From Acidobacteriota bacterium (GTDB lineage Bacteria > Acidobacteriota > Terriglobia > Acidiferrales > UBA7541): a stretch of DNA of 51,902 nucleotides. Below are positions 1-51,902 of this stretch, in pieces. Where the stretch lies: assembly GCA_003225295.1 (NCBI GenBank), contig QHYZ01000073.1, forward strand, positions 1 to 51,902, read 5' to 3'. The position numbers and the translations under genes were made by a program. Positions within the stretch are counted from its first letter, which is position 1. Each line of letters begins with the position of its first letter. The notes beneath the pieces are model-generated. The model was not told the origin of the DNA. It did not search any database and was given only the letters and a program-made list of their open reading frames with translations.

Positions 1-1
1 G

Positions 2-990
2 GTGCTCGATGCCCACGGGTTGCGGCAAGGGATTCACGACGTTTACGAGCGCCTGAAACGGAACAAAGCCTTGCCGGATATTTACGGCCTGGGAGTCGTC
101 GTTCTCGACGGTCATGAAAGCCACGCCAGTTACCTACGTCATTGCTCGGGCTGTTTGCAGCGAACCATCCACACTGCAGGAGGCGATCGCATCCAGTTTT
201 ATCATCGGCAGGTCACGTTGATGTTGCTGACTGCTGCGCTGTCAGGACGGGCGGCCGTGCGCTTGCTCCTGGATCATGAGCCGCAGCGGCCCGGAGAGGA
301 GGAAGTGGAAACGGCCCTGCGCTTGTTGGCGCGCGTGATCCCCGCCTACCCGCGGGCCTTCGATTTGGTGCTTGCCGACGCGCTTTACGCGGAGGCGCCG
401 TTTTTCAACTTTTTGCTCGCTCACGGCAAAACACGCTCTGGTGGTGCTCAAGGATGAACGCCGCAACCTCTATCAGGACGCGGCTGGATTATTTCGACCA
501 TGTGGCTCCTGAACCGGGTAGCTATCGATCCCGCCAGTGCCACTGGTGGGACTTTCCAGACTTACTCACCTGGCCCCAGGTGCGGGTCCCGGTGCGCGTG
601 GTGCGTTCCTTGGAGACTTATACGGTTCGTCGGCAACTCGACAAGCAGGACGATCTTCAACAAAGTGACTGGATCTGGGTGACCACGCTATCGCTGACCC
701 AATTTCCCGTCGATCGCATCGTCCATTTAGGGCACCAGCGATGGGATATCGAGAATTATGGATTCAACGAGTTGGCTAACGAATGGCACTCCGATCACAT
801 CTTCAAGCATGATCCAGGCGCTATCGAATGTTTTTTGCTCGTGGCCTTCCTGGCTTACAACATTTTTCATGTCTTCCTGGCGCGCAATGTGAAGCCCTGC
901 GTGCGGCAGGGTAAGACGCAAATCTTCTGGGCCAGACTCATCGCCGCCAAACTCTACAGTGAAGTGGCTCCTGCCGGCATGTCGCCCTGA
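2..990 (+). pseudogene. IS4-type transposase, truncated by the window edge and frameshifted twice
   Basis: This encodes the central and C-terminal part of a DDE transposase. The first part contains DALYAEAPF, which resembles the second catalytic Asp region. The last part contains HQRWDIEN followed by FNELANEW, which resembles the conserved Arg/Glu-containing C-terminal signature of IS4-type enzymes. The reading frame breaks twice. An AAAA run at 428-431 has one A too many: removing it gives [15 protein letters not shown] in continuation. An extra base near 495 then restores the final frame, giving LFDHVAPEPG. The N-terminus lies outside the window. No terminal inverted repeat was identified after the stop at 990. 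The element is probably inactive unless the indels are sequence errors. Transposase identity is fairly sure; the exact IS family is an inference. Confidence 0.8.
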
Positions 991-1391
991 GGTTTTTCGC
1001 ACTACCTCGTCCGATACTTCTGCTGGCCCCGGGGATCTTCATCGCGATCTTCCTGCTTGTGGAACCTTCGAATGGTGTTACTAACTCAGTTCCGCCTCGA
1101 AAAAGCCGTGCGAATTAGCCGTCCCTTCTGTCGCCTGCCTAGAAATGCTCAAAACCTTCACCAACCTACCTACTCTCACCTTCTTCCTGAGCTCGATGCG
1201 GAACCGCTGCCGCATGAGCATGCGAGAACACAATCACCCGAGGTGTGCTGTATAATGCGAGGCCAACCGAGCACGCGGTGTGAATGGCTGGCGTGGCTGA
1301 AGCGTATTGTGGCGAGATGCCCCGTGTATCCCGAAGCTTTTGGCCGTCGTCCAACGCATCACCCGTTCAAATTCACCGAGGAGCGAACTCC
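991..1391. other. Intergenic stretch, no supported gene
   Basis: The 400 bases between the transposase remnant and the secreted protein at 1392 contain only short open frames without recognisable protein features or ribosome binding sites. They probably include the right end of the insertion element and the promoter of the next gene, but neither could be delimited by eye. Confidence 0.5.
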
Positions 1392-2126
1392 ATGACAAGT
1401 GCGAGCCGTGTAACGATGATCCGTCTTCTGGCTTTCGTGGTGCTGGTCCTTGCTCCAACCTCCTGGGCACAAAAGCGCCCGCCAATTGCCGAACAGATTG
1501 CCAAGACCTATGGTCTCGATTCGTTTGGGCAGATTGAAGGGATCCGCTATACCTTCAACATACAGTTGCCCGGATTGAATGTCTCCCGTTCGTGGGTCTG
1601 GGAGCCCAAGACCGGGCAAGTCTCCTATGAAGGGAAAGATAAGGACGGCAAGCCCGTAAAGGCTACATACGTTCGTTCTCAACTGAACAGCCAACCTGCC
1701 AACGTGAAAGACGAAATTGAGCCGGCTTTCGTCAACGATCAATATTGGCTGGTCTTCCCTTTCCATGCTTACTGGGACTCCAGCGCCGATGTACAAGACC
1801 TGGGTGTGCAAAAATTGCCGCTGGGGAAGGGTTCGGCGAGGCGAGTGGCGGTGAAATATCCTATGGAGGCCGGCGGCTACACGCCGGGAGATACTTGGGA
1901 GCTTTTCGTCGGCTCTGACGGTCGAGTCGAGGAATTCATCTATCATCGGGGTGGACCCAAGAAACCGAGTGTCGTCATAGCAACTTGGGCGGGCTACAAG
2001 AAAGCTGGCCCTCTCCTTGTCTCAACCGAGCATCGCGGGACGGCGGACGGAAAGCCGCTGCGACTTTTCTTTTCGAATGTGTCCGTCAAGCTGACGGGAT
2101 CAGACACCTGGATGAACGCGCAATAA
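1392..2126 (+). CDS. Secreted protein of unknown function (244 aa)
   Basis: The function is not recognised. The start at 1392 is chosen because GAGGAG at 1378-1383 lies 8 bases upstream. The next in-frame ATG (1416) would shorten the signal peptide's basic region. Residues 9-24 form a hydrophobic signal segment ending in SWAQ, so the mature protein begins near residue 24 and is probably periplasmic or exported. The mature part is rich in Trp, Tyr and charged residues, with alternating strand-like segments such as IRYTFNIQL and SWVWEPKTGQVSY. That pattern suggests a beta-rich fold, perhaps lipoprotein-carrier-like, but this is inference. There is no catalytic motif, and it stands alone with no operon partner on either side. 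Confidence 0.75.
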   Translation: MTSASRVTMIRLLAFVVLVLAPTSWAQKRPPIAEQIAKTYGLDSFGQIEGIRYTFNIQLPGLNVSRSWVWEPKTGQVSYEGKDKDGKPVKATYVRSQLNSQPANVKDEIEPAFVNDQYWLVFPFHAYWDSSADVQDLGVQKLPLGKGSARRVAVKYPMEAGGYTPGDTWELFVGSDGRVEEFIYHRGGPKKPSVVIATWAGYKKAGPLLVSTEHRGTADGKPLRLFFSNVSVKLTGSDTWMNAQ

Positions 2127-2821
2127 ACAACGGGCCGCAATCGATGTCGTTCTTCACGAATCAGCCTTCCTGGCAATCACTGCGGTAGTGCAGGAGTTAC
2201 TCAGCTTGGGCAGATCGCGGGTCGCGGCCGTGCGTACCGGCAGGCTGGGCGTTGCCCACGAACGATGGCGGCTATTATCTTCTCGGTGTGAGGGCCTCCA
2301 TCCAGGTCTGTTCACCGGTGATGGGATAGGAACAGCGAATGCGCTTGAGGCGCAGTTGACGCGCGCGCCCGTGCGCTAGGGTTTTCGGCACATCTGACCG
2401 ATCGATTCTACGACATCGATGTAGCGGCAGATCTCAGTTAGCTCGCGGATGAACTGCAGCACCTACCACAGAAAGCGCCAAGAACGGCCTACGGGCCGAG
2501 GAGCCGCTCAAGAATTCTCTTCTAATGTTGTCGCTCGAATACGGCCCTGTCTACCTTTGGCTGGCCTACTATTGCTGGGCCGCGCGCAGGACGAAGCCAT
2601 CTCCGTGTCCGCGGGAGGTTGGGCTTTCGACCACTGGTATGCAACGCTACTTTGCCGAATGAGCACACTTGCTGCTCACGAGGTCTCGGCTTAGAAAGAA
2701 AGATTTCCATGACTTCTCAGGGAAAATGCGCTACATACTTTTCGGTATAACTCGGGACATTGCTTCATCGTGGAATGAAGATTATCTCCAATCGAACGCG
2801 GCGATGTGATCGGTCGAGGGC
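2127..2821. other. Long intergenic stretch with one possible 38-codon remnant
   Basis: No convincing gene lies here. On the minus strand a short open frame from a GTG at 2391 to a stop at 2275 reads VPKTLAHGRARQ and ends WMEALTPRR. Its basic, protein-like composition suggests the tail of a decayed mobile-element protein, but it has no clear ribosome binding site and I do not recognise it. The remainder shows no coding features. With the transposase remnant on one side and a broken phosphorylase on the other, the stretch looks like eroded accessory DNA. Confidence 0.35.
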
Positions 2822-3617
2822 ATGACGGAAGATTCGACTCCTCCGATCCTCGGCCATGCGCTGGATCAACCATCCGCATTCACCCCCAAGAACTTGATGG
2901 ACGATGTGCGCCGAAGCCGGCAGATACCGGCCGGAATCGTTCCCCCCGTGTGCATCCTGGAGTTCGATGGAGATATCACCGACTGGCTGGTTCAAGATGG
3001 CATAGCCAAGCCCTTCGGGCCTTGGGCGTGTTTTCACACCTCGATGTTCACGATGGATCTTGAAGGTGTTACCTGCGGAATCATCGCGCGAACCATCGGC
3101 GGACCCTACGCGGTACTGATTGCCGAGCAGCTCCAAGCCGCAGGGGCCAAGCTCATCATCGGGCTAACCTCGGCCGGCCGAGTGTCTCCCGATTTACCGC
3201 TCCCGTGTCTCGTGGTGGCAACCACTGCGATTCGTGACGAGGGAACTTCCTATCACTACCTGCCGCCAGACAGTGAAGTAGCGTGCAAGTCGCCGGTCGT
3301 CCCGCTTCTTGAGCGGGAGTTGATCGCCACCGGATGGGCCGTCCGCTCGGGTAAGGTGTGGACGACGGATGCCCCTTATCGCGAGACCGAGGCGCAACTC
3401 AATAAATGGACCCGAAGGTGTACTCGCGGTCGAGATGCAGGCCGCATCGCTTTTTGCCTTTGGCGTAGCCAGGCAAGCTTCCGTAGCCTCGGTTGCCATG
3501 GTCAGCAATGCCGTTGATCATGCAGGACCACAGTTCGATACCGGCTCACAGGAGGATGGCCTCCGAGTTCTCAAGGGGATCGCTCGAGCGGCCCGATCTC
3601 TTTTCGCCACTGCATGA
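2822..3617 (+). pseudogene. Nucleoside phosphorylase (PNP/UDP family), frameshifted
   Basis: The first frame (2822 to about 3410) matches the phosphorylase family that cleaves the N-glycosidic bond of nucleosides with phosphate. It contains CGIIARTIGGPYAV and then LIIGLTSAGRVSP, the place of the phosphate and ribose loops, followed by WTTDAPYRET, a typical lead-in to the base-binding region. At the CCC run 3411-3413 the frame shifts by one. The downstream frame supplies EGVLAVEMQAASLFAFG, the conserved ribose-binding Glu-Met motif, and runs to a stop at 3617. As read, the first frame loses this motif and ends in unrelated sequence. The repaired protein would be about 265 residues, a normal length. 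The start has a GAGGG only 2 bases upstream, so the true start is uncertain. Confidence 0.75.
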
Positions 3618-3888
3618 TCTGTCCAATCTGATTCAGTGCCGACTCGGTCGGCATTACTAACCCGCCGGGAGCAAACCAGTTGGCTGCAAAGTCGTCATAG
3701 CGGAGATGTCTAGCGAATCCATCCTGGCCTCGAGTCTTGCAGGCGACATCGCGAGATGCTGCTTGAAGCGTAGACAGAGGTATCTTCCCACTTGAACCGC
3801 CAGTCGCCGCCGCCATAACCGAGCCGGAAGCCGAGTCAGGACGTCGTTGTGCATTTGCGCATTTGCTGCCCTGCCTCCAAGTTGCTCA

Positions 3889-6513
3889 TCACTCATGTCG
3901 CAGTGCAACCATAGGTTCGACGCGCATCGCGCGGCGCGCCGGGACGTAACACGCTAGGAAGGCCGCAATTGCAACGACAACAGGCGCGGCGACGAGCGCG
4001 GATACAGCGCTAGCGTGAAAGCCGTTAAAGCTGGCTGCGATGAGTCTTGGTAATGCCAATGACGTCATCAGCCCGAGCGCCACGCCAATTCCAGCGACGG
4101 ACATGCCACTGCGAATCACCGAGCGCATCACCTGATTCGGTCGCGCACCGAGAGTCATACGAATGCCCATTTCATGCATTCTCTGTCCAGCTATGTAGGA
4201 AATTACTCCATAGATTCCGATGGAGGCCAAGGCGAGAGCGATCCCGGCAAAGGCGGCCATCATTTCGGCCATTAGGTCGTCCCCCTGACCCGCGTCGGCG
4301 ATCACACCCTCCATCGTGCGCACCCTGGCGACTGCCTGGTTGCCGTCCACCGCCCAGATGGCACGACGCAGACCGTCGGAAAAACCGGCGGCGTCGGAGC
4401 GAGTCCGCACCACGAAATTCATGGAGCCACTCGGGTAAGCTTGAAACGGCTCGAAAAAGTGCGGCCTAGAGTCTCGCTGCCCCAGAAATTCGTTCACGTC
4501 TCCCACTACGCCGACGATTTCCATCCATTTGTCCCGTGCCCCGCTTCCTTCTATGACTTTGAGATGCCGGCCTATGGGGTTTCCATTTGCAAAATAGCGC
4601 CTGGCAAAGGCACGATCCACGATGATTGTCGAACTGGAATTGCTATTGTCGGAGGAATTGAACCCGCGTCCTTGAAGCAAGGGAATTTGCAGAGTCGCGA
4701 AGTAATCCGCACTCACGATGAAGTAGCCGCACCGTGGCTGCTCGTCGGGTTTCGGGACAGGTTGACCCTCGACCTCGAAGTCCTTCTCGTTGGGAAAACT
4801 AAACGGGAGATCGCTGGTGACTGCGGCGGACTCTGTCTCAGGAAGGTTGCCCAGGTTGCGCAGAGCGTTTTCGAAGAACGCTGCCTCGCGATGCGGCGCG
4901 CCATAATACTCCAACCCACGCAGTGACACGGACGCTGTAAGAACGTTGTGAATATTGAATCCTGCGCTTGCCCGAACCTCCTCGAGGAAACCCTCGATGA
5001 ATAAGCTGGCGCTCGTGAGCAGGATGAGCGACAGCGCAATCTGGCCAATTACCAACAGTCGCTGGAGACGATGGCGCTCCCGGCCGCCTGTGGAACTGCG
5101 CAAGCCCTCTTTGAGATCAGTCCTCGAAACTTGAAGCGCGGGCAGAAGGCCAAAGACAAAGGCCGACGCAGCCGAGATCACCAGCGCGAAGACCAGCACC
5201 CGCACATCAAGTTGGATTGTTTTGGCGAGCGAAACCGCCCCTTCATTCCAATTCATCTGCGCGCGAAGCGCCCGCATTCCCCAATAGGCCAACAACAACC
5301 CGGGTCCAGCGCCGCCCAGCGACAAAATCAGGCATTCGGACAAAAGCTGGCGGGCGAGACGCGCACGCCCTGCGCCCAGCGCCGCGCGAATAGCAAATTC
5401 GTGCTGGCGAGCCAAACTTCGCGCCAGGAGCAGATTCGCCATATTCGCACAAGCAATCAGCAGAACGAAACTCACTGCGACCGTCAGAAACAACAAGGCT
5501 GTGCTGACGTTGCCGTCTTCGATGCTGTATTCTTGGAGGGACTTTACCGCCGTGGCCCAGCCTTTGTTCGTGTCCGGATGAGCTTCAGCAATGCGTTGTG
5601 CAATAGTATCCATCTCTGCAACCGCTTGCTTGGCTGTGATTCCCGCCTTGAGTCGCGCGAAAACTCGAAGGAATCGGGTGTTGCGGGCCGCGGGGGCTAA
5701 CTCTTCGGGCGAGAACGCAAGTGGAACCCACATCCGTGCATCAAAGTCCCATAGGCGGAAGCTGCGCGGCATTACGCCGACAATGGTATGGGAGTTCCCG
5801 TTGACCCGAATCACACGCCCAAGAATGCCCGGATCTCCTCCGAATTTCTCCTTCCAGAGGCCGTCGCTTAAAACCACCACGTGGTCGTGGCCGGGTTGGT
5901 CCTCGCCCGGAAGTATTGTTCTTCCGAGCGTGGCCGCCACGCCAAGCGTGTGGAAAAAGTCGCACGATACCCGGCCGCCAGATACTCGCTCTGGCATCGT
6001 TCCACCGCTGATCGTGTAGTCATCAAAATTGGCTGCGACCATGCCGTTGAACGCGGTGGCCTGCGCGCGCCAGTCGAGGAAGTTGGGCGCCGAGACGGGA
6101 AGGCGATCCCACTCGCCTCCGTTTCCAGCCCACTTGCTGCTGACAACCATCAAACGATTGGGATCGCGAACGGGCGGCTTTCGCAACAACATTCCGTTAA
6201 CAAGACTGAAAATGGCTGTGTTGGCACCGATGCCGAGGGCGAGGGTAAGAACGGCAACAGCGCTGAAGCCAGGGGACTTTCGCAGCATGCGCAAGGCGTA
6301 GCGGACGTCCTGTAGTAGCTGCCCCAGCCAAACTGAACTCCACACTTCTCGCACGTCTTCTTTCACCAGCGTCACATTCCCGAACTTCCGCATCGCCGCA
6401 TAGCGCGCCTCTTCCGGAGTCATCCCGCGCTCAACGTTGTCCTGCGTCTCCCTCTCAATATGTTCCCGAATATCCGCGTCCAGCTCCTCCAGCATCCGCC
6501 TGCGCCGCCTCAT
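3889..6513 (-). CDS. MacB/FtsX-type duplicated permease (ADOP family), 874 aa
   Basis: This is a large inner-membrane permease with two FtsX-like halves, of the acidobacterial duplicated orphan permease type. The start at 6513 has GGAGGG about 7 bases upstream. A cytoplasmic prefix of about 70 residues ([32 protein letters not shown]) precedes the first membrane segment near residues 87-112 ([14 protein letters not shown]). A periplasmic MacB-like core follows, then three helices carrying [15 protein letters not shown] and [14 protein letters not shown] second periplasmic domain and a second FtsX block ([29 protein letters not shown]) end the protein. No ATPase is adjacent, as is usual for this family, so the energising partner is unknown. 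It lies 11 bases after the damaged PadR gene and is probably transcribed with it. Substrate unknown. Confidence 0.93.
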
Positions 6514-6524
6514 GATTCGCCCTC

Positions 6525-6865
6525 CTACTCTGCAGGCCGCAGAATCCGCGCAATCGTTCCCGCCAGCTTGTCCCACTTGCGCGTCTCAAGGTCCAGTGGC
6601 CGTCGGCCCTTCGCCGTCAACCGGTAAAACTTGCTCCGCCGATTGTTCTCCGATGTTCCTTCTTTCACCGAAATCCAGCTCCGCTTGATCTGCCTGTGGC
6701 ACCGCCGGATAAAGTGATCCGTGCTCCACACTTGCAACACAACTTCGGAGTTGAATTCAATCGCTTTGGCGATGGCGTGACCATATCTCGGCCCTGGCAG
6801 CAGCGTGCGGAGAATCAACAGGTCCCGAGTCCCTTGCAGCAACTCGATGCGCTCGTAGTAGACAT
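6525..6865 (-). pseudogene. PadR-type regulator with three indels
   Basis: The C-terminal half, GTSENNRRSKFYRLTAKGRR, and LLQGTRDLLILRTLL near the N-terminus are typical of PadR repressors that control neighbouring permease genes. The winged-helix core is scrambled: the frame as read gives QVWSTDHFIRRC. Removing two bases near 6728 and one near 6699 restores QVEHGSLYPAV-HRQIKR, the usual PadR wing. The two indels sum to three, so the frame stays open to the stop. At the other end, the only good upstream ATG (6865) is out of frame with the rest, which implies a further one-base loss between about 6850 and 6860; the open frame itself could start only at a TTG (6842). The product is unlikely to bind DNA normally. 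Confidence 0.7.
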
Positions 6866-6875
6866 TCTAGGTGAG

Positions 6876-6902
6876 GTTATAGTTCGTCCAGTAGAATGTC
6901 AA
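6876..6902 (-). promoter_or_regulatory. Putative sigma-70 promoter of the damaged PadR/permease unit
   Basis: On the minus strand TTGACA (6902-6897) is followed after 15 bases by TATAAC (6881-6876), only 10 bases before the ATG at 6865. The boxes are good but the spacer is shorter than the usual 16-18, and the leader would be very short. It is the best promoter-like signal upstream of this unit. Confidence 0.35.
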
Positions 6903-7332
6903 GGTGAGCGCTACAGTGAATGGCTCTTCCCGCTAGAAATGCCCCGGTGGATTGGCATCCCTGCGACAACTCCCGGATCGTCACCCCTCGTAAGCAACGC
7001 GTCACGGTCCACAAACGGCAGAATTCGAGGGAGATCGGAGCACTGGCAAGACTGAACACATCAATATTGCTTTGATATAGCCCGATGCCTCCATTTGTTC
7101 TGAGCTTACGTAAACCTACGTGATGGCTTGAGATTTGCAGACCGGCACACAGTTGACCGAAACGGCCCTTCCGTGACACAGGACCGATTCCCAGTGCCTC
7201 TGCGGATAAAGGAAATCCTAGGCGCCAACGATAACGACACTGACGGCGGCCCGTCCGTGTTCTTCTAAGGAACGCTGTTCCACGATTTATTGGACCCTGA
7301 TCACCCCACGGACGACAGCTGTGGAAATTGAT
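6903..7332. other. Intergenic stretch, nothing recognised
   Basis: This lies between the promoter region of the PadR/permease unit and the 3' end of the metalloprotease gene. No supported coding sequence was found. A short GGAAC-GCT-GTTCC inverted repeat near 7269-7281 lacks a T-run and is not called as a terminator. Confidence 0.4.
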
Positions 7333-10050
7333 CTAAAAAGCAGTACGCTGCATGTTGGCCTTCAGGGCCTCCTCGATGCGAGCGACGGACTCGTTCAGAT
7401 GGGCACGGGTTTCGAGCGACATCTTCATGCCGGGCTTGCCGAGGGCAGCCTGCAACCCACTGCGCAAAGCCACAAGATTCTGGCGCGCCAAAGTCTGCGC
7501 GTCTTCGGGAACGGAAGCTTCGTGCAACACCATGCCGACCAGTTTGCGCAGGTGTGCGCGTTGCAAAGAGCGGCGGTAGCTGTCGATGTTGAGCGACGCG
7601 ACCGGAGCCTTGGTTTCCGCCCAAATAGAATCCTGCAGCTCCGTGAAGAGCAGGCCCAAACCGAAAGCGTCGTCGTGCGAGGAGACCTTCACTTCGGAGT
7701 CGAGAATCCGGTTCATCACGATAGGATGATAGACGCGGTCTAAAACGCGAGTCTGCAAGGACAGGACCATGTCGTGTATCGGAGCATCGAAACGCGTTAG
7801 CATCGATCGGAAATCGATGAAATCGCTGAAGCGCGGACTGGCCAGCTTGTTCAACAGTTGAGGGGAAAAGTGGAATGAGGTGGGGGAAAACAGGTCCTTG
7901 CGCAGTAGCTCAAGGGCTTCCCGTTGTTTGGCGGCGGGCACGGGTTCAAAGGGGAGACGATTACCCGGGTCCCCGACATGTGCGCGGTAATGGTAAACGC
8001 CGCCGATGTACTTTGCGGTCAAAAAGAGCGAGTAGCCTGCCTGCCCCATGGCAACATTAAAGCTTCGGCGGAGAACCTGATAGCCTTCGCCGGGCTTTTC
8101 CAGCTTCTTCTCCATGTTGCCCCAAACCTCGTTGGCCAACTCGATGCGGCGCGCGTAATACCTCAGCGGATCGCTGCCGAAATCGAATCGGTTCACCAGG
8201 GGGTCCATGTCGAACGGAGCTCCACCAATGCCGGCATCTTCATCGGTGTCGTAAGCCAAGGCCGGCTCCGCAGCCCGAGACGCGATTCTTTGAAGCAGCG
8301 GCAGTTCTTCTTCCGGAGTCGAAGCAGCGATTGGTTTATAGGCATATTCGATGGCCCAGTAGTCGTAAGGGCCAAGGGTAGTCTGGTGGTACTGCCCTTG
8401 CTTGATGCCTTGCGGAGCAATGTTCGTGGGAATGTAGTCCATCACCGAACCCGTCAAACCCTCCCGGGCTGTGAGAGAAGCGTCATCGGCTTGTTCAAGA
8501 GTGTGGATAGTGCTGGCGCGGAAGTTGTGACGGAGGCCCAGCGTGTGGCCGACCTCGTGTGCGGCGATTTCGACCAGATAGTCGTGGATGAATTTAGCAG
8601 CCTCGGGCCCCTGAGGATCCATGCCCCGTGCCATCAGAAGATCAAAAGAAAACTCAGCGTCGAGCACTGCCCCCTGAGCGATGTCGCAGAAAGCAGTTGA
8701 GCCGTTGTGCCACGGGGCGAGGAACGGCCGACGCGGCTGGTCGATGTCCATCCAAAACATGCCCACGGGATTGACGAACTCGTTGACTTCACGACGGAAG
8801 AAGCGCGTCATGCCTGCATCGAAGCGGATGTCAGCATCGTAGATTTCACCGGTGAGAGGATTGACTGCCGAAGGCCCTTCCGCGAAGCCAGGGTCGGGAT
8901 TGCCGGCGAACCAGCGGATGGTGCTGTAACGCACGTCGGCGGGATCCCAGTCGGCGTCGTCGGGCTGCTGCTTGACCTCAATCGCCTCTCTAAAGCCAAT
9001 TCGCTCGAAGGCTTTGTTCCAAAGCAAGACACCTTCGCGAATGGCGTCGCGGTATTCGAGGGGAATCGTGTTATCGAGCCAGAAAACGATGGGCTGCTTG
9101 GGACGCGAGAGCTCAGCCGAACGTTCCTGCTTTTCCAACCGCCAGCGGTGGATATAGCGGCGGCTGGATTCAAAGTTGCTGTCGGTGCTGTAGTCCTGAA
9201 CCTGGGTGAAGAAATGGCCCACGCGGTCGTCAGCAAACCGGGGAGCGAAACCAGGCGGCGGCAACTCGGAGAAGCTGTAACGGAAATGAACAAGCAAGCT
9301 GCGGACGTCGGGGAGGTTCCGCGGTGGCGGGGGCGTGGGCGGAGGAGGCGTTCCCGGGGTCATGAGCGGGGGCAGGGGCGGGTGCTCGGTGGCGTAGTGG
9401 GCGATGGTCTCAATCTCGATGTTGCGCTCAAAGGACTTAAGCAAGCCAAAGGAACTGTTTTTCGGATCGAAGCGGTACGGAATGCGGAAGGATTCTTCCA
9501 AGGCGTAGCCCATCATGGGCAAGTCAGTGAGGAGCAGTGCGCCAAAATCGACGAGCAGGCTCTTGCGCTCGGGATGCGCTAGACTTTCGATTTTAGCCGA
9601 GCCGAGGATGGAATCGCTGAAGGAACGATGCACTGCGCGTTCCATAGGTGAGTTCGGCTGGGCGACGAATCGTGTGTTCCTGGCGAGCAACTGGACATTC
9701 TTATCCTGGCGATGAAAAGAGATAGGCGTTTCACCGCACATCTCTGCCCCATAGAACCCGCCTTCCCCGAGTCCCGATTCGCAAGTCAGGGAGAGCATGT
9801 ACATTTTGTCGAACTGATCGGGCAGGATCTCGAGGAAGACCTTATCTTCGGTCTTGTATAGGATGAAAAGCCCTTTGAGGATCTGGGCATCTTTGACAAC
9901 ATCGGCGAAGTGCTTTTCCGGGGGTGTTTCAGGCTTTTTCTCCGCCGACTCGGATTTCTTTTCGTTGTCGGTTTTGGCAGGGGTCTGCGCACTAAGCGGC
10001 AGAACAGGGAGCAACAAAGCGAGCATCGAAGACCGGATCCAGTTACGCAT
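7333..10050 (-). CDS. Secreted zinc metalloprotease (DUF5117/DUF5118 type), 905 aa
   Basis: This is an exported metallopeptidase of the family that carries DUF5118 and DUF5117 domains ahead of a metzincin-like catalytic domain. Residues 1-22 form a signal peptide (LLLPVLPLSAQ), followed by a Lys/Glu-rich linker to about residue 45. A proline-rich linker (PPPPTPPPPRN) sits near residue 240. The catalytic motif HEVGHTLGLRH occupies residues 498-508; His498, His502 and His508 are the expected zinc ligands and Glu499 the catalytic base. SVMDYIP further on fits the Met-turn. The C-terminal third is helical and has no motif I recognise. The gene stands between two permease units on the same strand but more than 190 bases from each neighbour, so it is probably its own transcription unit. 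Protein turnover outside the cytoplasm is the likely role; the substrate is unknown. Confidence 0.93.
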   Translation of the reverse strand: MRNWIRSSMLALLLPVLPLSAQTPAKTDNEKKSESAEKKPETPPEKHFADVVKDAQILKGLFILYKTEDKVFLEILPDQFDKMYMLSLTCESGLGEGGFYGAEMCGETPISFHRQDKNVQLLARNTRFVAQPNSPMERAVHRSFSDSILGSAKIESLAHPERKSLLVDFGALLLTDLPMMGYALEESFRIPYRFDPKNSSFGLLKSFERNIEIETIAHYATEHPPLPPLMTPGTPPPPTPPPPRNLPDVRSLLVHFRYSFSELPPPGFAPRFADDRVGHFFTQVQDYSTDSNFESSRRYIHRWRLEKQERSAELSRPKQPIVFWLDNTIPLEYRDAIREGVLLWNKAFERIGFREAIEVKQQPDDADWDPADVRYSTIRWFAGNPDPGFAEGPSAVNPLTGEIYDADIRFDAGMTRFFRREVNEFVNPVGMFWMDIDQPRRPFLAPWHNGSTAFCDIAQGAVLDAEFSFDLLMARGMDPQGPEAAKFIHDYLVEIAAHEVGHTLGLRHNFRASTIHTLEQADDASLTAREGLTGSVMDYIPTNIAPQGIKQGQYHQTTLGPYDYWAIEYAYKPIAASTPEEELPLLQRIASRAAEPALAYDTDEDAGIGGAPFDMDPLVNRFDFGSDPLRYYARRIELANEVWGNMEKKLEKPGEGYQVLRRSFNVAMGQAGYSLFLTAKYIGGVYHYRAHVGDPGNRLPFEPVPAAKQREALELLRKDLFSPTSFHFSPQLLNKLASPRFSDFIDFRSMLTRFDAPIHDMVLSLQTRVLDRVYHPIVMNRILDSEVKVSSHDDAFGLGLLFTELQDSIWAETKAPVASLNIDSYRRSLQRAHLRKLVGMVLHEASVPEDAQTLARQNLVALRSGLQAALGKPGMKMSLETRAHLNESVARIEEALKANMQRTAF

Positions 10051-10241
10051 GGTGGGAACTCCTGTCAGGAAAATGAGACTCTAGATATACGAAAGGGGGA
10101 GGAAAAATCAAGCAGCAAACTCACTTCCGCCTCCGGAAAACAGGGCGGCCAACACGTCTGACGGCAGGCAGTAAAGACTCGCGAACGAAGTCAGATTGAC
10201 CCGCGAGAGCCTCATCCGAATCGCTCATTGTGCATATGGCG

Positions 10242-12887
10242 TCAGCTCGCCCGCAGCGCGGACATCGGCTCGATCCGGGCCGCACGTGCCGCCGGCAAGT
10301 AGCCTGCCAGCGCAGCGACCGCCGTCAGCACCGCCACCACCACTCCGAACGTAAGCGGATCGGTAGGCGTCACGCCGAATAGCAACGAGGCCGCCAGGCG
10401 CGTCAGCACCAGAGCGCCGACGATCCCGAGCGCTACACCGACAACCGCTAGACGTAGTGTCTCGCGCAAAACCAGGCCTCGCACGGTGGCCGGCGATGCG
10501 CCCAGCGCCATACGGATGCCGATTTCCAGCTGTCGCTGGCTGACCGAGTAAGAAATCACCGCGTAAATTCCCAGCGAAGCGAGAATCAGCGCAAACGCCG
10601 CGAACCCGCCCAGCAGAACTACCACGAAGCGCCGCGGCGAGGCCGCTTTGTCCACAAGTTCCTGCAACGTACGGAGTCCGGTGGTAGGCAAGTTGGGCTC
10701 GATCGGCCGCAACGCCTCACGCACTCGCACCGCCAACTCTCTGGGAGGAAGGTTTGTGCGCACGACCAGATCCACCGAACCATAGTCCTGGGTCTGCCGG
10801 ATGGGCAGGTAAAATTCCGAGCCCGCTCCGCGCTCCAGAGTCAGATGGTGTACGTCGCCAGCCACGCCCACTACGGTTCGATCCACATCGATGTTTGCGA
10901 TTCGGCCAACCGGATCCTGGCCGGGCCACAGAGTGCGCGCCATCGTCTCGTTGATCACGACAACCGGGAGCGTGCCCTTGGTGTCGCGCTCGGAAATGTC
11001 ACGGCCTGCCACCAGCTTGATGCCCATTGCTCCCAGGTAGCCGTCGCTCACGATGCGCACGAAGCCCTCAGGATAATTCTCTCTTTTATACACCTGACCC
11101 TGGGCGGCAACTCCCCAGGTTCGATTGCGTCCCAGCGGCAATTGGTCGGTGAGCCCGGCAGCTTGAATCCCCGAAACCTCCAGCACGCGATGCAGCGCCT
11201 CGGTGAAGTACACATTGCGCTGCTCCTGTGTCGAATAGCCGGAGCTCGGGTCGATGCGCAGGGTTGCAGCACGCTCCGGGCGGAAGCCCAAATCGACATC
11301 CATCACGCGGAGGAAGCTGCGAACGAGCAGCCCGGCTCCTGCCAGCAGCACGCACGCCAGCGCGATCTCCGAGATCACCAGCGCGCTGCGAATCCATGAG
11401 TGTTCGTGCCCCTGGCTCGAGCCCCGGCTGGAGTCCTTCAGTGAATCACTAAGTTGCGCTTGCGGCATGCGCAGCGCCGGCGCCAGTCCGAAGAGCAAAC
11501 CGGTCAGCACGGCCATCAGCAGCGTAAAGAGCAGTGCCCTGCCATCGATGCGAACTTTTTCCAGCAGCGGAATGCTGACGGCACTGAGATGGGCCACAAA
11601 CCACGTCCCAACCACGGCAAGCAGCAATCCGAGCAGGGCGCCGCAGCAGGAAAGCATCAGACTTTCGGTAAGAACTTGCCGGACGAGGCGGCCCTTTGCA
11701 GCTCCCAGCGCAGAACGAATGACCATCTCTTTCTGCCGCGCTGCGCCGCGCGCGAGCAAGAGATTGGAAAGATTGGCGCACACGATCAGCATCACGACGC
11801 CCACGGCACTAGCAAGCAGGATCAGCGCGGGCCGCACTTTCCCGCTTACCTGGTCTGTCAAGAGTTTCAGAACCGGGACAAAATCGTTGCGATTCGGGTG
11901 TTCCTTGCTGATTCGAGCGCCGAGCACGGCAGTGTCTGCCTGCGCGCTCTGTACGCTCGCTCCGGCCTTCAGGCGTCCGACGATTGAGAGCGTATTGCCC
12001 CAGCGGTTGGTTTCTGGCGTCAGCGGAAATGGAGAGTAAAGATCGACGCGGCTACCCGGTGCGAAGACGGAGCCGAAGTCAAACGAGGCCGGGAGGACGC
12101 CGACGACTGCGACCAGCGCATCATCAAGAGTCAGGGCGCGCCCCACGACCAACGGATCGGAGCCAAACCGCCGCTTCCACAGGCCATGACTTAGTAGCAC
12201 CACTCTTGGCCCGTTCCACTTGCATTCGTCGTCATTGAAGAGTCGGCCCAATTGCGCTTGCACTCCGAGCAAAGGAAAGAAATTCTCCGATACCGGTACA
12301 CTAGTGAGTCGCTCCGGTTCGCCCGACCCGGTCAGCTTGCTGTCCCCCACTCCGTAGAACGCGAAATAGCCGGCCATATCGGAAAACGATTGGTTCTGCG
12401 AGCGCATCTCCAGGAAAGGGTCTACCTGTACGGTTTGCGCGGATAGGCCGCCGGTCCCTCCGTCGTCATTGGCGATCCACACCAGCCGTGCGGGATCCTG
12501 GAATGGCAGGGGTCGCAGCAGAAGCGCATTCACGACGCTGAAGATCGTTGCGCTTGCGCCGATGCCCAGCCCCACGATGCACACGGACGCGGCGAAGAAA
12601 CCAGCGTCGCGGCGCAGCGTGCGCACGGCATAGCGAAAGTCCTGCGAGCATACCTCCAGGAACGGCAGCCCGCGCGTTTCGCGATGGATCTCGCGCGTGA
12701 GCTCGCCTCCTCCGAGGCGAACCAGCGCCGCCCGCCGCGCCTCCTGCGGCGTCATACCGGCCTTTTCGTTTTCCGAAGTAAGCAAATCCACGTGGGCGGC
12801 AAGCTCCTCATTAAAATCGTCGTCCAGCCGCGTCTTGGAAAAGACGGCCCGCAGGCGGGAAAAGAACGCGCGGAGTCGATCACTCAT
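10242..12887 (-). CDS. MacB/FtsX-type duplicated permease (ADOP family), 881 aa
   Basis: This is a second duplicated permease with the same architecture as the one at 3889-6513. The start at 12887 (MSDRLRAFFSRL) overlaps the PadR stop codon in an ATGA, so the pair is translationally coupled. The prefix carries TRLDDDFNEELAAHVDLL and MTPQEARRAALVRLGG. The first membrane segment (VGLGIGASATIFSVVNALLL) begins near residue 89. The first FtsX block contains MLIVCANLSNLLLARG and EMVIRSALGA; the second contains QLEIGIRMALGASP and ends PAARAARIEPMSALRAS. No ATPase lies nearby. The intact PadR gene immediately upstream suggests ligand- or stress-dependent repression of the pair. The substrate is not known; export of hydrophobic or peptide-like compounds, by analogy with MacB, is inference. 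Confidence 0.94.
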   Translation of the reverse strand: MSDRLRAFFSRLRAVFSKTRLDDDFNEELAAHVDLLTSENEKAGMTPQEARRAALVRLGGGELTREIHRETRGLPFLEVCSQDFRYAVRTLRRDAGFFAASVCIVGLGIGASATIFSVVNALLLRPLPFQDPARLVWIANDDGGTGGLSAQTVQVDPFLEMRSQNQSFSDMAGYFAFYGVGDSKLTGSGEPERLTSVPVSENFFPLLGVQAQLGRLFNDDECKWNGPRVVLLSHGLWKRRFGSDPLVVGRALTLDDALVAVVGVLPASFDFGSVFAPGSRVDLYSPFPLTPETNRWGNTLSIVGRLKAGASVQSAQADTAVLGARISKEHPNRNDFVPVLKLLTDQVSGKVRPALILLASAVGVVMLIVCANLSNLLLARGAARQKEMVIRSALGAAKGRLVRQVLTESLMLSCCGALLGLLLAVVGTWFVAHLSAVSIPLLEKVRIDGRALLFTLLMAVLTGLLFGLAPALRMPQAQLSDSLKDSSRGSSQGHEHSWIRSALVISEIALACVLLAGAGLLVRSFLRVMDVDLGFRPERAATLRIDPSSGYSTQEQRNVYFTEALHRVLEVSGIQAAGLTDQLPLGRNRTWGVAAQGQVYKRENYPEGFVRIVSDGYLGAMGIKLVAGRDISERDTKGTLPVVVINETMARTLWPGQDPVGRIANIDVDRTVVGVAGDVHHLTLERGAGSEFYLPIRQTQDYGSVDLVVRTNLPPRELAVRVREALRPIEPNLPTTGLRTLQELVDKAASPRRFVVVLLGGFAAFALILASLGIYAVISYSVSQRQLEIGIRMALGASPATVRGLVLRETLRLAVVGVALGIVGALVLTRLAASLLFGVTPTDPLTFGVVVAVLTAVAALAGYLPAARAARIEPMSALRAS

Positions 12888-13231
12888 CGGGAGGGCTCCT
12901 TTTGCGCGGCAAAGAAGCGCGCAATCACCATGGAAAGCTGCTCCCAGTTCTCTGCCGTTTCGGCCAGCCGGCGGGAACCCCGGCGGGTAATCGAGTAAAA
13001 CTTGCCGCGGCGGTTGTTGTCCGAAGTGCCCCATTCAGAGCGGATCAAGCCGCGCTGCTGCAGGCGCACCAGCGATGCATATATCGTCCCTTGATTCAGC
13101 AAGATAGCATCGCCGCTGATCTGCTCGATGCGGCGCGCAATCCCATAACCGTGGAGCGCGCCCCTGGCCTCGAGCGTCTGTAAGACCATAAGGTCCAAAG
13201 TGCCCTTCAGCATCTCAAGTTGCGGAGACAT
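12884..13231 (-). CDS. PadR-family transcriptional regulator (115 aa)
   Basis: This is a small winged-helix repressor. The start at 13231 is supported by AGGAGG 6-7 bases upstream. Features in order: MLKGTLDLMVLQTLEA (helix 1), ALHGYGIARRIEQ (helix 2), LLNQGTIYASLVRLQQRGLI (recognition helix and wing entry), then GTSDNNRRGKFYSITRRG, the conserved wing, and a dimerisation helix (ETAENWEQLSMVIARFF). The length is normal for subfamily-2 PadR proteins. It overlaps the permease gene by 4 bases and very likely controls that gene and itself. Unlike the PadR gene at 6525, all core motifs are intact, which gives a direct comparison for the damage in that copy. Confidence 0.93.
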   Translation of the reverse strand: MSPQLEMLKGTLDLMVLQTLEARGALHGYGIARRIEQISGDAILLNQGTIYASLVRLQQRGLIRSEWGTSDNNRRGKFYSITRRGSRRLAETAENWEQLSMVIARFFAAQKEPSR

Positions 13232-13563
13232 GAACCCTCCTGTGCCATTGCCACAGGAACATAGACGATAGCCCGGCCAGAAAGTTCCGTGGCGCTCAAT
13301 ATTTCTTGCGCGGTGTCTGTTCGAGCATTTAGCAGTAGCTTTTGCTGAACAATTGGAAAGCCGCGAGGCACAACAGCATCGCCCTGACAATCTTGAATCC
13401 TGTAGTAGGTCGTATCGACCCAATTCACCTGGACGACCGTTAAAGGCCACCAACGAGAGCCAACTGCGACGTGACGCCGAGCAAATGCCCCTGAATTCAA
13501 ATTGTGTGTTAAGAAGTTTCCAGCTATCGCGTCTAAGGTTGTAGATGAGCCGAGGAGGGATGC
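13232..13563. other. Divergent intergenic region between PadR and sigma-factor units
   Basis: These 332 bases separate two divergently transcribed units and must hold both promoters. No gene was supported. One clear element is the inverted repeat at 13408-13420, listed separately. AT-rich sequence just before the sigma gene (about 13495-13515) would suit a promoter, but I could not assign boxes with confidence. Confidence 0.5.
13408..13420. promoter_or_regulatory. Inverted repeat GGTCG-TAT-CGACC, possible operator
   Basis: Two perfect 5-base arms flank a TAT centre. It lies about 177 bases from the PadR start and 144 bases from the sigma-factor start in the divergent region. It could be an operator for PadR or another dimeric regulator. 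It does not match the ATGT-N8-ACAT type of PadR site, so the assignment is speculative. Confidence 0.3.
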
Positions 13564-14112
13564 TTGGCGGCCGCGATAGAAAACATCATGGCGACGCAAG
13601 CGGTCACACAGCTTGAGGAAGTCTTTCGAGCACACCAGGTCTGTGTCCTCAAGGCGGCCTACCGCGTGACCGGAAGCATGGCGGACGCGGAAGACGTCTC
13701 ACAATCCGTCTTCCTCCGCTTAGCCCGCGGGACTTTCGACTCGGGCCGTATCTCCAATATGGAGAGTTACTTACGCCGGTCCGCGGTCAACGCCGCCTTG
13801 GATCTGATTCGCTCGAAGGGCGATCGAGAGGTCGTGCCGGTCGAAACGGCGAACCAGGAACAATCCATTTCCAGCGTATCGCCGGAACGCGCGGTCTCGT
13901 CGTTGGAAATCAAGAATTGGCTTCGCCAGCAGCTGGCCACGCTGAATCCCCGCGCTGCCGAAATGTTTGCTCTGCGCTATCTGGAAGGTCTGGACAATCC
14001 CGAAATTGCCCGAACCATGGGCACATCGCAAGCCGTGGTGGCGGTGACGCTGCATCGTACTCGCGCGCGACTTAGGAAGGGCTTTCATGCTTTTAGGAAA
14101 GGTGCATCATGA
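13564..14112 (+). CDS. ECF-like RNA polymerase sigma factor (182 aa)
   Basis: This is a two-domain sigma-70 family factor. Region 2 is about residues 20-85 (VLKAAYRVTGSMADAEDVSQSVFLRLAR). Region 4 is about residues 120-178: QQLATLNPRAAEMFALRYLEGL, then a helix-turn-helix (NPEIARTMGTSQAVVAVTLHRTRARL). No sigma 1.1 or region 3 is present, so it is of the extracytoplasmic-function type. The start is uncertain. A TTG at 13564 lies 5 bases after a strong AGGAGG (13553-13558); an in-frame ATG at 13588 has no close ribosome binding site. The stop overlaps the next start in ATGA, so it is translationally coupled to the anti-sigma/FecR gene, which presumably sequesters it at the membrane. It probably activates its own operon, as is common for such factors. 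Confidence 0.9.
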   Translation: MAAAIENIMATQAVTQLEEVFRAHQVCVLKAAYRVTGSMADAEDVSQSVFLRLARGTFDSGRISNMESYLRRSAVNAALDLIRSKGDREVVPVETANQEQSISSVSPERAVSSLEIKNWLRQQLATLNPRAAEMFALRYLEGLDNPEIARTMGTSQAVVAVTLHRTRARLRKGFHAFRKGAS

Positions 14113-16733
14113 GATTATTTCGATCGAAGCAAGACGCCGACCTTGAGCAGGCGATTTCCGAACTTCGCGCTCAGGAGCCCGACGCTAAGACACTCTCTGG
14201 GTCCGCACAGCGCGTGTGGCAGCGTTTGCAAACAGGCCAAGGCGCAATCAGCGCTGTCCAGGTTATTCGTGGCTGCGCCGACATTCGGTCTCTGCTCCCG
14301 GCTTTTCATCGGCAAGAACTTCCTCAGGCTCGCGCACTCATCGTACGAGATCACCTGCGGGAATGTGTCTCGTGCCGCTCGTATGCGTCTGGCCGCGGAG
14401 TTGATGGAGCGGCGACCGTCGGCTGGCAGATGGAGCCTGGCGCGCGTGGTTTCCAGTGGAGCTTGGTCAGACTGTCCTTCGCGGCAACAGCCGTGGCCGT
14501 GCTGATTGCCGCGGTCTGGATTGGTCGCAACTGGTACTTCGCAGGTCCGCCGGGCACGCGCGCGCGGGTTGATTCCATCGAAGGACAAGCGTATCGCATT
14601 GGCTCCGCTGGCGAGCAGGCATTGAAACTCGGTGACGAAGTCAGTGAGGGTGAATTTATTCGCACGGGCGCCAATTCCCATGCCAAGGTGCGGCTGCTCG
14701 ATGGATCTCAGGTGGAAATGAATCAGCGCGCAGAATTGGCGGTCAGCGCCAGCCGTCGCGATACAACCATCCATCTCGATCAAGGCAGCATCATTGTGCA
14801 AGCCGCGAAGCGTCACACCGGGCACCTGTATGTTCGTGCTCCGGATTGCACGATCGCCGTGACGGGAACCGTCTTTTCGGTGAACTCTGGCACGAAAGGT
14901 TCGCGGGTGGCCGTGGTCGAGGGAGAAGTGCACGTCAAACACGCTGGAGTGGAATCTATTCTGCATTCTGGCGAGGTAGTGGCGACCACGCAGAGCGTCG
15001 GCGTGGTATCCGTGCGCGAAGAGATTGGATGGAGCAGTGATCTGGATCATGAACTAGCTTTGCTTGGGGAATTCTCAAAGCTTCGTACGAAATTGGAGGA
15101 AATCCAGACGCCCGGTCCGCGCTATGAAAGCAAAATCCTGCCGTTGCTGCCGACGGATACAGTCCTCTATATCGGCATCCCCAATCTTGGAGATGCGCTG
15201 CAACAGGCCAACCAAATCTTCCAGCAGCAGCTTTCGCAGAGCACAGTGCTGCAAGATTGGTGGAACAAAAGCGGAAAGTCGGACCAGCATCCCACTCCCC
15301 AGGAGTTGATCGACCAAATTCATGCGATAAGCCAGTATTTGGGCGACGAAGTGGTGATTACCGCCAGAGCAAGCTCCGTTTCTGACTCGCACGGTCCAGT
15401 CCTGTTAGCCGAAGTGCGGCAGCCCGGACTGAAGGATTACTTGCAGCAACACCTTGCTAACACTTTGACGAGTGGACAAGGCACGGGCAATCTGCGGGTG
15501 ATAGACGCGCAGTCGCTCTCGTCGCTGAGTGGCGATGAGCGCGGGATGATAATGCTGGTCAGACCCAAGACTCTGGTTGTCGGTGGCGACGCCGCCCCGG
15601 TTCGGCAGATGAGCGCGCAGCTCGATGCCGGAGCAACGCTTTTCGCCGGGACGGATTTTGGGCAGCGGATTGCGAACATCTACAGCCGAGGTACGGAGAC
15701 CTTAGTTGCTGCGAATCTCGGCCAGATTGTCGAGAGCCTGCATGCGAAGCAAGAAGAGTCGCAAGCGCTTCGGAACAGCGGCTTCAACGACATCAAGTAT
15801 TTGATCGCGACGCGCGGTGAGTCTGCCAGTCAAGGCGATAACCGGATTACCCTGGAATTTAACGGGCAGCGGCACGGCATAGCCTCCTGGCTGGCGGCTC
15901 CGGCTCCCATGGGTTCGTTGGACTATGTTTCCACCAACGCCGGCGCGGCGGTCTCCTTCGTTGCGAAACAGCCCGCGCTCATGCTGGATGATATTTTCAG
16001 CACCATCAGCGCTTCCGACCCTAACTTCAAAGAGGGCCTGGCTCGCACAAATGGAGAGCTCGGTCTGGACCTGCGTAACGATCTGGCCAGCGCGCTGGGT
16101 GGAGAACTGACACTGGCGCTCGATGGCCCAGTTCTTCCGACACCTTCCTGGAAAGCAGTAATCGAAGTTAACAATTCAGGAGCGCTGCAGCTGGCCATCG
16201 GTAAGCTGGTGCAGAGCTTTAACCTCGACGCACAAAAGTCAAACCGGCCGGGTGCAACAATCCATCAGGCACAGGTTGGTGGGCGAACGTTCTACACGAT
16301 CGAATCGCAGCTTGGTGGGCTCTCGACCGAGTACGATTACACCTTCGCGGACGGCTATATGATCATGGCGCCTTCTCGCGCGCTGGTTCTCGCCGCTCTG
16401 CAAACTCACGCGAACGGCACCTCGCTGGCTCGCTCCGCCTCGTTTCGTGCTCTCCTCCCCAAGGACAATCAAGCGAACTTCTCGGCGATGATTTATCAAA
16501 ATCTCAGCCCGATTCTGAAACCGCTCGCTTCCCAGCTCACTTCCGGGCAGTTGGCGCTCCTGCAACAGTTGGCAGTCGACGCCAAACCAAGCGTATTCTG
16601 TGCTTACGGGGAAAGTGATCGCCTCGAGGTGGCCAGCAGTGGCAAGCTGTTTGACTTGAATCCCGGTCTTCCAACTTTGATCCACCTGCTGGGTTTGTCC
16701 GATCACGGAACCTCGCGCCAAGCCAATCCGTAA
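14109..16733 (+). CDS. Membrane anti-sigma protein with FecR domain and large exported region (874 aa)
   Basis: Residues 1-110 are cytoplasmic and contain His82-x3-Cys86-x2-Cys89, the zinc anti-sigma (ZAS) motif; Cys56 may be an additional ligand. A single membrane helix spans about 118-138. A FecR domain follows at about 155-295 ([50 protein letters not shown]). The remaining 580 residues are exported and of unknown function. They begin with [18 protein letters not shown], reminiscent of DUF3352-type proteins, and contain repeated strand-helix units. ZAS and FecR in one chain next to a sigma factor imply a sensor that releases the factor when the exported part detects a signal. No TonB receptor gene is adjacent, unlike classic FecR systems; ABC exporter genes follow instead. 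Coupled to the sigma gene by ATGA. Confidence 0.85.
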
Positions 16734-16743
16734 TGATTGGTGG

Positions 16744-17685
16744 ATGATGAACCCAACCATCGAGCTAAATGGGCTCGAAGTACAACTGGGCGGCCGAACG
16801 ATCCTTCATGGTCTCACTGGCGTTTTGAAGAGTCGGGCTATCGGGCTGCTCGGGCCCAATGGGGCCGGCAAGTCGACGCTCATCAACACCCTCTTGGGTT
16901 TTCACTCCCCATCCAAGGGGAGCGCCCGCGTGCTCGGGCTCGACTCTCACACCAACGGCAAGGCGCTTCGATCGCTGGTCGGGTACATGCCTGAGAACGA
17001 CGCTTTTATCTCAAAAATGTCCGGGGTCCGCTTTGTTCGCTACATGGCAGAGATTTCCGGCCTTCCCTCCGCTCAAGCGATGGAGCGCGCGCACGAAGCT
17101 TTCGTCTACGTGGGGTTAGGCGAAGCGCGGTATCGCCCGGTGGGGACGTATTCTCTCGGCATGAAACAACTCGTAAAGTTGGCCCAGGCGATCGCGCACG
17201 GCCCCAAGGTTTTGATTCTGGACGAACCAACGAACGGCCTGGACCCGCCTGCGCGCAAGCGCTTGATCGAACTGATTCGCGAAATCCGGGAGGCCAGTGA
17301 TATTTGCCTGCTGCTCTCCTCGCATCTTCTGCGCGACGTGGAAGAAACCTGCGATGAGGTACTGATTCTACGCAACGGGCAAATTGCCTCCATCTCGAAC
17401 CTCGTCGAGGAACGGCGCGCCAATCGGAAGTTTCTCGAGTTGGAAACGATGGGCGCCGAGGCAACATTTACGTCCACGCTCGAGGGCCTCGGCTGTGAGT
17501 GCGCGGTTTTCACCAACGGCCGCATCAAGGTCGTCATGCCGGACGGCGTGGAAATCAGGGCGGTGTTCAAGGTTGCGGCGGACAAGGGCGTGCAGATTCG
17601 CCGCATGAATCATCGTCGCGATTCACTGGAAGACATTTTCCTCAATGCGATGGAACAAACGGGAGCGGCGGATGGCCGTATATAA
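16744..17685 (+). CDS. ABC transporter ATP-binding protein 1 (313 aa)
   Basis: This is an ATPase of the ABC-2 export type. Walker A is GPNGAGKST (37-45), the signature loop is YSLGMKQ (137-143) rather than the usual LSGGQ, Walker B is VLILDEP (157-163) with a D-loop NGLDPP, and the switch His lies in LLSSHLL. The C-terminal 90 residues form an extension typical of this class ([12 protein letters not shown]). It begins 10 bases after the FecR gene at tandem ATG codons (16744 and 16747), with only a weak GGTGG upstream. It overlaps the start of the next permease gene by 14 bases, so it should pair with that permease. Confidence 0.93.
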
Positions 17686-18556
17686 GCGCAGGTACACTCC
17701 GTACACCGGGTCTCTGACGCCGGAACGGTCGCGGTTTTTCGTCCTGACGCGTTTTGCGTTCGTCGACCTTTTTAAATCCCGCTTCTTCGTTCTTCTTTTG
17801 ATTCTTAGCCTTGTGCCAAGCCTGTTTTTCGCGGGCTACATATTCATCGCCAACAACAAGGCGGTGCAATTGCTTCTGCCCACGGGCCCTGCCGATATGT
17901 TCTCAGTGGAAGCCAGATTCTTCACGTTCATCATGATCGTGCAGACCCAAGCTGCCTTTCTTTTGAACTGCTGGGTTGGTCCTATCTTGATCGCGGGAGA
18001 TTTGACCAACGGCGCCCTCCCGCTTTTTCTGAGCCGGCCGTTCAGCCGGGCCGATTATGTTCTTGGAAAGCTCGCCGTGATGGGCCTTCTTCTGTCCGGT
18101 GTCACGTGGGTGCCCAGCTTGCTGTTATTCAGCCTGCAGGCAGGGTTGGCAAGGGGCCACTGGCTCTGGTCGCACATGTGGATGGTCGTTCCTATCTTGT
18201 TGTGCTCTGCGATTTGGATCCTAATGCTTTCTCTCATTTCTCTGGCCGTGTCGGCGTGGGTGAAGTTGCGGATTGTGGCAACGGGTGTAATATTCATCTC
18301 CTTTTTCATCCCTGCGGGCCTCGGTGAGATGTTCAACGCTATCATGGGCACCATCTGGGGCCGACTGCTGAATTTTTCATATTTGTTTCAGATCATTTTG
18401 GCGAGAGGATTTCGTGAACCATCCAGCCTGCTGGGTACTACGGGCTGGAACGAAATCCCCGTTCCCGCGGCATGGGGTGCCCTGCTTTTCGTCTGCCTGC
18501 TTTCGCTTGTTATTCTGAATGCGCGATTGCGCGCCCGTGAGACAGTGCGCGGATGA
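17672..18556 (+). CDS. ABC-2-type permease 1 (294 aa)
   Basis: This is an integral membrane permease with about six hydrophobic helices. The first follows a basic N-terminus ([20 protein letters not shown], about residues 38-57). Then come [72 protein letters not shown] and a final helix [41 protein letters not shown], between helices 2 and 3, is the conserved cytoplasmic coupling region of ABC-2 permeases (residues in the D-x-x-x-G-A-L-x-x-x-L-S-R-P pattern). The start at 17672 has GGGAG upstream and lies inside the end of the ATPase gene. Its stop overlaps the next ATPase start in ATGA. Substrate unknown. Confidence 0.88.
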
Positions 18557-19503
18557 CCTCAAGAGCCCACCAAATCGTTTTCGAGAATGTCTCCAAGTTT
18601 TATGGAGAAGTACTCGGCGTAAACAAAGTGAGTTTCTCTCTCGGGCCCGGGATTACCAGTCTTGTCGGCCCTAACGGCTCGGGCAAGACCACGCTGATGA
18701 ACTTGCTGACTGGCCTGATCAGGCCTTCACAAGGCGCCATCTACGTCCTCGGCCTTACCCCGCAACAACCTATCGAGTTCTTCCGGCAAGTCGGATACTG
18801 CACGCAGTTTGATTCCTTCCCTCCTGGAACGAATGGCTACGACTTCATTTATTGGCCGCTGCGGCTTCATGGTTTTGGCCGCGACCAGGCAGCGAAGCTC
18901 ACAAGCGAAGCCCTGGAACGCGCCGGAATGGCGCAGGTGGCACGGCGCAAAGTGGCTGGCTACAGCAAAGGGATGCGACAGCGCATTCGCCTGGCTCAGG
19001 CCATTGCGCATCATCCGTCCGTGCTGGTTCTCGACGAACCGCTCAACGGCCTTGATCCGATGGCTCGCGCGGAATCGATCGCGCTCTTCGAAACAATAGC
19101 CAAGCAGGGGATGCACGTGATCATTTCCAGCCATATTTTGGAGGAAGTCGATCGCATCTCCGACCGCGTCGTGTTGATGAGCAGCGGCTACGTTGTTGCC
19201 GAGGGACAAATTCGCGAAGTTCGCAGGGAGGTCCACGATCATCCCACGCAGATCCTTGTCCGATGCTCGAATGCAGCGCGGTTGGCAGCGGCGGCGTTCG
19301 AACTCGATCACGTTGTCGAGGCCAAAATTCTGAATGATGGCCATGGCGTCCTGGTGCGCACGCGCGACGCGGAGCAGTTCTATCTTTTACTGAACAAGAT
19401 CGTCTCCGGCGGTCTCGTCGAAGTCGATGCAGTTGCGCCCGCCGACGATGACGTCAACTCCATCTATCAATATCTCATCGGATCTGATGGAGGACCGGCG
19501 TGA
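18553..19503 (+). CDS. ABC transporter ATP-binding protein 2 (316 aa)
   Basis: This is a second ABC-2-type ATPase. Walker A is GPNGSGKTT (39-47), the Q-loop is YCTQFD, the signature is YSKGMRQ (136-142), Walker B is VLVLDEP (156-162), the D-loop is NGLDPMA and the switch His is in ISSHILEE. A C-terminal domain of about 100 residues follows (LVRCSNAARLAAAAF, then NSIYQYLIG). It is clearly diverged from the first ATPase in this operon, so the two pairs are not a recent tandem duplication. Translation is coupled at both ends: ATGA with the upstream permease and GTGA with the downstream one. That tight packing suggests the four transporter genes are made in fixed proportion, perhaps as one heteromeric exporter; this is inference. 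Confidence 0.93.
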   Translation: MTSRAHQIVFENVSKFYGEVLGVNKVSFSLGPGITSLVGPNGSGKTTLMNLLTGLIRPSQGAIYVLGLTPQQPIEFFRQVGYCTQFDSFPPGTNGYDFIYWPLRLHGFGRDQAAKLTSEALERAGMAQVARRKVAGYSKGMRQRIRLAQAIAHHPSVLVLDEPLNGLDPMARAESIALFETIAKQGMHVIISSHILEEVDRISDRVVLMSSGYVVAEGQIREVRREVHDHPTQILVRCSNAARLAAAAFELDHVVEAKILNDGHGVLVRTRDAEQFYLLLNKIVSGGLVEVDAVAPADDDVNSIYQYLIGSDGGPA

Positions 19504-20378
19504 GGGCTCAAGATTTAGTCGCGCGGGCCCAAAGGTGGTCAAAGGAGCAACCTTGGCGACTCTTTGGCAGCCAGATCTTCATCCTTGTGCGCAACGAAGT
19601 TCGCCGGAACCTGTTTACGCGCCGCAGGATTTGGATCTATCTGCTCGCTTTGATTCCCGTGCTCATCATCCTGGCTCACGTGATCTTGGACAGAAACGAA
19701 CCCGCGGGCCCGGCCCAAATCGAGAACGACACGCAAGTCCTCGCGGGAATCGCGCAGGTCTACTATTTCCGCCTGGGTATCTTCTTCGCGTGCATGGCGA
19801 TCTTTACGTGGTTATTCCGTGGCGAAATCGTGGAACGTACTCTTCATTATCAATTTCTCGCCCCGGTAAGAAGAGAAGTCCTGGTGGTAGGAAAGTTTCT
19901 TGCCGGCGCGGTCGTTGCCACCGCACTGTTCGAAACAGCCGTCCTGGCTTGCGTCTTCCTGATGTATAGCCGCTTTGGTTCAGCGGGGAAAGCGTATGTT
20001 TTTGATGGGCCGGGCCTCGGCCAATTGGGGTCCTATCTTCTGGTGACGGCGCTGGCCTGTCTCGGCTATGGCGCCGCGTTTCTCGCTCTCAGCCTTTTGT
20101 TCAAGAATCCGATCATCCCCGGAGTTGTGATGATGGGATGGGAAACGATCGCGCCAATCTTTCCTGCCTGGGCCCAGAGGCTCAGCGTCGCTTTCTATCT
20201 GAAGCAACTCTGCCCAGTTAGTCTGCCCATCCGTGGCCCCATGGCCATTTTCACTATCGTGCCCGAACCCATCTCTCCATTTATTGCCGTGCTCGGCTTG
20301 CTCTGTCTTACCATCGCGATTCTTGCTCTATCATGCTTCCTTATTCATCGGATGGAGATCACTTACACGGCAGAGTAG
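19500..20378 (+). CDS. ABC-2-type permease 2 (292 aa)
   Basis: This is the membrane partner of the second ATPase. It starts at GTG 19500, overlapping the ATPase stop (GTGA). After a long basic N-terminus (RNEVRRNLFTRRR) the helices are IWIYLLALIPVLIILAHVIL, GIFFACMAIFTWLF, FLAGAVVATALFETAVLACV, LLVTALACLGYGAAFLALSL, a re-entrant-like IIPGVVMMGWETIAPIF and a last helix FIAVLGLLCLTIAILALSCF. FRGEIVERTLHYQFLAPVRRE holds the coupling region, corresponding to [15 protein letters not shown] in permease 1. This is the last gene of the six-gene operon; no terminator hairpin was seen behind it. Confidence 0.88.
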   Translation: MRAQDLVARAQRWSKEQPWRLFGSQIFILVRNEVRRNLFTRRRIWIYLLALIPVLIILAHVILDRNEPAGPAQIENDTQVLAGIAQVYYFRLGIFFACMAIFTWLFRGEIVERTLHYQFLAPVRREVLVVGKFLAGAVVATALFETAVLACVFLMYSRFGSAGKAYVFDGPGLGQLGSYLLVTALACLGYGAAFLALSLLFKNPIIPGVVMMGWETIAPIFPAWAQRLSVAFYLKQLCPVSLPIRGPMAIFTIVPEPISPFIAVLGLLCLTIAILALSCFLIHRMEITYTAE

Positions 20379-21001
20379 GCCTGACCCACCTACAATTGCC
20401 TGATCAGTCCGCCAATCGGAGCGCGGGCGACATTCCACGCCTTCCCCAACGGGACTTCCGGACACGAGGAGGGACTGCGTTGTCCGCTCTGGCCATTCAG
20501 CAGGTGGTGGAGCGATGCGGGCTCTCAAGATGAGAGATACCCGGGAGCGTCGATCACCATGACACTCTCCACCGGGATCAACACTGACGGGCTGACCTTC
20601 AACAGCAGCAGCGCTTCTCGACGAATGCACATTATACCGCCATGCGAGGGAGAATCGGTGCTGACTTCGTGAACGCCCAATCGTCAAAACTGCGGAACCA
20701 TCCCGTTTCCTGTGATTTCTCCGTGTAAGACCGGTTTGGGTAGGCACTCCAGCAGAATTCTTCCCATGGACCATGTAAAAAGTGCGTGGCAAAAAACCCC
20801 TTATCCTCCGTTGACAGAATGTGTGTTTCCCTTTCTAAAGTCCCGCGCACCAGGCACTTATAACCGGGCGACAGCACGCGGGCTACCTGGCAGCCAGTTT
20901 GCTTGCATTTCAGAGGGTTGTGTGCCCAACGCGGTTGGCGTCGCTCAAGCCCAAGAAATGCCATATCCACGATGGAATACACAAATGCGAGACTACCGGT
21001 G
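20379..21001. other. Long intergenic stretch, nothing recognised
   Basis: These 620 bases follow the sigma/FecR/ABC operon. Open frames exist on both strands, but none has a good ribosome binding site, a signal peptide or a recognisable motif. The region should hold the end of the operon transcript and the promoter of the beta-barrel-like gene at 21002. Confidence 0.4.
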
Positions 21002-21964
21002 ATGCCTAGTCCGATGAGAAGTAGCGTCGAATCTGACATTAAGGCGGCGACAAGGTTGTCCCGTGCATTGCTTATCGCGGCTGCGGCGTTACTTTTGGTG
21101 CCGCAAGTGCGCGCGCAGGCAAACAGCAGTGCGCCAAGCAGTAATTCGTCGTCAGTAATTCCGGCAATGCGTTCTGACCATTTCACGTGGATCGAGCAAT
21201 TTGACGGAAGTTCGAACACGGAAGGCCAAGTGACGCTGCTCGATTCTTCGGTAGGCTACCTGTACGGGCACCACCTTTTCGTTGACGCAGGCGTTCCCGT
21301 TTATTTCGTTCGCGCCAATACCACAACGGCTTCCGGAGCTTCGACCACAAACTCGTTTACGGATCTGGGCGACATTTACGGACAGGTGCGGCTCTCGTTT
21401 CCGAGTCCTGTGCTGAATTTCAAGACGCAGTTTACCGGGCGAGCGCCCACGGGCAGCACGTCCGACGGAATCTCCACGGGACACGCTACCTACGACTGGA
21501 CGAATCGAATCGATCGTGACTTCGGCGACTGGACTCCGTTCCTTGAGGTGGGCCTCGCGAACTCTATACCCGATACGTTCGTCTATCGGCGGCCTTTTGC
21601 TTCCTACGGAGAACTCGGACACTTCCAGGCCGGAGCCGCGTATCACGTTGTTAGTTGGCTTAGCGTAGCGGCGTCGGCCTTCGATGTCGCGCCATGGGGG
21701 TCGCAGACGACAGACAGCCGAGTTCTTGGGAACGGATCTGGAGCGTCCGCCGGTCACGGCCCTCCGTCTTTGCAAGGCCACCAGACAACAGGCGGTTCGA
21801 GCCTGGCGGCGGACAACGGATTTAGCGCCGGCTTAGATCTCTCGCCGACCAAGGCGATTGACTTCACGGTCGGCTACAGCCGAAGCACGCATTACGATCT
21901 CAATACGATTTCTTTTGGCATCGCAGTGAACATGCGCGCGATCTTGCGCCATCCGGGTTTGTAG
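21002..21964 (+). CDS. Putative outer-membrane beta-barrel protein (320 aa)
   Basis: The N-terminus carries a signal peptide (ALLIAAAALLLVPQVRAQA). Two starts are possible, ATG 21002 or ATG 21014, neither with a strong ribosome binding site. The mature part starts with a Ser/Asn-rich linker and then alternates polar and hydrophobic residues in strands ending in aromatic residues. Examples are VGYLYGHHLFVDAGVPVYFV, IYGQVRLSF, WTPFLEVGLA, FQAGAAYHVV and AIDFTVGYS. This fits an 8-12-stranded outer-membrane barrel or porin-like transporter. A Gly/Ser/His-rich insert (GSGASAGHGPPSLQGHQ) near residue 245 looks like a surface loop. The next gene lies 51 bases downstream and encodes another exported protein, so the pair may be co-transcribed. 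No family name can be given. Confidence 0.7.
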   Translation: MPSPMRSSVESDIKAATRLSRALLIAAAALLLVPQVRAQANSSAPSSNSSSVIPAMRSDHFTWIEQFDGSSNTEGQVTLLDSSVGYLYGHHLFVDAGVPVYFVRANTTTASGASTTNSFTDLGDIYGQVRLSFPSPVLNFKTQFTGRAPTGSTSDGISTGHATYDWTNRIDRDFGDWTPFLEVGLANSIPDTFVYRRPFASYGELGHFQAGAAYHVVSWLSVAASAFDVAPWGSQTTDSRVLGNGSGASAGHGPPSLQGHQTTGGSSLAADNGFSAGLDLSPTKAIDFTVGYSRSTHYDLNTISFGIAVNMRAILRHPGL

Positions 21965-22015
21965 GTTTTGTACATGACGTACTACTTCGGTGTCGTTCCT
22001 TTAGGGAGGCAACAC

Positions 22016-22522
22016 ATGAAACGCATATTCTTGACCATCACGTTAGTGGCGGCGGCGGCGTGGATACTGGCGATTCCGGCCGCTGCACAGGGGCGGAGCC
22101 AGAGCCACCCCGGCCGTGGATCAGCTGCGGCCGGCTCGATGGGCGGAGGGCATGGGATGGATGCTTCCGGGACGTCAGGCCCGCACACGCCAGGCCAGTT
22201 GCTCACGAAGAACACACAGCTTTCCTCGAAACTGAGCTCGCTCTTGCCGACCGGCACGGACCTTCAGACTGCCGCCAGTGGGTTCCGCAACCTCGGGCAA
22301 TTCGTGGCGGCCGTGCACGTCTCTCACAATCTGGATATTCCGTTTGATCAGCTGAAGTGCACTGAGTTGGCGACCGCGGCCGCCTGTCCCGGCATGACCG
22401 TGCCTTCGAAGGGTTCGAACCTCGGGCAGGCGATTCAGACGCTCAAGCCCACGATGAGCTCGACGGACAGCAAGTCGGCCGCGAAGCAGGCGGAAAAAGA
22501 AGCCTCGGCCGACACGCGCTAA
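22016..22522 (+). CDS. Small secreted protein of unknown function (168 aa)
   Basis: The start at 22016 is set by TAGGGAGGC ending 6-7 bases upstream. Residues 1-25 are a signal peptide (TLVAAAAWILAIPAAAQ). A Gly/Ser/His-rich low-complexity segment follows (SMGGGHGMDASG, about residues 40-52). Then comes a more regular domain: LLTKNTQLSSKLSSLLP, LQTAASGFRNLGQFVAAVHVS, FDQLKCTELATAAACPG and SNLGQAIQTLKP. Its two Cys residues could form a disulfide. The tail is Lys/Glu-rich. The FRNLGQFVAAVHVSHNL region recurs in acidobacterial exported proteins in my recollection, but no function is known to me. It is probably co-transcribed with the barrel-like gene upstream. Confidence 0.75.
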   Translation: MKRIFLTITLVAAAAWILAIPAAAQGRSQSHPGRGSAAAGSMGGGHGMDASGTSGPHTPGQLLTKNTQLSSKLSSLLPTGTDLQTAASGFRNLGQFVAAVHVSHNLDIPFDQLKCTELATAAACPGMTVPSKGSNLGQAIQTLKPTMSSTDSKSAAKQAEKEASADTR

Positions 22523-22602
22523 TAATCATCCTGGACTGCAACCACGTGGGGGGTCGACTGAACCGGCCTCGCCGCGCATCCAGTGAGCACCTGCAAAAGC
22601 GG

Positions 22603-22930
22603 CTAGCGGATCTCAAAATGGACGATGTCGAGGACCACACTGGTCCTGCGGTTCACGAGAACAACGTGCCCTCCAATCAGGACGTGCGCGCAATCAGCAG
22701 GTGGCGGAGGTAGCCGGCGTTCGAGCTCTTCTGGACAAAGTTGCGGCCGTTTTTGGAGCCCAAAACGGGAGCGTGCCACGCCGCACGAGTTGCCTTTCCA
22801 AACCAGGTGGCAACCGATCTCTCTTGGCAAGCCCTGGCGGAAGATAACTCTGGTGGTCGTCGTAATAACCGCGCATAACCTCACGGTCGTGATGCTTATA
22901 GAACTGTTCACCCCTGGTCGTCGTCTCCGT
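22603..22930 (-). pseudogene. LPPGL-repeat small exported protein, frameshifted
   Basis: The upstream frame reads HHDREVMRGYYDDHQ, then SYLPPGLAKRDRLPPGLERQ and LVRRGTLP. The conserved continuation GLQKRPQLCPEELERRLPPP, then DCAHVLIGGHVVLVNRR and TSVVLDIVHFEIR, lies one frame over. The break is at the TTTT run (minus strand) at 22765-22762. Removing one T restores a continuous reading through to the stop at 22603. Repeated LPPG(L) units followed by a short basic beta region characterise a family of small proteins found next to envelope genes in Acidobacteria and other soil bacteria; their role is unknown. The true N-terminus, expected to be a signal peptide, was not found, so the 5' end given is only where the recognisable similarity begins. 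Confidence 0.6.
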
Positions 22931-23249
22931 GCCTTCCGTGTCCCCTGTCGTGCCCGTTTCCGCGACCCTGGACCCCTGCCAAACTGCTGGTGAGCAAGGG
23001 TGCCCCGAACGCGCAGGCAACCATCCATCTTGTCGGTCGCATGGTCTCCTGCTAGTCCGAATGTGTCTGACTTCGAGGCTAGTTGGAAACTCAATGCCAC
23101 TACAAGCTATGACCAGCAAAGATGTGTCGTGTTGTCGACCCCGCTCCTCATCGTGATGAGTTTCTCCTTAGGACAAACCCAAACACTGGCATGGTTGTTG
23201 TTTCTCGGCCGGCGGCGCAAGAATCGAATAGACGCTCTGGAGTAATGCC

Positions 23250-23963
23250 ATGAGAAAAGCCGGTGCTTTTGTCGTAGCCATTCTTCTGTGGTGTGCAGCC
23301 TTAGGCGCGAGTCAAAGCAGGGAGCAAAAGCGCCTGGAAGCGTGCGGTCAGGTGTTCAAGGAAATTATGGACATCCCTGATGGCATTCCGAAGGACCTGC
23401 TGAACAAGGCCGAATGCGTCATTGTGATTCCTTCGGTTCTGAAATTCGCAATCGGGATCGGAGGTGACTTCGGCCGGGGTGTGATCACCTGCCGAACTGG
23501 CCAGCACTTTACAGGACATTGGAGCGCTCCCGCACTGTTCGCTCTCGAAGGTGCAAACATCGGCTTGCAGCTGGGTGGTCAGGCCACGGACTTCGTACTA
23601 TTGGTCATGAATCCCAAAGGCGCGAACTCAATCTTGAGCAGCAAAGTGAAACTTGGCGCGGACGCCTCCGCAGCCGCCGGGCCCAAGGGACGCACAGCAG
23701 CGGCGGATACCGACATCGTGATGAGGGCAGAGGTCCTCAGCTATTCTCGCTCACGCGGATTGTTCGCAGGTATCTCACTCGAGGGCTCGACGCTCCGGTC
23801 TGACGGCAGTGCGAACAAGAAGCTCTATGGGCGAAGCCTCAGTGCTAAGGAGATTGTCCGCCAAGGCAAGGTTGGCGTTCCTACTTCGGGCCGCGAACTC
23901 GTCTCCTTGTTGGATAAGAAGTCGCCTAAGAATGCGTCCGATCCTGCATCGCTGAAGGAGTAG
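23250..23963 (+). CDS. SYLF-domain (YSC84-like) exported lipid-binding protein (237 aa)
   Basis: Residues 1-21 form a signal peptide (FVVAILLWCAALGASQ). The SYLF domain fills the rest: IMDIPDGIPKDLLNKAECVI, VLKFAIGIGGDFGRGVITCR, WSAPALFALEGANIGLQLGG, TDFVLLVMN, then VLSYSRSRGLFAGISLEGS and the closing LYGRSLSAKEIV. This order and spacing are diagnostic of the family. SYLF domains bind phosphoinositides in eukaryotes. The bacterial proteins are periplasmic or secreted, and their ligand is not established. There is no partner gene within 200 bases on the same strand, so it is probably transcribed alone. Family assignment is secure; biological role is not. Confidence 0.92.
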   Translation: MRKAGAFVVAILLWCAALGASQSREQKRLEACGQVFKEIMDIPDGIPKDLLNKAECVIVIPSVLKFAIGIGGDFGRGVITCRTGQHFTGHWSAPALFALEGANIGLQLGGQATDFVLLVMNPKGANSILSSKVKLGADASAAAGPKGRTAAADTDIVMRAEVLSYSRSRGLFAGISLEGSTLRSDGSANKKLYGRSLSAKEIVRQGKVGVPTSGRELVSLLDKKSPKNASDPASLKE

Positions 23964-24218
23964 CCCCCGCACGGACGCCCCAGATCGCTTGAGAATTGGA
24001 TGGTCGTCCCTGCAAGCACTGGCGCTTCGTTCGGCAAGATTTAAGCCATATAGGAGCATTCGGCAGACGCTGTAGGGACTACGGCAAGCAGAGCGGCAAG
24101 ACACCCCTCCTTGACTATCAGCCTCACTCTTTTCATACTCTTTCTGGAAGACCGATGACGCGTCCCCGCCCTCGGGATGCCTCCATTGATTAACAACTGA
24201 GACCGTGGAGGTGTGAGG

Positions 24219-25710
24219 ATGGAATTCCGCGCTCGTTCGAATCGTCAACCTTCTTCTTCCTACCTGTCCTTGGCGGTTCTTGCCGCCCTCATAGCAGTGG
24301 GACTGACCCTAGTGACATGCGGCAAGACAACCATCACGGGCCAATTTAACAACGGCATGGCTACAGTCAACGTGAGCCTCAGTGATCCCCCGAGTTGCTT
24401 GCCACCGGCGGGCAATTTCAAGAGCGTGTTTATCACCATCCGCTCGGTGCAGGCACACATCAGTGCTACGGCGGACGACAATTCCGCCGGTTGGGTGGAA
24501 CTCGTTCCCGGAGTTGAATGCGCAGCCGGTTCAGGTAGACCTGCTAAACCTTCCGGCCAACGCAGCTTGCTTGCTCAAGCAGCTCGGCTCCAATACGAGC
24601 CTTCCTGCGGGCGACTACCAACAGATCCGCCTCCTCCTGGTTTCTAGCAATTCCAGCTCCAGTGCAGTCCCAGCCTCGAATGCCTGCGCCACTCTCGGCC
24701 CGGTGTTCAATTGCGTTGTGGACAGTAACAATAATACTTCAGAGCTTCAGCTCTCGAGCCAGGCCAACACGGGCCTGAAGATTCCTCCAGGGCAGGTCGT
24801 CGGCGGGCCCATCCACGTGGGCGAGGGGCAGACCGTGGACATCAATATTGACTTCAACGCCTGCGCCTCGATCATCCTGGAAGGCAATGGCAGGCTCCGG
24901 CTCAAGCCGACCCTGACCGCTGGCGTGGTCAGCACAAACACAACAGGCATCAAAGGCCAGGTTGTTGACAGCGTGACCTCTCAGCCCATCGCGGGGGCTA
25001 CAGTTGCACTGGAAAATCCGGACAAGTCTGGCGCAGATCGCATCTTCATGGAAGCCGTAACTGACTCGGGAGGGCGATTCAGTTTTTGCCCATTGCCGAT
25101 GGGCGCTGTTTTTGATGTCGTCGTTGACGCCGTCGGAAACACGGGCACCGCCTACAACGCAACCGTCGTGGTCAATGTTCCCGGAGGAACGGATATCGGC
25201 ACTCTTGCTCTTGTGGGGGAGACGGGAACGGCCACCGGGCCAGGGAAAATTCAAGGTATTGTCACCGCGCCGAATGGGACGACGAGTGCCGACATAGACG
25301 CGTCGACGAGCGCCTTGCAAACGGTCTCGCTCCCTGGCGGCGCGACCCGTCCGGTCACACTTTCGCTTCTCCAGGGTTCCGTTTCAAATGTCGCCGTCCA
25401 GTCGGCCGCGCCTTGCCCCGCAACAGGCAGCCCCACAGGAGCCTTCTGTGCCCAATATACGCTCGTGGTACCGGCCAGCAATCCGAACGTGGGCACCTTT
25501 TCGGCCGGCAAGATCACCTATACCTCGCCGGCTAGCGGCGACGTGCTCTATACCGTCGAAGCGGACGCTACAAGACCCATATCCGGCAGCGCGGCAATAT
25601 GCTCGCCGTCTTCGCTGACGACGAACTTGGACACCAACGGAATGCCTCTCAAGGTAACCGCCGGTCTCACGACTACTGCAAAACAGATTGATTTCGCTGG
25701 CTGCTCCTAG
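24219..25710 (+). pseudogene. DUF4382 lipoprotein with carboxypeptidase-regulatory-like domain, frameshifted
   Basis: ATG 24219 follows GGAGG (24207-24211) at good spacing. The N-terminal frame has a lipoprotein signal (LIAVGLTLVTC-G) and then the DUF4382 start: NVSLSDPPSC, FKSVFITIRSVQAHIS, GWVELVP. At the CCC run 24507-24509 the frame is lost. The next frame resumes exactly with PELNAQPVQVDLLNLPANAA, then LPAGDYQQIRLLLV, and runs to 25710. A regulatory-like beta domain follows (GIKGQVVDSVTSQPIAGATV, TDSGGRFSFCPLPMG). One extra C explains the break, and the repaired protein would be about 496 residues. As read, only a 140-residue stub would be made. The stop codon lies 2 bases from the convergent oxidase gene's stop. 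A surface or periplasmic role is inferred from the lipobox. Confidence 0.75.
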
Positions 25711-25712
25711 CC

Positions 25713-27218
25713 CTAGCCGTAGTCGAACAACGTCATGAACCCAAAATCCATGTGTAGTTGCTGGTGACAGTGGAACAACGTGAGGCCAGGATTGTCGGCG
25801 AGGAAATCCACTTCGACTTCCTGATAGCCGCCCACCATGACCACGTCCTTCATGACGCCGGCTGTCGGCACTCCCGCGAGTTTCGTAAGTTCGAAGCTGT
25901 GACGGTGCAGATGGATCGGGTGAATGTCGTCGCTCGCGTTGTGCATCCGCAACCGGTAGCGCTTTCCCAATTTCAAATGGAAGGACGCCGGCACGATTCC
26001 CTGTGCCATCGGATACCGGGCCGCGTTGATCGTCCACTGATTGAATCCCTCTTCGGCGGCATTCTCTTTCGCAAACGTCATGTCGAACGTTTCGTCCGGC
26101 GTGAAAGCAGACGCACCCGCCTTCGCGAAGCGTGTGTAATTCCAATGGAACGGCTTGGGCGGTGTCCACACGGGCTTTCCTCTGTAGCCCGCATACTCGA
26201 TGACAATGCCCATGCCATGACCGCGGTCGTCTTCGGCAAGGTCGCCCATGATCCATGAGCCCGGATGATTCATTTCGACAATGGCCGAGATTCGTTCCGC
26301 AGTTCCGAGCCAGAGCACCGGCACTTCCGCAGCAGTCGGAACAGGATTTCCGTCGAGCGCCACAACCTTGAAGGAATGCCCCGGCAGCGCCAGGCTGCGA
26401 ATCTCCGTTGCGCTACCATTCAGTACATGAAAGAGGACTCGCTCTCCCTCCTTCACCCTCACCGGCTCGCCGTGTCCCAACATGCGCCCGTTGATCGTGA
26501 AATACCGGTAGCCCACTTCATAGCCGTGCGGCATGCCTTTCGCGAGGGATGCTTTCATCGAAGATTCGCCCGCTTTTTCGAGTTCTTTCACCTTCGCAAT
26601 CGGCGCCAGAAAATCCTGCGCCATGTCGCCGCCCTGGCTGAAGGACGGCTCGAATTCTTTGAGCACAAGAAAGAATTCCTTGTCGTAGTGGCCCCGTTCG
26701 CGCTTCGGGTCGACATAGACCGGACCGACTTGCCCGCTGTACTGCCCTGCGTGGAGATCGACGCCCGCCCGGTTGTGCGTGTGATAAAAACGGAAACCTG
26801 AAGGGCGAGGCGTGAACGCGATCCGCCGCATACCGTGGGCTCCAATGTAGGGCGTGCCTTCCTCCGCTGCGCCATCTACGTCGGTCGGCACGAACTGGCC
26901 GTGCCAATGCAACTGCTCCGGCGTGTCCGTGTCATTGAAAACGTCAACAACGACTTGCTGCCCTTCCTTGACCCGCAGCAAAGGTCCAGGGAATTGACCG
27001 TTGTACGTAATTCCAGAAACGATTCGGTTGTGGGCAATCTCAATCGGGCTGGCGGCGATTCGCAAAGTGTAATCAGCCTTCGACTCGTCCGTCCGAGAGT
27101 CCGCACCGCCGAGTAGTTTCGGCTGACCCAAACCAATGGACGGACCAACCAAGCGAGCACCCGCAACCGTACCGGCCAGTTTCAGAAATTCGCGACGGGT
27201 GGTCGGCACTGTGTTCAT
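25713..27218 (-). CDS. Tat-exported multicopper oxidase (501 aa)
   Basis: This is a three-cupredoxin-domain oxidase that couples oxidation of a phenol, metal ion or similar donor to reduction of O2 to water. The Tat signal is TRREFLK (residues 7-13), and export is as a folded protein. Copper motifs: HWHG (104-107) and HTH (146-148) in domain 1; HPIHLHRH near residue 440 and HCHQQLHMDFGFM (483-495) in domain 3. Cys484 and His489 are the expected type-1 copper ligands. Counting from His489, the axial position (+5) is Phe494 with Met495 next to it. A non-Met axial residue goes with higher redox potential in laccases, so this may be laccase-like; that is inference. The start at 27218 has AGGAG upstream and overlaps a short upstream frame in ATGA. 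Confidence 0.93.
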   Translation of the reverse strand: MNTVPTTRREFLKLAGTVAGARLVGPSIGLGQPKLLGGADSRTDESKADYTLRIAASPIEIAHNRIVSGITYNGQFPGPLLRVKEGQQVVVDVFNDTDTPEQLHWHGQFVPTDVDGAAEEGTPYIGAHGMRRIAFTPRPSGFRFYHTHNRAGVDLHAGQYSGQVGPVYVDPKRERGHYDKEFFLVLKEFEPSFSQGGDMAQDFLAPIAKVKELEKAGESSMKASLAKGMPHGYEVGYRYFTINGRMLGHGEPVRVKEGERVLFHVLNGSATEIRSLALPGHSFKVVALDGNPVPTAAEVPVLWLGTAERISAIVEMNHPGSWIMGDLAEDDRGHGMGIVIEYAGYRGKPVWTPPKPFHWNYTRFAKAGASAFTPDETFDMTFAKENAAEEGFNQWTINAARYPMAQGIVPASFHLKLGKRYRLRMHNASDDIHPIHLHRHSFELTKLAGVPTAGVMKDVVMVGGYQEVEVDFLADNPGLTLFHCHQQLHMDFGFMTLFDYG

Positions 27219-27424
27219 CGGCTCCTCTTTCTAAGGACTCGGGTTCTTTCAATCGTCAAGGAATGATCCAAGTTTCTAAGGAGTTCCATACGCATCACTG
27301 ATTCTGAGGACAGCCCAATCGTTTCTACGGAGTATTCGAAGGTTCGCCGCACTTCGGCTACTGCTGCGTCCACTTCCCAATCCGCAAAACCGACTCTGAG
27401 CAGCGCGAAGGTCGTACGAGGCAA
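27215..27424 (-). CDS. Short open frame coupled to the oxidase gene (69 aa), unknown
   Basis: This short open frame ends in an ATGA overlap with the oxidase start, which argues that it is translated. Its composition is protein-like: FADWEVDAAVAEVRRTFEYS and ETIGLSSESVMRMELLRN, with a basic tail (RTRVLRKRSR). An in-frame stop at 27442-27440 limits the 5' end, and only a TTG at 27424 is available as start, with no clear ribosome binding site. It may be the C-terminal remnant of a longer gene, or a small upstream cistron used for translational coupling. I do not recognise the family. Confidence 0.4.
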   Translation of the reverse strand: MPRTTFALLRVGFADWEVDAAVAEVRRTFEYSVETIGLSSESVMRMELLRNLDHSLTIERTRVLRKRSR

Positions 27425-27747
27425 CCTGGCTTGGCGAGTCTAGCAGATCTACCCAGCCAGATGCCCATGGAGATAGACCTCGTCAAGTTCGTTCGCCAGG
27501 TGTACAACGTCTTCGCAGCATTTAAATCGTTCCTTTGCCGTTTGGCAGAACTTTTCGGGGTATCGCCAGACCAATCGATTGGTCATCTGCGGAGAACCTG
27601 CCTTTCTCTAACGAGCATACCGTTTGTTCCAGAGAGGGGTTCATTGCCTACCGCCCGTTTCGCGGATTCACATCGACGAGCACGGCGTTTACCAGCATTG
27701 GAGATTTCAGGATAGTATTGGCTCATCGTAAGGCTGGGAGGTTCGCA

Positions 27748-30117
27748 ATGCATCGAGTATATATTCCCATCCTTGTAATTCTCGGAACGACAGTGGCTGT
27801 TGCTGCCGGGACCACATCGCTGCCTGCCGCACAGCAGGCGAGTGGCGGCGCGGCGGGCGCCGTCACCGCCTCCGATTACCAGCGCGCCGAAAAGTTCCTC
27901 GCTTACAATACAACCTCGCTTGTGTTCCACAGGGTGCGCCCTGCGTGGTTGCCGGACGATCGTTTCTGGTATCGCCACACCGGCCCGGAAGGAATCGAGT
28001 TCGTACTTTTTGACGCCACGCGCGGCACGCACCAGTCGGCGTTTGATCACGCCAAGGTGGCCGCCGCGCTGTCCGTCGCCGCGGGCAAGACATACGAAGC
28101 GGCGCACCTGCCGTTCATGACCTTCGCATTCTCCACGGATCAACAGTCGATCTCGTTTAGCCTTCAGGGAGAAAACTGGAAGTGTGACTTGCAAGCGAAC
28201 CGCTGCACATCCATGGGCAAACCGGGCGAACCCCCGACAGCGCCTCGCGATGAAGTGAAGTCACCCGACGGCAAGAGCGCCGCCTTCATTCGGGATTGGA
28301 ATCTTTGCGTGCGCGACATTGCGAGCAGCAAGGAGACGCAACTGACCACGGACGGCGTGAAGGATTTCGGGTACGCGACGGACAACGCCGGCTGGATCCA
28401 CAGCAATCGTCCCATCCTGCTGTGGTCGCCAGATTCGAAGAAGATTGCGACGTTCCAACAAGACCAGCGCGGTACTGGAGAAATGTATCTGGTAGAGACC
28501 AAGGTCGGACATCCCAAGCTTGAAGCGTGGAAGTATCCGCTTCCGGGCGACGAAGTAGTGACCACGATCCAGCGGGTGATTATCAATCTGGATGGTCCGA
28601 AGGTGATCCGCTTGAAGCTTCCCGCCGATCAGCACCGCTCGACGCTGTGCGACGACGTTTCCTGCCGGGGCGGCGAGTGGGCTGACGTCGAATGGAGTCC
28701 GGACGGAGCGCATCTGGCGTTCGTGTCCACCTCGCGCGACCACAAGCACGAGCAGTTGCGCGTCGCCGAAGCCGCGACGGGCGCGGTGCACGACGTGCTC
28801 GAAGAAACCGTGGCCACGCAGTTCGAATCAGGCCAGGGCCGGGTGAACTGGCGTTACTTGCAGGCATCGAACGAGGTGATCTGGTGTTCCGAGCGTGATG
28901 GCTGGTCTCACCTGTACCTCTACGATCTAGCGAGCGGAAGGTTGAAAAATCAGATTACGTCGGGCGAATGGGCTGTGACCCAGTTGTTGCGGATCGATGA
29001 GAAGAACCGCACGATTTACTTCCTCGCCGCCGGCCATGAAAAAGGCAACCCGTACTTCACGCACTTCTACCGCATCGGGTTCGACGGCAATAACGCGGCG
29101 CTACTGACCCCTGAAGACGGCAATCACGAATTGTCACTCTCGCCTTCGGGCCACTTCTTTGTCGATAGCTACTCGAAGCCCGACCTGCCGCGAGTCACCG
29201 TGGTTCGCGACCAGGGCGGAAAGCTGCTCTATACGGTCGAGAAGGAGGATGTCTCGCGCCTGGTGGCCGCCGGATGGAAGCCCCCGATTCCAATCACCGT
29301 GAAGGCGCGCGACGGGGCTACCGACTTGAACGGGCTGATGTTTGAGCCCACGAATCTCGATCGCAGCAGGAAATATCCGATCATCAACAGCATCTATCCG
29401 GGACCGCAGGGTGGAAGCGTCGGTCACTGGTCGTTCGCCGAAGCCCGCGGCGATTGCCAGGCGCTGGCGGAGCTGGGATTCGTGGTGGTGCAAATCGAAG
29501 GTATGGGCAACCCGCTGCGGTCCAAGAAATTTCACGACTTCTATTACGGCAATATGGGAGACAACACCTTGCCGGACCAAGTCGCCGGGATGAAGCAACT
29601 GGCCGCGAAATATCCATGGATCGACATCGATCGCGTAGGCATCTGGGGCCATTCGGGCGGTGGTTATGCAACGGCCGACGCGATGTTTCGGTACCCCGAC
29701 TTCTTCAAGGTCGGGATCTCCGAATCCGGCAACCATGATAATCGGGAGTACGAAGATGACTGGGGCGAACGCTACCAGGGATTGCTGGCAAAAAATCCGG
29801 ATGGGACGACGAACTACGACGAACAGGCAAACCAAAACCTCGCCAAGAACTTGAAGGGGCACCTTCTGCTGGTGCACGGCACCATGGACGACAACGTGCC
29901 GCCGTACAACACACTGCTCGTGGTGGATGCGCTGATCAAAGCGAACAAGGATTTCGATCTCCTGCTGCTGCCGAACCAGCGTCACGGTTACGGCGCAGCG
30001 AGTTCCTATATGATGCGCCGACGCTGGGATTATTTTGTGCGTTACCTACTGGGCGCCGAGCCGCCGCACGAATACGAAATGCACCCGCCCGCACTTGGAC
30101 GCGGCCCGGAAATGTAG
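27748..30117 (+). CDS. S9 family (dipeptidyl-peptidase IV-like) serine peptidase, exported, 789 aa
   Basis: The start at 27748 is chosen for GGGAGG 6-7 bases upstream and a following signal peptide (IPILVILGTTVAVAAGT). An N-terminal beta-propeller runs from about residue 45 to 510 (LLWSPDSKKIATFQQDQRGT, VEWSPDGAHLAFVS, WSERDG-like WCSERDGWSHLYLYD). The C-terminal alpha/beta-hydrolase domain carries Ser636 in GHSGGG, Asp714 in HGTMDDNV and His746 in QRHGYG, the expected triad. The DWGERYQG-type loop is also present. DPP4-like enzymes remove dipeptides from peptide N-termini, often after proline. With the two M16 genes and the metalloprotease at 7333 it suggests a scavenging lifestyle on proteins. 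The gene is probably monocistronic, since a 500-base gap follows. Confidence 0.94.
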   Translation: MHRVYIPILVILGTTVAVAAGTTSLPAAQQASGGAAGAVTASDYQRAEKFLAYNTTSLVFHRVRPAWLPDDRFWYRHTGPEGIEFVLFDATRGTHQSAFDHAKVAAALSVAAGKTYEAAHLPFMTFAFSTDQQSISFSLQGENWKCDLQANRCTSMGKPGEPPTAPRDEVKSPDGKSAAFIRDWNLCVRDIASSKETQLTTDGVKDFGYATDNAGWIHSNRPILLWSPDSKKIATFQQDQRGTGEMYLVETKVGHPKLEAWKYPLPGDEVVTTIQRVIINLDGPKVIRLKLPADQHRSTLCDDVSCRGGEWADVEWSPDGAHLAFVSTSRDHKHEQLRVAEAATGAVHDVLEETVATQFESGQGRVNWRYLQASNEVIWCSERDGWSHLYLYDLASGRLKNQITSGEWAVTQLLRIDEKNRTIYFLAAGHEKGNPYFTHFYRIGFDGNNAALLTPEDGNHELSLSPSGHFFVDSYSKPDLPRVTVVRDQGGKLLYTVEKEDVSRLVAAGWKPPIPITVKARDGATDLNGLMFEPTNLDRSRKYPIINSIYPGPQGGSVGHWSFAEARGDCQALAELGFVVVQIEGMGNPLRSKKFHDFYYGNMGDNTLPDQVAGMKQLAAKYPWIDIDRVGIWGHSGGGYATADAMFRYPDFFKVGISESGNHDNREYEDDWGERYQGLLAKNPDGTTNYDEQANQNLAKNLKGHLLLVHGTMDDNVPPYNTLLVVDALIKANKDFDLLLLPNQRHGYGAASSYMMRRRWDYFVRYLLGAEPPHEYEMHPPALGRGPEM

Positions 30118-30646
30118 CTAGAATTCTTCCTTCCCCTTTGATACGGAGGTCGCGGGTTCGAGCCTCGTCGTTCCCGCCATTTCTCTTCAAGGAGGTAACG
30201 GACGTGGCGCGGTGTTCGGCAGTCCGCGTGTTCTTGTAGGCTGTGCGGGCATAGCCATACTGTCGCTTCAACGGTAGGAGAATCACCATCTGCAATGCAG
30301 CTGGAAAGAGATCTCGTTGTTCACGTTTTTCGTTCCGTTTTGTGGAGAGGCATCGCCAACAGGTGTCCCTACCAAGATCAGGCAGCTTCGCGCGTGGTAA
30401 AGGTGATGGAGACCAGGGAGGACAACCGAGACGGAACAACCGCGCCCGGCTGGTCCGAAAGAAAGCAACCGGGTGTATACTCCTGTCCTCCGCGCGGTCG
30501 AAAATGGAAATTCCAGTCCAATACAACACGGAGTTTCCTGAGCTGTTTACATCAAAGCCGTTTCCTCAAACCAGGTTTAGGGGAATGGAGCAGTTCTCGT
30601 GCTTTCGACTCCGAGGGTCTCGAGCTTCCACCAGGGAGATGGAATC
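30118..30646. other. Intergenic region containing a tRNA 3' end remnant
   Basis: There are 529 bases between two peptidase genes. Apart from the tRNA-like segment (listed separately) I see no supported gene. A GGAGG at about 30190-30194 precedes a possible GTG at 30204, but that frame stops after a dozen codons. Confidence 0.45.
30145..30179 (+). other. tRNA 3'-end fragment (variable loop, T-arm, acceptor strand, CCA)
   Basis: GGAGGTC is followed by a T-arm: stem GCGGG, loop TTCGAGC, stem CTCGT (two wobble pairs). An acceptor 3' strand, CGTTCCC, discriminator G and an encoded CCA complete it. No matching 5' acceptor strand (GGGAACG) or anticodon arm was found upstream, so this is not a complete tRNA gene. 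Such 3'-end copies are typical attachment-site duplications left by integrative elements. No integrase gene lies in the window. Confidence 0.6.
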
Positions 30647-32041
30647 ATGAAGTCAGTAGAACGCAACCATGTTTGGTTGGCATTGTGTGTTACGGCATTC
30701 ATAGCTTGGCCGCTTGCTGCGCAGCAATGGAAAGCACCCACTCGCTTGAAGAAGTTGGCCAATGGGCTCACGGTCGTCGTTTCCGAGGATCATTCTGCGC
30801 CCACGTTCGGAGTGTGCATCAGCTATGGGATCGGTTTCCGGCTGGAATCGGAGGGGCGCACCGGCTTTGCGCACCTTTTCGAGCACATGATGTTTGAAGG
30901 CACGCCCAACGCACCCAAGGGGGTGCTCGACCGTGTGATTGAGGGCGGAGGAGGATCGAACAATGGTGACACTCGTTACGACTTCACCGAATACATTGAA
31001 ACGGCGCCAATTTCAGCGCTCGACCCGGTTCTCTGGATCGAGGCCGACCGGATGAAGACTCTTGATTTCTCTCCTAAGAATCTCGAGAACCAACGGAAAG
31101 TCGTCGAAGAAGAAGTTCGCGTGAATGTTCTGAATCAGCCTTACGGGCTTTTCTTCGCCATCGATCTTCCTGGCAAGGCTTTCGACACTTATCCTAATGC
31201 GCATAATTTCTACGGTGATTTCAAAGACCTCGATGCCGCCAAGATCGAAGATGTTCAGAAGTTCTATGAACAGTACTATTCGCCCAACAACGCGGTCCTG
31301 GCCGTGGTAGGAGACGTATCTCCCGACGCCGTCTTCGCCCAGGTAGAAAAGTATTTTGGCGCGATTCCCGCTCAGTCGACTCCGCCACACCCCAACGTGG
31401 ACGAGTCGCCTCAGAGGGCAGAACGACGGTCATCTCAGACTGATAAGCTAGCGAAAGTTCCCGCACTTGCCATCGGCTATCGTATGCCGCCACGGCATTC
31501 GTCGGAGGCGCTGGCCGCGGCTGTCACAGGGGAGCTGCTTCACAACGGACAGGCCTCGCGCCTTTACCAGGCGCTGGTTAAGGAGAAGCAGGTTGCACTC
31601 TCCGTGGATGGAGGCGTGAACTGGCCCCTGGGCGCGCCTTTTGAATACAACGGGCCTACGCTGATGACGTCCTTTATTGTTTATCCGCCAAACATCACCC
31701 AAGATCATGTGCTCGCTGCTTACGATGCCACCATAAAGGAACTCATCGACAAAGCAGCTAGCCAGCAGGACCTCGATCGCATTGTCGCGAAGATGCGCTC
31801 GGATTGGTACGATCAGCTTGAAGTTCCGATTAGCCGCGCCTCCGCGCTTTCACACGCCGCCCTTTTTGACGGCGCCTTCGATGCCGTCTATCAAATCCCC
31901 GAAGAGCTGGCTACGGTCTCACCTGCCCAGATTCGTGCATTCGCCGCAAAGTATCTTGTGAATACCAACCGTACTCTCATCAATCGGGTTCCAGCACCCG
32001 CTGAAAAAGGCGCAGAAACGCAACCAGGAGCGGGACTATGA
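30647..32041 (+). CDS. M16 zinc peptidase, catalytic subunit (464 aa)
   Basis: The signal peptide covers about residues 1-26 (VWLALCVTAFIAWPLAAQ). The inverted zinc motif HLFEH (His76, Glu79, His80) is intact, and the third ligand is expected in the Glu cluster 154-156 (VVEEEVR), the usual distance downstream. YYSPNNAVLAVVGD and the C-terminal half (EFNGP-like FEYNGPTLM) fit the two-domain peptidase fold. The start at 30647 has GGGAG about 9 bases upstream. The stop overlaps the next gene in ATGA, and that gene encodes the matching non-catalytic subunit, so a periplasmic heterodimer that degrades peptides is likely, like mitochondrial processing peptidase pairs and bacterial two-gene M16 systems. 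Confidence 0.94.
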   Translation: MKSVERNHVWLALCVTAFIAWPLAAQQWKAPTRLKKLANGLTVVVSEDHSAPTFGVCISYGIGFRLESEGRTGFAHLFEHMMFEGTPNAPKGVLDRVIEGGGGSNNGDTRYDFTEYIETAPISALDPVLWIEADRMKTLDFSPKNLENQRKVVEEEVRVNVLNQPYGLFFAIDLPGKAFDTYPNAHNFYGDFKDLDAAKIEDVQKFYEQYYSPNNAVLAVVGDVSPDAVFAQVEKYFGAIPAQSTPPHPNVDESPQRAERRSSQTDKLAKVPALAIGYRMPPRHSSEALAAAVTGELLHNGQASRLYQALVKEKQVALSVDGGVNWPLGAPFEYNGPTLMTSFIVYPPNITQDHVLAAYDATIKELIDKAASQQDLDRIVAKMRSDWYDQLEVPISRASALSHAALFDGAFDAVYQIPEELATVSPAQIRAFAAKYLVNTNRTLINRVPAPAEKGAETQPGAGL

Positions 32042-33447
32042 ACAGCCTGAAAGTCTTTGCCCTCTTTCTCTCTCTTGCCTCGGTGACTGCCGCGCAAAAG
32101 GAAGTTCCTCTGCCCAAAGACCTCCCGCCCTACGCTGCTGAGCAGCCGCTTCGGGCTCCCGCCGTCCAGTCCTCGAAACTCGCCAATGGGCTTACCGTGT
32201 GGCTGGTTTCCCAGCGCGGCCTACCGAAAGTCGCATTCGCTGTGGCCGTGCGTGGCGGTTTCGCGGCGGATCCCGCGGACCGTCCTGGCATCACCGAGTT
32301 GCTCACCAAGACGATCGATCAAGGAACCACGTCGCGCACCGCCAAACAGATTTCCCAGGAACTTCAGGCAGCTGGCGGCGACCTCAGCGCCGAATCCAGC
32401 AAAGACTTTATGCAGGTCTCAACCGCCGTTCTCTCCTCCAAAGTGAATGTAGGCCTGACGATTCTTTCTGACATTCTGCAGAATGCCTCGTTCCCCGACG
32501 CTGAGGTTGCGCTGGCGAAACGCAACCTGGCTGACTCGCTTCGGGAGCGTGAATCACAGCCTTCATTCCTGGCGGCCCGGGTCATGGGCAAAGTATTATT
32601 TGGAGAGCATCCCTACCATGTAACCGCCCCCACGCAGGAGTCCATCGCCGCGTCCACCGCTACCGATCTTCGCAACACTTACGCGCTGCGGGTCCGTCCC
32701 GACCAAGCCGTGCTCGTCGCCGTAGGCGATTTCGACAACGACACAATGCTGGGTCTGGCGAAGACCCAATTCAGTGGATGGAGGCCGCCCGGCGGGGCCG
32801 CTTTGCCATCAACACCTCGCCCCACACTGCCGCCTCAGCACGCCGTGTTTGTAGTGGTCCGTCCAGGCTCAGTTCAAACTACGCTGCAACTGGGGACTTT
32901 AGGCCCGATGCGCAGCGATCCTGATTTCGAAGCGGCCGAGGTAGCGAACGCGATTTACGGAGGCACTTTCAGCTCGCGGCTGGTCTCGAATATTCGCGAG
33001 GACAAGGGTTACACTTACTCACCTGGCGCGTCTTTGCGGACCTATCGCCAGGCAGGCGTGCTGATCACTCGTGCCGATGTACGCAACGAAGTGACTGCGG
33101 CGAGCCTGAATGAGATCACCTACGAACTCAACCGGCTGGCGACCACCACTCCCAGCGATGAAGAGCTCACCAAGGCAAAGCGCTTTCTTGTTGGCACCGA
33201 AGCGATCTCTCTGCAAGCTCGTTCCGCCGTTGCGGCAGAATTGGCCAAGATCTGGGTCGACGGACTGCCTGCCGACGAAATCGGAATTTATAGTCAGAGA
33301 ATCGCCGCCACTCCTACCGCGGAAGTCGACGCGGCTGCCAGAAAATATTTCCCGGCCTGGCGATCTGCAATTGTGGCCGTGGGCGAAGAGAAAGTCGTCC
33401 GCGACGCGCTGGCTCCCTTCGGCCTTCCGATTCAGACCATGCCCTAG
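32038..33447 (+). CDS. M16 peptidase-like, non-catalytic partner subunit (469 aa)
   Basis: It has the same fold as the upstream gene's product, but the zinc motif is replaced. At the HxxEH position the sequence reads GITELLTKTIDQGT, so both His residues are absent. The Arg-Tyr motif that lines the substrate site in the partner subunit is present (FSSRLVSNIREDKGYTY). The signal peptide is residues 1-19 (KVFALFLSLASVTAAQ). Coupled by ATGA to the catalytic subunit. In known two-gene M16 systems the partner supplies these Arg and Tyr residues to complete the active site, which fits here. Family assignment is secure; heterodimer formation is inferred. Confidence 0.93.
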   Translation: MNSLKVFALFLSLASVTAAQKEVPLPKDLPPYAAEQPLRAPAVQSSKLANGLTVWLVSQRGLPKVAFAVAVRGGFAADPADRPGITELLTKTIDQGTTSRTAKQISQELQAAGGDLSAESSKDFMQVSTAVLSSKVNVGLTILSDILQNASFPDAEVALAKRNLADSLRERESQPSFLAARVMGKVLFGEHPYHVTAPTQESIAASTATDLRNTYALRVRPDQAVLVAVGDFDNDTMLGLAKTQFSGWRPPGGAALPSTPRPTLPPQHAVFVVVRPGSVQTTLQLGTLGPMRSDPDFEAAEVANAIYGGTFSSRLVSNIREDKGYTYSPGASLRTYRQAGVLITRADVRNEVTAASLNEITYELNRLATTTPSDEELTKAKRFLVGTEAISLQARSAVAAELAKIWVDGLPADEIGIYSQRIAATPTAEVDAAARKYFPAWRSAIVAVGEEKVVRDALAPFGLPIQTMP

Positions 33448-33653
33448 CAGAAATCCCGGTGGGATCGCTTTCACCGAATGTGATCGAAGTTCGCCCAAGT
33501 GCCCCGATGGGGCTATTCCGGATGCCCGTGGTGCGACAGACCGTCAGCCCGTGCCTCCTTTCGACTAGGATCATGCCGTTCGCGTTAGAGAGCCGCTGGG
33601 GTAGAATTGTCGCCTCTTGCCGAATTTCAAAGACATCAGCGCGAGGTGTACGG

Positions 33654-35102
33654 ATGCGTATGCTATTTTTGCTTGGCTGGCTGCTCGGTGCTGCGATCGC
33701 AGTTGCCCAAGCCCAGAAGTCTATTGACGTTGTGGCCTTCGTTAGCGTAGACGCACCAGTCTTCGTTCTTAACCACGTCCGAATCATCGATGGGACGGGT
33801 GCAGCAGCGAAGGAAGATCAAGCGATCGTGATCGCCAATGGCAAGATTCAGTCCATCGGTCCGGCGGCGTCAGCTCAAGTCCCTCAGGGTGCCCAACTTC
33901 TAGATCGCTCTGGCTATACCGTCATTCCGGGGCTCGTTGGAATGCACGATCATCTCTACTATACGGATTCGATTTCCCTGCAAGTTTCCGGCGGAAGAAT
34001 TCCCGAGCCAGGGTTGTTCGTTGCCGAAATCCCGTACACGGCGCCGCGACTATATCTAGCGGCTGGTGTCACCACCATGCGCACCACCGGTAGCCTGGAA
34101 CCTTACACCGACCTAAAGGTAAAAAGGCGGATAGACGCAGACCTGATGCCGGGACCAAGCATCGATGCTACAGCGCCGTACCTGGAAGGCGCGCCGACGC
34201 GATTTGCTCAGATGCATGAACTGACTGGACCGGACGATGCAAAACGCATGGTGGACTACTGGGCAGCGGAAGGCATGACGTCGTACAAAGCGTACATGAA
34301 CATCACACGTGAGGAACTGGACGTAGCGATCCAGCAGGCACATGCGCACAAGCTGAAACTGACAGGGCATCTGTGTTCGGTAACCTGGCCGGAAGCTGCA
34401 GCTCTGGGGATCGATGATTTGGAACATGGGCCGGTGTTTGCGGACACCGAATTCGTCGGGGACAAGCCGCCGGACGTGTGCCCAGCGGGAGGCAGCAGCA
34501 GTTGGGCAAGACAGGAAGTGAAGGGAGCGCAGGTGCAGGAACTGATCCACACGCTTGTGTCACATCACGTTGCGGTGACTTCGACGCTGCCGGTGTTTGA
34601 GTCCGGCGCGCCGGGCCGACCGAAATTGCAGCGGCGTACTCTGGATGCGATGTCCGCTGAATCGGCCCGAAGCTACCTGACCGCGCGGGCTAACGTGCCG
34701 TTGGACTCGCCCATGACAGCGCTGCTGCGCAAAGAGATGGATTTTGAGGTGGCATTTGTCAAAGCCGGAGGCTTGCTACTGGCGGGGCCGGATCCAACCG
34801 GAAATGGCGGAGTGCTTCCGGGATTCGGCGATCAGCGCGAAATAGAGCTGCTCGTGGAATCGGGGCTGACCCCAGTGGAAGCCATTCACATCGCCACGGC
34901 GAATGGTGCTGTGTATCTCGGCCAGCAAGATCGAATTGGAACCCTGTCCCCTGGCAAACAAGCAGACCTCGTGGTGATTAAGGGCGATCCTTCAAGGAGC
35001 ATTGACGAGATCGAGAATGTCGAGACGGTGTTCAAGGCCGGGATCGGCTACGATTCCAAGAAATTGATTGATAGCGTGCGAGGACAGGTCGGGATCCGTT
35101 AG
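33654..35102 (+). CDS. Exported amidohydrolase (metal-dependent hydrolase, 482 aa)
   Basis: The start is at 33654 or the in-frame ATG 33660; GCGAGGTG lies upstream. The signal peptide is residues 1-21 (FLLGWLLGAAIAVAQAQ). The amidohydrolase fold follows: a small beta-domain (VLNHVRIIDGTGA, IVIANGKIQSIGP), then the TIM barrel with HDH at His98/His100, Lys212 in SYKAYM as the candidate bridging lysine, His239 (TGHL), His258 (EHG) and an Asp in LLAGPDPTG. IGTLSPGKQADLVVIKGDP is the typical C-terminal return to the beta-domain. Imidazolonepropionase- and prolidase-like members act on cyclic amides or dipeptides, which would suit the peptidase genes upstream, but the substrate cannot be read from the sequence. 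It is 200 bases behind the M16 pair and has its own ribosome binding site. Confidence 0.9.
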   Translation: MRMLFLLGWLLGAAIAVAQAQKSIDVVAFVSVDAPVFVLNHVRIIDGTGAAAKEDQAIVIANGKIQSIGPAASAQVPQGAQLLDRSGYTVIPGLVGMHDHLYYTDSISLQVSGGRIPEPGLFVAEIPYTAPRLYLAAGVTTMRTTGSLEPYTDLKVKRRIDADLMPGPSIDATAPYLEGAPTRFAQMHELTGPDDAKRMVDYWAAEGMTSYKAYMNITREELDVAIQQAHAHKLKLTGHLCSVTWPEAAALGIDDLEHGPVFADTEFVGDKPPDVCPAGGSSSWARQEVKGAQVQELIHTLVSHHVAVTSTLPVFESGAPGRPKLQRRTLDAMSAESARSYLTARANVPLDSPMTALLRKEMDFEVAFVKAGGLLLAGPDPTGNGGVLPGFGDQREIELLVESGLTPVEAIHIATANGAVYLGQQDRIGTLSPGKQADLVVIKGDPSRSIDEIENVETVFKAGIGYDSKKLIDSVRGQVGIR

Positions 35103-35403
35103 GAGCCTTCGATGAGGCCCTGTTGATTTCTGCGGCCCATTCTCCCATCGAGGCAGGGCATACCTTTCGAGCTTCTTCGTTGTTTTCGTCTAAAGTAAGA
35201 GCGTCATACGATCTATAGACACGACTGCTCATGACCTTGCGACCAAGAACGCAGGACAAGCACATCTAAGCGGTGTCCTCCTCGCTGTTAGGAGGGCCGG
35301 GTTTCCGTTATGGGCCGTTCTCCCTTCAAGCCGGGCTAATTTCCGGGTGCGGCGCCGCCCGCTCACAACGCGATTCCCGATTGGCAACTCGACAAGTTCT
35401 TTC
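35103..35403. other. Intergenic stretch, nothing recognised
   Basis: This region lies between the amidohydrolase gene and the convergent broken methyltransferase gene. No gene or convincing terminator was found. Confidence 0.4.
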
Positions 35404-36023
35404 TCAGACTTTGGAAGACAAATAGTAGTAATTGTCTCCTTCGTCGCATTGTTCCCCGATCAGAACTAGGCCTTCGGCCCGCAGAATTCGCTGGTACCCC
35501 TCGGTACCCAAGGAAATCGATTCACGGTCGGTCCGCGCGTCGCGCCATTTAACGGATTCTTTCGGTGAGGTAAACAAAAATTTGCCGCCCAAATTTAACG
35601 CACTGGCAACCTTGCGAATGACGACGGACTGGATCTCCGGCGGGATTAAGAACATCAAACCCCATGCAATTACGCCATCAAATGTGCGACCGAAAAACTC
35701 TGAGTCCTCAACGGCCGAGCATTCCACGGAAGCATCAGGGAATCGATGGCGAAATGCCGCCACCAACTTCCTTGATGCATCCACGCCGTAGATCGTGAAC
35801 CCTTGTTCGATGAGCGTCTGCGAGACCGGCACGCCGTGGCCACACCGAGGTCGAGGACTGAGCAGCGGGGCGCCAGGATTTGGCTCCACCTCCGAACCGT
35901 TCCCGCACCTATACGAGGATTACGCGCGGACATGAAACGTTCTGCGGCTGCTTCGTAGCCGTTAGACTTATCTGGAGGAATGGGAATCGCCGTCAAGGCA
36001 TTCTCCAACTTAGAGAGAGTCAC
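35404..36023 (-). pseudogene. SAM-dependent methyltransferase, frameshifted in motif I
   Basis: The N-terminal frame reads NGYEAAAERFMSARNPRIG and then SVLDLG. It then loses the glycine-rich motif I. The adjacent frame continues with CGHGVPVSQTLIEQGFTIYG, VDASRKLVAAFRHRFPDASV and FDGVIAWGLMFLIPPE. Adding one base near 35846 would restore DLGCGHGVPVS, the standard SAM-binding loop, so the gene is otherwise well preserved. As read, neither half can bind SAM. The start given (GTG 36023) has no good ribosome binding site and is tentative. The substrate of the ancestral enzyme is unknown. Confidence 0.75.
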
Positions 36024-36181
36024 GAAATTCTACTACCAGGATTGTGGGCATGGCGGAGGCGATCGCGAAGCCCAGCTTCGTCTCGCGGTTCAGAAAAAGG
36101 GGTTATGGGAAGTTGGCACGGCAAGACCAGGCCGCTCCCCACAGATCTCAGTCTGCCATGCATTTTCCCCGAATATGACGC

Positions 36182-36949
36182 TTATCGGGCGGTCCAGCCT
36201 CCATCGATCAGGATGGTATCTCCAGTAATGAGAGAGGCCGCGGGCGAGGCTAGAAAGACCACCGCACCGGCAACATCCATGGGTTCGCCAATCCGATGCA
36301 GACCGGCGATACGTTCGATCACATCCGAGCGAAACTCGGGGTTTGCCAGCGCGCTTTCCGTGCCTGGAGTATGGATAAAGGTAGGCGCAACCGCATTCAC
36401 CGTGATGTTGTGTTTGCCCCACTCGACGGCAAGGCATCTGGTGAGATGGGAGATGGCGGCTTTTGTCATGCAGTACACGGATTCGCCAGGGAGTGCGGCG
36501 AAACCTGCTTGGGAACCCATGTTGATAATGCGACCACTACCCTGGCGAATCATGGCCCGGCCTGCGGCCTGACTGGTGAAAAAAGTGCCCTTCAAATTCA
36601 CTGCAAGCATGAGGTCAAAGTCGTCCTCGCACACATTTTCCGCGAGATTTTCGGGCGCTACCCCGGCATTATTGACGAGGATGTCCAACCGTCCGAAATG
36701 TGCCACGGTCTCATCGACCGCGCGGAATATTTGATCGAGCCTGGCTACCTCCATCTGTAAGGGAAGGGCGCGGCGTCCCATCGAGGCGATTTCCGCAACC
36801 AAACCGCCGTGGGAGTTCACGTCGCGCAGTCCTAGCGCAACGTCTGCGCCGGCATGAGCAAATGCCAAGGAAATCGCGCGGCCCAGACCACGAGCGGCGC
36901 CGGTGACGAGGGCTACGCGACCGGTTAGATCAAATCGTGGAAACTCCAT
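36182..36949 (-). CDS. Short-chain dehydrogenase/reductase (255 aa)
   Basis: This is a classical SDR: NAD(P)-binding TGAARGLG (16-23), NNAG (94-97), Asn119, catalytic Ser147, Tyr160 and Lys164 (SVYCMTKA), and the C-terminal GDTILIDGGW. The start at 36949 is preferred over the ATG at 36955 because GGGGGAGG then lies at good spacing, whereas it would be only 2 bases from the earlier ATG. FabG-like and sugar or alcohol dehydrogenases share this pattern, so the substrate cannot be assigned. An Arg (GLRD) after beta-strand 2 favours NADP, as an inference. It stands alone on this strand; the upstream region carries an AT-rich palindrome listed separately. Confidence 0.93.
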   Translation of the reverse strand: MEFPRFDLTGRVALVTGAARGLGRAISLAFAHAGADVALGLRDVNSHGGLVAEIASMGRRALPLQMEVARLDQIFRAVDETVAHFGRLDILVNNAGVAPENLAENVCEDDFDLMLAVNLKGTFFTSQAAGRAMIRQGSGRIINMGSQAGFAALPGESVYCMTKAAISHLTRCLAVEWGKHNITVNAVAPTFIHTPGTESALANPEFRSDVIERIAGLHRIGEPMDVAGAVVFLASPAASLITGDTILIDGGWTAR

Positions 36950-36955
36950 GGGCAT

Positions 36956-37604
36956 GCCTCCCCCTTGTGCAGTTTAGGTGTCGCCGTCGTTTATGCGCGG
37001 GACGCCGCGTTTGAGTATATGCGCCTGTGAGAACCTACTGACCGGATTCTTGCCAATCGGGAGGCGTTGAGGCGCACCACGATAATTGATGTGATAATTA
37101 TCGATCATCTACTAAAACTCGGCCCCCTGAGCGTCAGCGCGCGGCGCTATGCGGTGCCGCCGGCGGCCAGCAGCATGGCGTCGTGGGGGCTACACGGGCG
37201 GGGGTTCACTTTCCTTTGTCACCCACGCCGGACATCATTGATCGGGAACCCCCTTTTTGAAAATCACCCGTCGTCAGCCGGGAATTCGGCAGGCGGGACG
37301 CCTTGCTGAAAGTCATGCCAGGCACCTGCGCAGGCAGCCAGCGGCCGTGCAATCTGGTGGGGCCTGAGATTTTCAAACGACCACATGTTTTGGTTGACTT
37401 TCTGCGCGCATTGCAGCACTCTCGTTGGGCAATACCCGCTGAGGGGTGATAAGCGATACCTCGCCCCACTCAGCAGACTCAAACCTTCCCCAGCCCCAGG
37501 CGATGCCACCTTCCCAGCTCTAGGTATGGCTAGATGCCCCGCCCCTGAGTGAGGTCTGCGAAATCACTTTCGGCCTGTAGGCGGTAAACCACAAGGAGGT
37601 TGAC
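36956..37604. other. Long intergenic stretch between divergent genes
   Basis: These 650 bases hold the promoters of the dehydrogenase (minus) and the ABM-like gene (plus). No supported gene was found. The composition varies: an AT-rich patch at 37075-37110 is followed by GC-rich sequence. Confidence 0.45.
37093..37102. promoter_or_regulatory. AT-rich palindrome GATAATTATC, possible operator
   Basis: This perfect 10-base palindrome is preceded by a near copy of its half (GATAATTGAT at 37081-37090). It lies about 145 bases upstream of the dehydrogenase start in an otherwise GC-rich region. It could be a binding site for a dimeric regulator; no regulator gene is adjacent. Confidence 0.2.
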
Positions 37605-37925
37605 ATGTTTGCTCGATTCGTTTCTATGCGCTTGAAGAACGGTAACCTGACAGAATTCAACCGCATCCTCGAAAAGGAGGTCATTCCACTGCTGCAACGG
37701 CAGAAGGGTTTCCGGGAGGAAATCGTCCTGACGAATGCAAGCGCAGCGGAGGTGGTTGGCATCAGCCTCTGGGAGCAGAAGGAGAATGCGGAGTCCTATA
37801 ACCGGGAAAAATTCTCCGAAGTCCAGCAATTGCTGGCGAAGGTCCTGGACGGAACTCCGCAGGTCAAAACGTACGAGGTTTCCCACTCAACCATTCACAA
37901 GATCGCCGCTCACGTGACCGCGTGA
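37605..37925 (+). CDS. ABM/Dabb-like small protein (106 aa)
   Basis: The start is supported by AAGGAGG, 6 bases upstream, the strongest ribosome binding site in the window. The sequence fits a ferredoxin-like alpha+beta barrel of the antibiotic-biosynthesis-monooxygenase superfamily: MFARFVSMRLKNG (strand 1), LTEFNRILEKEVIPLLQRQK (helix), GFREEIVLTN and VVGISLWEQKENAESYN (strands and the W-x-x-x-x-x-x-x-x-Y region), then KFSEVQQLLAKVLD. No signal peptide, so it is cytoplasmic. Members range from monooxygenases to non-enzymatic stress proteins, so the role is open. It is monocistronic, with a stable hairpin 50 bases behind the stop. Confidence 0.75.
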   Translation: MFARFVSMRLKNGNLTEFNRILEKEVIPLLQRQKGFREEIVLTNASAAEVVGISLWEQKENAESYNREKFSEVQQLLAKVLDGTPQVKTYEVSHSTIHKIAAHVTA

Positions 37926-37974
37926 CGACGACTACTTCTGTTCAACACTCCGTTTAGACGGCGTCGTTTCGACG

Positions 37975-37998
37975 GGGGGCGAGCTGGGGCTCGCCCCC
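37975..37998. terminator. Stable GC hairpin behind the ABM-like gene
   Basis: GGGGGCGAGC, a TGGG loop, and GCTCGCCCCC form a perfect 10-base-pair stem 50 bases after the stop. No T-run follows, so it may stop transcription weakly or protect the 3' end of the transcript. Confidence 0.4.
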
Positions 37999-38119
37999 TG
38001 CGTTTGCCCACTCCAAAAATTGCGTCGCGCCGAATTGTTTTCATTTTGCAATCGTACATTGCTTAGGCGCACGATCCAGCCGCTGTTGTATCCACAGTTT
38101 AGAGGCGGGAACTCGATAA

Positions 38120-38260
38120 AAGATTACTGTCTTAAGCGTCCTCTATTACGGCACGGAAGAAGACGGCGAGTGGGTCCTAGCCAATCATCGGGCCGAAAAG
38201 CGCGACGAAGTACGGCGCCGGGAAGCGACTGCTGGAGAGGCATATCCGCGATTGCCGTAA
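38120..38260 (+). other. Protein-like open frame without a start codon (possible gene remnant)
   Basis: This frame opens after a TAA at 38117 and ends at a TAA (38258-38260). It reads KITVLSVLYYGTEEDGEWVL, then ANHRAEKRDEVRRREA. It has no ATG, GTG or TTG in a sensible position. The composition is typical of a real protein end (acidic turn, then an Arg/Glu helix), so it may be the tail of a lost gene. It is not recognised. Confidence 0.3.
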
Positions 38261-38274
38261 GGAGGCGACTGCTA

Positions 38275-38607
38275 CTAGTTTTGGGCCTTGTCGCGGTCCA
38301 CCATAGGTTCATCGGTGTCAAGGATGGCGGAAGGGTCCAGGGTTTCCCGTTCTTCCAGTAGCAATCGGCGCAACGTCCGCAAATCATTTAAGATGCGGCG
38401 GCTGGCGCTGAAGTGTGATGAAAGCTTGTCCAATTTGTAGTTCGCGAGTTGCAAAGCCTGCTTTCGGCGCGCCAGTTGAGAATTCGACGCGCGAAGAATT
38501 TCTGCCTCAATTTGATCTCGCGCTTCGCGTACCGCCTCTAGCAGCTGATTCACATACTCAAGAGCACTCTCAATATTGTCGAACGGAGTTTCCGATTTGT
38601 AGGTCAC
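38275..38607 (-). CDS. Helical protein of unknown function (110 aa)
   Basis: The start is a GTG (38607) with AGAGGG about 6 bases upstream. The product is almost wholly helical with heptad-like spacing: DNIESALEYVNQLLEAVREA, RDQIEAEILRASNSQLARRK, LQLANYKLDKLSSHFSASRR and ILNDLRTLRRLLLEERE. Its tail is acidic (DTDEPMVDRDK). No signal peptide, membrane segment, Cys or His clusters, so a cytoplasmic coiled-coil or adaptor protein is likely. I do not recognise the family. There is no partner gene on the same strand. Confidence 0.65.
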   Translation of the reverse strand: MTYKSETPFDNIESALEYVNQLLEAVREARDQIEAEILRASNSQLARRKQALQLANYKLDKLSSHFSASRRILNDLRTLRRLLLEERETLDPSAILDTDEPMVDRDKAQN

Positions 38608-39105
38608 GACTGCCCTCTCGGGGACATTCCCGGCACCAGCTTTCCGGTGACTACCAAAGGATAGGGCTTCCTGTATACCGGTTCAACTGCAGCGCAAAAG
38701 GGTCTTTGCTGTACAGCACGATTTAGGCAGTGCGGTAGTTTGGAACTTGCCTTGCCACCGGGCAACCTAGAAAGCTGGTAGAACCCTCCTCGGGGTGACT
38801 CTCTCGCGCCCCGGACCCAGTTTCTCATCCTGATCCTAATATTGGGAGGGACATCGTAAGTCCTTTTGTTTCTGCAAACCAGAGAGCAATCGGACCCACA
38901 TTAGACCTGCCCAGAGCCTACCTAGAAAACCGGCGCCATGCCGTGTATCTAAGAAGCCAATAATCCGTTGGAACGTCCCATCAAAACAGTACTACTGGTC
39001 CATTTGGCCTAGCAAAGCGAGTCCTTATAAGTACTGATAGTTCTATGACTTTGAACGCTTGGATTCCCCTCTGCGAACTACGTCGAGAGTTTGGGAGGGA
39101 ACGTC
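38608..39105. other. Long intergenic stretch, nothing recognised
   Basis: About 500 bases between divergent genes. No supported coding frame. It should contain the promoter of the two-gene operon starting at 39106. Confidence 0.4.
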
Positions 39106-40314
39106 ATGCTGGCTCGAAATGCAGGCCTAACCTCGGCCGCATTTAGCACTGGGTATTCAGATCGGAATTGGCGTGAGCGGTGCGGAGGCGAGATGTCCTT
39201 GGATGCACTAGATAAGAAGACGCTGAGCAGCCTTCCGCGGCTGTCGGACGTCTACGACTCCTACGGCGTCGAGGTCAATGCTTTGTCCGTAAGCGAAGTC
39301 TTTGCGTTGTACGAGCGCACCGGTTTTCTTTATCCCGACAAAGCTGCCCGCCTTCTTCCCCATCTCGAACAAGTGAGAGAGAACTGGCGACGGATGTTGC
39401 GCGGTGGCAACTCCCTTCTCTACGTCCTCACGGCCGGTGACAACAAAAGGGGCCGTGCCTCGATTGCAGTTTGGCGTACGACGCATTATGGCTGGACTTC
39501 GCAACACCTGGTTTCTGAGAACAACCCAGTCGCGTCCCGCGCCGTAATATTGGCAGGAACGGCCGCGAGCATCCTAAGAGACGTGGATGAATCGCATCAA
39601 AATTGGTTTCGACCGGAGAACCGTTTCCCCTCAAGGGTGTTCGGATCCATGGTTCAGACGATCGGCCAGTCTCTTTCGTCAGTTCAGCGGCACATGTATT
39701 TCGCGCTGCCGAGGAATTCGTCACTGCCTTCGGGGGGGAAAGTTCGCGTCGTCCCTTATGATCCTTCTCATGAAGAGGCCCTTTCCGTTATTGCTTCCGT
39801 CGCGCGCGGCAGTATTTATGTCGCCGCCGAGCAACTCTTAACTGACCCGGAACTGACCGAGGTGGACCAGTTGTACCGCGAGGTAGGCCTACGGCGGTCT
39901 CGTCGCGTGTGGCTAGCCTACCGGGAGTACAAGGATGAACCGATCGGTGCGGTCATCGCGTATCGCGGTCCTTTGGGCCTGAACTTCAGCTATATCGAAA
40001 ATCGCTGCGACCTGCTGCTGCACCCCACGCTTCCCGAAGGTGACGTTGTGGACGTGGTGGCTTCGCTCCTCAGAGCGTCTTCTTCTATGTATGACGACTT
40101 TGAGCTTGACGCGATTCCCGTGATCACCGAGGAAATCGCTGCGCCTGCCCTATTGCAGCTGGGGGCAGAATTCCTCCGCCACTATTGCCAGGGAACGTGG
40201 CTACAGGAAGGACAGCTCCGCTTCTACCGGCATGTTGATGGCTTCTACGCAAGACTATTAGCGCGTGCCGAAAGGCATGCGCTGCAGCCAAGTCTTATCG
40301 GGCAGGAACACTGA
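39106..40314 (+). CDS. Protein of unknown function, possibly GNAT-like (402 aa)
   Basis: ATG 39106 follows GGGAGGG (39094-39099) at good spacing. The product is cytoplasmic, with no signal peptide or membrane helix. A helical N-terminal part (LDALDKKTLSSLPRLSDVYD, YPDKAARLLPHLEQVRENWR) is followed by alternating strands and helices: SLLYVLTAGDNKRGRASIAV, then in the second half KVRVVPYDPSHEEALSVIAS and RRVWLAYREYKDEPIGAVIA. The last two resemble the pattern of acetyltransferase folds (strand, long helix, substrate strand), but no clear acetyl-CoA pyrophosphate loop can be read, so this is only a suggestion. The stop and the next start share a base (TGATG), so translation is coupled to the methyltransferase gene; the two proteins probably act in the same modification step. 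Confidence 0.7.
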   Translation: MLARNAGLTSAAFSTGYSDRNWRERCGGEMSLDALDKKTLSSLPRLSDVYDSYGVEVNALSVSEVFALYERTGFLYPDKAARLLPHLEQVRENWRRMLRGGNSLLYVLTAGDNKRGRASIAVWRTTHYGWTSQHLVSENNPVASRAVILAGTAASILRDVDESHQNWFRPENRFPSRVFGSMVQTIGQSLSSVQRHMYFALPRNSSLPSGGKVRVVPYDPSHEEALSVIASVARGSIYVAAEQLLTDPELTEVDQLYREVGLRRSRRVWLAYREYKDEPIGAVIAYRGPLGLNFSYIENRCDLLLHPTLPEGDVVDVVASLLRASSSMYDDFELDAIPVITEEIAAPALLQLGAEFLRHYCQGTWLQEGQLRFYRHVDGFYARLLARAERHALQPSLIGQEH

Positions 40315-41120
40315 TGAGCCAAGCCTCGCCGATAGACTACATCATGGAGGACCCGCGCGAGGCACTGCGCCTCGAGCTCAAGGTCGATCCCGGCGTTTGG
40401 GCGCAAAAATACCTTGCGCATCATGTGCACCGGGGCGCGCAAGTCCTTTCCGTTGGATGCGGTCCCGGAGTCATTCTGGACGCCGTGACTGCAATGGATT
40501 CTTCCATCAGGGCGACCGGAATAGACATCAGCCCCGACCGTGTGCAGCAGGCGGTGTGGAGAAATCACGAGAATGCGCGTGTGAAATTCGCTTGCGGGGA
40601 CGCCCACGCGATGGAGTTCGAATCGAATAGCTTTGACCTTGTGTACTGCCGCATGTTGCTCCAATACCTAAGGGAAAAAGAACAGGCTGTCGCTGAAATG
40701 ACGAGAGTTTGCAAGCCGGGCGGCACTGTTCTGCTGCAAGACTTGGACGGTCAACTTCTGTGGCATTACCCGGAGGACCCAGGGGTACAGAGCACAGCCG
40801 AGAAAGTCGTCACTGCGCTGTCGGCTACCGGTTTTGATCCTTTCGTGGGGCGAAAGCTTTTCTGGTTAGCGCAGAAAGCAGGTCTGACAAACCTCGCCGT
40901 TCAGGTGGAGTGCTATCACCTAATCGCAGGAGAGATTGACCCGCGGCTTCTGAAGCAATGGGAATTAAAACTAGAGATTGCAGGACCTCAACTGGCACGC
41001 GCACTCGGCGGTGAAAGTCAGGCCCATGAACAGTCTCGCGCGTTCCTAGAATATCTTCGGCGGCCTGACACACTTACATACTCGACCGTATTCACAGTAA
41101 CGGGGGAAAAATCTATATGA
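40314..41120 (+). CDS. Class I SAM-dependent methyltransferase (268 aa)
   Basis: Motif I is VLSVGCGPG (44-52), the acidic residue after strand 2 is Asp71 (GIDIS), a second Asp lies at 97 (CGDAHAM), and FDLVYCRMLLQYL (from 108) with KPGG (134-137) marks motifs of the Methyltransf_11/25 type. These usually modify small molecules or lipids. The C-terminal 110 residues are helical and probably bind the acceptor. The gene starts within the stop of the upstream unknown gene, and its own stop lies inside an intrinsic terminator, so the operon is just these two genes. Substrate unknown. Confidence 0.92.
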   Translation: MSQASPIDYIMEDPREALRLELKVDPGVWAQKYLAHHVHRGAQVLSVGCGPGVILDAVTAMDSSIRATGIDISPDRVQQAVWRNHENARVKFACGDAHAMEFESNSFDLVYCRMLLQYLREKEQAVAEMTRVCKPGGTVLLQDLDGQLLWHYPEDPGVQSTAEKVVTALSATGFDPFVGRKLFWLAQKAGLTNLAVQVECYHLIAGEIDPRLLKQWELKLEIAGPQLARALGGESQAHEQSRAFLEYLRRPDTLTYSTVFTVTGEKSI

Positions 41121-41139
41121 GCCCAAATTGCTCATTTTT
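41117..41139 (+). terminator. Intrinsic terminator overlapping the methyltransferase stop codon
   Basis: ATGAGC, a 7-base loop (CCAAATT) and GCTCAT form a perfect 6-base-pair stem, followed by a T-run (41135-41139); AAAAA lies just before the stem. The stop codon TGA (41118-41120) is part of the left arm. Confidence 0.55.
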
Positions 41140-41377
41140 ACAAAGAGGGTTTTCCCTGGCGGCAGGGACCGCCGCAATGACCGACAAATCTTTCTGCTGG
41201 AATGGACCGATAGCTTAATTCTGACTGATGGCGTTCGCCTGGGGTGCGTACATGAACGACGGAAAGAAGCGACTTTATCTGGAACTAGGAAGGGCTCCGA
41301 TCCATCTGTCCGAGATGGTTCGGCGTCAGGAATCGCACGCTCGTTTCACTGACGACCTCCGAGAAGGGAAACTAAAT

Positions 41378-43459
41378 ATGCTGTTCAATCGCAACCCCGG
41401 GAGCCGGCCGGCAACGCGCCTTGGGCGTATTTTCTTGGCCGGTTTCCTCGCAGTTGTCGTTGCGGCCACCACGGTGGCCCAGACTTCACGGAACGTTCCC
41501 GACGTCACTGCCATGAGCATGGAAGACCTGATGAATATGCAGGTAACCTCCGTCTCTAAGCGCACGCAAAAAGTGGCAGACGCCGCGGCCGCGATCTTCG
41601 TGATAACCCAAGAGGATATTCGACGTTCAGGAGCAACGAGCATTCCTGAAGCACTGCGAATGGCTCCTGGCCTTCAAGTGGCTCGAATTGACGAGAACAA
41701 ATGGGCCATTGCTTCGCGTGGCTTCAATGGGCGCTTCGACAACAAACTGCTGGTTCTGATTGACGGCCGAAGTGTCTACACGCCTCTGTTTTCCGGTGTG
41801 TATTGGAATGTCCAGGATGTGATGTTGGAGGATGTGGACAGGATCGAAGTGATCCGCGGCCCGGGAGCAACTCTGTGGGGAGCCAATGCCGTCGACGGGG
41901 TCATCAATGTCATCACTAAAAAAGCGAAATCCACTCAGTCCACCGTCGTGACGGCAGGAGCCGGAACGGAGGAGCGAGCAGCTGGCGGCGCTCGCTATGG
42001 CAGCAAGCTGGGCGACAACACCTACTACAGAGCTTACGCAAAGTACTTCGATTGGGGGCCTTCAGCATACCCATCGGGTATGACAGCGCACGACGGGTGG
42101 GATGCCTTGCGCGGAGGATTCCGCGCGGATTGGACACCAACCGGAGCGAATTCGCTGACGCTGCAAGGAGATATATACCGCAGCAGATTTGATGAGACTC
42201 TGACCGTGGCGTCGTTATCTCCCCCCTATTCGAACACCTTCCCCAATGACGGGAAATACAGTGGAGGAAACCTTCTCGGCCGTTGGAATCATACTTCCGA
42301 AAGATCTTCGATGTCGCTGCAGATGTACTATGACAATACCACCATCAACGACCATTCTCTTTTCGGGGACCATCAAAACATATTCGACATCGACTTCCAA
42401 CATGCCTTTCACACCGGGGATTCACAACAATTCGTATGGGGCTTTGGTTATCGCTCGATCCGTGACAAGAACGACCCCAGCTTTACGGTTTCCCTCCAGC
42501 CTAATCAAGTCACTCTCAATCAGTTCAGCACATTCCTTCAGGATGAAATCAGCCTGGTTGACAATCGGCTGCAGATCACGCTGGGATCCAAATTCGAGCG
42601 CAACGGGTTCACCGGGTTTGAAGTTGAGCCTAACGCCAGATTGCTCTGGACCGTCACACCAAATCAATCGATCTGGACTGCAGTTTCACGCGCTGTCCGA
42701 ACTCCGGCCCTGACCGAGGAGGGCTTGCGGCTGAATTCAGCAGTTATACCCCCGGGGACGCTCTCGAACCCCACGCCGTTGCCGGCGGTGCTGGCGGTTT
42801 TCGGCAGCCCACAGTTTAATTCCGAAGACCTTCTCGCGTACGAGCTCGGTTATCGAGTGCAGGCAACCAGCAACCTTTCGCTCGACCTAGCAACCTTTTA
42901 CAACAATTATTCAGGCCTTCGTACCGCCGAGCCGGGTGTCCCTTCTGCAGAACCGCTCCCTGCCCCGACTGATATTGTCATCCCCTTTGTTGCCTCCAAC
43001 AAAATGAGCGGTGGAACTTACGGTGTCGAACTGTTTGCAGACTGGAAAGTCGTTCCCAAGTGGAGGTTGGCGGCCTCCTACAGCTATCTGCAAATGAACA
43101 TTCACAAAAACGCCGACAGTCAGGATCCGACTCCCGACAATCCGAACGGCTCAAGCCCTCGTCATCAATGGTATTTGAGATCTTCGGTCGACTTGCCCAA
43201 GCATTTTGAGCAGGACACCACGGTTCGATTTGTGGACCACCTTCCCAGCTTGAACTTCGCGGGAGCAGTCGGAGCGCTGCCCAGTTACTACTCTTTAGAT
43301 GCACATTTGGGCTGGAGACCGGTTACCAGCCTGGAATTGTCGATCGGCGGCCAGAATTTGCTGAATAACTGGCACTTGGAATTTTTGCCGGACTTCGTGC
43401 TTACCTCCCCGACGGCGGTAAAGCGCAGCATTTTTGGAAGTATTACTGTGAAATTCTAA
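41378..43459 (+). CDS. TonB-dependent outer-membrane receptor (693 aa)
   Basis: The start at 41378 gives a proper signal peptide (IFLAGFLAVVVAATTVAQ); an earlier in-frame ATG (41252) would add an unlikely 42-residue leader. A short segment, MEDLMNMQVTSVSKR, leads into the plug domain: AAAAIFVITQEDIRRSGATS, PEALRMAPGLQVARID, VLIDGRSVYTPLFSGVYW and VDRIEVIRGPGATLWGANAV, with DGVINVITKKA closing it. A 22-strand barrel follows (SKFERNGFTGFEVEPNARLL, LEYELGYR-like LLAYELGYRVQ) and ends in Phe (SITVKF), as expected for BAM recognition. The next gene encodes a YfiR protein and then a kinase; receptors with this type of neighbour are thought to take part in signalling as well as uptake. The ligand is unknown. 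Confidence 0.94.
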   Translation: MLFNRNPGSRPATRLGRIFLAGFLAVVVAATTVAQTSRNVPDVTAMSMEDLMNMQVTSVSKRTQKVADAAAAIFVITQEDIRRSGATSIPEALRMAPGLQVARIDENKWAIASRGFNGRFDNKLLVLIDGRSVYTPLFSGVYWNVQDVMLEDVDRIEVIRGPGATLWGANAVDGVINVITKKAKSTQSTVVTAGAGTEERAAGGARYGSKLGDNTYYRAYAKYFDWGPSAYPSGMTAHDGWDALRGGFRADWTPTGANSLTLQGDIYRSRFDETLTVASLSPPYSNTFPNDGKYSGGNLLGRWNHTSERSSMSLQMYYDNTTINDHSLFGDHQNIFDIDFQHAFHTGDSQQFVWGFGYRSIRDKNDPSFTVSLQPNQVTLNQFSTFLQDEISLVDNRLQITLGSKFERNGFTGFEVEPNARLLWTVTPNQSIWTAVSRAVRTPALTEEGLRLNSAVIPPGTLSNPTPLPAVLAVFGSPQFNSEDLLAYELGYRVQATSNLSLDLATFYNNYSGLRTAEPGVPSAEPLPAPTDIVIPFVASNKMSGGTYGVELFADWKVVPKWRLAASYSYLQMNIHKNADSQDPTPDNPNGSSPRHQWYLRSSVDLPKHFEQDTTVRFVDHLPSLNFAGAVGALPSYYSLDAHLGWRPVTSLELSIGGQNLLNNWHLEFLPDFVLTSPTAVKRSIFGSITVKF

Positions 43460-43514
43460 AGTTGATTGCCGGGTGAGCTCTCAGATTGCCCGCTACCAGT
43501 GGACGGTTAATTTG

Positions 43515-44105
43515 ATGTTGAGACGACTGGGAATTCTGATCGTGGCGCTCAGTGTTTCGCTGAGTTGGACTCCCGAGGCTTTCGCGCAGGCCCCGAACTC
43601 GTCCGATTCCTCGGAATATTTGATCAAGGCCGGCTTCATTTTCAATTTTGCAAAATTTGTCGAATGGCCGGCGACGGCTTTTGCCCAGCCCGATTCTCCG
43701 ATTGTGATTGGCATCCTGGGAACGGATCCCTTCGGAACGATTATCGATCAAATCGTCCAAAATAAGAAAATCGGAGCGCGGGGATTTGTCGTCAAACGGC
43801 TGAAATGGGGCACCGACGTCAAGGAGCTCAGGGAGTGCAAGATCCTGTTTGTGAGCGTGTCGGAAAAAGCGCACATCGATGAGGTGGTGCAAGCTGTAAA
43901 AGGCCAGCCAATTCTGACAGTCGGCGAAACGCCCGGTTTTGCCGAGCGTGGCGGGATGATTCGCTTCACCGTGGAAGACAACAGAGTTCGGTTCGAGGTC
44001 AATGTTGAGTCGGCGCACCAAGCAGAGCTGACCATCAGTTCAAGACTGCTAACCCTGGCGAGAATCATCCAACAACCCGCCGTAGAAGTGAGAAAGCCGG
44101 GATGA
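43515..44105 (+). CDS. YfiR-family periplasmic protein (196 aa)
   Basis: ATG 43515 gives a signal peptide (LGILIVALSVSLSWTPEAFA); a GTG at 43473 is an alternative with little support. The mature domain shows the family pattern: EYLIKAGFIFNFAKFVEWPA near the start, then IVIGILGTDPFG, ILFVSVSEKAHI, PILTVGETPGFAERGGMIRF and a final VNVESAHQAELTISSRLLTL. In Pseudomonas, YfiR is a periplasmic inhibitor of a membrane diguanylate cyclase and responds to redox state. Here the partner would be the hybrid kinase whose gene overlaps the stop by 4 bases (ATGA). No Cys is present in the mature part, so control by disulfides is unlikely. The role as sensor input to the kinase is inferred. Confidence 0.9.
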   Translation: MLRRLGILIVALSVSLSWTPEAFAQAPNSSDSSEYLIKAGFIFNFAKFVEWPATAFAQPDSPIVIGILGTDPFGTIIDQIVQNKKIGARGFVVKRLKWGTDVKELRECKILFVSVSEKAHIDEVVQAVKGQPILTVGETPGFAERGGMIRFTVEDNRVRFEVNVESAHQAELTISSRLLTLARIIQQPAVEVRKPG

Positions 44106-46165
44106 TCCTTCAGAATCTATCCATCAAGCGCAAACTCACGCTGATCATGATGCTGACGAGCAGCATCGCACTGATCCTGTCCTCGGTTGGCTTTCTTATT
44201 TATGACCTGGTCTCCTTTCGTCATCTGCTCACTCAGGATCTGATGACTCAAGCCGAGATTATCGGATACAACAGCGCGGGAGCTATGGAATTTAAGGACG
44301 AACCCGCCGCCACCGCTACACTGTCAGCGCTCACCGCCAAAGAAGACATCATCACGGCTGTCCTGTATAGACCCGACGGAAAGATCTTTGCTTACTATTT
44401 TCGAGGCAAGACGACCCTCCCGGCCTACCTTCCTTCCCATTTGCAGGGGAAAGGCTACCGCTTCAAAGCAGGATACCTGGAGGTCTTCCACGATGTGACC
44501 CTGAACGGGGAACGCGTCGGAACACTGTTTTTGCAATCGGACATGCGCCAGTGGAGTATGAGGGCCAGACGGTATGCGGGTATCCTCATTATTTTCGTCT
44601 TGGTTTCCGGGTTGTTCGCATTTTTCGTTTCTTCGAAGCTTCAAGGATTGATTTCAAACCCCATTCTGCACTTAGAAGACACCATGAGAATGGTTTCCAC
44701 GAACAAGAACTACGCCGTTCGAGCTGTTAAGTCTTATGGAGACGAAATTGGGAGATTGATCGATGGATTCAACACCATGCTGTCCGAAATCCAGCAGCGC
44801 GATACTCGACTGCAGAGCACTAACGGTGAATTGAAGACCAGGACACAGGAGTTAGAGGAAGAAATCTTTCATCGCAAACAGACCCAAGAAGAGCTCCTCA
44901 ACGCGAAGCATGCGGCCGAGGAAGCGAACCGCGCCAAAAGTACATTTCTTGCAAATATGAGCCACGAGTTGCGGACACCGCTCAATGCCATCATCGGATA
45001 TAGCGAAATGCTGGAGGAGGAAACCCGCGACTCGGGCAAGATCGAGAATGTTCAGGACCTCCGAAAAATCCAGGCGTCCGGAAAACACCTGTTGTCGTTG
45101 ATCAACGACGTGCTTGACCTTTCGAAGATTGAAGCCGGCAAGATGGTGCTCCACCTCGAGACCTTCGAAGTGTCACAGGTGATCGAGGAGATGGTCACGA
45201 CCCTGCAACCCGCCGCGGCCAAGAATGGCAACTCAATTCACGTCCAGCTGGCCAACAACGTGAACATGATGCGGGCCGATATCACCAAGGTCCGCCAGAT
45301 CCTGTTCAACCTGCTGAGCAACGCCTGCAAATTTACGGACCACGGCAGCGTCTCCGTGAACGTGGAGCAAATCAAGGTCGAGGATCGAGATTGGATTCAA
45401 TTCCAAGTCCGCGACAACGGGATTGGCATCTCTGCCAGGCAAAAGCAGAACTTGTTTCAAGAGTTTGCCCAGGCGGATGCCTCCATTGCCCGCAAGTATG
45501 GCGGCACCGGCCTGGGACTCGCCATCACTCACCGCTTCGTTCAGATGATGAAGGGGCAGATCGGCGTGGAGAGCGAGATTGGCCAGGGCGCCGTTTTTAC
45601 GGTCGGGCTGCCCGCCCAAGTCGTCATCGAGACGGCCGATTCCGCGCCGTCAGAGAGTGCCAGCAAACTGGCGGCGGTACCGGCGGAGACCAAAACCGGC
45701 TTGGAAACCATTCTGGTGATAGACGATGACCCATCGGTCCGCGATCTGATGTCGCGCTTCCTGACAAGACTGGATTTCCGCGTGGTGGCCGCCGCGAATG
45801 GAGAAGAGGGCATTCGCCTTGCCAAGCAATTTCATCCGCTGCTTATAACCCTGGACGTGGTCATGCCTGACTGCGATGGATGGACGGTTCTAAAGAAGCT
45901 CAAGAGCGATTCCGAGTTGGCGGAGATTCCGGTGATTATGGTCACCATCGTCGACAATGAGGCCATGGGCTTGGACCTGGGCGCCTCCAATTATCTCATC
46001 AAGCCGGTCGACCGGGACCGCCTGGCAGTTCTTGTTGAAAAGCACCGGGGCACTCGATCTTCCACCATCACGGATGACCATCCGCTCCCCTTATCTCGTG
46101 TAGCAGACCGCCAAGCAGACAGCAAGCCAGCCGTAATCAGAGTTTCTAGGACCAGGAGAAACTAG
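44102..46165 (+). CDS. Hybrid sensor histidine kinase with CHASE8-like sensor and receiver (687 aa)
   Basis: Domains in order: membrane helix 1 (about 12-34), periplasmic CHASE8-like sensor (about 35-155; [36 protein letters not shown]), helix 2 (158-180), HAMP (about 180-232), coiled coil (228-275), HisKA with His288 in [11 protein letters not shown], HATPase_c with [14 protein letters not shown] (N-box), DNGIGI and GGTGLGLAI (G-boxes), then a receiver domain with Asp585 ([12 protein letters not shown]) and Lys in LIKPVD. The chain ends in a basic unstructured tail. It overlaps the YfiR gene by ATGA, so YfiR is probably its periplasmic regulator. The response regulator genes follow within 1 base and by overlap, which implies one signalling unit. 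Confidence 0.94.
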
Positions 46166-46166
46166 A

Positions 46167-46544
46167 ATGCAGAAAATCTTGCTAGTCGAAGACAACGAAA
46201 TGAATAGGGACATGCTATCCAGACGGCTTCAGCGCCGGGGCTATTGTGTGGTCACCGCGGAGGATGGCGAAAAGGGACTATTGCTCGCGCGCTCGGAAGT
46301 ACCCGACCTCATTCTGATGGACATAAGTCTTCCAGCAATGGACGGTTGGGAAGTCACGCGTCTCCTGAAGGCAAATCAGTCTACTCGCCATATCCCCATC
46401 ATCGCTCTGACCGCTCACGCCATGGTCAGTGACCGGAAGAAAGCGATTGAAGCAGGTTGCGATGAGTACGACACCAAGCCAGTCGATTTTGCACGCCTGA
46501 GCGAAAAGATCGAAAATCTGATACTCGAGAAGAAACTATCATGA
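46167..46544 (+). CDS. Single-domain response regulator (125 aa)
   Basis: This is a stand-alone receiver: acidic pocket Glu8-Asp9 (LLVEDNEMNRDML), phosphoacceptor Asp52 (LILMDISLP), Thr in ALTAHAM and Lys in DTKPVD. There is no output domain, so it works as a phosphorelay shuttle or by protein contact, as do CheY- and DivK-like proteins. It lies 1 base behind the kinase gene and overlaps the next gene by ATGA. The segment EDNEMNRDMLSRRLQRRGY closely resembles the start of the next protein's receiver (DDNEMNRDMLARRLARKGY), so the two probably arose by duplication. Confidence 0.94.
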   Translation: MQKILLVEDNEMNRDMLSRRLQRRGYCVVTAEDGEKGLLLARSEVPDLILMDISLPAMDGWEVTRLLKANQSTRHIPIIALTAHAMVSDRKKAIEAGCDEYDTKPVDFARLSEKIENLILEKKLS

Positions 46545-48649
46545 ACCCTTGTACAAGCCGGTTGCTCATCGTAGATGACAATGAAATGAACAGAGATATG
46601 CTTGCCCGACGGCTGGCGCGCAAAGGCTACGAGATCGCAGTGACACACAGCGCGCACGATTTGCTCGAGCGCGTCAAACTAGACGGCACGGATCTGGTGC
46701 TATTAGACATCGAAATGCCGGAAGTTAGTGGCCTTGACGCGCTGAAAACACTGCGGGAGGCCTATTCTGCGATCGAGCTGCCGATAATTATGGTGACGGC
46801 AAAGAACCAGAGCGAGGATATTGTCAGGGCGCTGGACTTGGGGGCCAACGATTATCTGACCAAGCCGATTGACTTCCCGGTGGCCTTGGCGCGCATCGGT
46901 ACTCAGTTATCACACAAACGAGCGCAGGAAGCACTAAAGGAAAGTGAAGAGCGCTATGCTCTAGCGGCTCGCGGCTCCAATGATGGCCTTTGGGATTGGA
47001 ATCTGTCGGCCAATGTTGTGCACTTCTCTCCTCGCTGGAAGGCCATGTTGGGCTATCAGGAAGCCCAAATTGGGGACCGCCCTGAAGAATGGTTTGAGCG
47101 GATCCATGACGCGGATCGGGAACGAGTCAAAGAAGAGATTGCCGCCCATCAAAAAGGACTCACTCCTCATTTCGAAAGCGAGCATCGCGTACTGCATAAA
47201 GACGGAAGCTTCCGGTGGATGCTTAGCCGCGGGGTCGCTGTTCATGATACTTCCGGAAATCCTTTGCGCATGGCTGGATCGCAGACCGACATCACCGAAG
47301 GAAAAGTCTCCGACCCACTGACGGGCTTGCCCAATCGCCTGCTGTTTATCGACCGCGTCGGTCGGCTCGTTAAGCACACGAAGCGCCGCAAGGACCATTT
47401 GTTTGCGGTTCTATTCCTGGACCTTGATGGGTTCAAGATGATCAACGACGGTATGGGCCACCTGATTGGGGATCAACTCCTGCTAGGAGTAGCCCATCGA
47501 TTGGAGAAGTGTTTGCGGTCAACGGATACCGTCGCGCGTCTAGGGGAAACCTTCACGGTGGCGCGCCTAGGGGGAGACGAATTTACAGTCCTGCTCGACG
47601 ATATTAAAGATCCGGACGATGCCAAGCGCGCCGCGGACCGCATGATGAAGGCTCTGGCCGCGCCATTCATTTTGGGCGGGAAAGAGGTCTTCACTTCGGT
47701 GAGTATCGGAATTGCTCTGAGCACCTCGGCCTACGAACAACCGGAAGAGATGCTGCGAGATGCCGACACGGCAATGTATCGGGCCAAGGCCCTGGGCAAG
47801 GCCCGTTATGAGGTGTTCGATGCCGATATGCGCGCCAGTGTGATGGCTCGATTGCAGCTGGAGACTGATCTGCACCGCGCGCTTGAACGGGAAGAACTTC
47901 GCAATTTCTATCAGCCGATTGTTACTCTCGCCTCCGGAGAAATCGCCGGCTTTGAGGCCCTGTTACGATGGCAGCATCCGACTCGTGGCCTGCTCGGACC
48001 AATTGAATTTATCCCCGTCGCTGAAGAAACCGGACTGATCCGGGAGCTAGGTTGGTGGAATTTGCGGAAGGCCTGCCAGCAAATCAGTGAATGGAGAGCA
48101 GGTTCACTCGCCCATCGCCATCTATCCATTAGCGTTAACCTGTCCGCCAAGCAATTTCTACAGCCGAAGCTGGTTGAAGACATTAGAAACCTGCTGCATG
48201 AACTGGCACTTCCTGCAGAAGCTTTGAAGCTGGAGATCACGGAAAGCACGGTGATGGCAGACCCTTCGGCAGCCATCGAGATGTTGCAGCAAATTAAGTC
48301 CTTGGGCATACGCCTGGCTATCGATGACTTCGGTACGGGCTACTCTTCCTTGAGTTACCTTCACCGTTTTCCCCTCGACACACTAAAGATTGACCGCTCC
48401 TTCATCAGCGGCATGGGGGACGACGGAGAAGGTATGGAGATTGCCCGGACCATATTGCCCATGGCCAATAATCTTCGGTTGGACGTAGTTGCCGAAGGAG
48501 TAGAGACACTTCAACAGGTTGCCATGCTGAAAAAACTACAATGCAAATATGGCCAGGGATATTACTTTTCCAAACCGCTGTCCGCCGAGGGGACCGCGGC
48601 ATTATTGGCAGGAGACCTGACGTGGCAAGCGTGCGAGCAAACCAAGTAG
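46541..48649 (+). CDS. REC-PAS-GGDEF-EAL c-di-GMP turnover protein (702 aa)
   Basis: The N-terminal receiver has Asp56 (LVLLDIEMP). A PAS/PAC sensor (about 130-255; SEERYALAARGSNDGLWDWN, HRVLHKDGSFRWMLSRG) follows. The GGDEF domain (about 260-435) has an intact active-site motif at 344-348. The EAL domain (about 445-695) has Glu472-Ala473-Leu474 (FEALLRW), VNLSAKQF, LEITES and DDFGTGYSSLSYL (from Asp595). Both synthesis and breakdown of c-di-GMP are possible from intact motifs. The product-inhibition motif RSTD (326-329) is present but separated from GGDEF by 14 residues instead of 5, because of an apparent 9-residue duplication (TVARLGETF). Phosphorylation of the receiver by the upstream kinase would set the balance. 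No membrane segment. Confidence 0.94.
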   Translation: MNPCTSRLLIVDDNEMNRDMLARRLARKGYEIAVTHSAHDLLERVKLDGTDLVLLDIEMPEVSGLDALKTLREAYSAIELPIIMVTAKNQSEDIVRALDLGANDYLTKPIDFPVALARIGTQLSHKRAQEALKESEERYALAARGSNDGLWDWNLSANVVHFSPRWKAMLGYQEAQIGDRPEEWFERIHDADRERVKEEIAAHQKGLTPHFESEHRVLHKDGSFRWMLSRGVAVHDTSGNPLRMAGSQTDITEGKVSDPLTGLPNRLLFIDRVGRLVKHTKRRKDHLFAVLFLDLDGFKMINDGMGHLIGDQLLLGVAHRLEKCLRSTDTVARLGETFTVARLGGDEFTVLLDDIKDPDDAKRAADRMMKALAAPFILGGKEVFTSVSIGIALSTSAYEQPEEMLRDADTAMYRAKALGKARYEVFDADMRASVMARLQLETDLHRALEREELRNFYQPIVTLASGEIAGFEALLRWQHPTRGLLGPIEFIPVAEETGLIRELGWWNLRKACQQISEWRAGSLAHRHLSISVNLSAKQFLQPKLVEDIRNLLHELALPAEALKLEITESTVMADPSAAIEMLQQIKSLGIRLAIDDFGTGYSSLSYLHRFPLDTLKIDRSFISGMGDDGEGMEIARTILPMANNLRLDVVAEGVETLQQVAMLKKLQCKYGQGYYFSKPLSAEGTAALLAGDLTWQACEQTK

Positions 48650-48775
48650 CTCAACAGCGGTCAGCGCGGGGAGAACCGGGACGGAGAGCACCGCTCGGAC
48701 GCAGCGCCAGAGCAGAAACTGCTCAAATACATAACGTAGCCTCCACTCTCCAAATTTGTCGATAGCTCAGCTCCT

Positions 48776-49894
48776 ATGAAACTCGCTTGGCAAAATATCG
48801 TTCACGATCGCGCCCGCTTCTCGGTAACCGTGCTGGGTGTGTCTTTTGCAGTGTTCCTGATGGTCTTTCAAGGGAGTCTCCTGGCCGGTTTTTTGCGCGC
48901 AGCATCAAGGCTTATCGATGCTAGCGACTCGGACATCTGGATTACTGCGCGAGGCGTGCAGGCCTTTGAGTTTGGAATTCCCATCGAAGGCCGGCTGAGG
49001 GAGATGGCCGCCGGCGTACCAGGTGTCTTGGAAACGAGCCGAGTTTGCATGGCTTTTGCTGTGTACCGCACTCCAAACGGAAAGCAACAGGTTGTAGCCC
49101 TGGTCGGTGCGGACCGCAATGTAGGAAAGCGCTTCCCAGCTCCCGATGCCCATGGCTCGACCGAGGGGATGTCGCCTGATGCGATGCTCTACGACGTAAG
49201 CGACCGAGACCTGATTCAAGTGACGGCGCTGCCGACAGAAGTGGAGGTAAACCGGCACCGCGCCAGTATCGAGGGTCAGATCGAGGGTTATGGAGCATTC
49301 CTTGGTGTCCCCTTTCTGTTTACTTCCTACCGAAATGCGACTCGTTATCTGGCGTTTGGTCCTGAAGAGGCCATGTATGTCCTCCTGCGTGTCGACCGGG
49401 CACACTCCATATCGGACGTGCAGCAGAGCCTCAGGCAGCGTCTTCCAGAGGTTGATGTTCTCACGCGGGATGAATTTGCGAGTAAATCTCGCACCTACTG
49501 GACGATTAGAACCGGGGCGGGGGGCGCGATTCTAACCGCGGCGGTGTTGGGGTTTCTGATAGGTCTTGTGGTGGTATCCCAAACCGTCTATGCGAATACC
49601 ATGGAGAACATCGAGGAATACGCGACGTTAAAAGCTCTTGGAGCTTCCCACGCTTTTGTGGCCCGCATTGTGCTTACGCAGGCCCTTATTTGCGGGGCGC
49701 TCGGCAGTATTCTGGGGCTGCTTGCGGTTGTTCCAACCATTCGTTACGCAAAATCTCTGATTTCTTGGCTCTACACTCCCTGGTGGTTGCTCCTAGTCAT
49801 GGTCGTGCCAAGTTTGGCTATGTGCTCTTTGGCGTCGATTGCTTCCGTTCGCAGCGCCCTCACAGTTGAGCCGGGGAGGGTGTTCCGTGCCTAA
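48776..49894 (+). CDS. FtsX/DevC-like ABC transporter permease (372 aa)
   Basis: This is a permease with four membrane helices in the MacB/DevC layout: helix 1 at about 16-40 (FSVTVLGVSFAVFLMVFQGS), a periplasmic domain of about 200 residues, then helices near 250-272 (ILTAAVLGFLIGLVVVSQTV), 300-325 (LICGALGSILGLLAVVPTI) and 340-365. MENIEEYATLKALGASHAFV, between helices 2 and 3, is the FtsX-type coupling region. It is followed by the ATPase and adaptor genes, which together form a complete exporter. The permease gene is at the head of this operon, 127 bases after the c-di-GMP gene; whether the operons are joined is not clear. Substrate unknown; DevCAB systems export glycolipids in cyanobacteria, which is only an analogy. 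Confidence 0.92.
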   Translation: MKLAWQNIVHDRARFSVTVLGVSFAVFLMVFQGSLLAGFLRAASRLIDASDSDIWITARGVQAFEFGIPIEGRLREMAAGVPGVLETSRVCMAFAVYRTPNGKQQVVALVGADRNVGKRFPAPDAHGSTEGMSPDAMLYDVSDRDLIQVTALPTEVEVNRHRASIEGQIEGYGAFLGVPFLFTSYRNATRYLAFGPEEAMYVLLRVDRAHSISDVQQSLRQRLPEVDVLTRDEFASKSRTYWTIRTGAGGAILTAAVLGFLIGLVVVSQTVYANTMENIEEYATLKALGASHAFVARIVLTQALICGALGSILGLLAVVPTIRYAKSLISWLYTPWWLLLVMVVPSLAMCSLASIASVRSALTVEPGRVFRA

Positions 49895-50579
49895 CCACTT
49901 TCTGGGCGTCAAAGATGCGAGTATCTGGTTCGGCAAGCGGGAAGCACAAGTCCGTGCACTGCGGGGCGTTTCAGTATTTTTCGAGCGCGGCACGCTTTCG
50001 CTAGTTATGGGACCCTCCGGCAGCGGAAAAACGACCTTATTGTCTCTGCTGGGCTGTTTGTTGTCGCCCGATGAAGGGAGCGTGTTCCTAGAGGGTGAGG
50101 TGGTAAACGGACTGAATGAAGTAGAAAGGACAGTTGTTCGTCAAAAGAAAATCAGTTTTGTTTTCCAGGCGTTTCGATTATTTCACTCCCTCTCCGCGAT
50201 TGACAATGTCGCGCTTGGCTTTGAGCTTCGTGATGCAGCCCTGCCGGGTCGAATGAAAATGGCAAGAGATCTACTCATTCGATTCGGTTTGGGAGATAAG
50301 CTCAATCGCGAGCCCAACGAACTCAGTCCTGGCGAAAAGCAGCGGGTTGCCATTGCCCGGGCCTTGGCCGGAAATCCACCGATTCTTCTAGCGGATGAGC
50401 CGACCGCATCTCTGGATGCCCGAGCTGGAAAGAACATCTGTCAAATTCTTCGCAATCAAGTCGACGAGCACGGGAGAACTGTCGTTGTCGTTAGCCATGA
50501 TTCACGCTGGCGGGAATTTGCGGATCGCACCATCACTCTTTGCGACGGCCAAGTAGAAAAAGAGAAGGGGAGCCTATGA
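49887..50579 (+). CDS. ABC transporter ATP-binding protein, LolD/MacB/DevA type (230 aa)
   Basis: The GTG start at 49887 follows GGGGAGGG (49873-49880) and lies within the permease gene's last codons. Walker A is GPSGSGKTT, the Q-loop is FVFQAF, the signature LSPGEKQR replaces LSGGQQQR, Walker B is ILLADEP, the D-loop TASLDAR and the switch His is in VVSHDSRW. The Pro and Glu in the signature are conservative for this subfamily and should still work. It is coupled to the adaptor gene by ATGA. It powers the FtsX-like permease upstream. Confidence 0.94.
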   Translation: MPNHFLGVKDASIWFGKREAQVRALRGVSVFFERGTLSLVMGPSGSGKTTLLSLLGCLLSPDEGSVFLEGEVVNGLNEVERTVVRQKKISFVFQAFRLFHSLSAIDNVALGFELRDAALPGRMKMARDLLIRFGLGDKLNREPNELSPGEKQRVAIARALAGNPPILLADEPTASLDARAGKNICQILRNQVDEHGRTVVVVSHDSRWREFADRTITLCDGQVEKEKGSL

Positions 50580-51637
50580 CCGCCCGCAGCCGATGGGGCA
50601 TTGGTGGTTCCGCAATTGTCGTGGTCATTTTGGCTGTGGCGTTCTTGGGGACTACGCGGAGCAGGAATTCGGTGCAAGCTCGTGGGATACGCGCCGATAG
50701 TTCTGCCGCCACTGTTGCATTCGCCTCTCCCGGAAGGGTTGAGGGAGCTTCGGAAACCACGCAGGTAGGCGCTGCTGCAGACGGCATCCTGAAGGAAGTT
50801 TACGTGAAAGAAGGTCAGTTCGTTGAAGGCGGGACCTTACTTGCCGAGATCGCCTGTGACGAATTTCAAGCAAGTTTACAAACAGCCATAGCCGAAGCAG
50901 ATGGCGCACGCCAGACTAGGACGCGGATTCTGCGGGGCGCACGTGATGAGGAGAAGAAAATAGCGCTTGAAAAGACTGCCGCCGCCCGCGCGACATTTGA
51001 AGAGGCCAAGTCGCGACAAAAGATGCAGGGCGCCCTTTATCAAAAGGAGCAGATCTCCCGGGCCTCTTATGAGCAAACTGTCCGTGATCTCGGTGTCGCA
51101 CATGCTAACTTCCAAGCCGCTGTTCGAACTGCGGAGTTGCTTGCCGCACCTCCGTTGCAGGAGGAAAAGGCGCGAGCTGATGCAGAAGTGCTCGCGGCGG
51201 AGGGTCGCGTCCGAACGGTCCAGGAACGTATCGGGAAGTGCTCAATCCTTGCTCCAATCGACGGAACCGTTTTGAGGGTCTATGCCAGACGCGGTGAATC
51301 CTTTAGCACCATCACTCCCCGCCCACTATTCAACATTGCGGATACTTCCTCTCGGCACATTAAGGCGGAGATAGACGAAAGAGATGTAGATAAAGTGTCG
51401 ATCGGACAGAAGGTAGTTATCCAGGCAGACGCTCTTGACGGAAAGTGGCTCAACGGCTCGGTCGTGAGAATATCTGCCATGATGGGTAGGAAAAGCATCT
51501 CCACGGGCGATCCATCTGACAAGAGCGACCGCGATATCCTGGAGGCGGTGATCGGCCTAGAGGATAATGCTCCGTCATTGCCAATAGGCCTTAGAGTTAC
51601 GGTGCAGTTTTTGACGAACAGTTCGTCAAAAAAATAA
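50576..51637 (+). CDS. Membrane-fusion (adaptor) protein, HlyD/DevB type (353 aa)
   Basis: ATG 50576 overlaps the ATPase stop (ATGA) and has GGGGAG upstream. The N-terminal membrane anchor is residues 8-27 (IGGSAIVVVILAVAFLG). A lipoyl-like half-domain follows (AADGILKEVYVKEGQFVEGG), then a long coiled-coil hairpin at about 95-215, the second lipoyl half (CSILAPIDGTVLRVYARRGE) and a beta-barrel region (KAEIDERDVDKVSIGQKVVI, LPIGLRVTVQFL). The protein would bridge the permease to an outer-membrane channel, but no TolC-like gene is in the window, so the channel must be encoded elsewhere. With this gene the exporter operon (48776-51637) appears complete. Confidence 0.93.
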   Translation: MTARSRWGIGGSAIVVVILAVAFLGTTRSRNSVQARGIRADSSAATVAFASPGRVEGASETTQVGAAADGILKEVYVKEGQFVEGGTLLAEIACDEFQASLQTAIAEADGARQTRTRILRGARDEEKKIALEKTAAARATFEEAKSRQKMQGALYQKEQISRASYEQTVRDLGVAHANFQAAVRTAELLAAPPLQEEKARADAEVLAAEGRVRTVQERIGKCSILAPIDGTVLRVYARRGESFSTITPRPLFNIADTSSRHIKAEIDERDVDKVSIGQKVVIQADALDGKWLNGSVVRISAMMGRKSISTGDPSDKSDRDILEAVIGLEDNAPSLPIGLRVTVQFLTNSSSKK

Positions 51638-51902
51638 CGCTGAGTACAAACAACACGTGCTCGAAGAAGCGCCTGCGGCAACGCGAAGCGTACACGGCGC
51701 GGGCCGAAGTCCAGGCGTAATCCAGTAGAAAAGAAAATCAGAAACTGCGCCATCAAAATGCGCGCTTCAGCAACAATCTGGGGAGACTTACATCGTTATC
51801 GATGTTCAAAAAAAGTGGCGGCGCTGTTGCTCGGTCACCCCATGATTTACTCATAAGCGCCCCCTGCATTCTTTCCCGCTGCGACCACATCTGACGTAGA
51901 CG
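51638..51902. other. Sequence after the exporter operon to the window end
   Basis: No supported gene or clear terminator was found in these 265 bases. Confidence 0.4.

Follow-up and report, generated by a model that had tools for sequence, protein, structure and literature searches.

Gene cluster and displaced motif

The window, meaning the whole stretch of 51,902 nucleotides that was analyzed, encodes a Rec-PAS-GGDEF-EAL response regulator preceded by other signaling genes (Table 1). A TonB receptor, a YfiR-like protein, a CHASE8 kinase, and a receiver are found at 41228-46544, upstream of the Rec-PAS-GGDEF-EAL output, and this arrangement matches the TOL_0243-TOL_0244 module of NCBIfam. The first three proteins all score above the curated cut-offs of the NCBIfam models for TOL_0243, TOL_0244, and the YfiR-like-associated kinase. 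For the output protein, only the general GGDEF model TIGR00254 is above its cut-off among the best 25 of 125 rows.

The gene order is widely shared among orthologs of the response regulator. It was compared in 12 of 15 ortholog loci (L008, L009, and L015 were omitted). The kinase is present in 11 of the 12, the exception being L004, in whose short flank it was not found. Six of the eight loci with long flanks have the full order of five genes. In L178 and L180 the kinase was matched only in part, and neither of the upstream genes was detected in the stretch. Following the response regulator in the window, at 48776-51637, are genes for an ABC permease, an ABC ATPase, and an HlyD-like secretion protein, named from their translations only. 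ABC permease matches lie next to the regulator in seven of the 12 ortholog loci examined.

Table 1. Features of the locus. Positions are nucleotides of the window unless amino acids (aa) are indicated.
Feature	Position	Strand	Evidence
TonB-dependent receptor, TOL_0244 family	41228..43459	+	NF053590, 696 bits, cut-off 645
YfiR-like periplasmic protein (DUF4154; TOL_0243 family)	43473..44105	+	Pfam; NF053591, 169 bits, cut-off 125
CHASE8-HAMP-histidine kinase-receiver, YfiR-like-associated family	44102..46165	+	Pfam; NF053592, 228 bits, cut-off 194
Single-domain receiver	46167..46544	+	Pfam; adjoins the Rec-PAS-GGDEF-EAL gene in 12/12 ortholog loci examined, of 15
Rec-PAS-GGDEF-EAL response regulator, 702 aa	46541..48649	+	ORF and Pfam
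Response_reg; PAS_3; GGDEF; EAL	9-113; 160-246; 257-421; 443-679 (aa of the 702-aa protein)		Pfam
Candidate DgcR-type secondary I-site Arg in helix alpha0 (model residue 25)	47384..47386	+	Invariant (R29 of ortholog alignment); place inferred from residue ranges and DgcR numbering
RSTD, primary I-site motif RxxD	47516..47527	+	R and D invariant in 14-row ortholog alignment
TVARLGETF, 9-residue insert; low-confidence loop in model	47528..47554	+	Sequence, ortholog alignment, AlphaFold2
TVARL of second copy, predicted strand beta2	47555..47569	+	AlphaFold2 strand 81-87; canonical control strand 73-78
Second copy as a whole, TVARLGGDEF	47555..47584	+	
GGDEF active-site motif	47570..47584	+	Sequence, Pfam
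Arg presumably equivalent to PleD R390 (model residue 110)	47639..47641	+	Invariant (R114 of ortholog alignment); R in 42/42 insert-bearing domains

The inhibitory site (I-site) motif of the cyclase domain lies farther from the active site than the usual spacing. Both catalytic domains are well above their cut-offs (GGDEF, PF00990, 150.7 bits, cut-off 23.8; EAL, PF00563, 264.5 bits, cut-off 31.3). The GGDEF domain has the GG(D/E)EF motif and, upstream of it, FxxDxDxFKxxND and GHxxGD, which we take to be signature patterns of this domain. RxxD is placed five residues upstream of GG(D/E)EF in one source (PMC5549716). The window protein departs from this rule, with 14 residues from RSTD to GGDEF. 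A sequence-only reading had described RSTD followed by TVARLGETF and then TVARLGGDEF, with RxxD displaced by nine residues, and its coordinates agree exactly with the sequence. It had also reported that the copies differ in several third positions. The TVARLG copies are identical at 15 of 18 bases, and all three mismatches are at third codon positions. A 9-residue gap in this stretch is needed in every one of the five PDB alignments listed, of which two are with variants of one protein.

Age and distribution of the insert

The presence of the insert in all orthologs supports the view that it is an old trait of the subfamily. The ortholog search covered 61 genomes including the window's own, all of which had some match. 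Orthologs with 65-92% identity over at least 544 residues are found in 15 genomes besides the window's own, one of them cut by a contig end. The insert is present in all 15, with a length of 9 residues in 13 and 11 residues in two (L005 and L016). Since these orthologs come from other genomes, an assembly error is ruled out, and so is recent slippage, given the divergence of the codons. Another 27 distinct insert-bearing domains are found in other proteins. The earlier suggestions that the insert is not recent and may be a subfamily trait are borne out.

The first copy is under roughly average constraint for this domain. The window and 13 orthologs (all but L009 and L015) were aligned over the domain in 14 rows. 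The RxxD Arg and Asp, the R390-type Arg, and the helix alpha0 Arg are invariant in this alignment, and the same holds for RxxD and both of these arginines across the 15 distinct ortholog domains included in the profile-based count described below. In the first copy, Thr 77 and Arg 80 (A1 numbering) are also invariant in the 14 rows, and the GETF portion is variable. Over 91 pairs of 14 sequences with the 9-residue insert, pN/pS is 0.24 for the whole insert, 0.16 for TVARL of the first copy, and 0.30 for the loop, compared with 0.04 for TVARLGGDEF and 0.14 elsewhere in the domain.

Inserts at this point are found in many other GGDEF domains. Loci were pooled from four kinds of search: the ortholog search together with loci found by place; a scan of named genomes with the ortholog alignment (at least 80 loci among 598 relatives); a phylum profile search (30 loci in 396 genomes), whose alignment holds the insert; and a Pfam GGDEF search (30 loci, best matches, in 121 relatives). 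Removal of exact duplicates and of rows with missing key columns left 164 distinct domains in a profile-based count; eight of the loci L001-L172 have no counted row, among them L113, which is the window itself. Between RxxD and GGDEF, 42 of the 164 have 3-20 extra residues and 122 are canonical, counts that are not frequencies because sampling follows likeness to the window and is enriched for inserts. By source, the insert-bearing domains are 11 of 11 (L001-L012), 10 of 20 (L013-L032), eight of 79 in the named genomes (among the matches listed), 13 of 28 in the phylum search, and none of the 26 best matches of the Pfam search. Among the matches listed, the named records with inserts are from Acidobacteriales (L042), Acidobacteriaceae (L047), Phycisphaeraceae (L058), Rubrivivax (L067), Pelobacter (L070), Litorirhabdus (L072), Burkholderiales (L083), and Pseudoduganella (L098, with only 3 residues). 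The insert-bearing domains rule out a repeat unique to the window protein. L042, L047, L120, and L126 are more distant GGDEF proteins with inserts of 15-19 residues at the same point. A quick tree built without the insert has seven changes of the insert trait, only one of which is forced by supported branches. No account of an insert between RxxD and GGDEF was found in the titles and abstract openings of the papers listed by literature searches.

The insert may have originated by an ancient duplication of the strand. Both flanks of the loop are TVAR-like by a simple regular expression in 32 of the 42 insert-bearing domains, which fits an old duplication. The resemblance of the copies in the window exceeds chance, yet part of it is expected from the sequences, because TVAR-like residues are common in GGDEF domains both after the I-site Asp and before GGDEF. 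The possibility that the insert re-forms RxxD at the canonical position was rejected; the four residues there are GETF in the window protein, and RxxD occurs at this place in only one of the 42 domains. This domain, L142 (G287:C84), has a 7-residue insert and carries RxxD twice, as RPSD at the helix and as RASD at canonical spacing before GGDEF.

Predicted structure and I-site residues

The window domain departs from the spacing rule in sequence, but the structural model suggests that it probably does not do so in space, with RxxD displaced along the chain only. The GGDEF domain was modeled with AlphaFold2 from a 68-row alignment (the window and 67 of the 80 named-genome loci), and L033, a domain with canonical spacing, was modeled from the same 68 sequences as a control. 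The window model has a mean pLDDT of 94.4. Its helix 50-69, before strand beta2, terminates at the RxxD Arg (residue 69), and the corresponding control helix spans residues 50-67. Residues 71-80, which include the RxxD Asp (residue 72), have a mean pLDDT of 59 and no secondary structure. The strand at 81-87 is FTVARLG, the second copy, and in the control the strand IVARLG (73-78) directly follows the Asp. In both models the helix stops at or close to the RxxD Arg, suggesting that the Arg is in its usual place, that the second copy is beta2, and that the first copy bulges out. The sequence-only reading had named, as evidence that would refute it, a structure prediction placing RSTD in the normal position despite the insert, and this holds for the Arg at the helix end and not for the Asp in its low-confidence stretch.

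The model has the ordinary GGDEF fold and resembles several known cyclases. The 50 best structure matches listed have Z scores of 21.3-25.4. The best is YfiN/TpbB (7a7e, 4iob), for which 160 of the 173 model residues align to 4iob with Z 25.4 and rmsd 1.6; matches within 1 Z are tied. YfiN also works with a YfiR protein. Its periplasmic sensor is part of the cyclase, whereas in the window CHASE8 is on a separate kinase. The same fold is found in PleD (Rec-Rec-GGDEF; 1w25, 2v0n, 9g86; Z 24.4, rmsd 1.4, and 160 residues aligned for 9g86_A), which is receiver-controlled, and in DgcR (Rec-GGDEF; 6zxm, 6zxb; Z 22.0, rmsd 1.8, and 157 aligned for 6zxm_A), neither of which is known to have a PAS or EAL domain. 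RxxD and the R390-type Arg are common to PleD and the window domain. Unlike the window protein with its 14 residues, PleD has canonical spacing, with R359/D362 and GG(D/E)EF at 368-372 (PMC12943098). The spacing is canonical in DgcR as well, with D209 in the motif and E218 as the fourth residue of GGDEF (PMC8041772).

The window domain has RxxD and candidates for its partner arginines. The window Arg at model residue 110 presumably corresponds to PleD R390, as matched by eye to the PleD sequence. RxxD is described as necessary and not sufficient for an I-site, with a second arginine required (PMC3838380). In PleD the I-site arginines are R313 and R390, and in DgcR the role of R313 is filled by R163 in helix alpha0 (PMC8041772, PMC12943098). 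The place of PleD R313, judged by residue ranges, is model residue 22; the window domain has His there, and orthologs have His, Gln, or Tyr, not Arg. By residue numbering only, DgcR R163 falls on residue 25 or 26, both of which are Arg, and residue 25 is invariant in orthologs.

The retention of these residues speaks against a relaxed I-site. Without correction for relatedness, 41 of 42 insert-bearing domains have RxxD (the exception, L058, lacks the Arg), as do 110 of 122 canonical ones. The R390-type Arg occurs in 42 of 42 and 70 of 122, respectively, and an Arg at 22 or 25, no commoner with the insert, in 35 of 42 and 109 of 122. With orthologs excluded, RxxD is found in 26 of 27 insert-bearing domains and the R390-type Arg in all 27. 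The counts are non-independent; for the insert and the R390-type Arg there is one independent pair on supported branches, and there are seven on all branches. The enrichment of the R390-type Arg may reflect lineage rather than a link to the insert, since its share among canonical domains differs between sources, with 14 of 15 from the phylum search, 44 of 71 from the named genomes, and 10 of 26 and two of 10 from the other two. Retention is not proof of c-di-GMP binding, because YfiN keeps RxxD and does not bind c-di-GMP (PMC3838380).

Product inhibition and receiver control

The insert looks like an ordinary variant, not a broken brake. We consider it fairly probable that it is an old loop of variable length that joins the I-site helix, with the RxxD Arg at its C-terminal end, to strand beta2 in a GGDEF domain that is ordinary in other respects. 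The second copy would form beta2 and present GGDEF, and the first would bulge beside the I-site. The inhibitory pocket for c-di-GMP, consisting of RxxD, the R390-type Arg, and the helix alpha0 Arg, would most likely still form, and product inhibition of the cyclase would probably be kept, perhaps with changed affinity. Primary control would come from the N-terminal receiver, phosphorylated by the CHASE8 kinase of the operon under its YfiR-like periplasmic partner. Counting against this explanation are the place of the Asp in a low-confidence stretch, which makes the pocket geometry tentative, the non-Arg residues of orthologs at the PleD R313 position, the finding that Arg at 22 or 25 does not become commoner with the insert, and the non-independence of the retention counts.

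The same observations bear on whether the insert breaks or strongly weakens the I-site, leaving a cyclase that escapes product inhibition and answers only to the receiver. The distance of 14 residues instead of five, the poorly predicted Asp and loop, and the R313 position of orthologs are consistent with this alternative, but the invariance of RxxD and the R390-type Arg in orthologs, their near-universal presence in insert-bearing domains, and the unmoved Arg-bearing helix make it unlikely. The earlier proposal that the insert may uncouple product inhibition is not supported, given the place of the RxxD Arg at the helix end in the model and the invariance in orthologs of RxxD, the R390-type Arg, and the helix alpha0 Arg. 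It is less likely still that the loop is an added regulatory element that tunes feedback through contacts with c-di-GMP at the I-site or with the Rec, PAS, or EAL domains. The purifying selection on TVARL of the first copy and its invariant Thr and Arg point in that direction, but the GETF residues vary, the insert is 9 or 11 residues long in orthologs and 3 to 20 in other domains, and the loop has no confident structure in the model. A broader version, in which the loop between the I-site Asp and beta2 would have arisen by strand duplication and would serve GGDEF-EAL proteins as a recurrent, evolvable control element that tunes or gates product inhibition in a receiver-controlled bifunctional enzyme, is similarly doubtful.

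The conserved operon of YfiR-like protein and CHASE8 kinase makes receiver control of the protein plausible, with no need to invoke the insert. Family names and gene order suggest a likely path from a periplasmic signal through the YfiR-like protein and the CHASE8 kinase to the receivers and c-di-GMP turnover. The idea that regulation had moved to the receiver is possible insofar as the receiver and the conserved kinase/Rec operon exist, but nothing ties receiver control to the insert.

The spacing rule used alone would score insert-bearing domains as lacking an I-site. In this insert-enriched sample, 42 of 164 domains are off-spacing and 41 of the 42 have RxxD, and therefore calls based on spacing only would miss I-site motifs. 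If the loop does tune feedback, these domains would offer naturally occurring variants of graded length for probing communication between the I-site and the active site. Four domains (L019, L020, L021, and L022) have inserts of 18-19 residues and an altered active-site motif, HGDEF or GGDKF, with RxxD kept, and they are candidate non-cyclase sensors of c-di-GMP or GTP.
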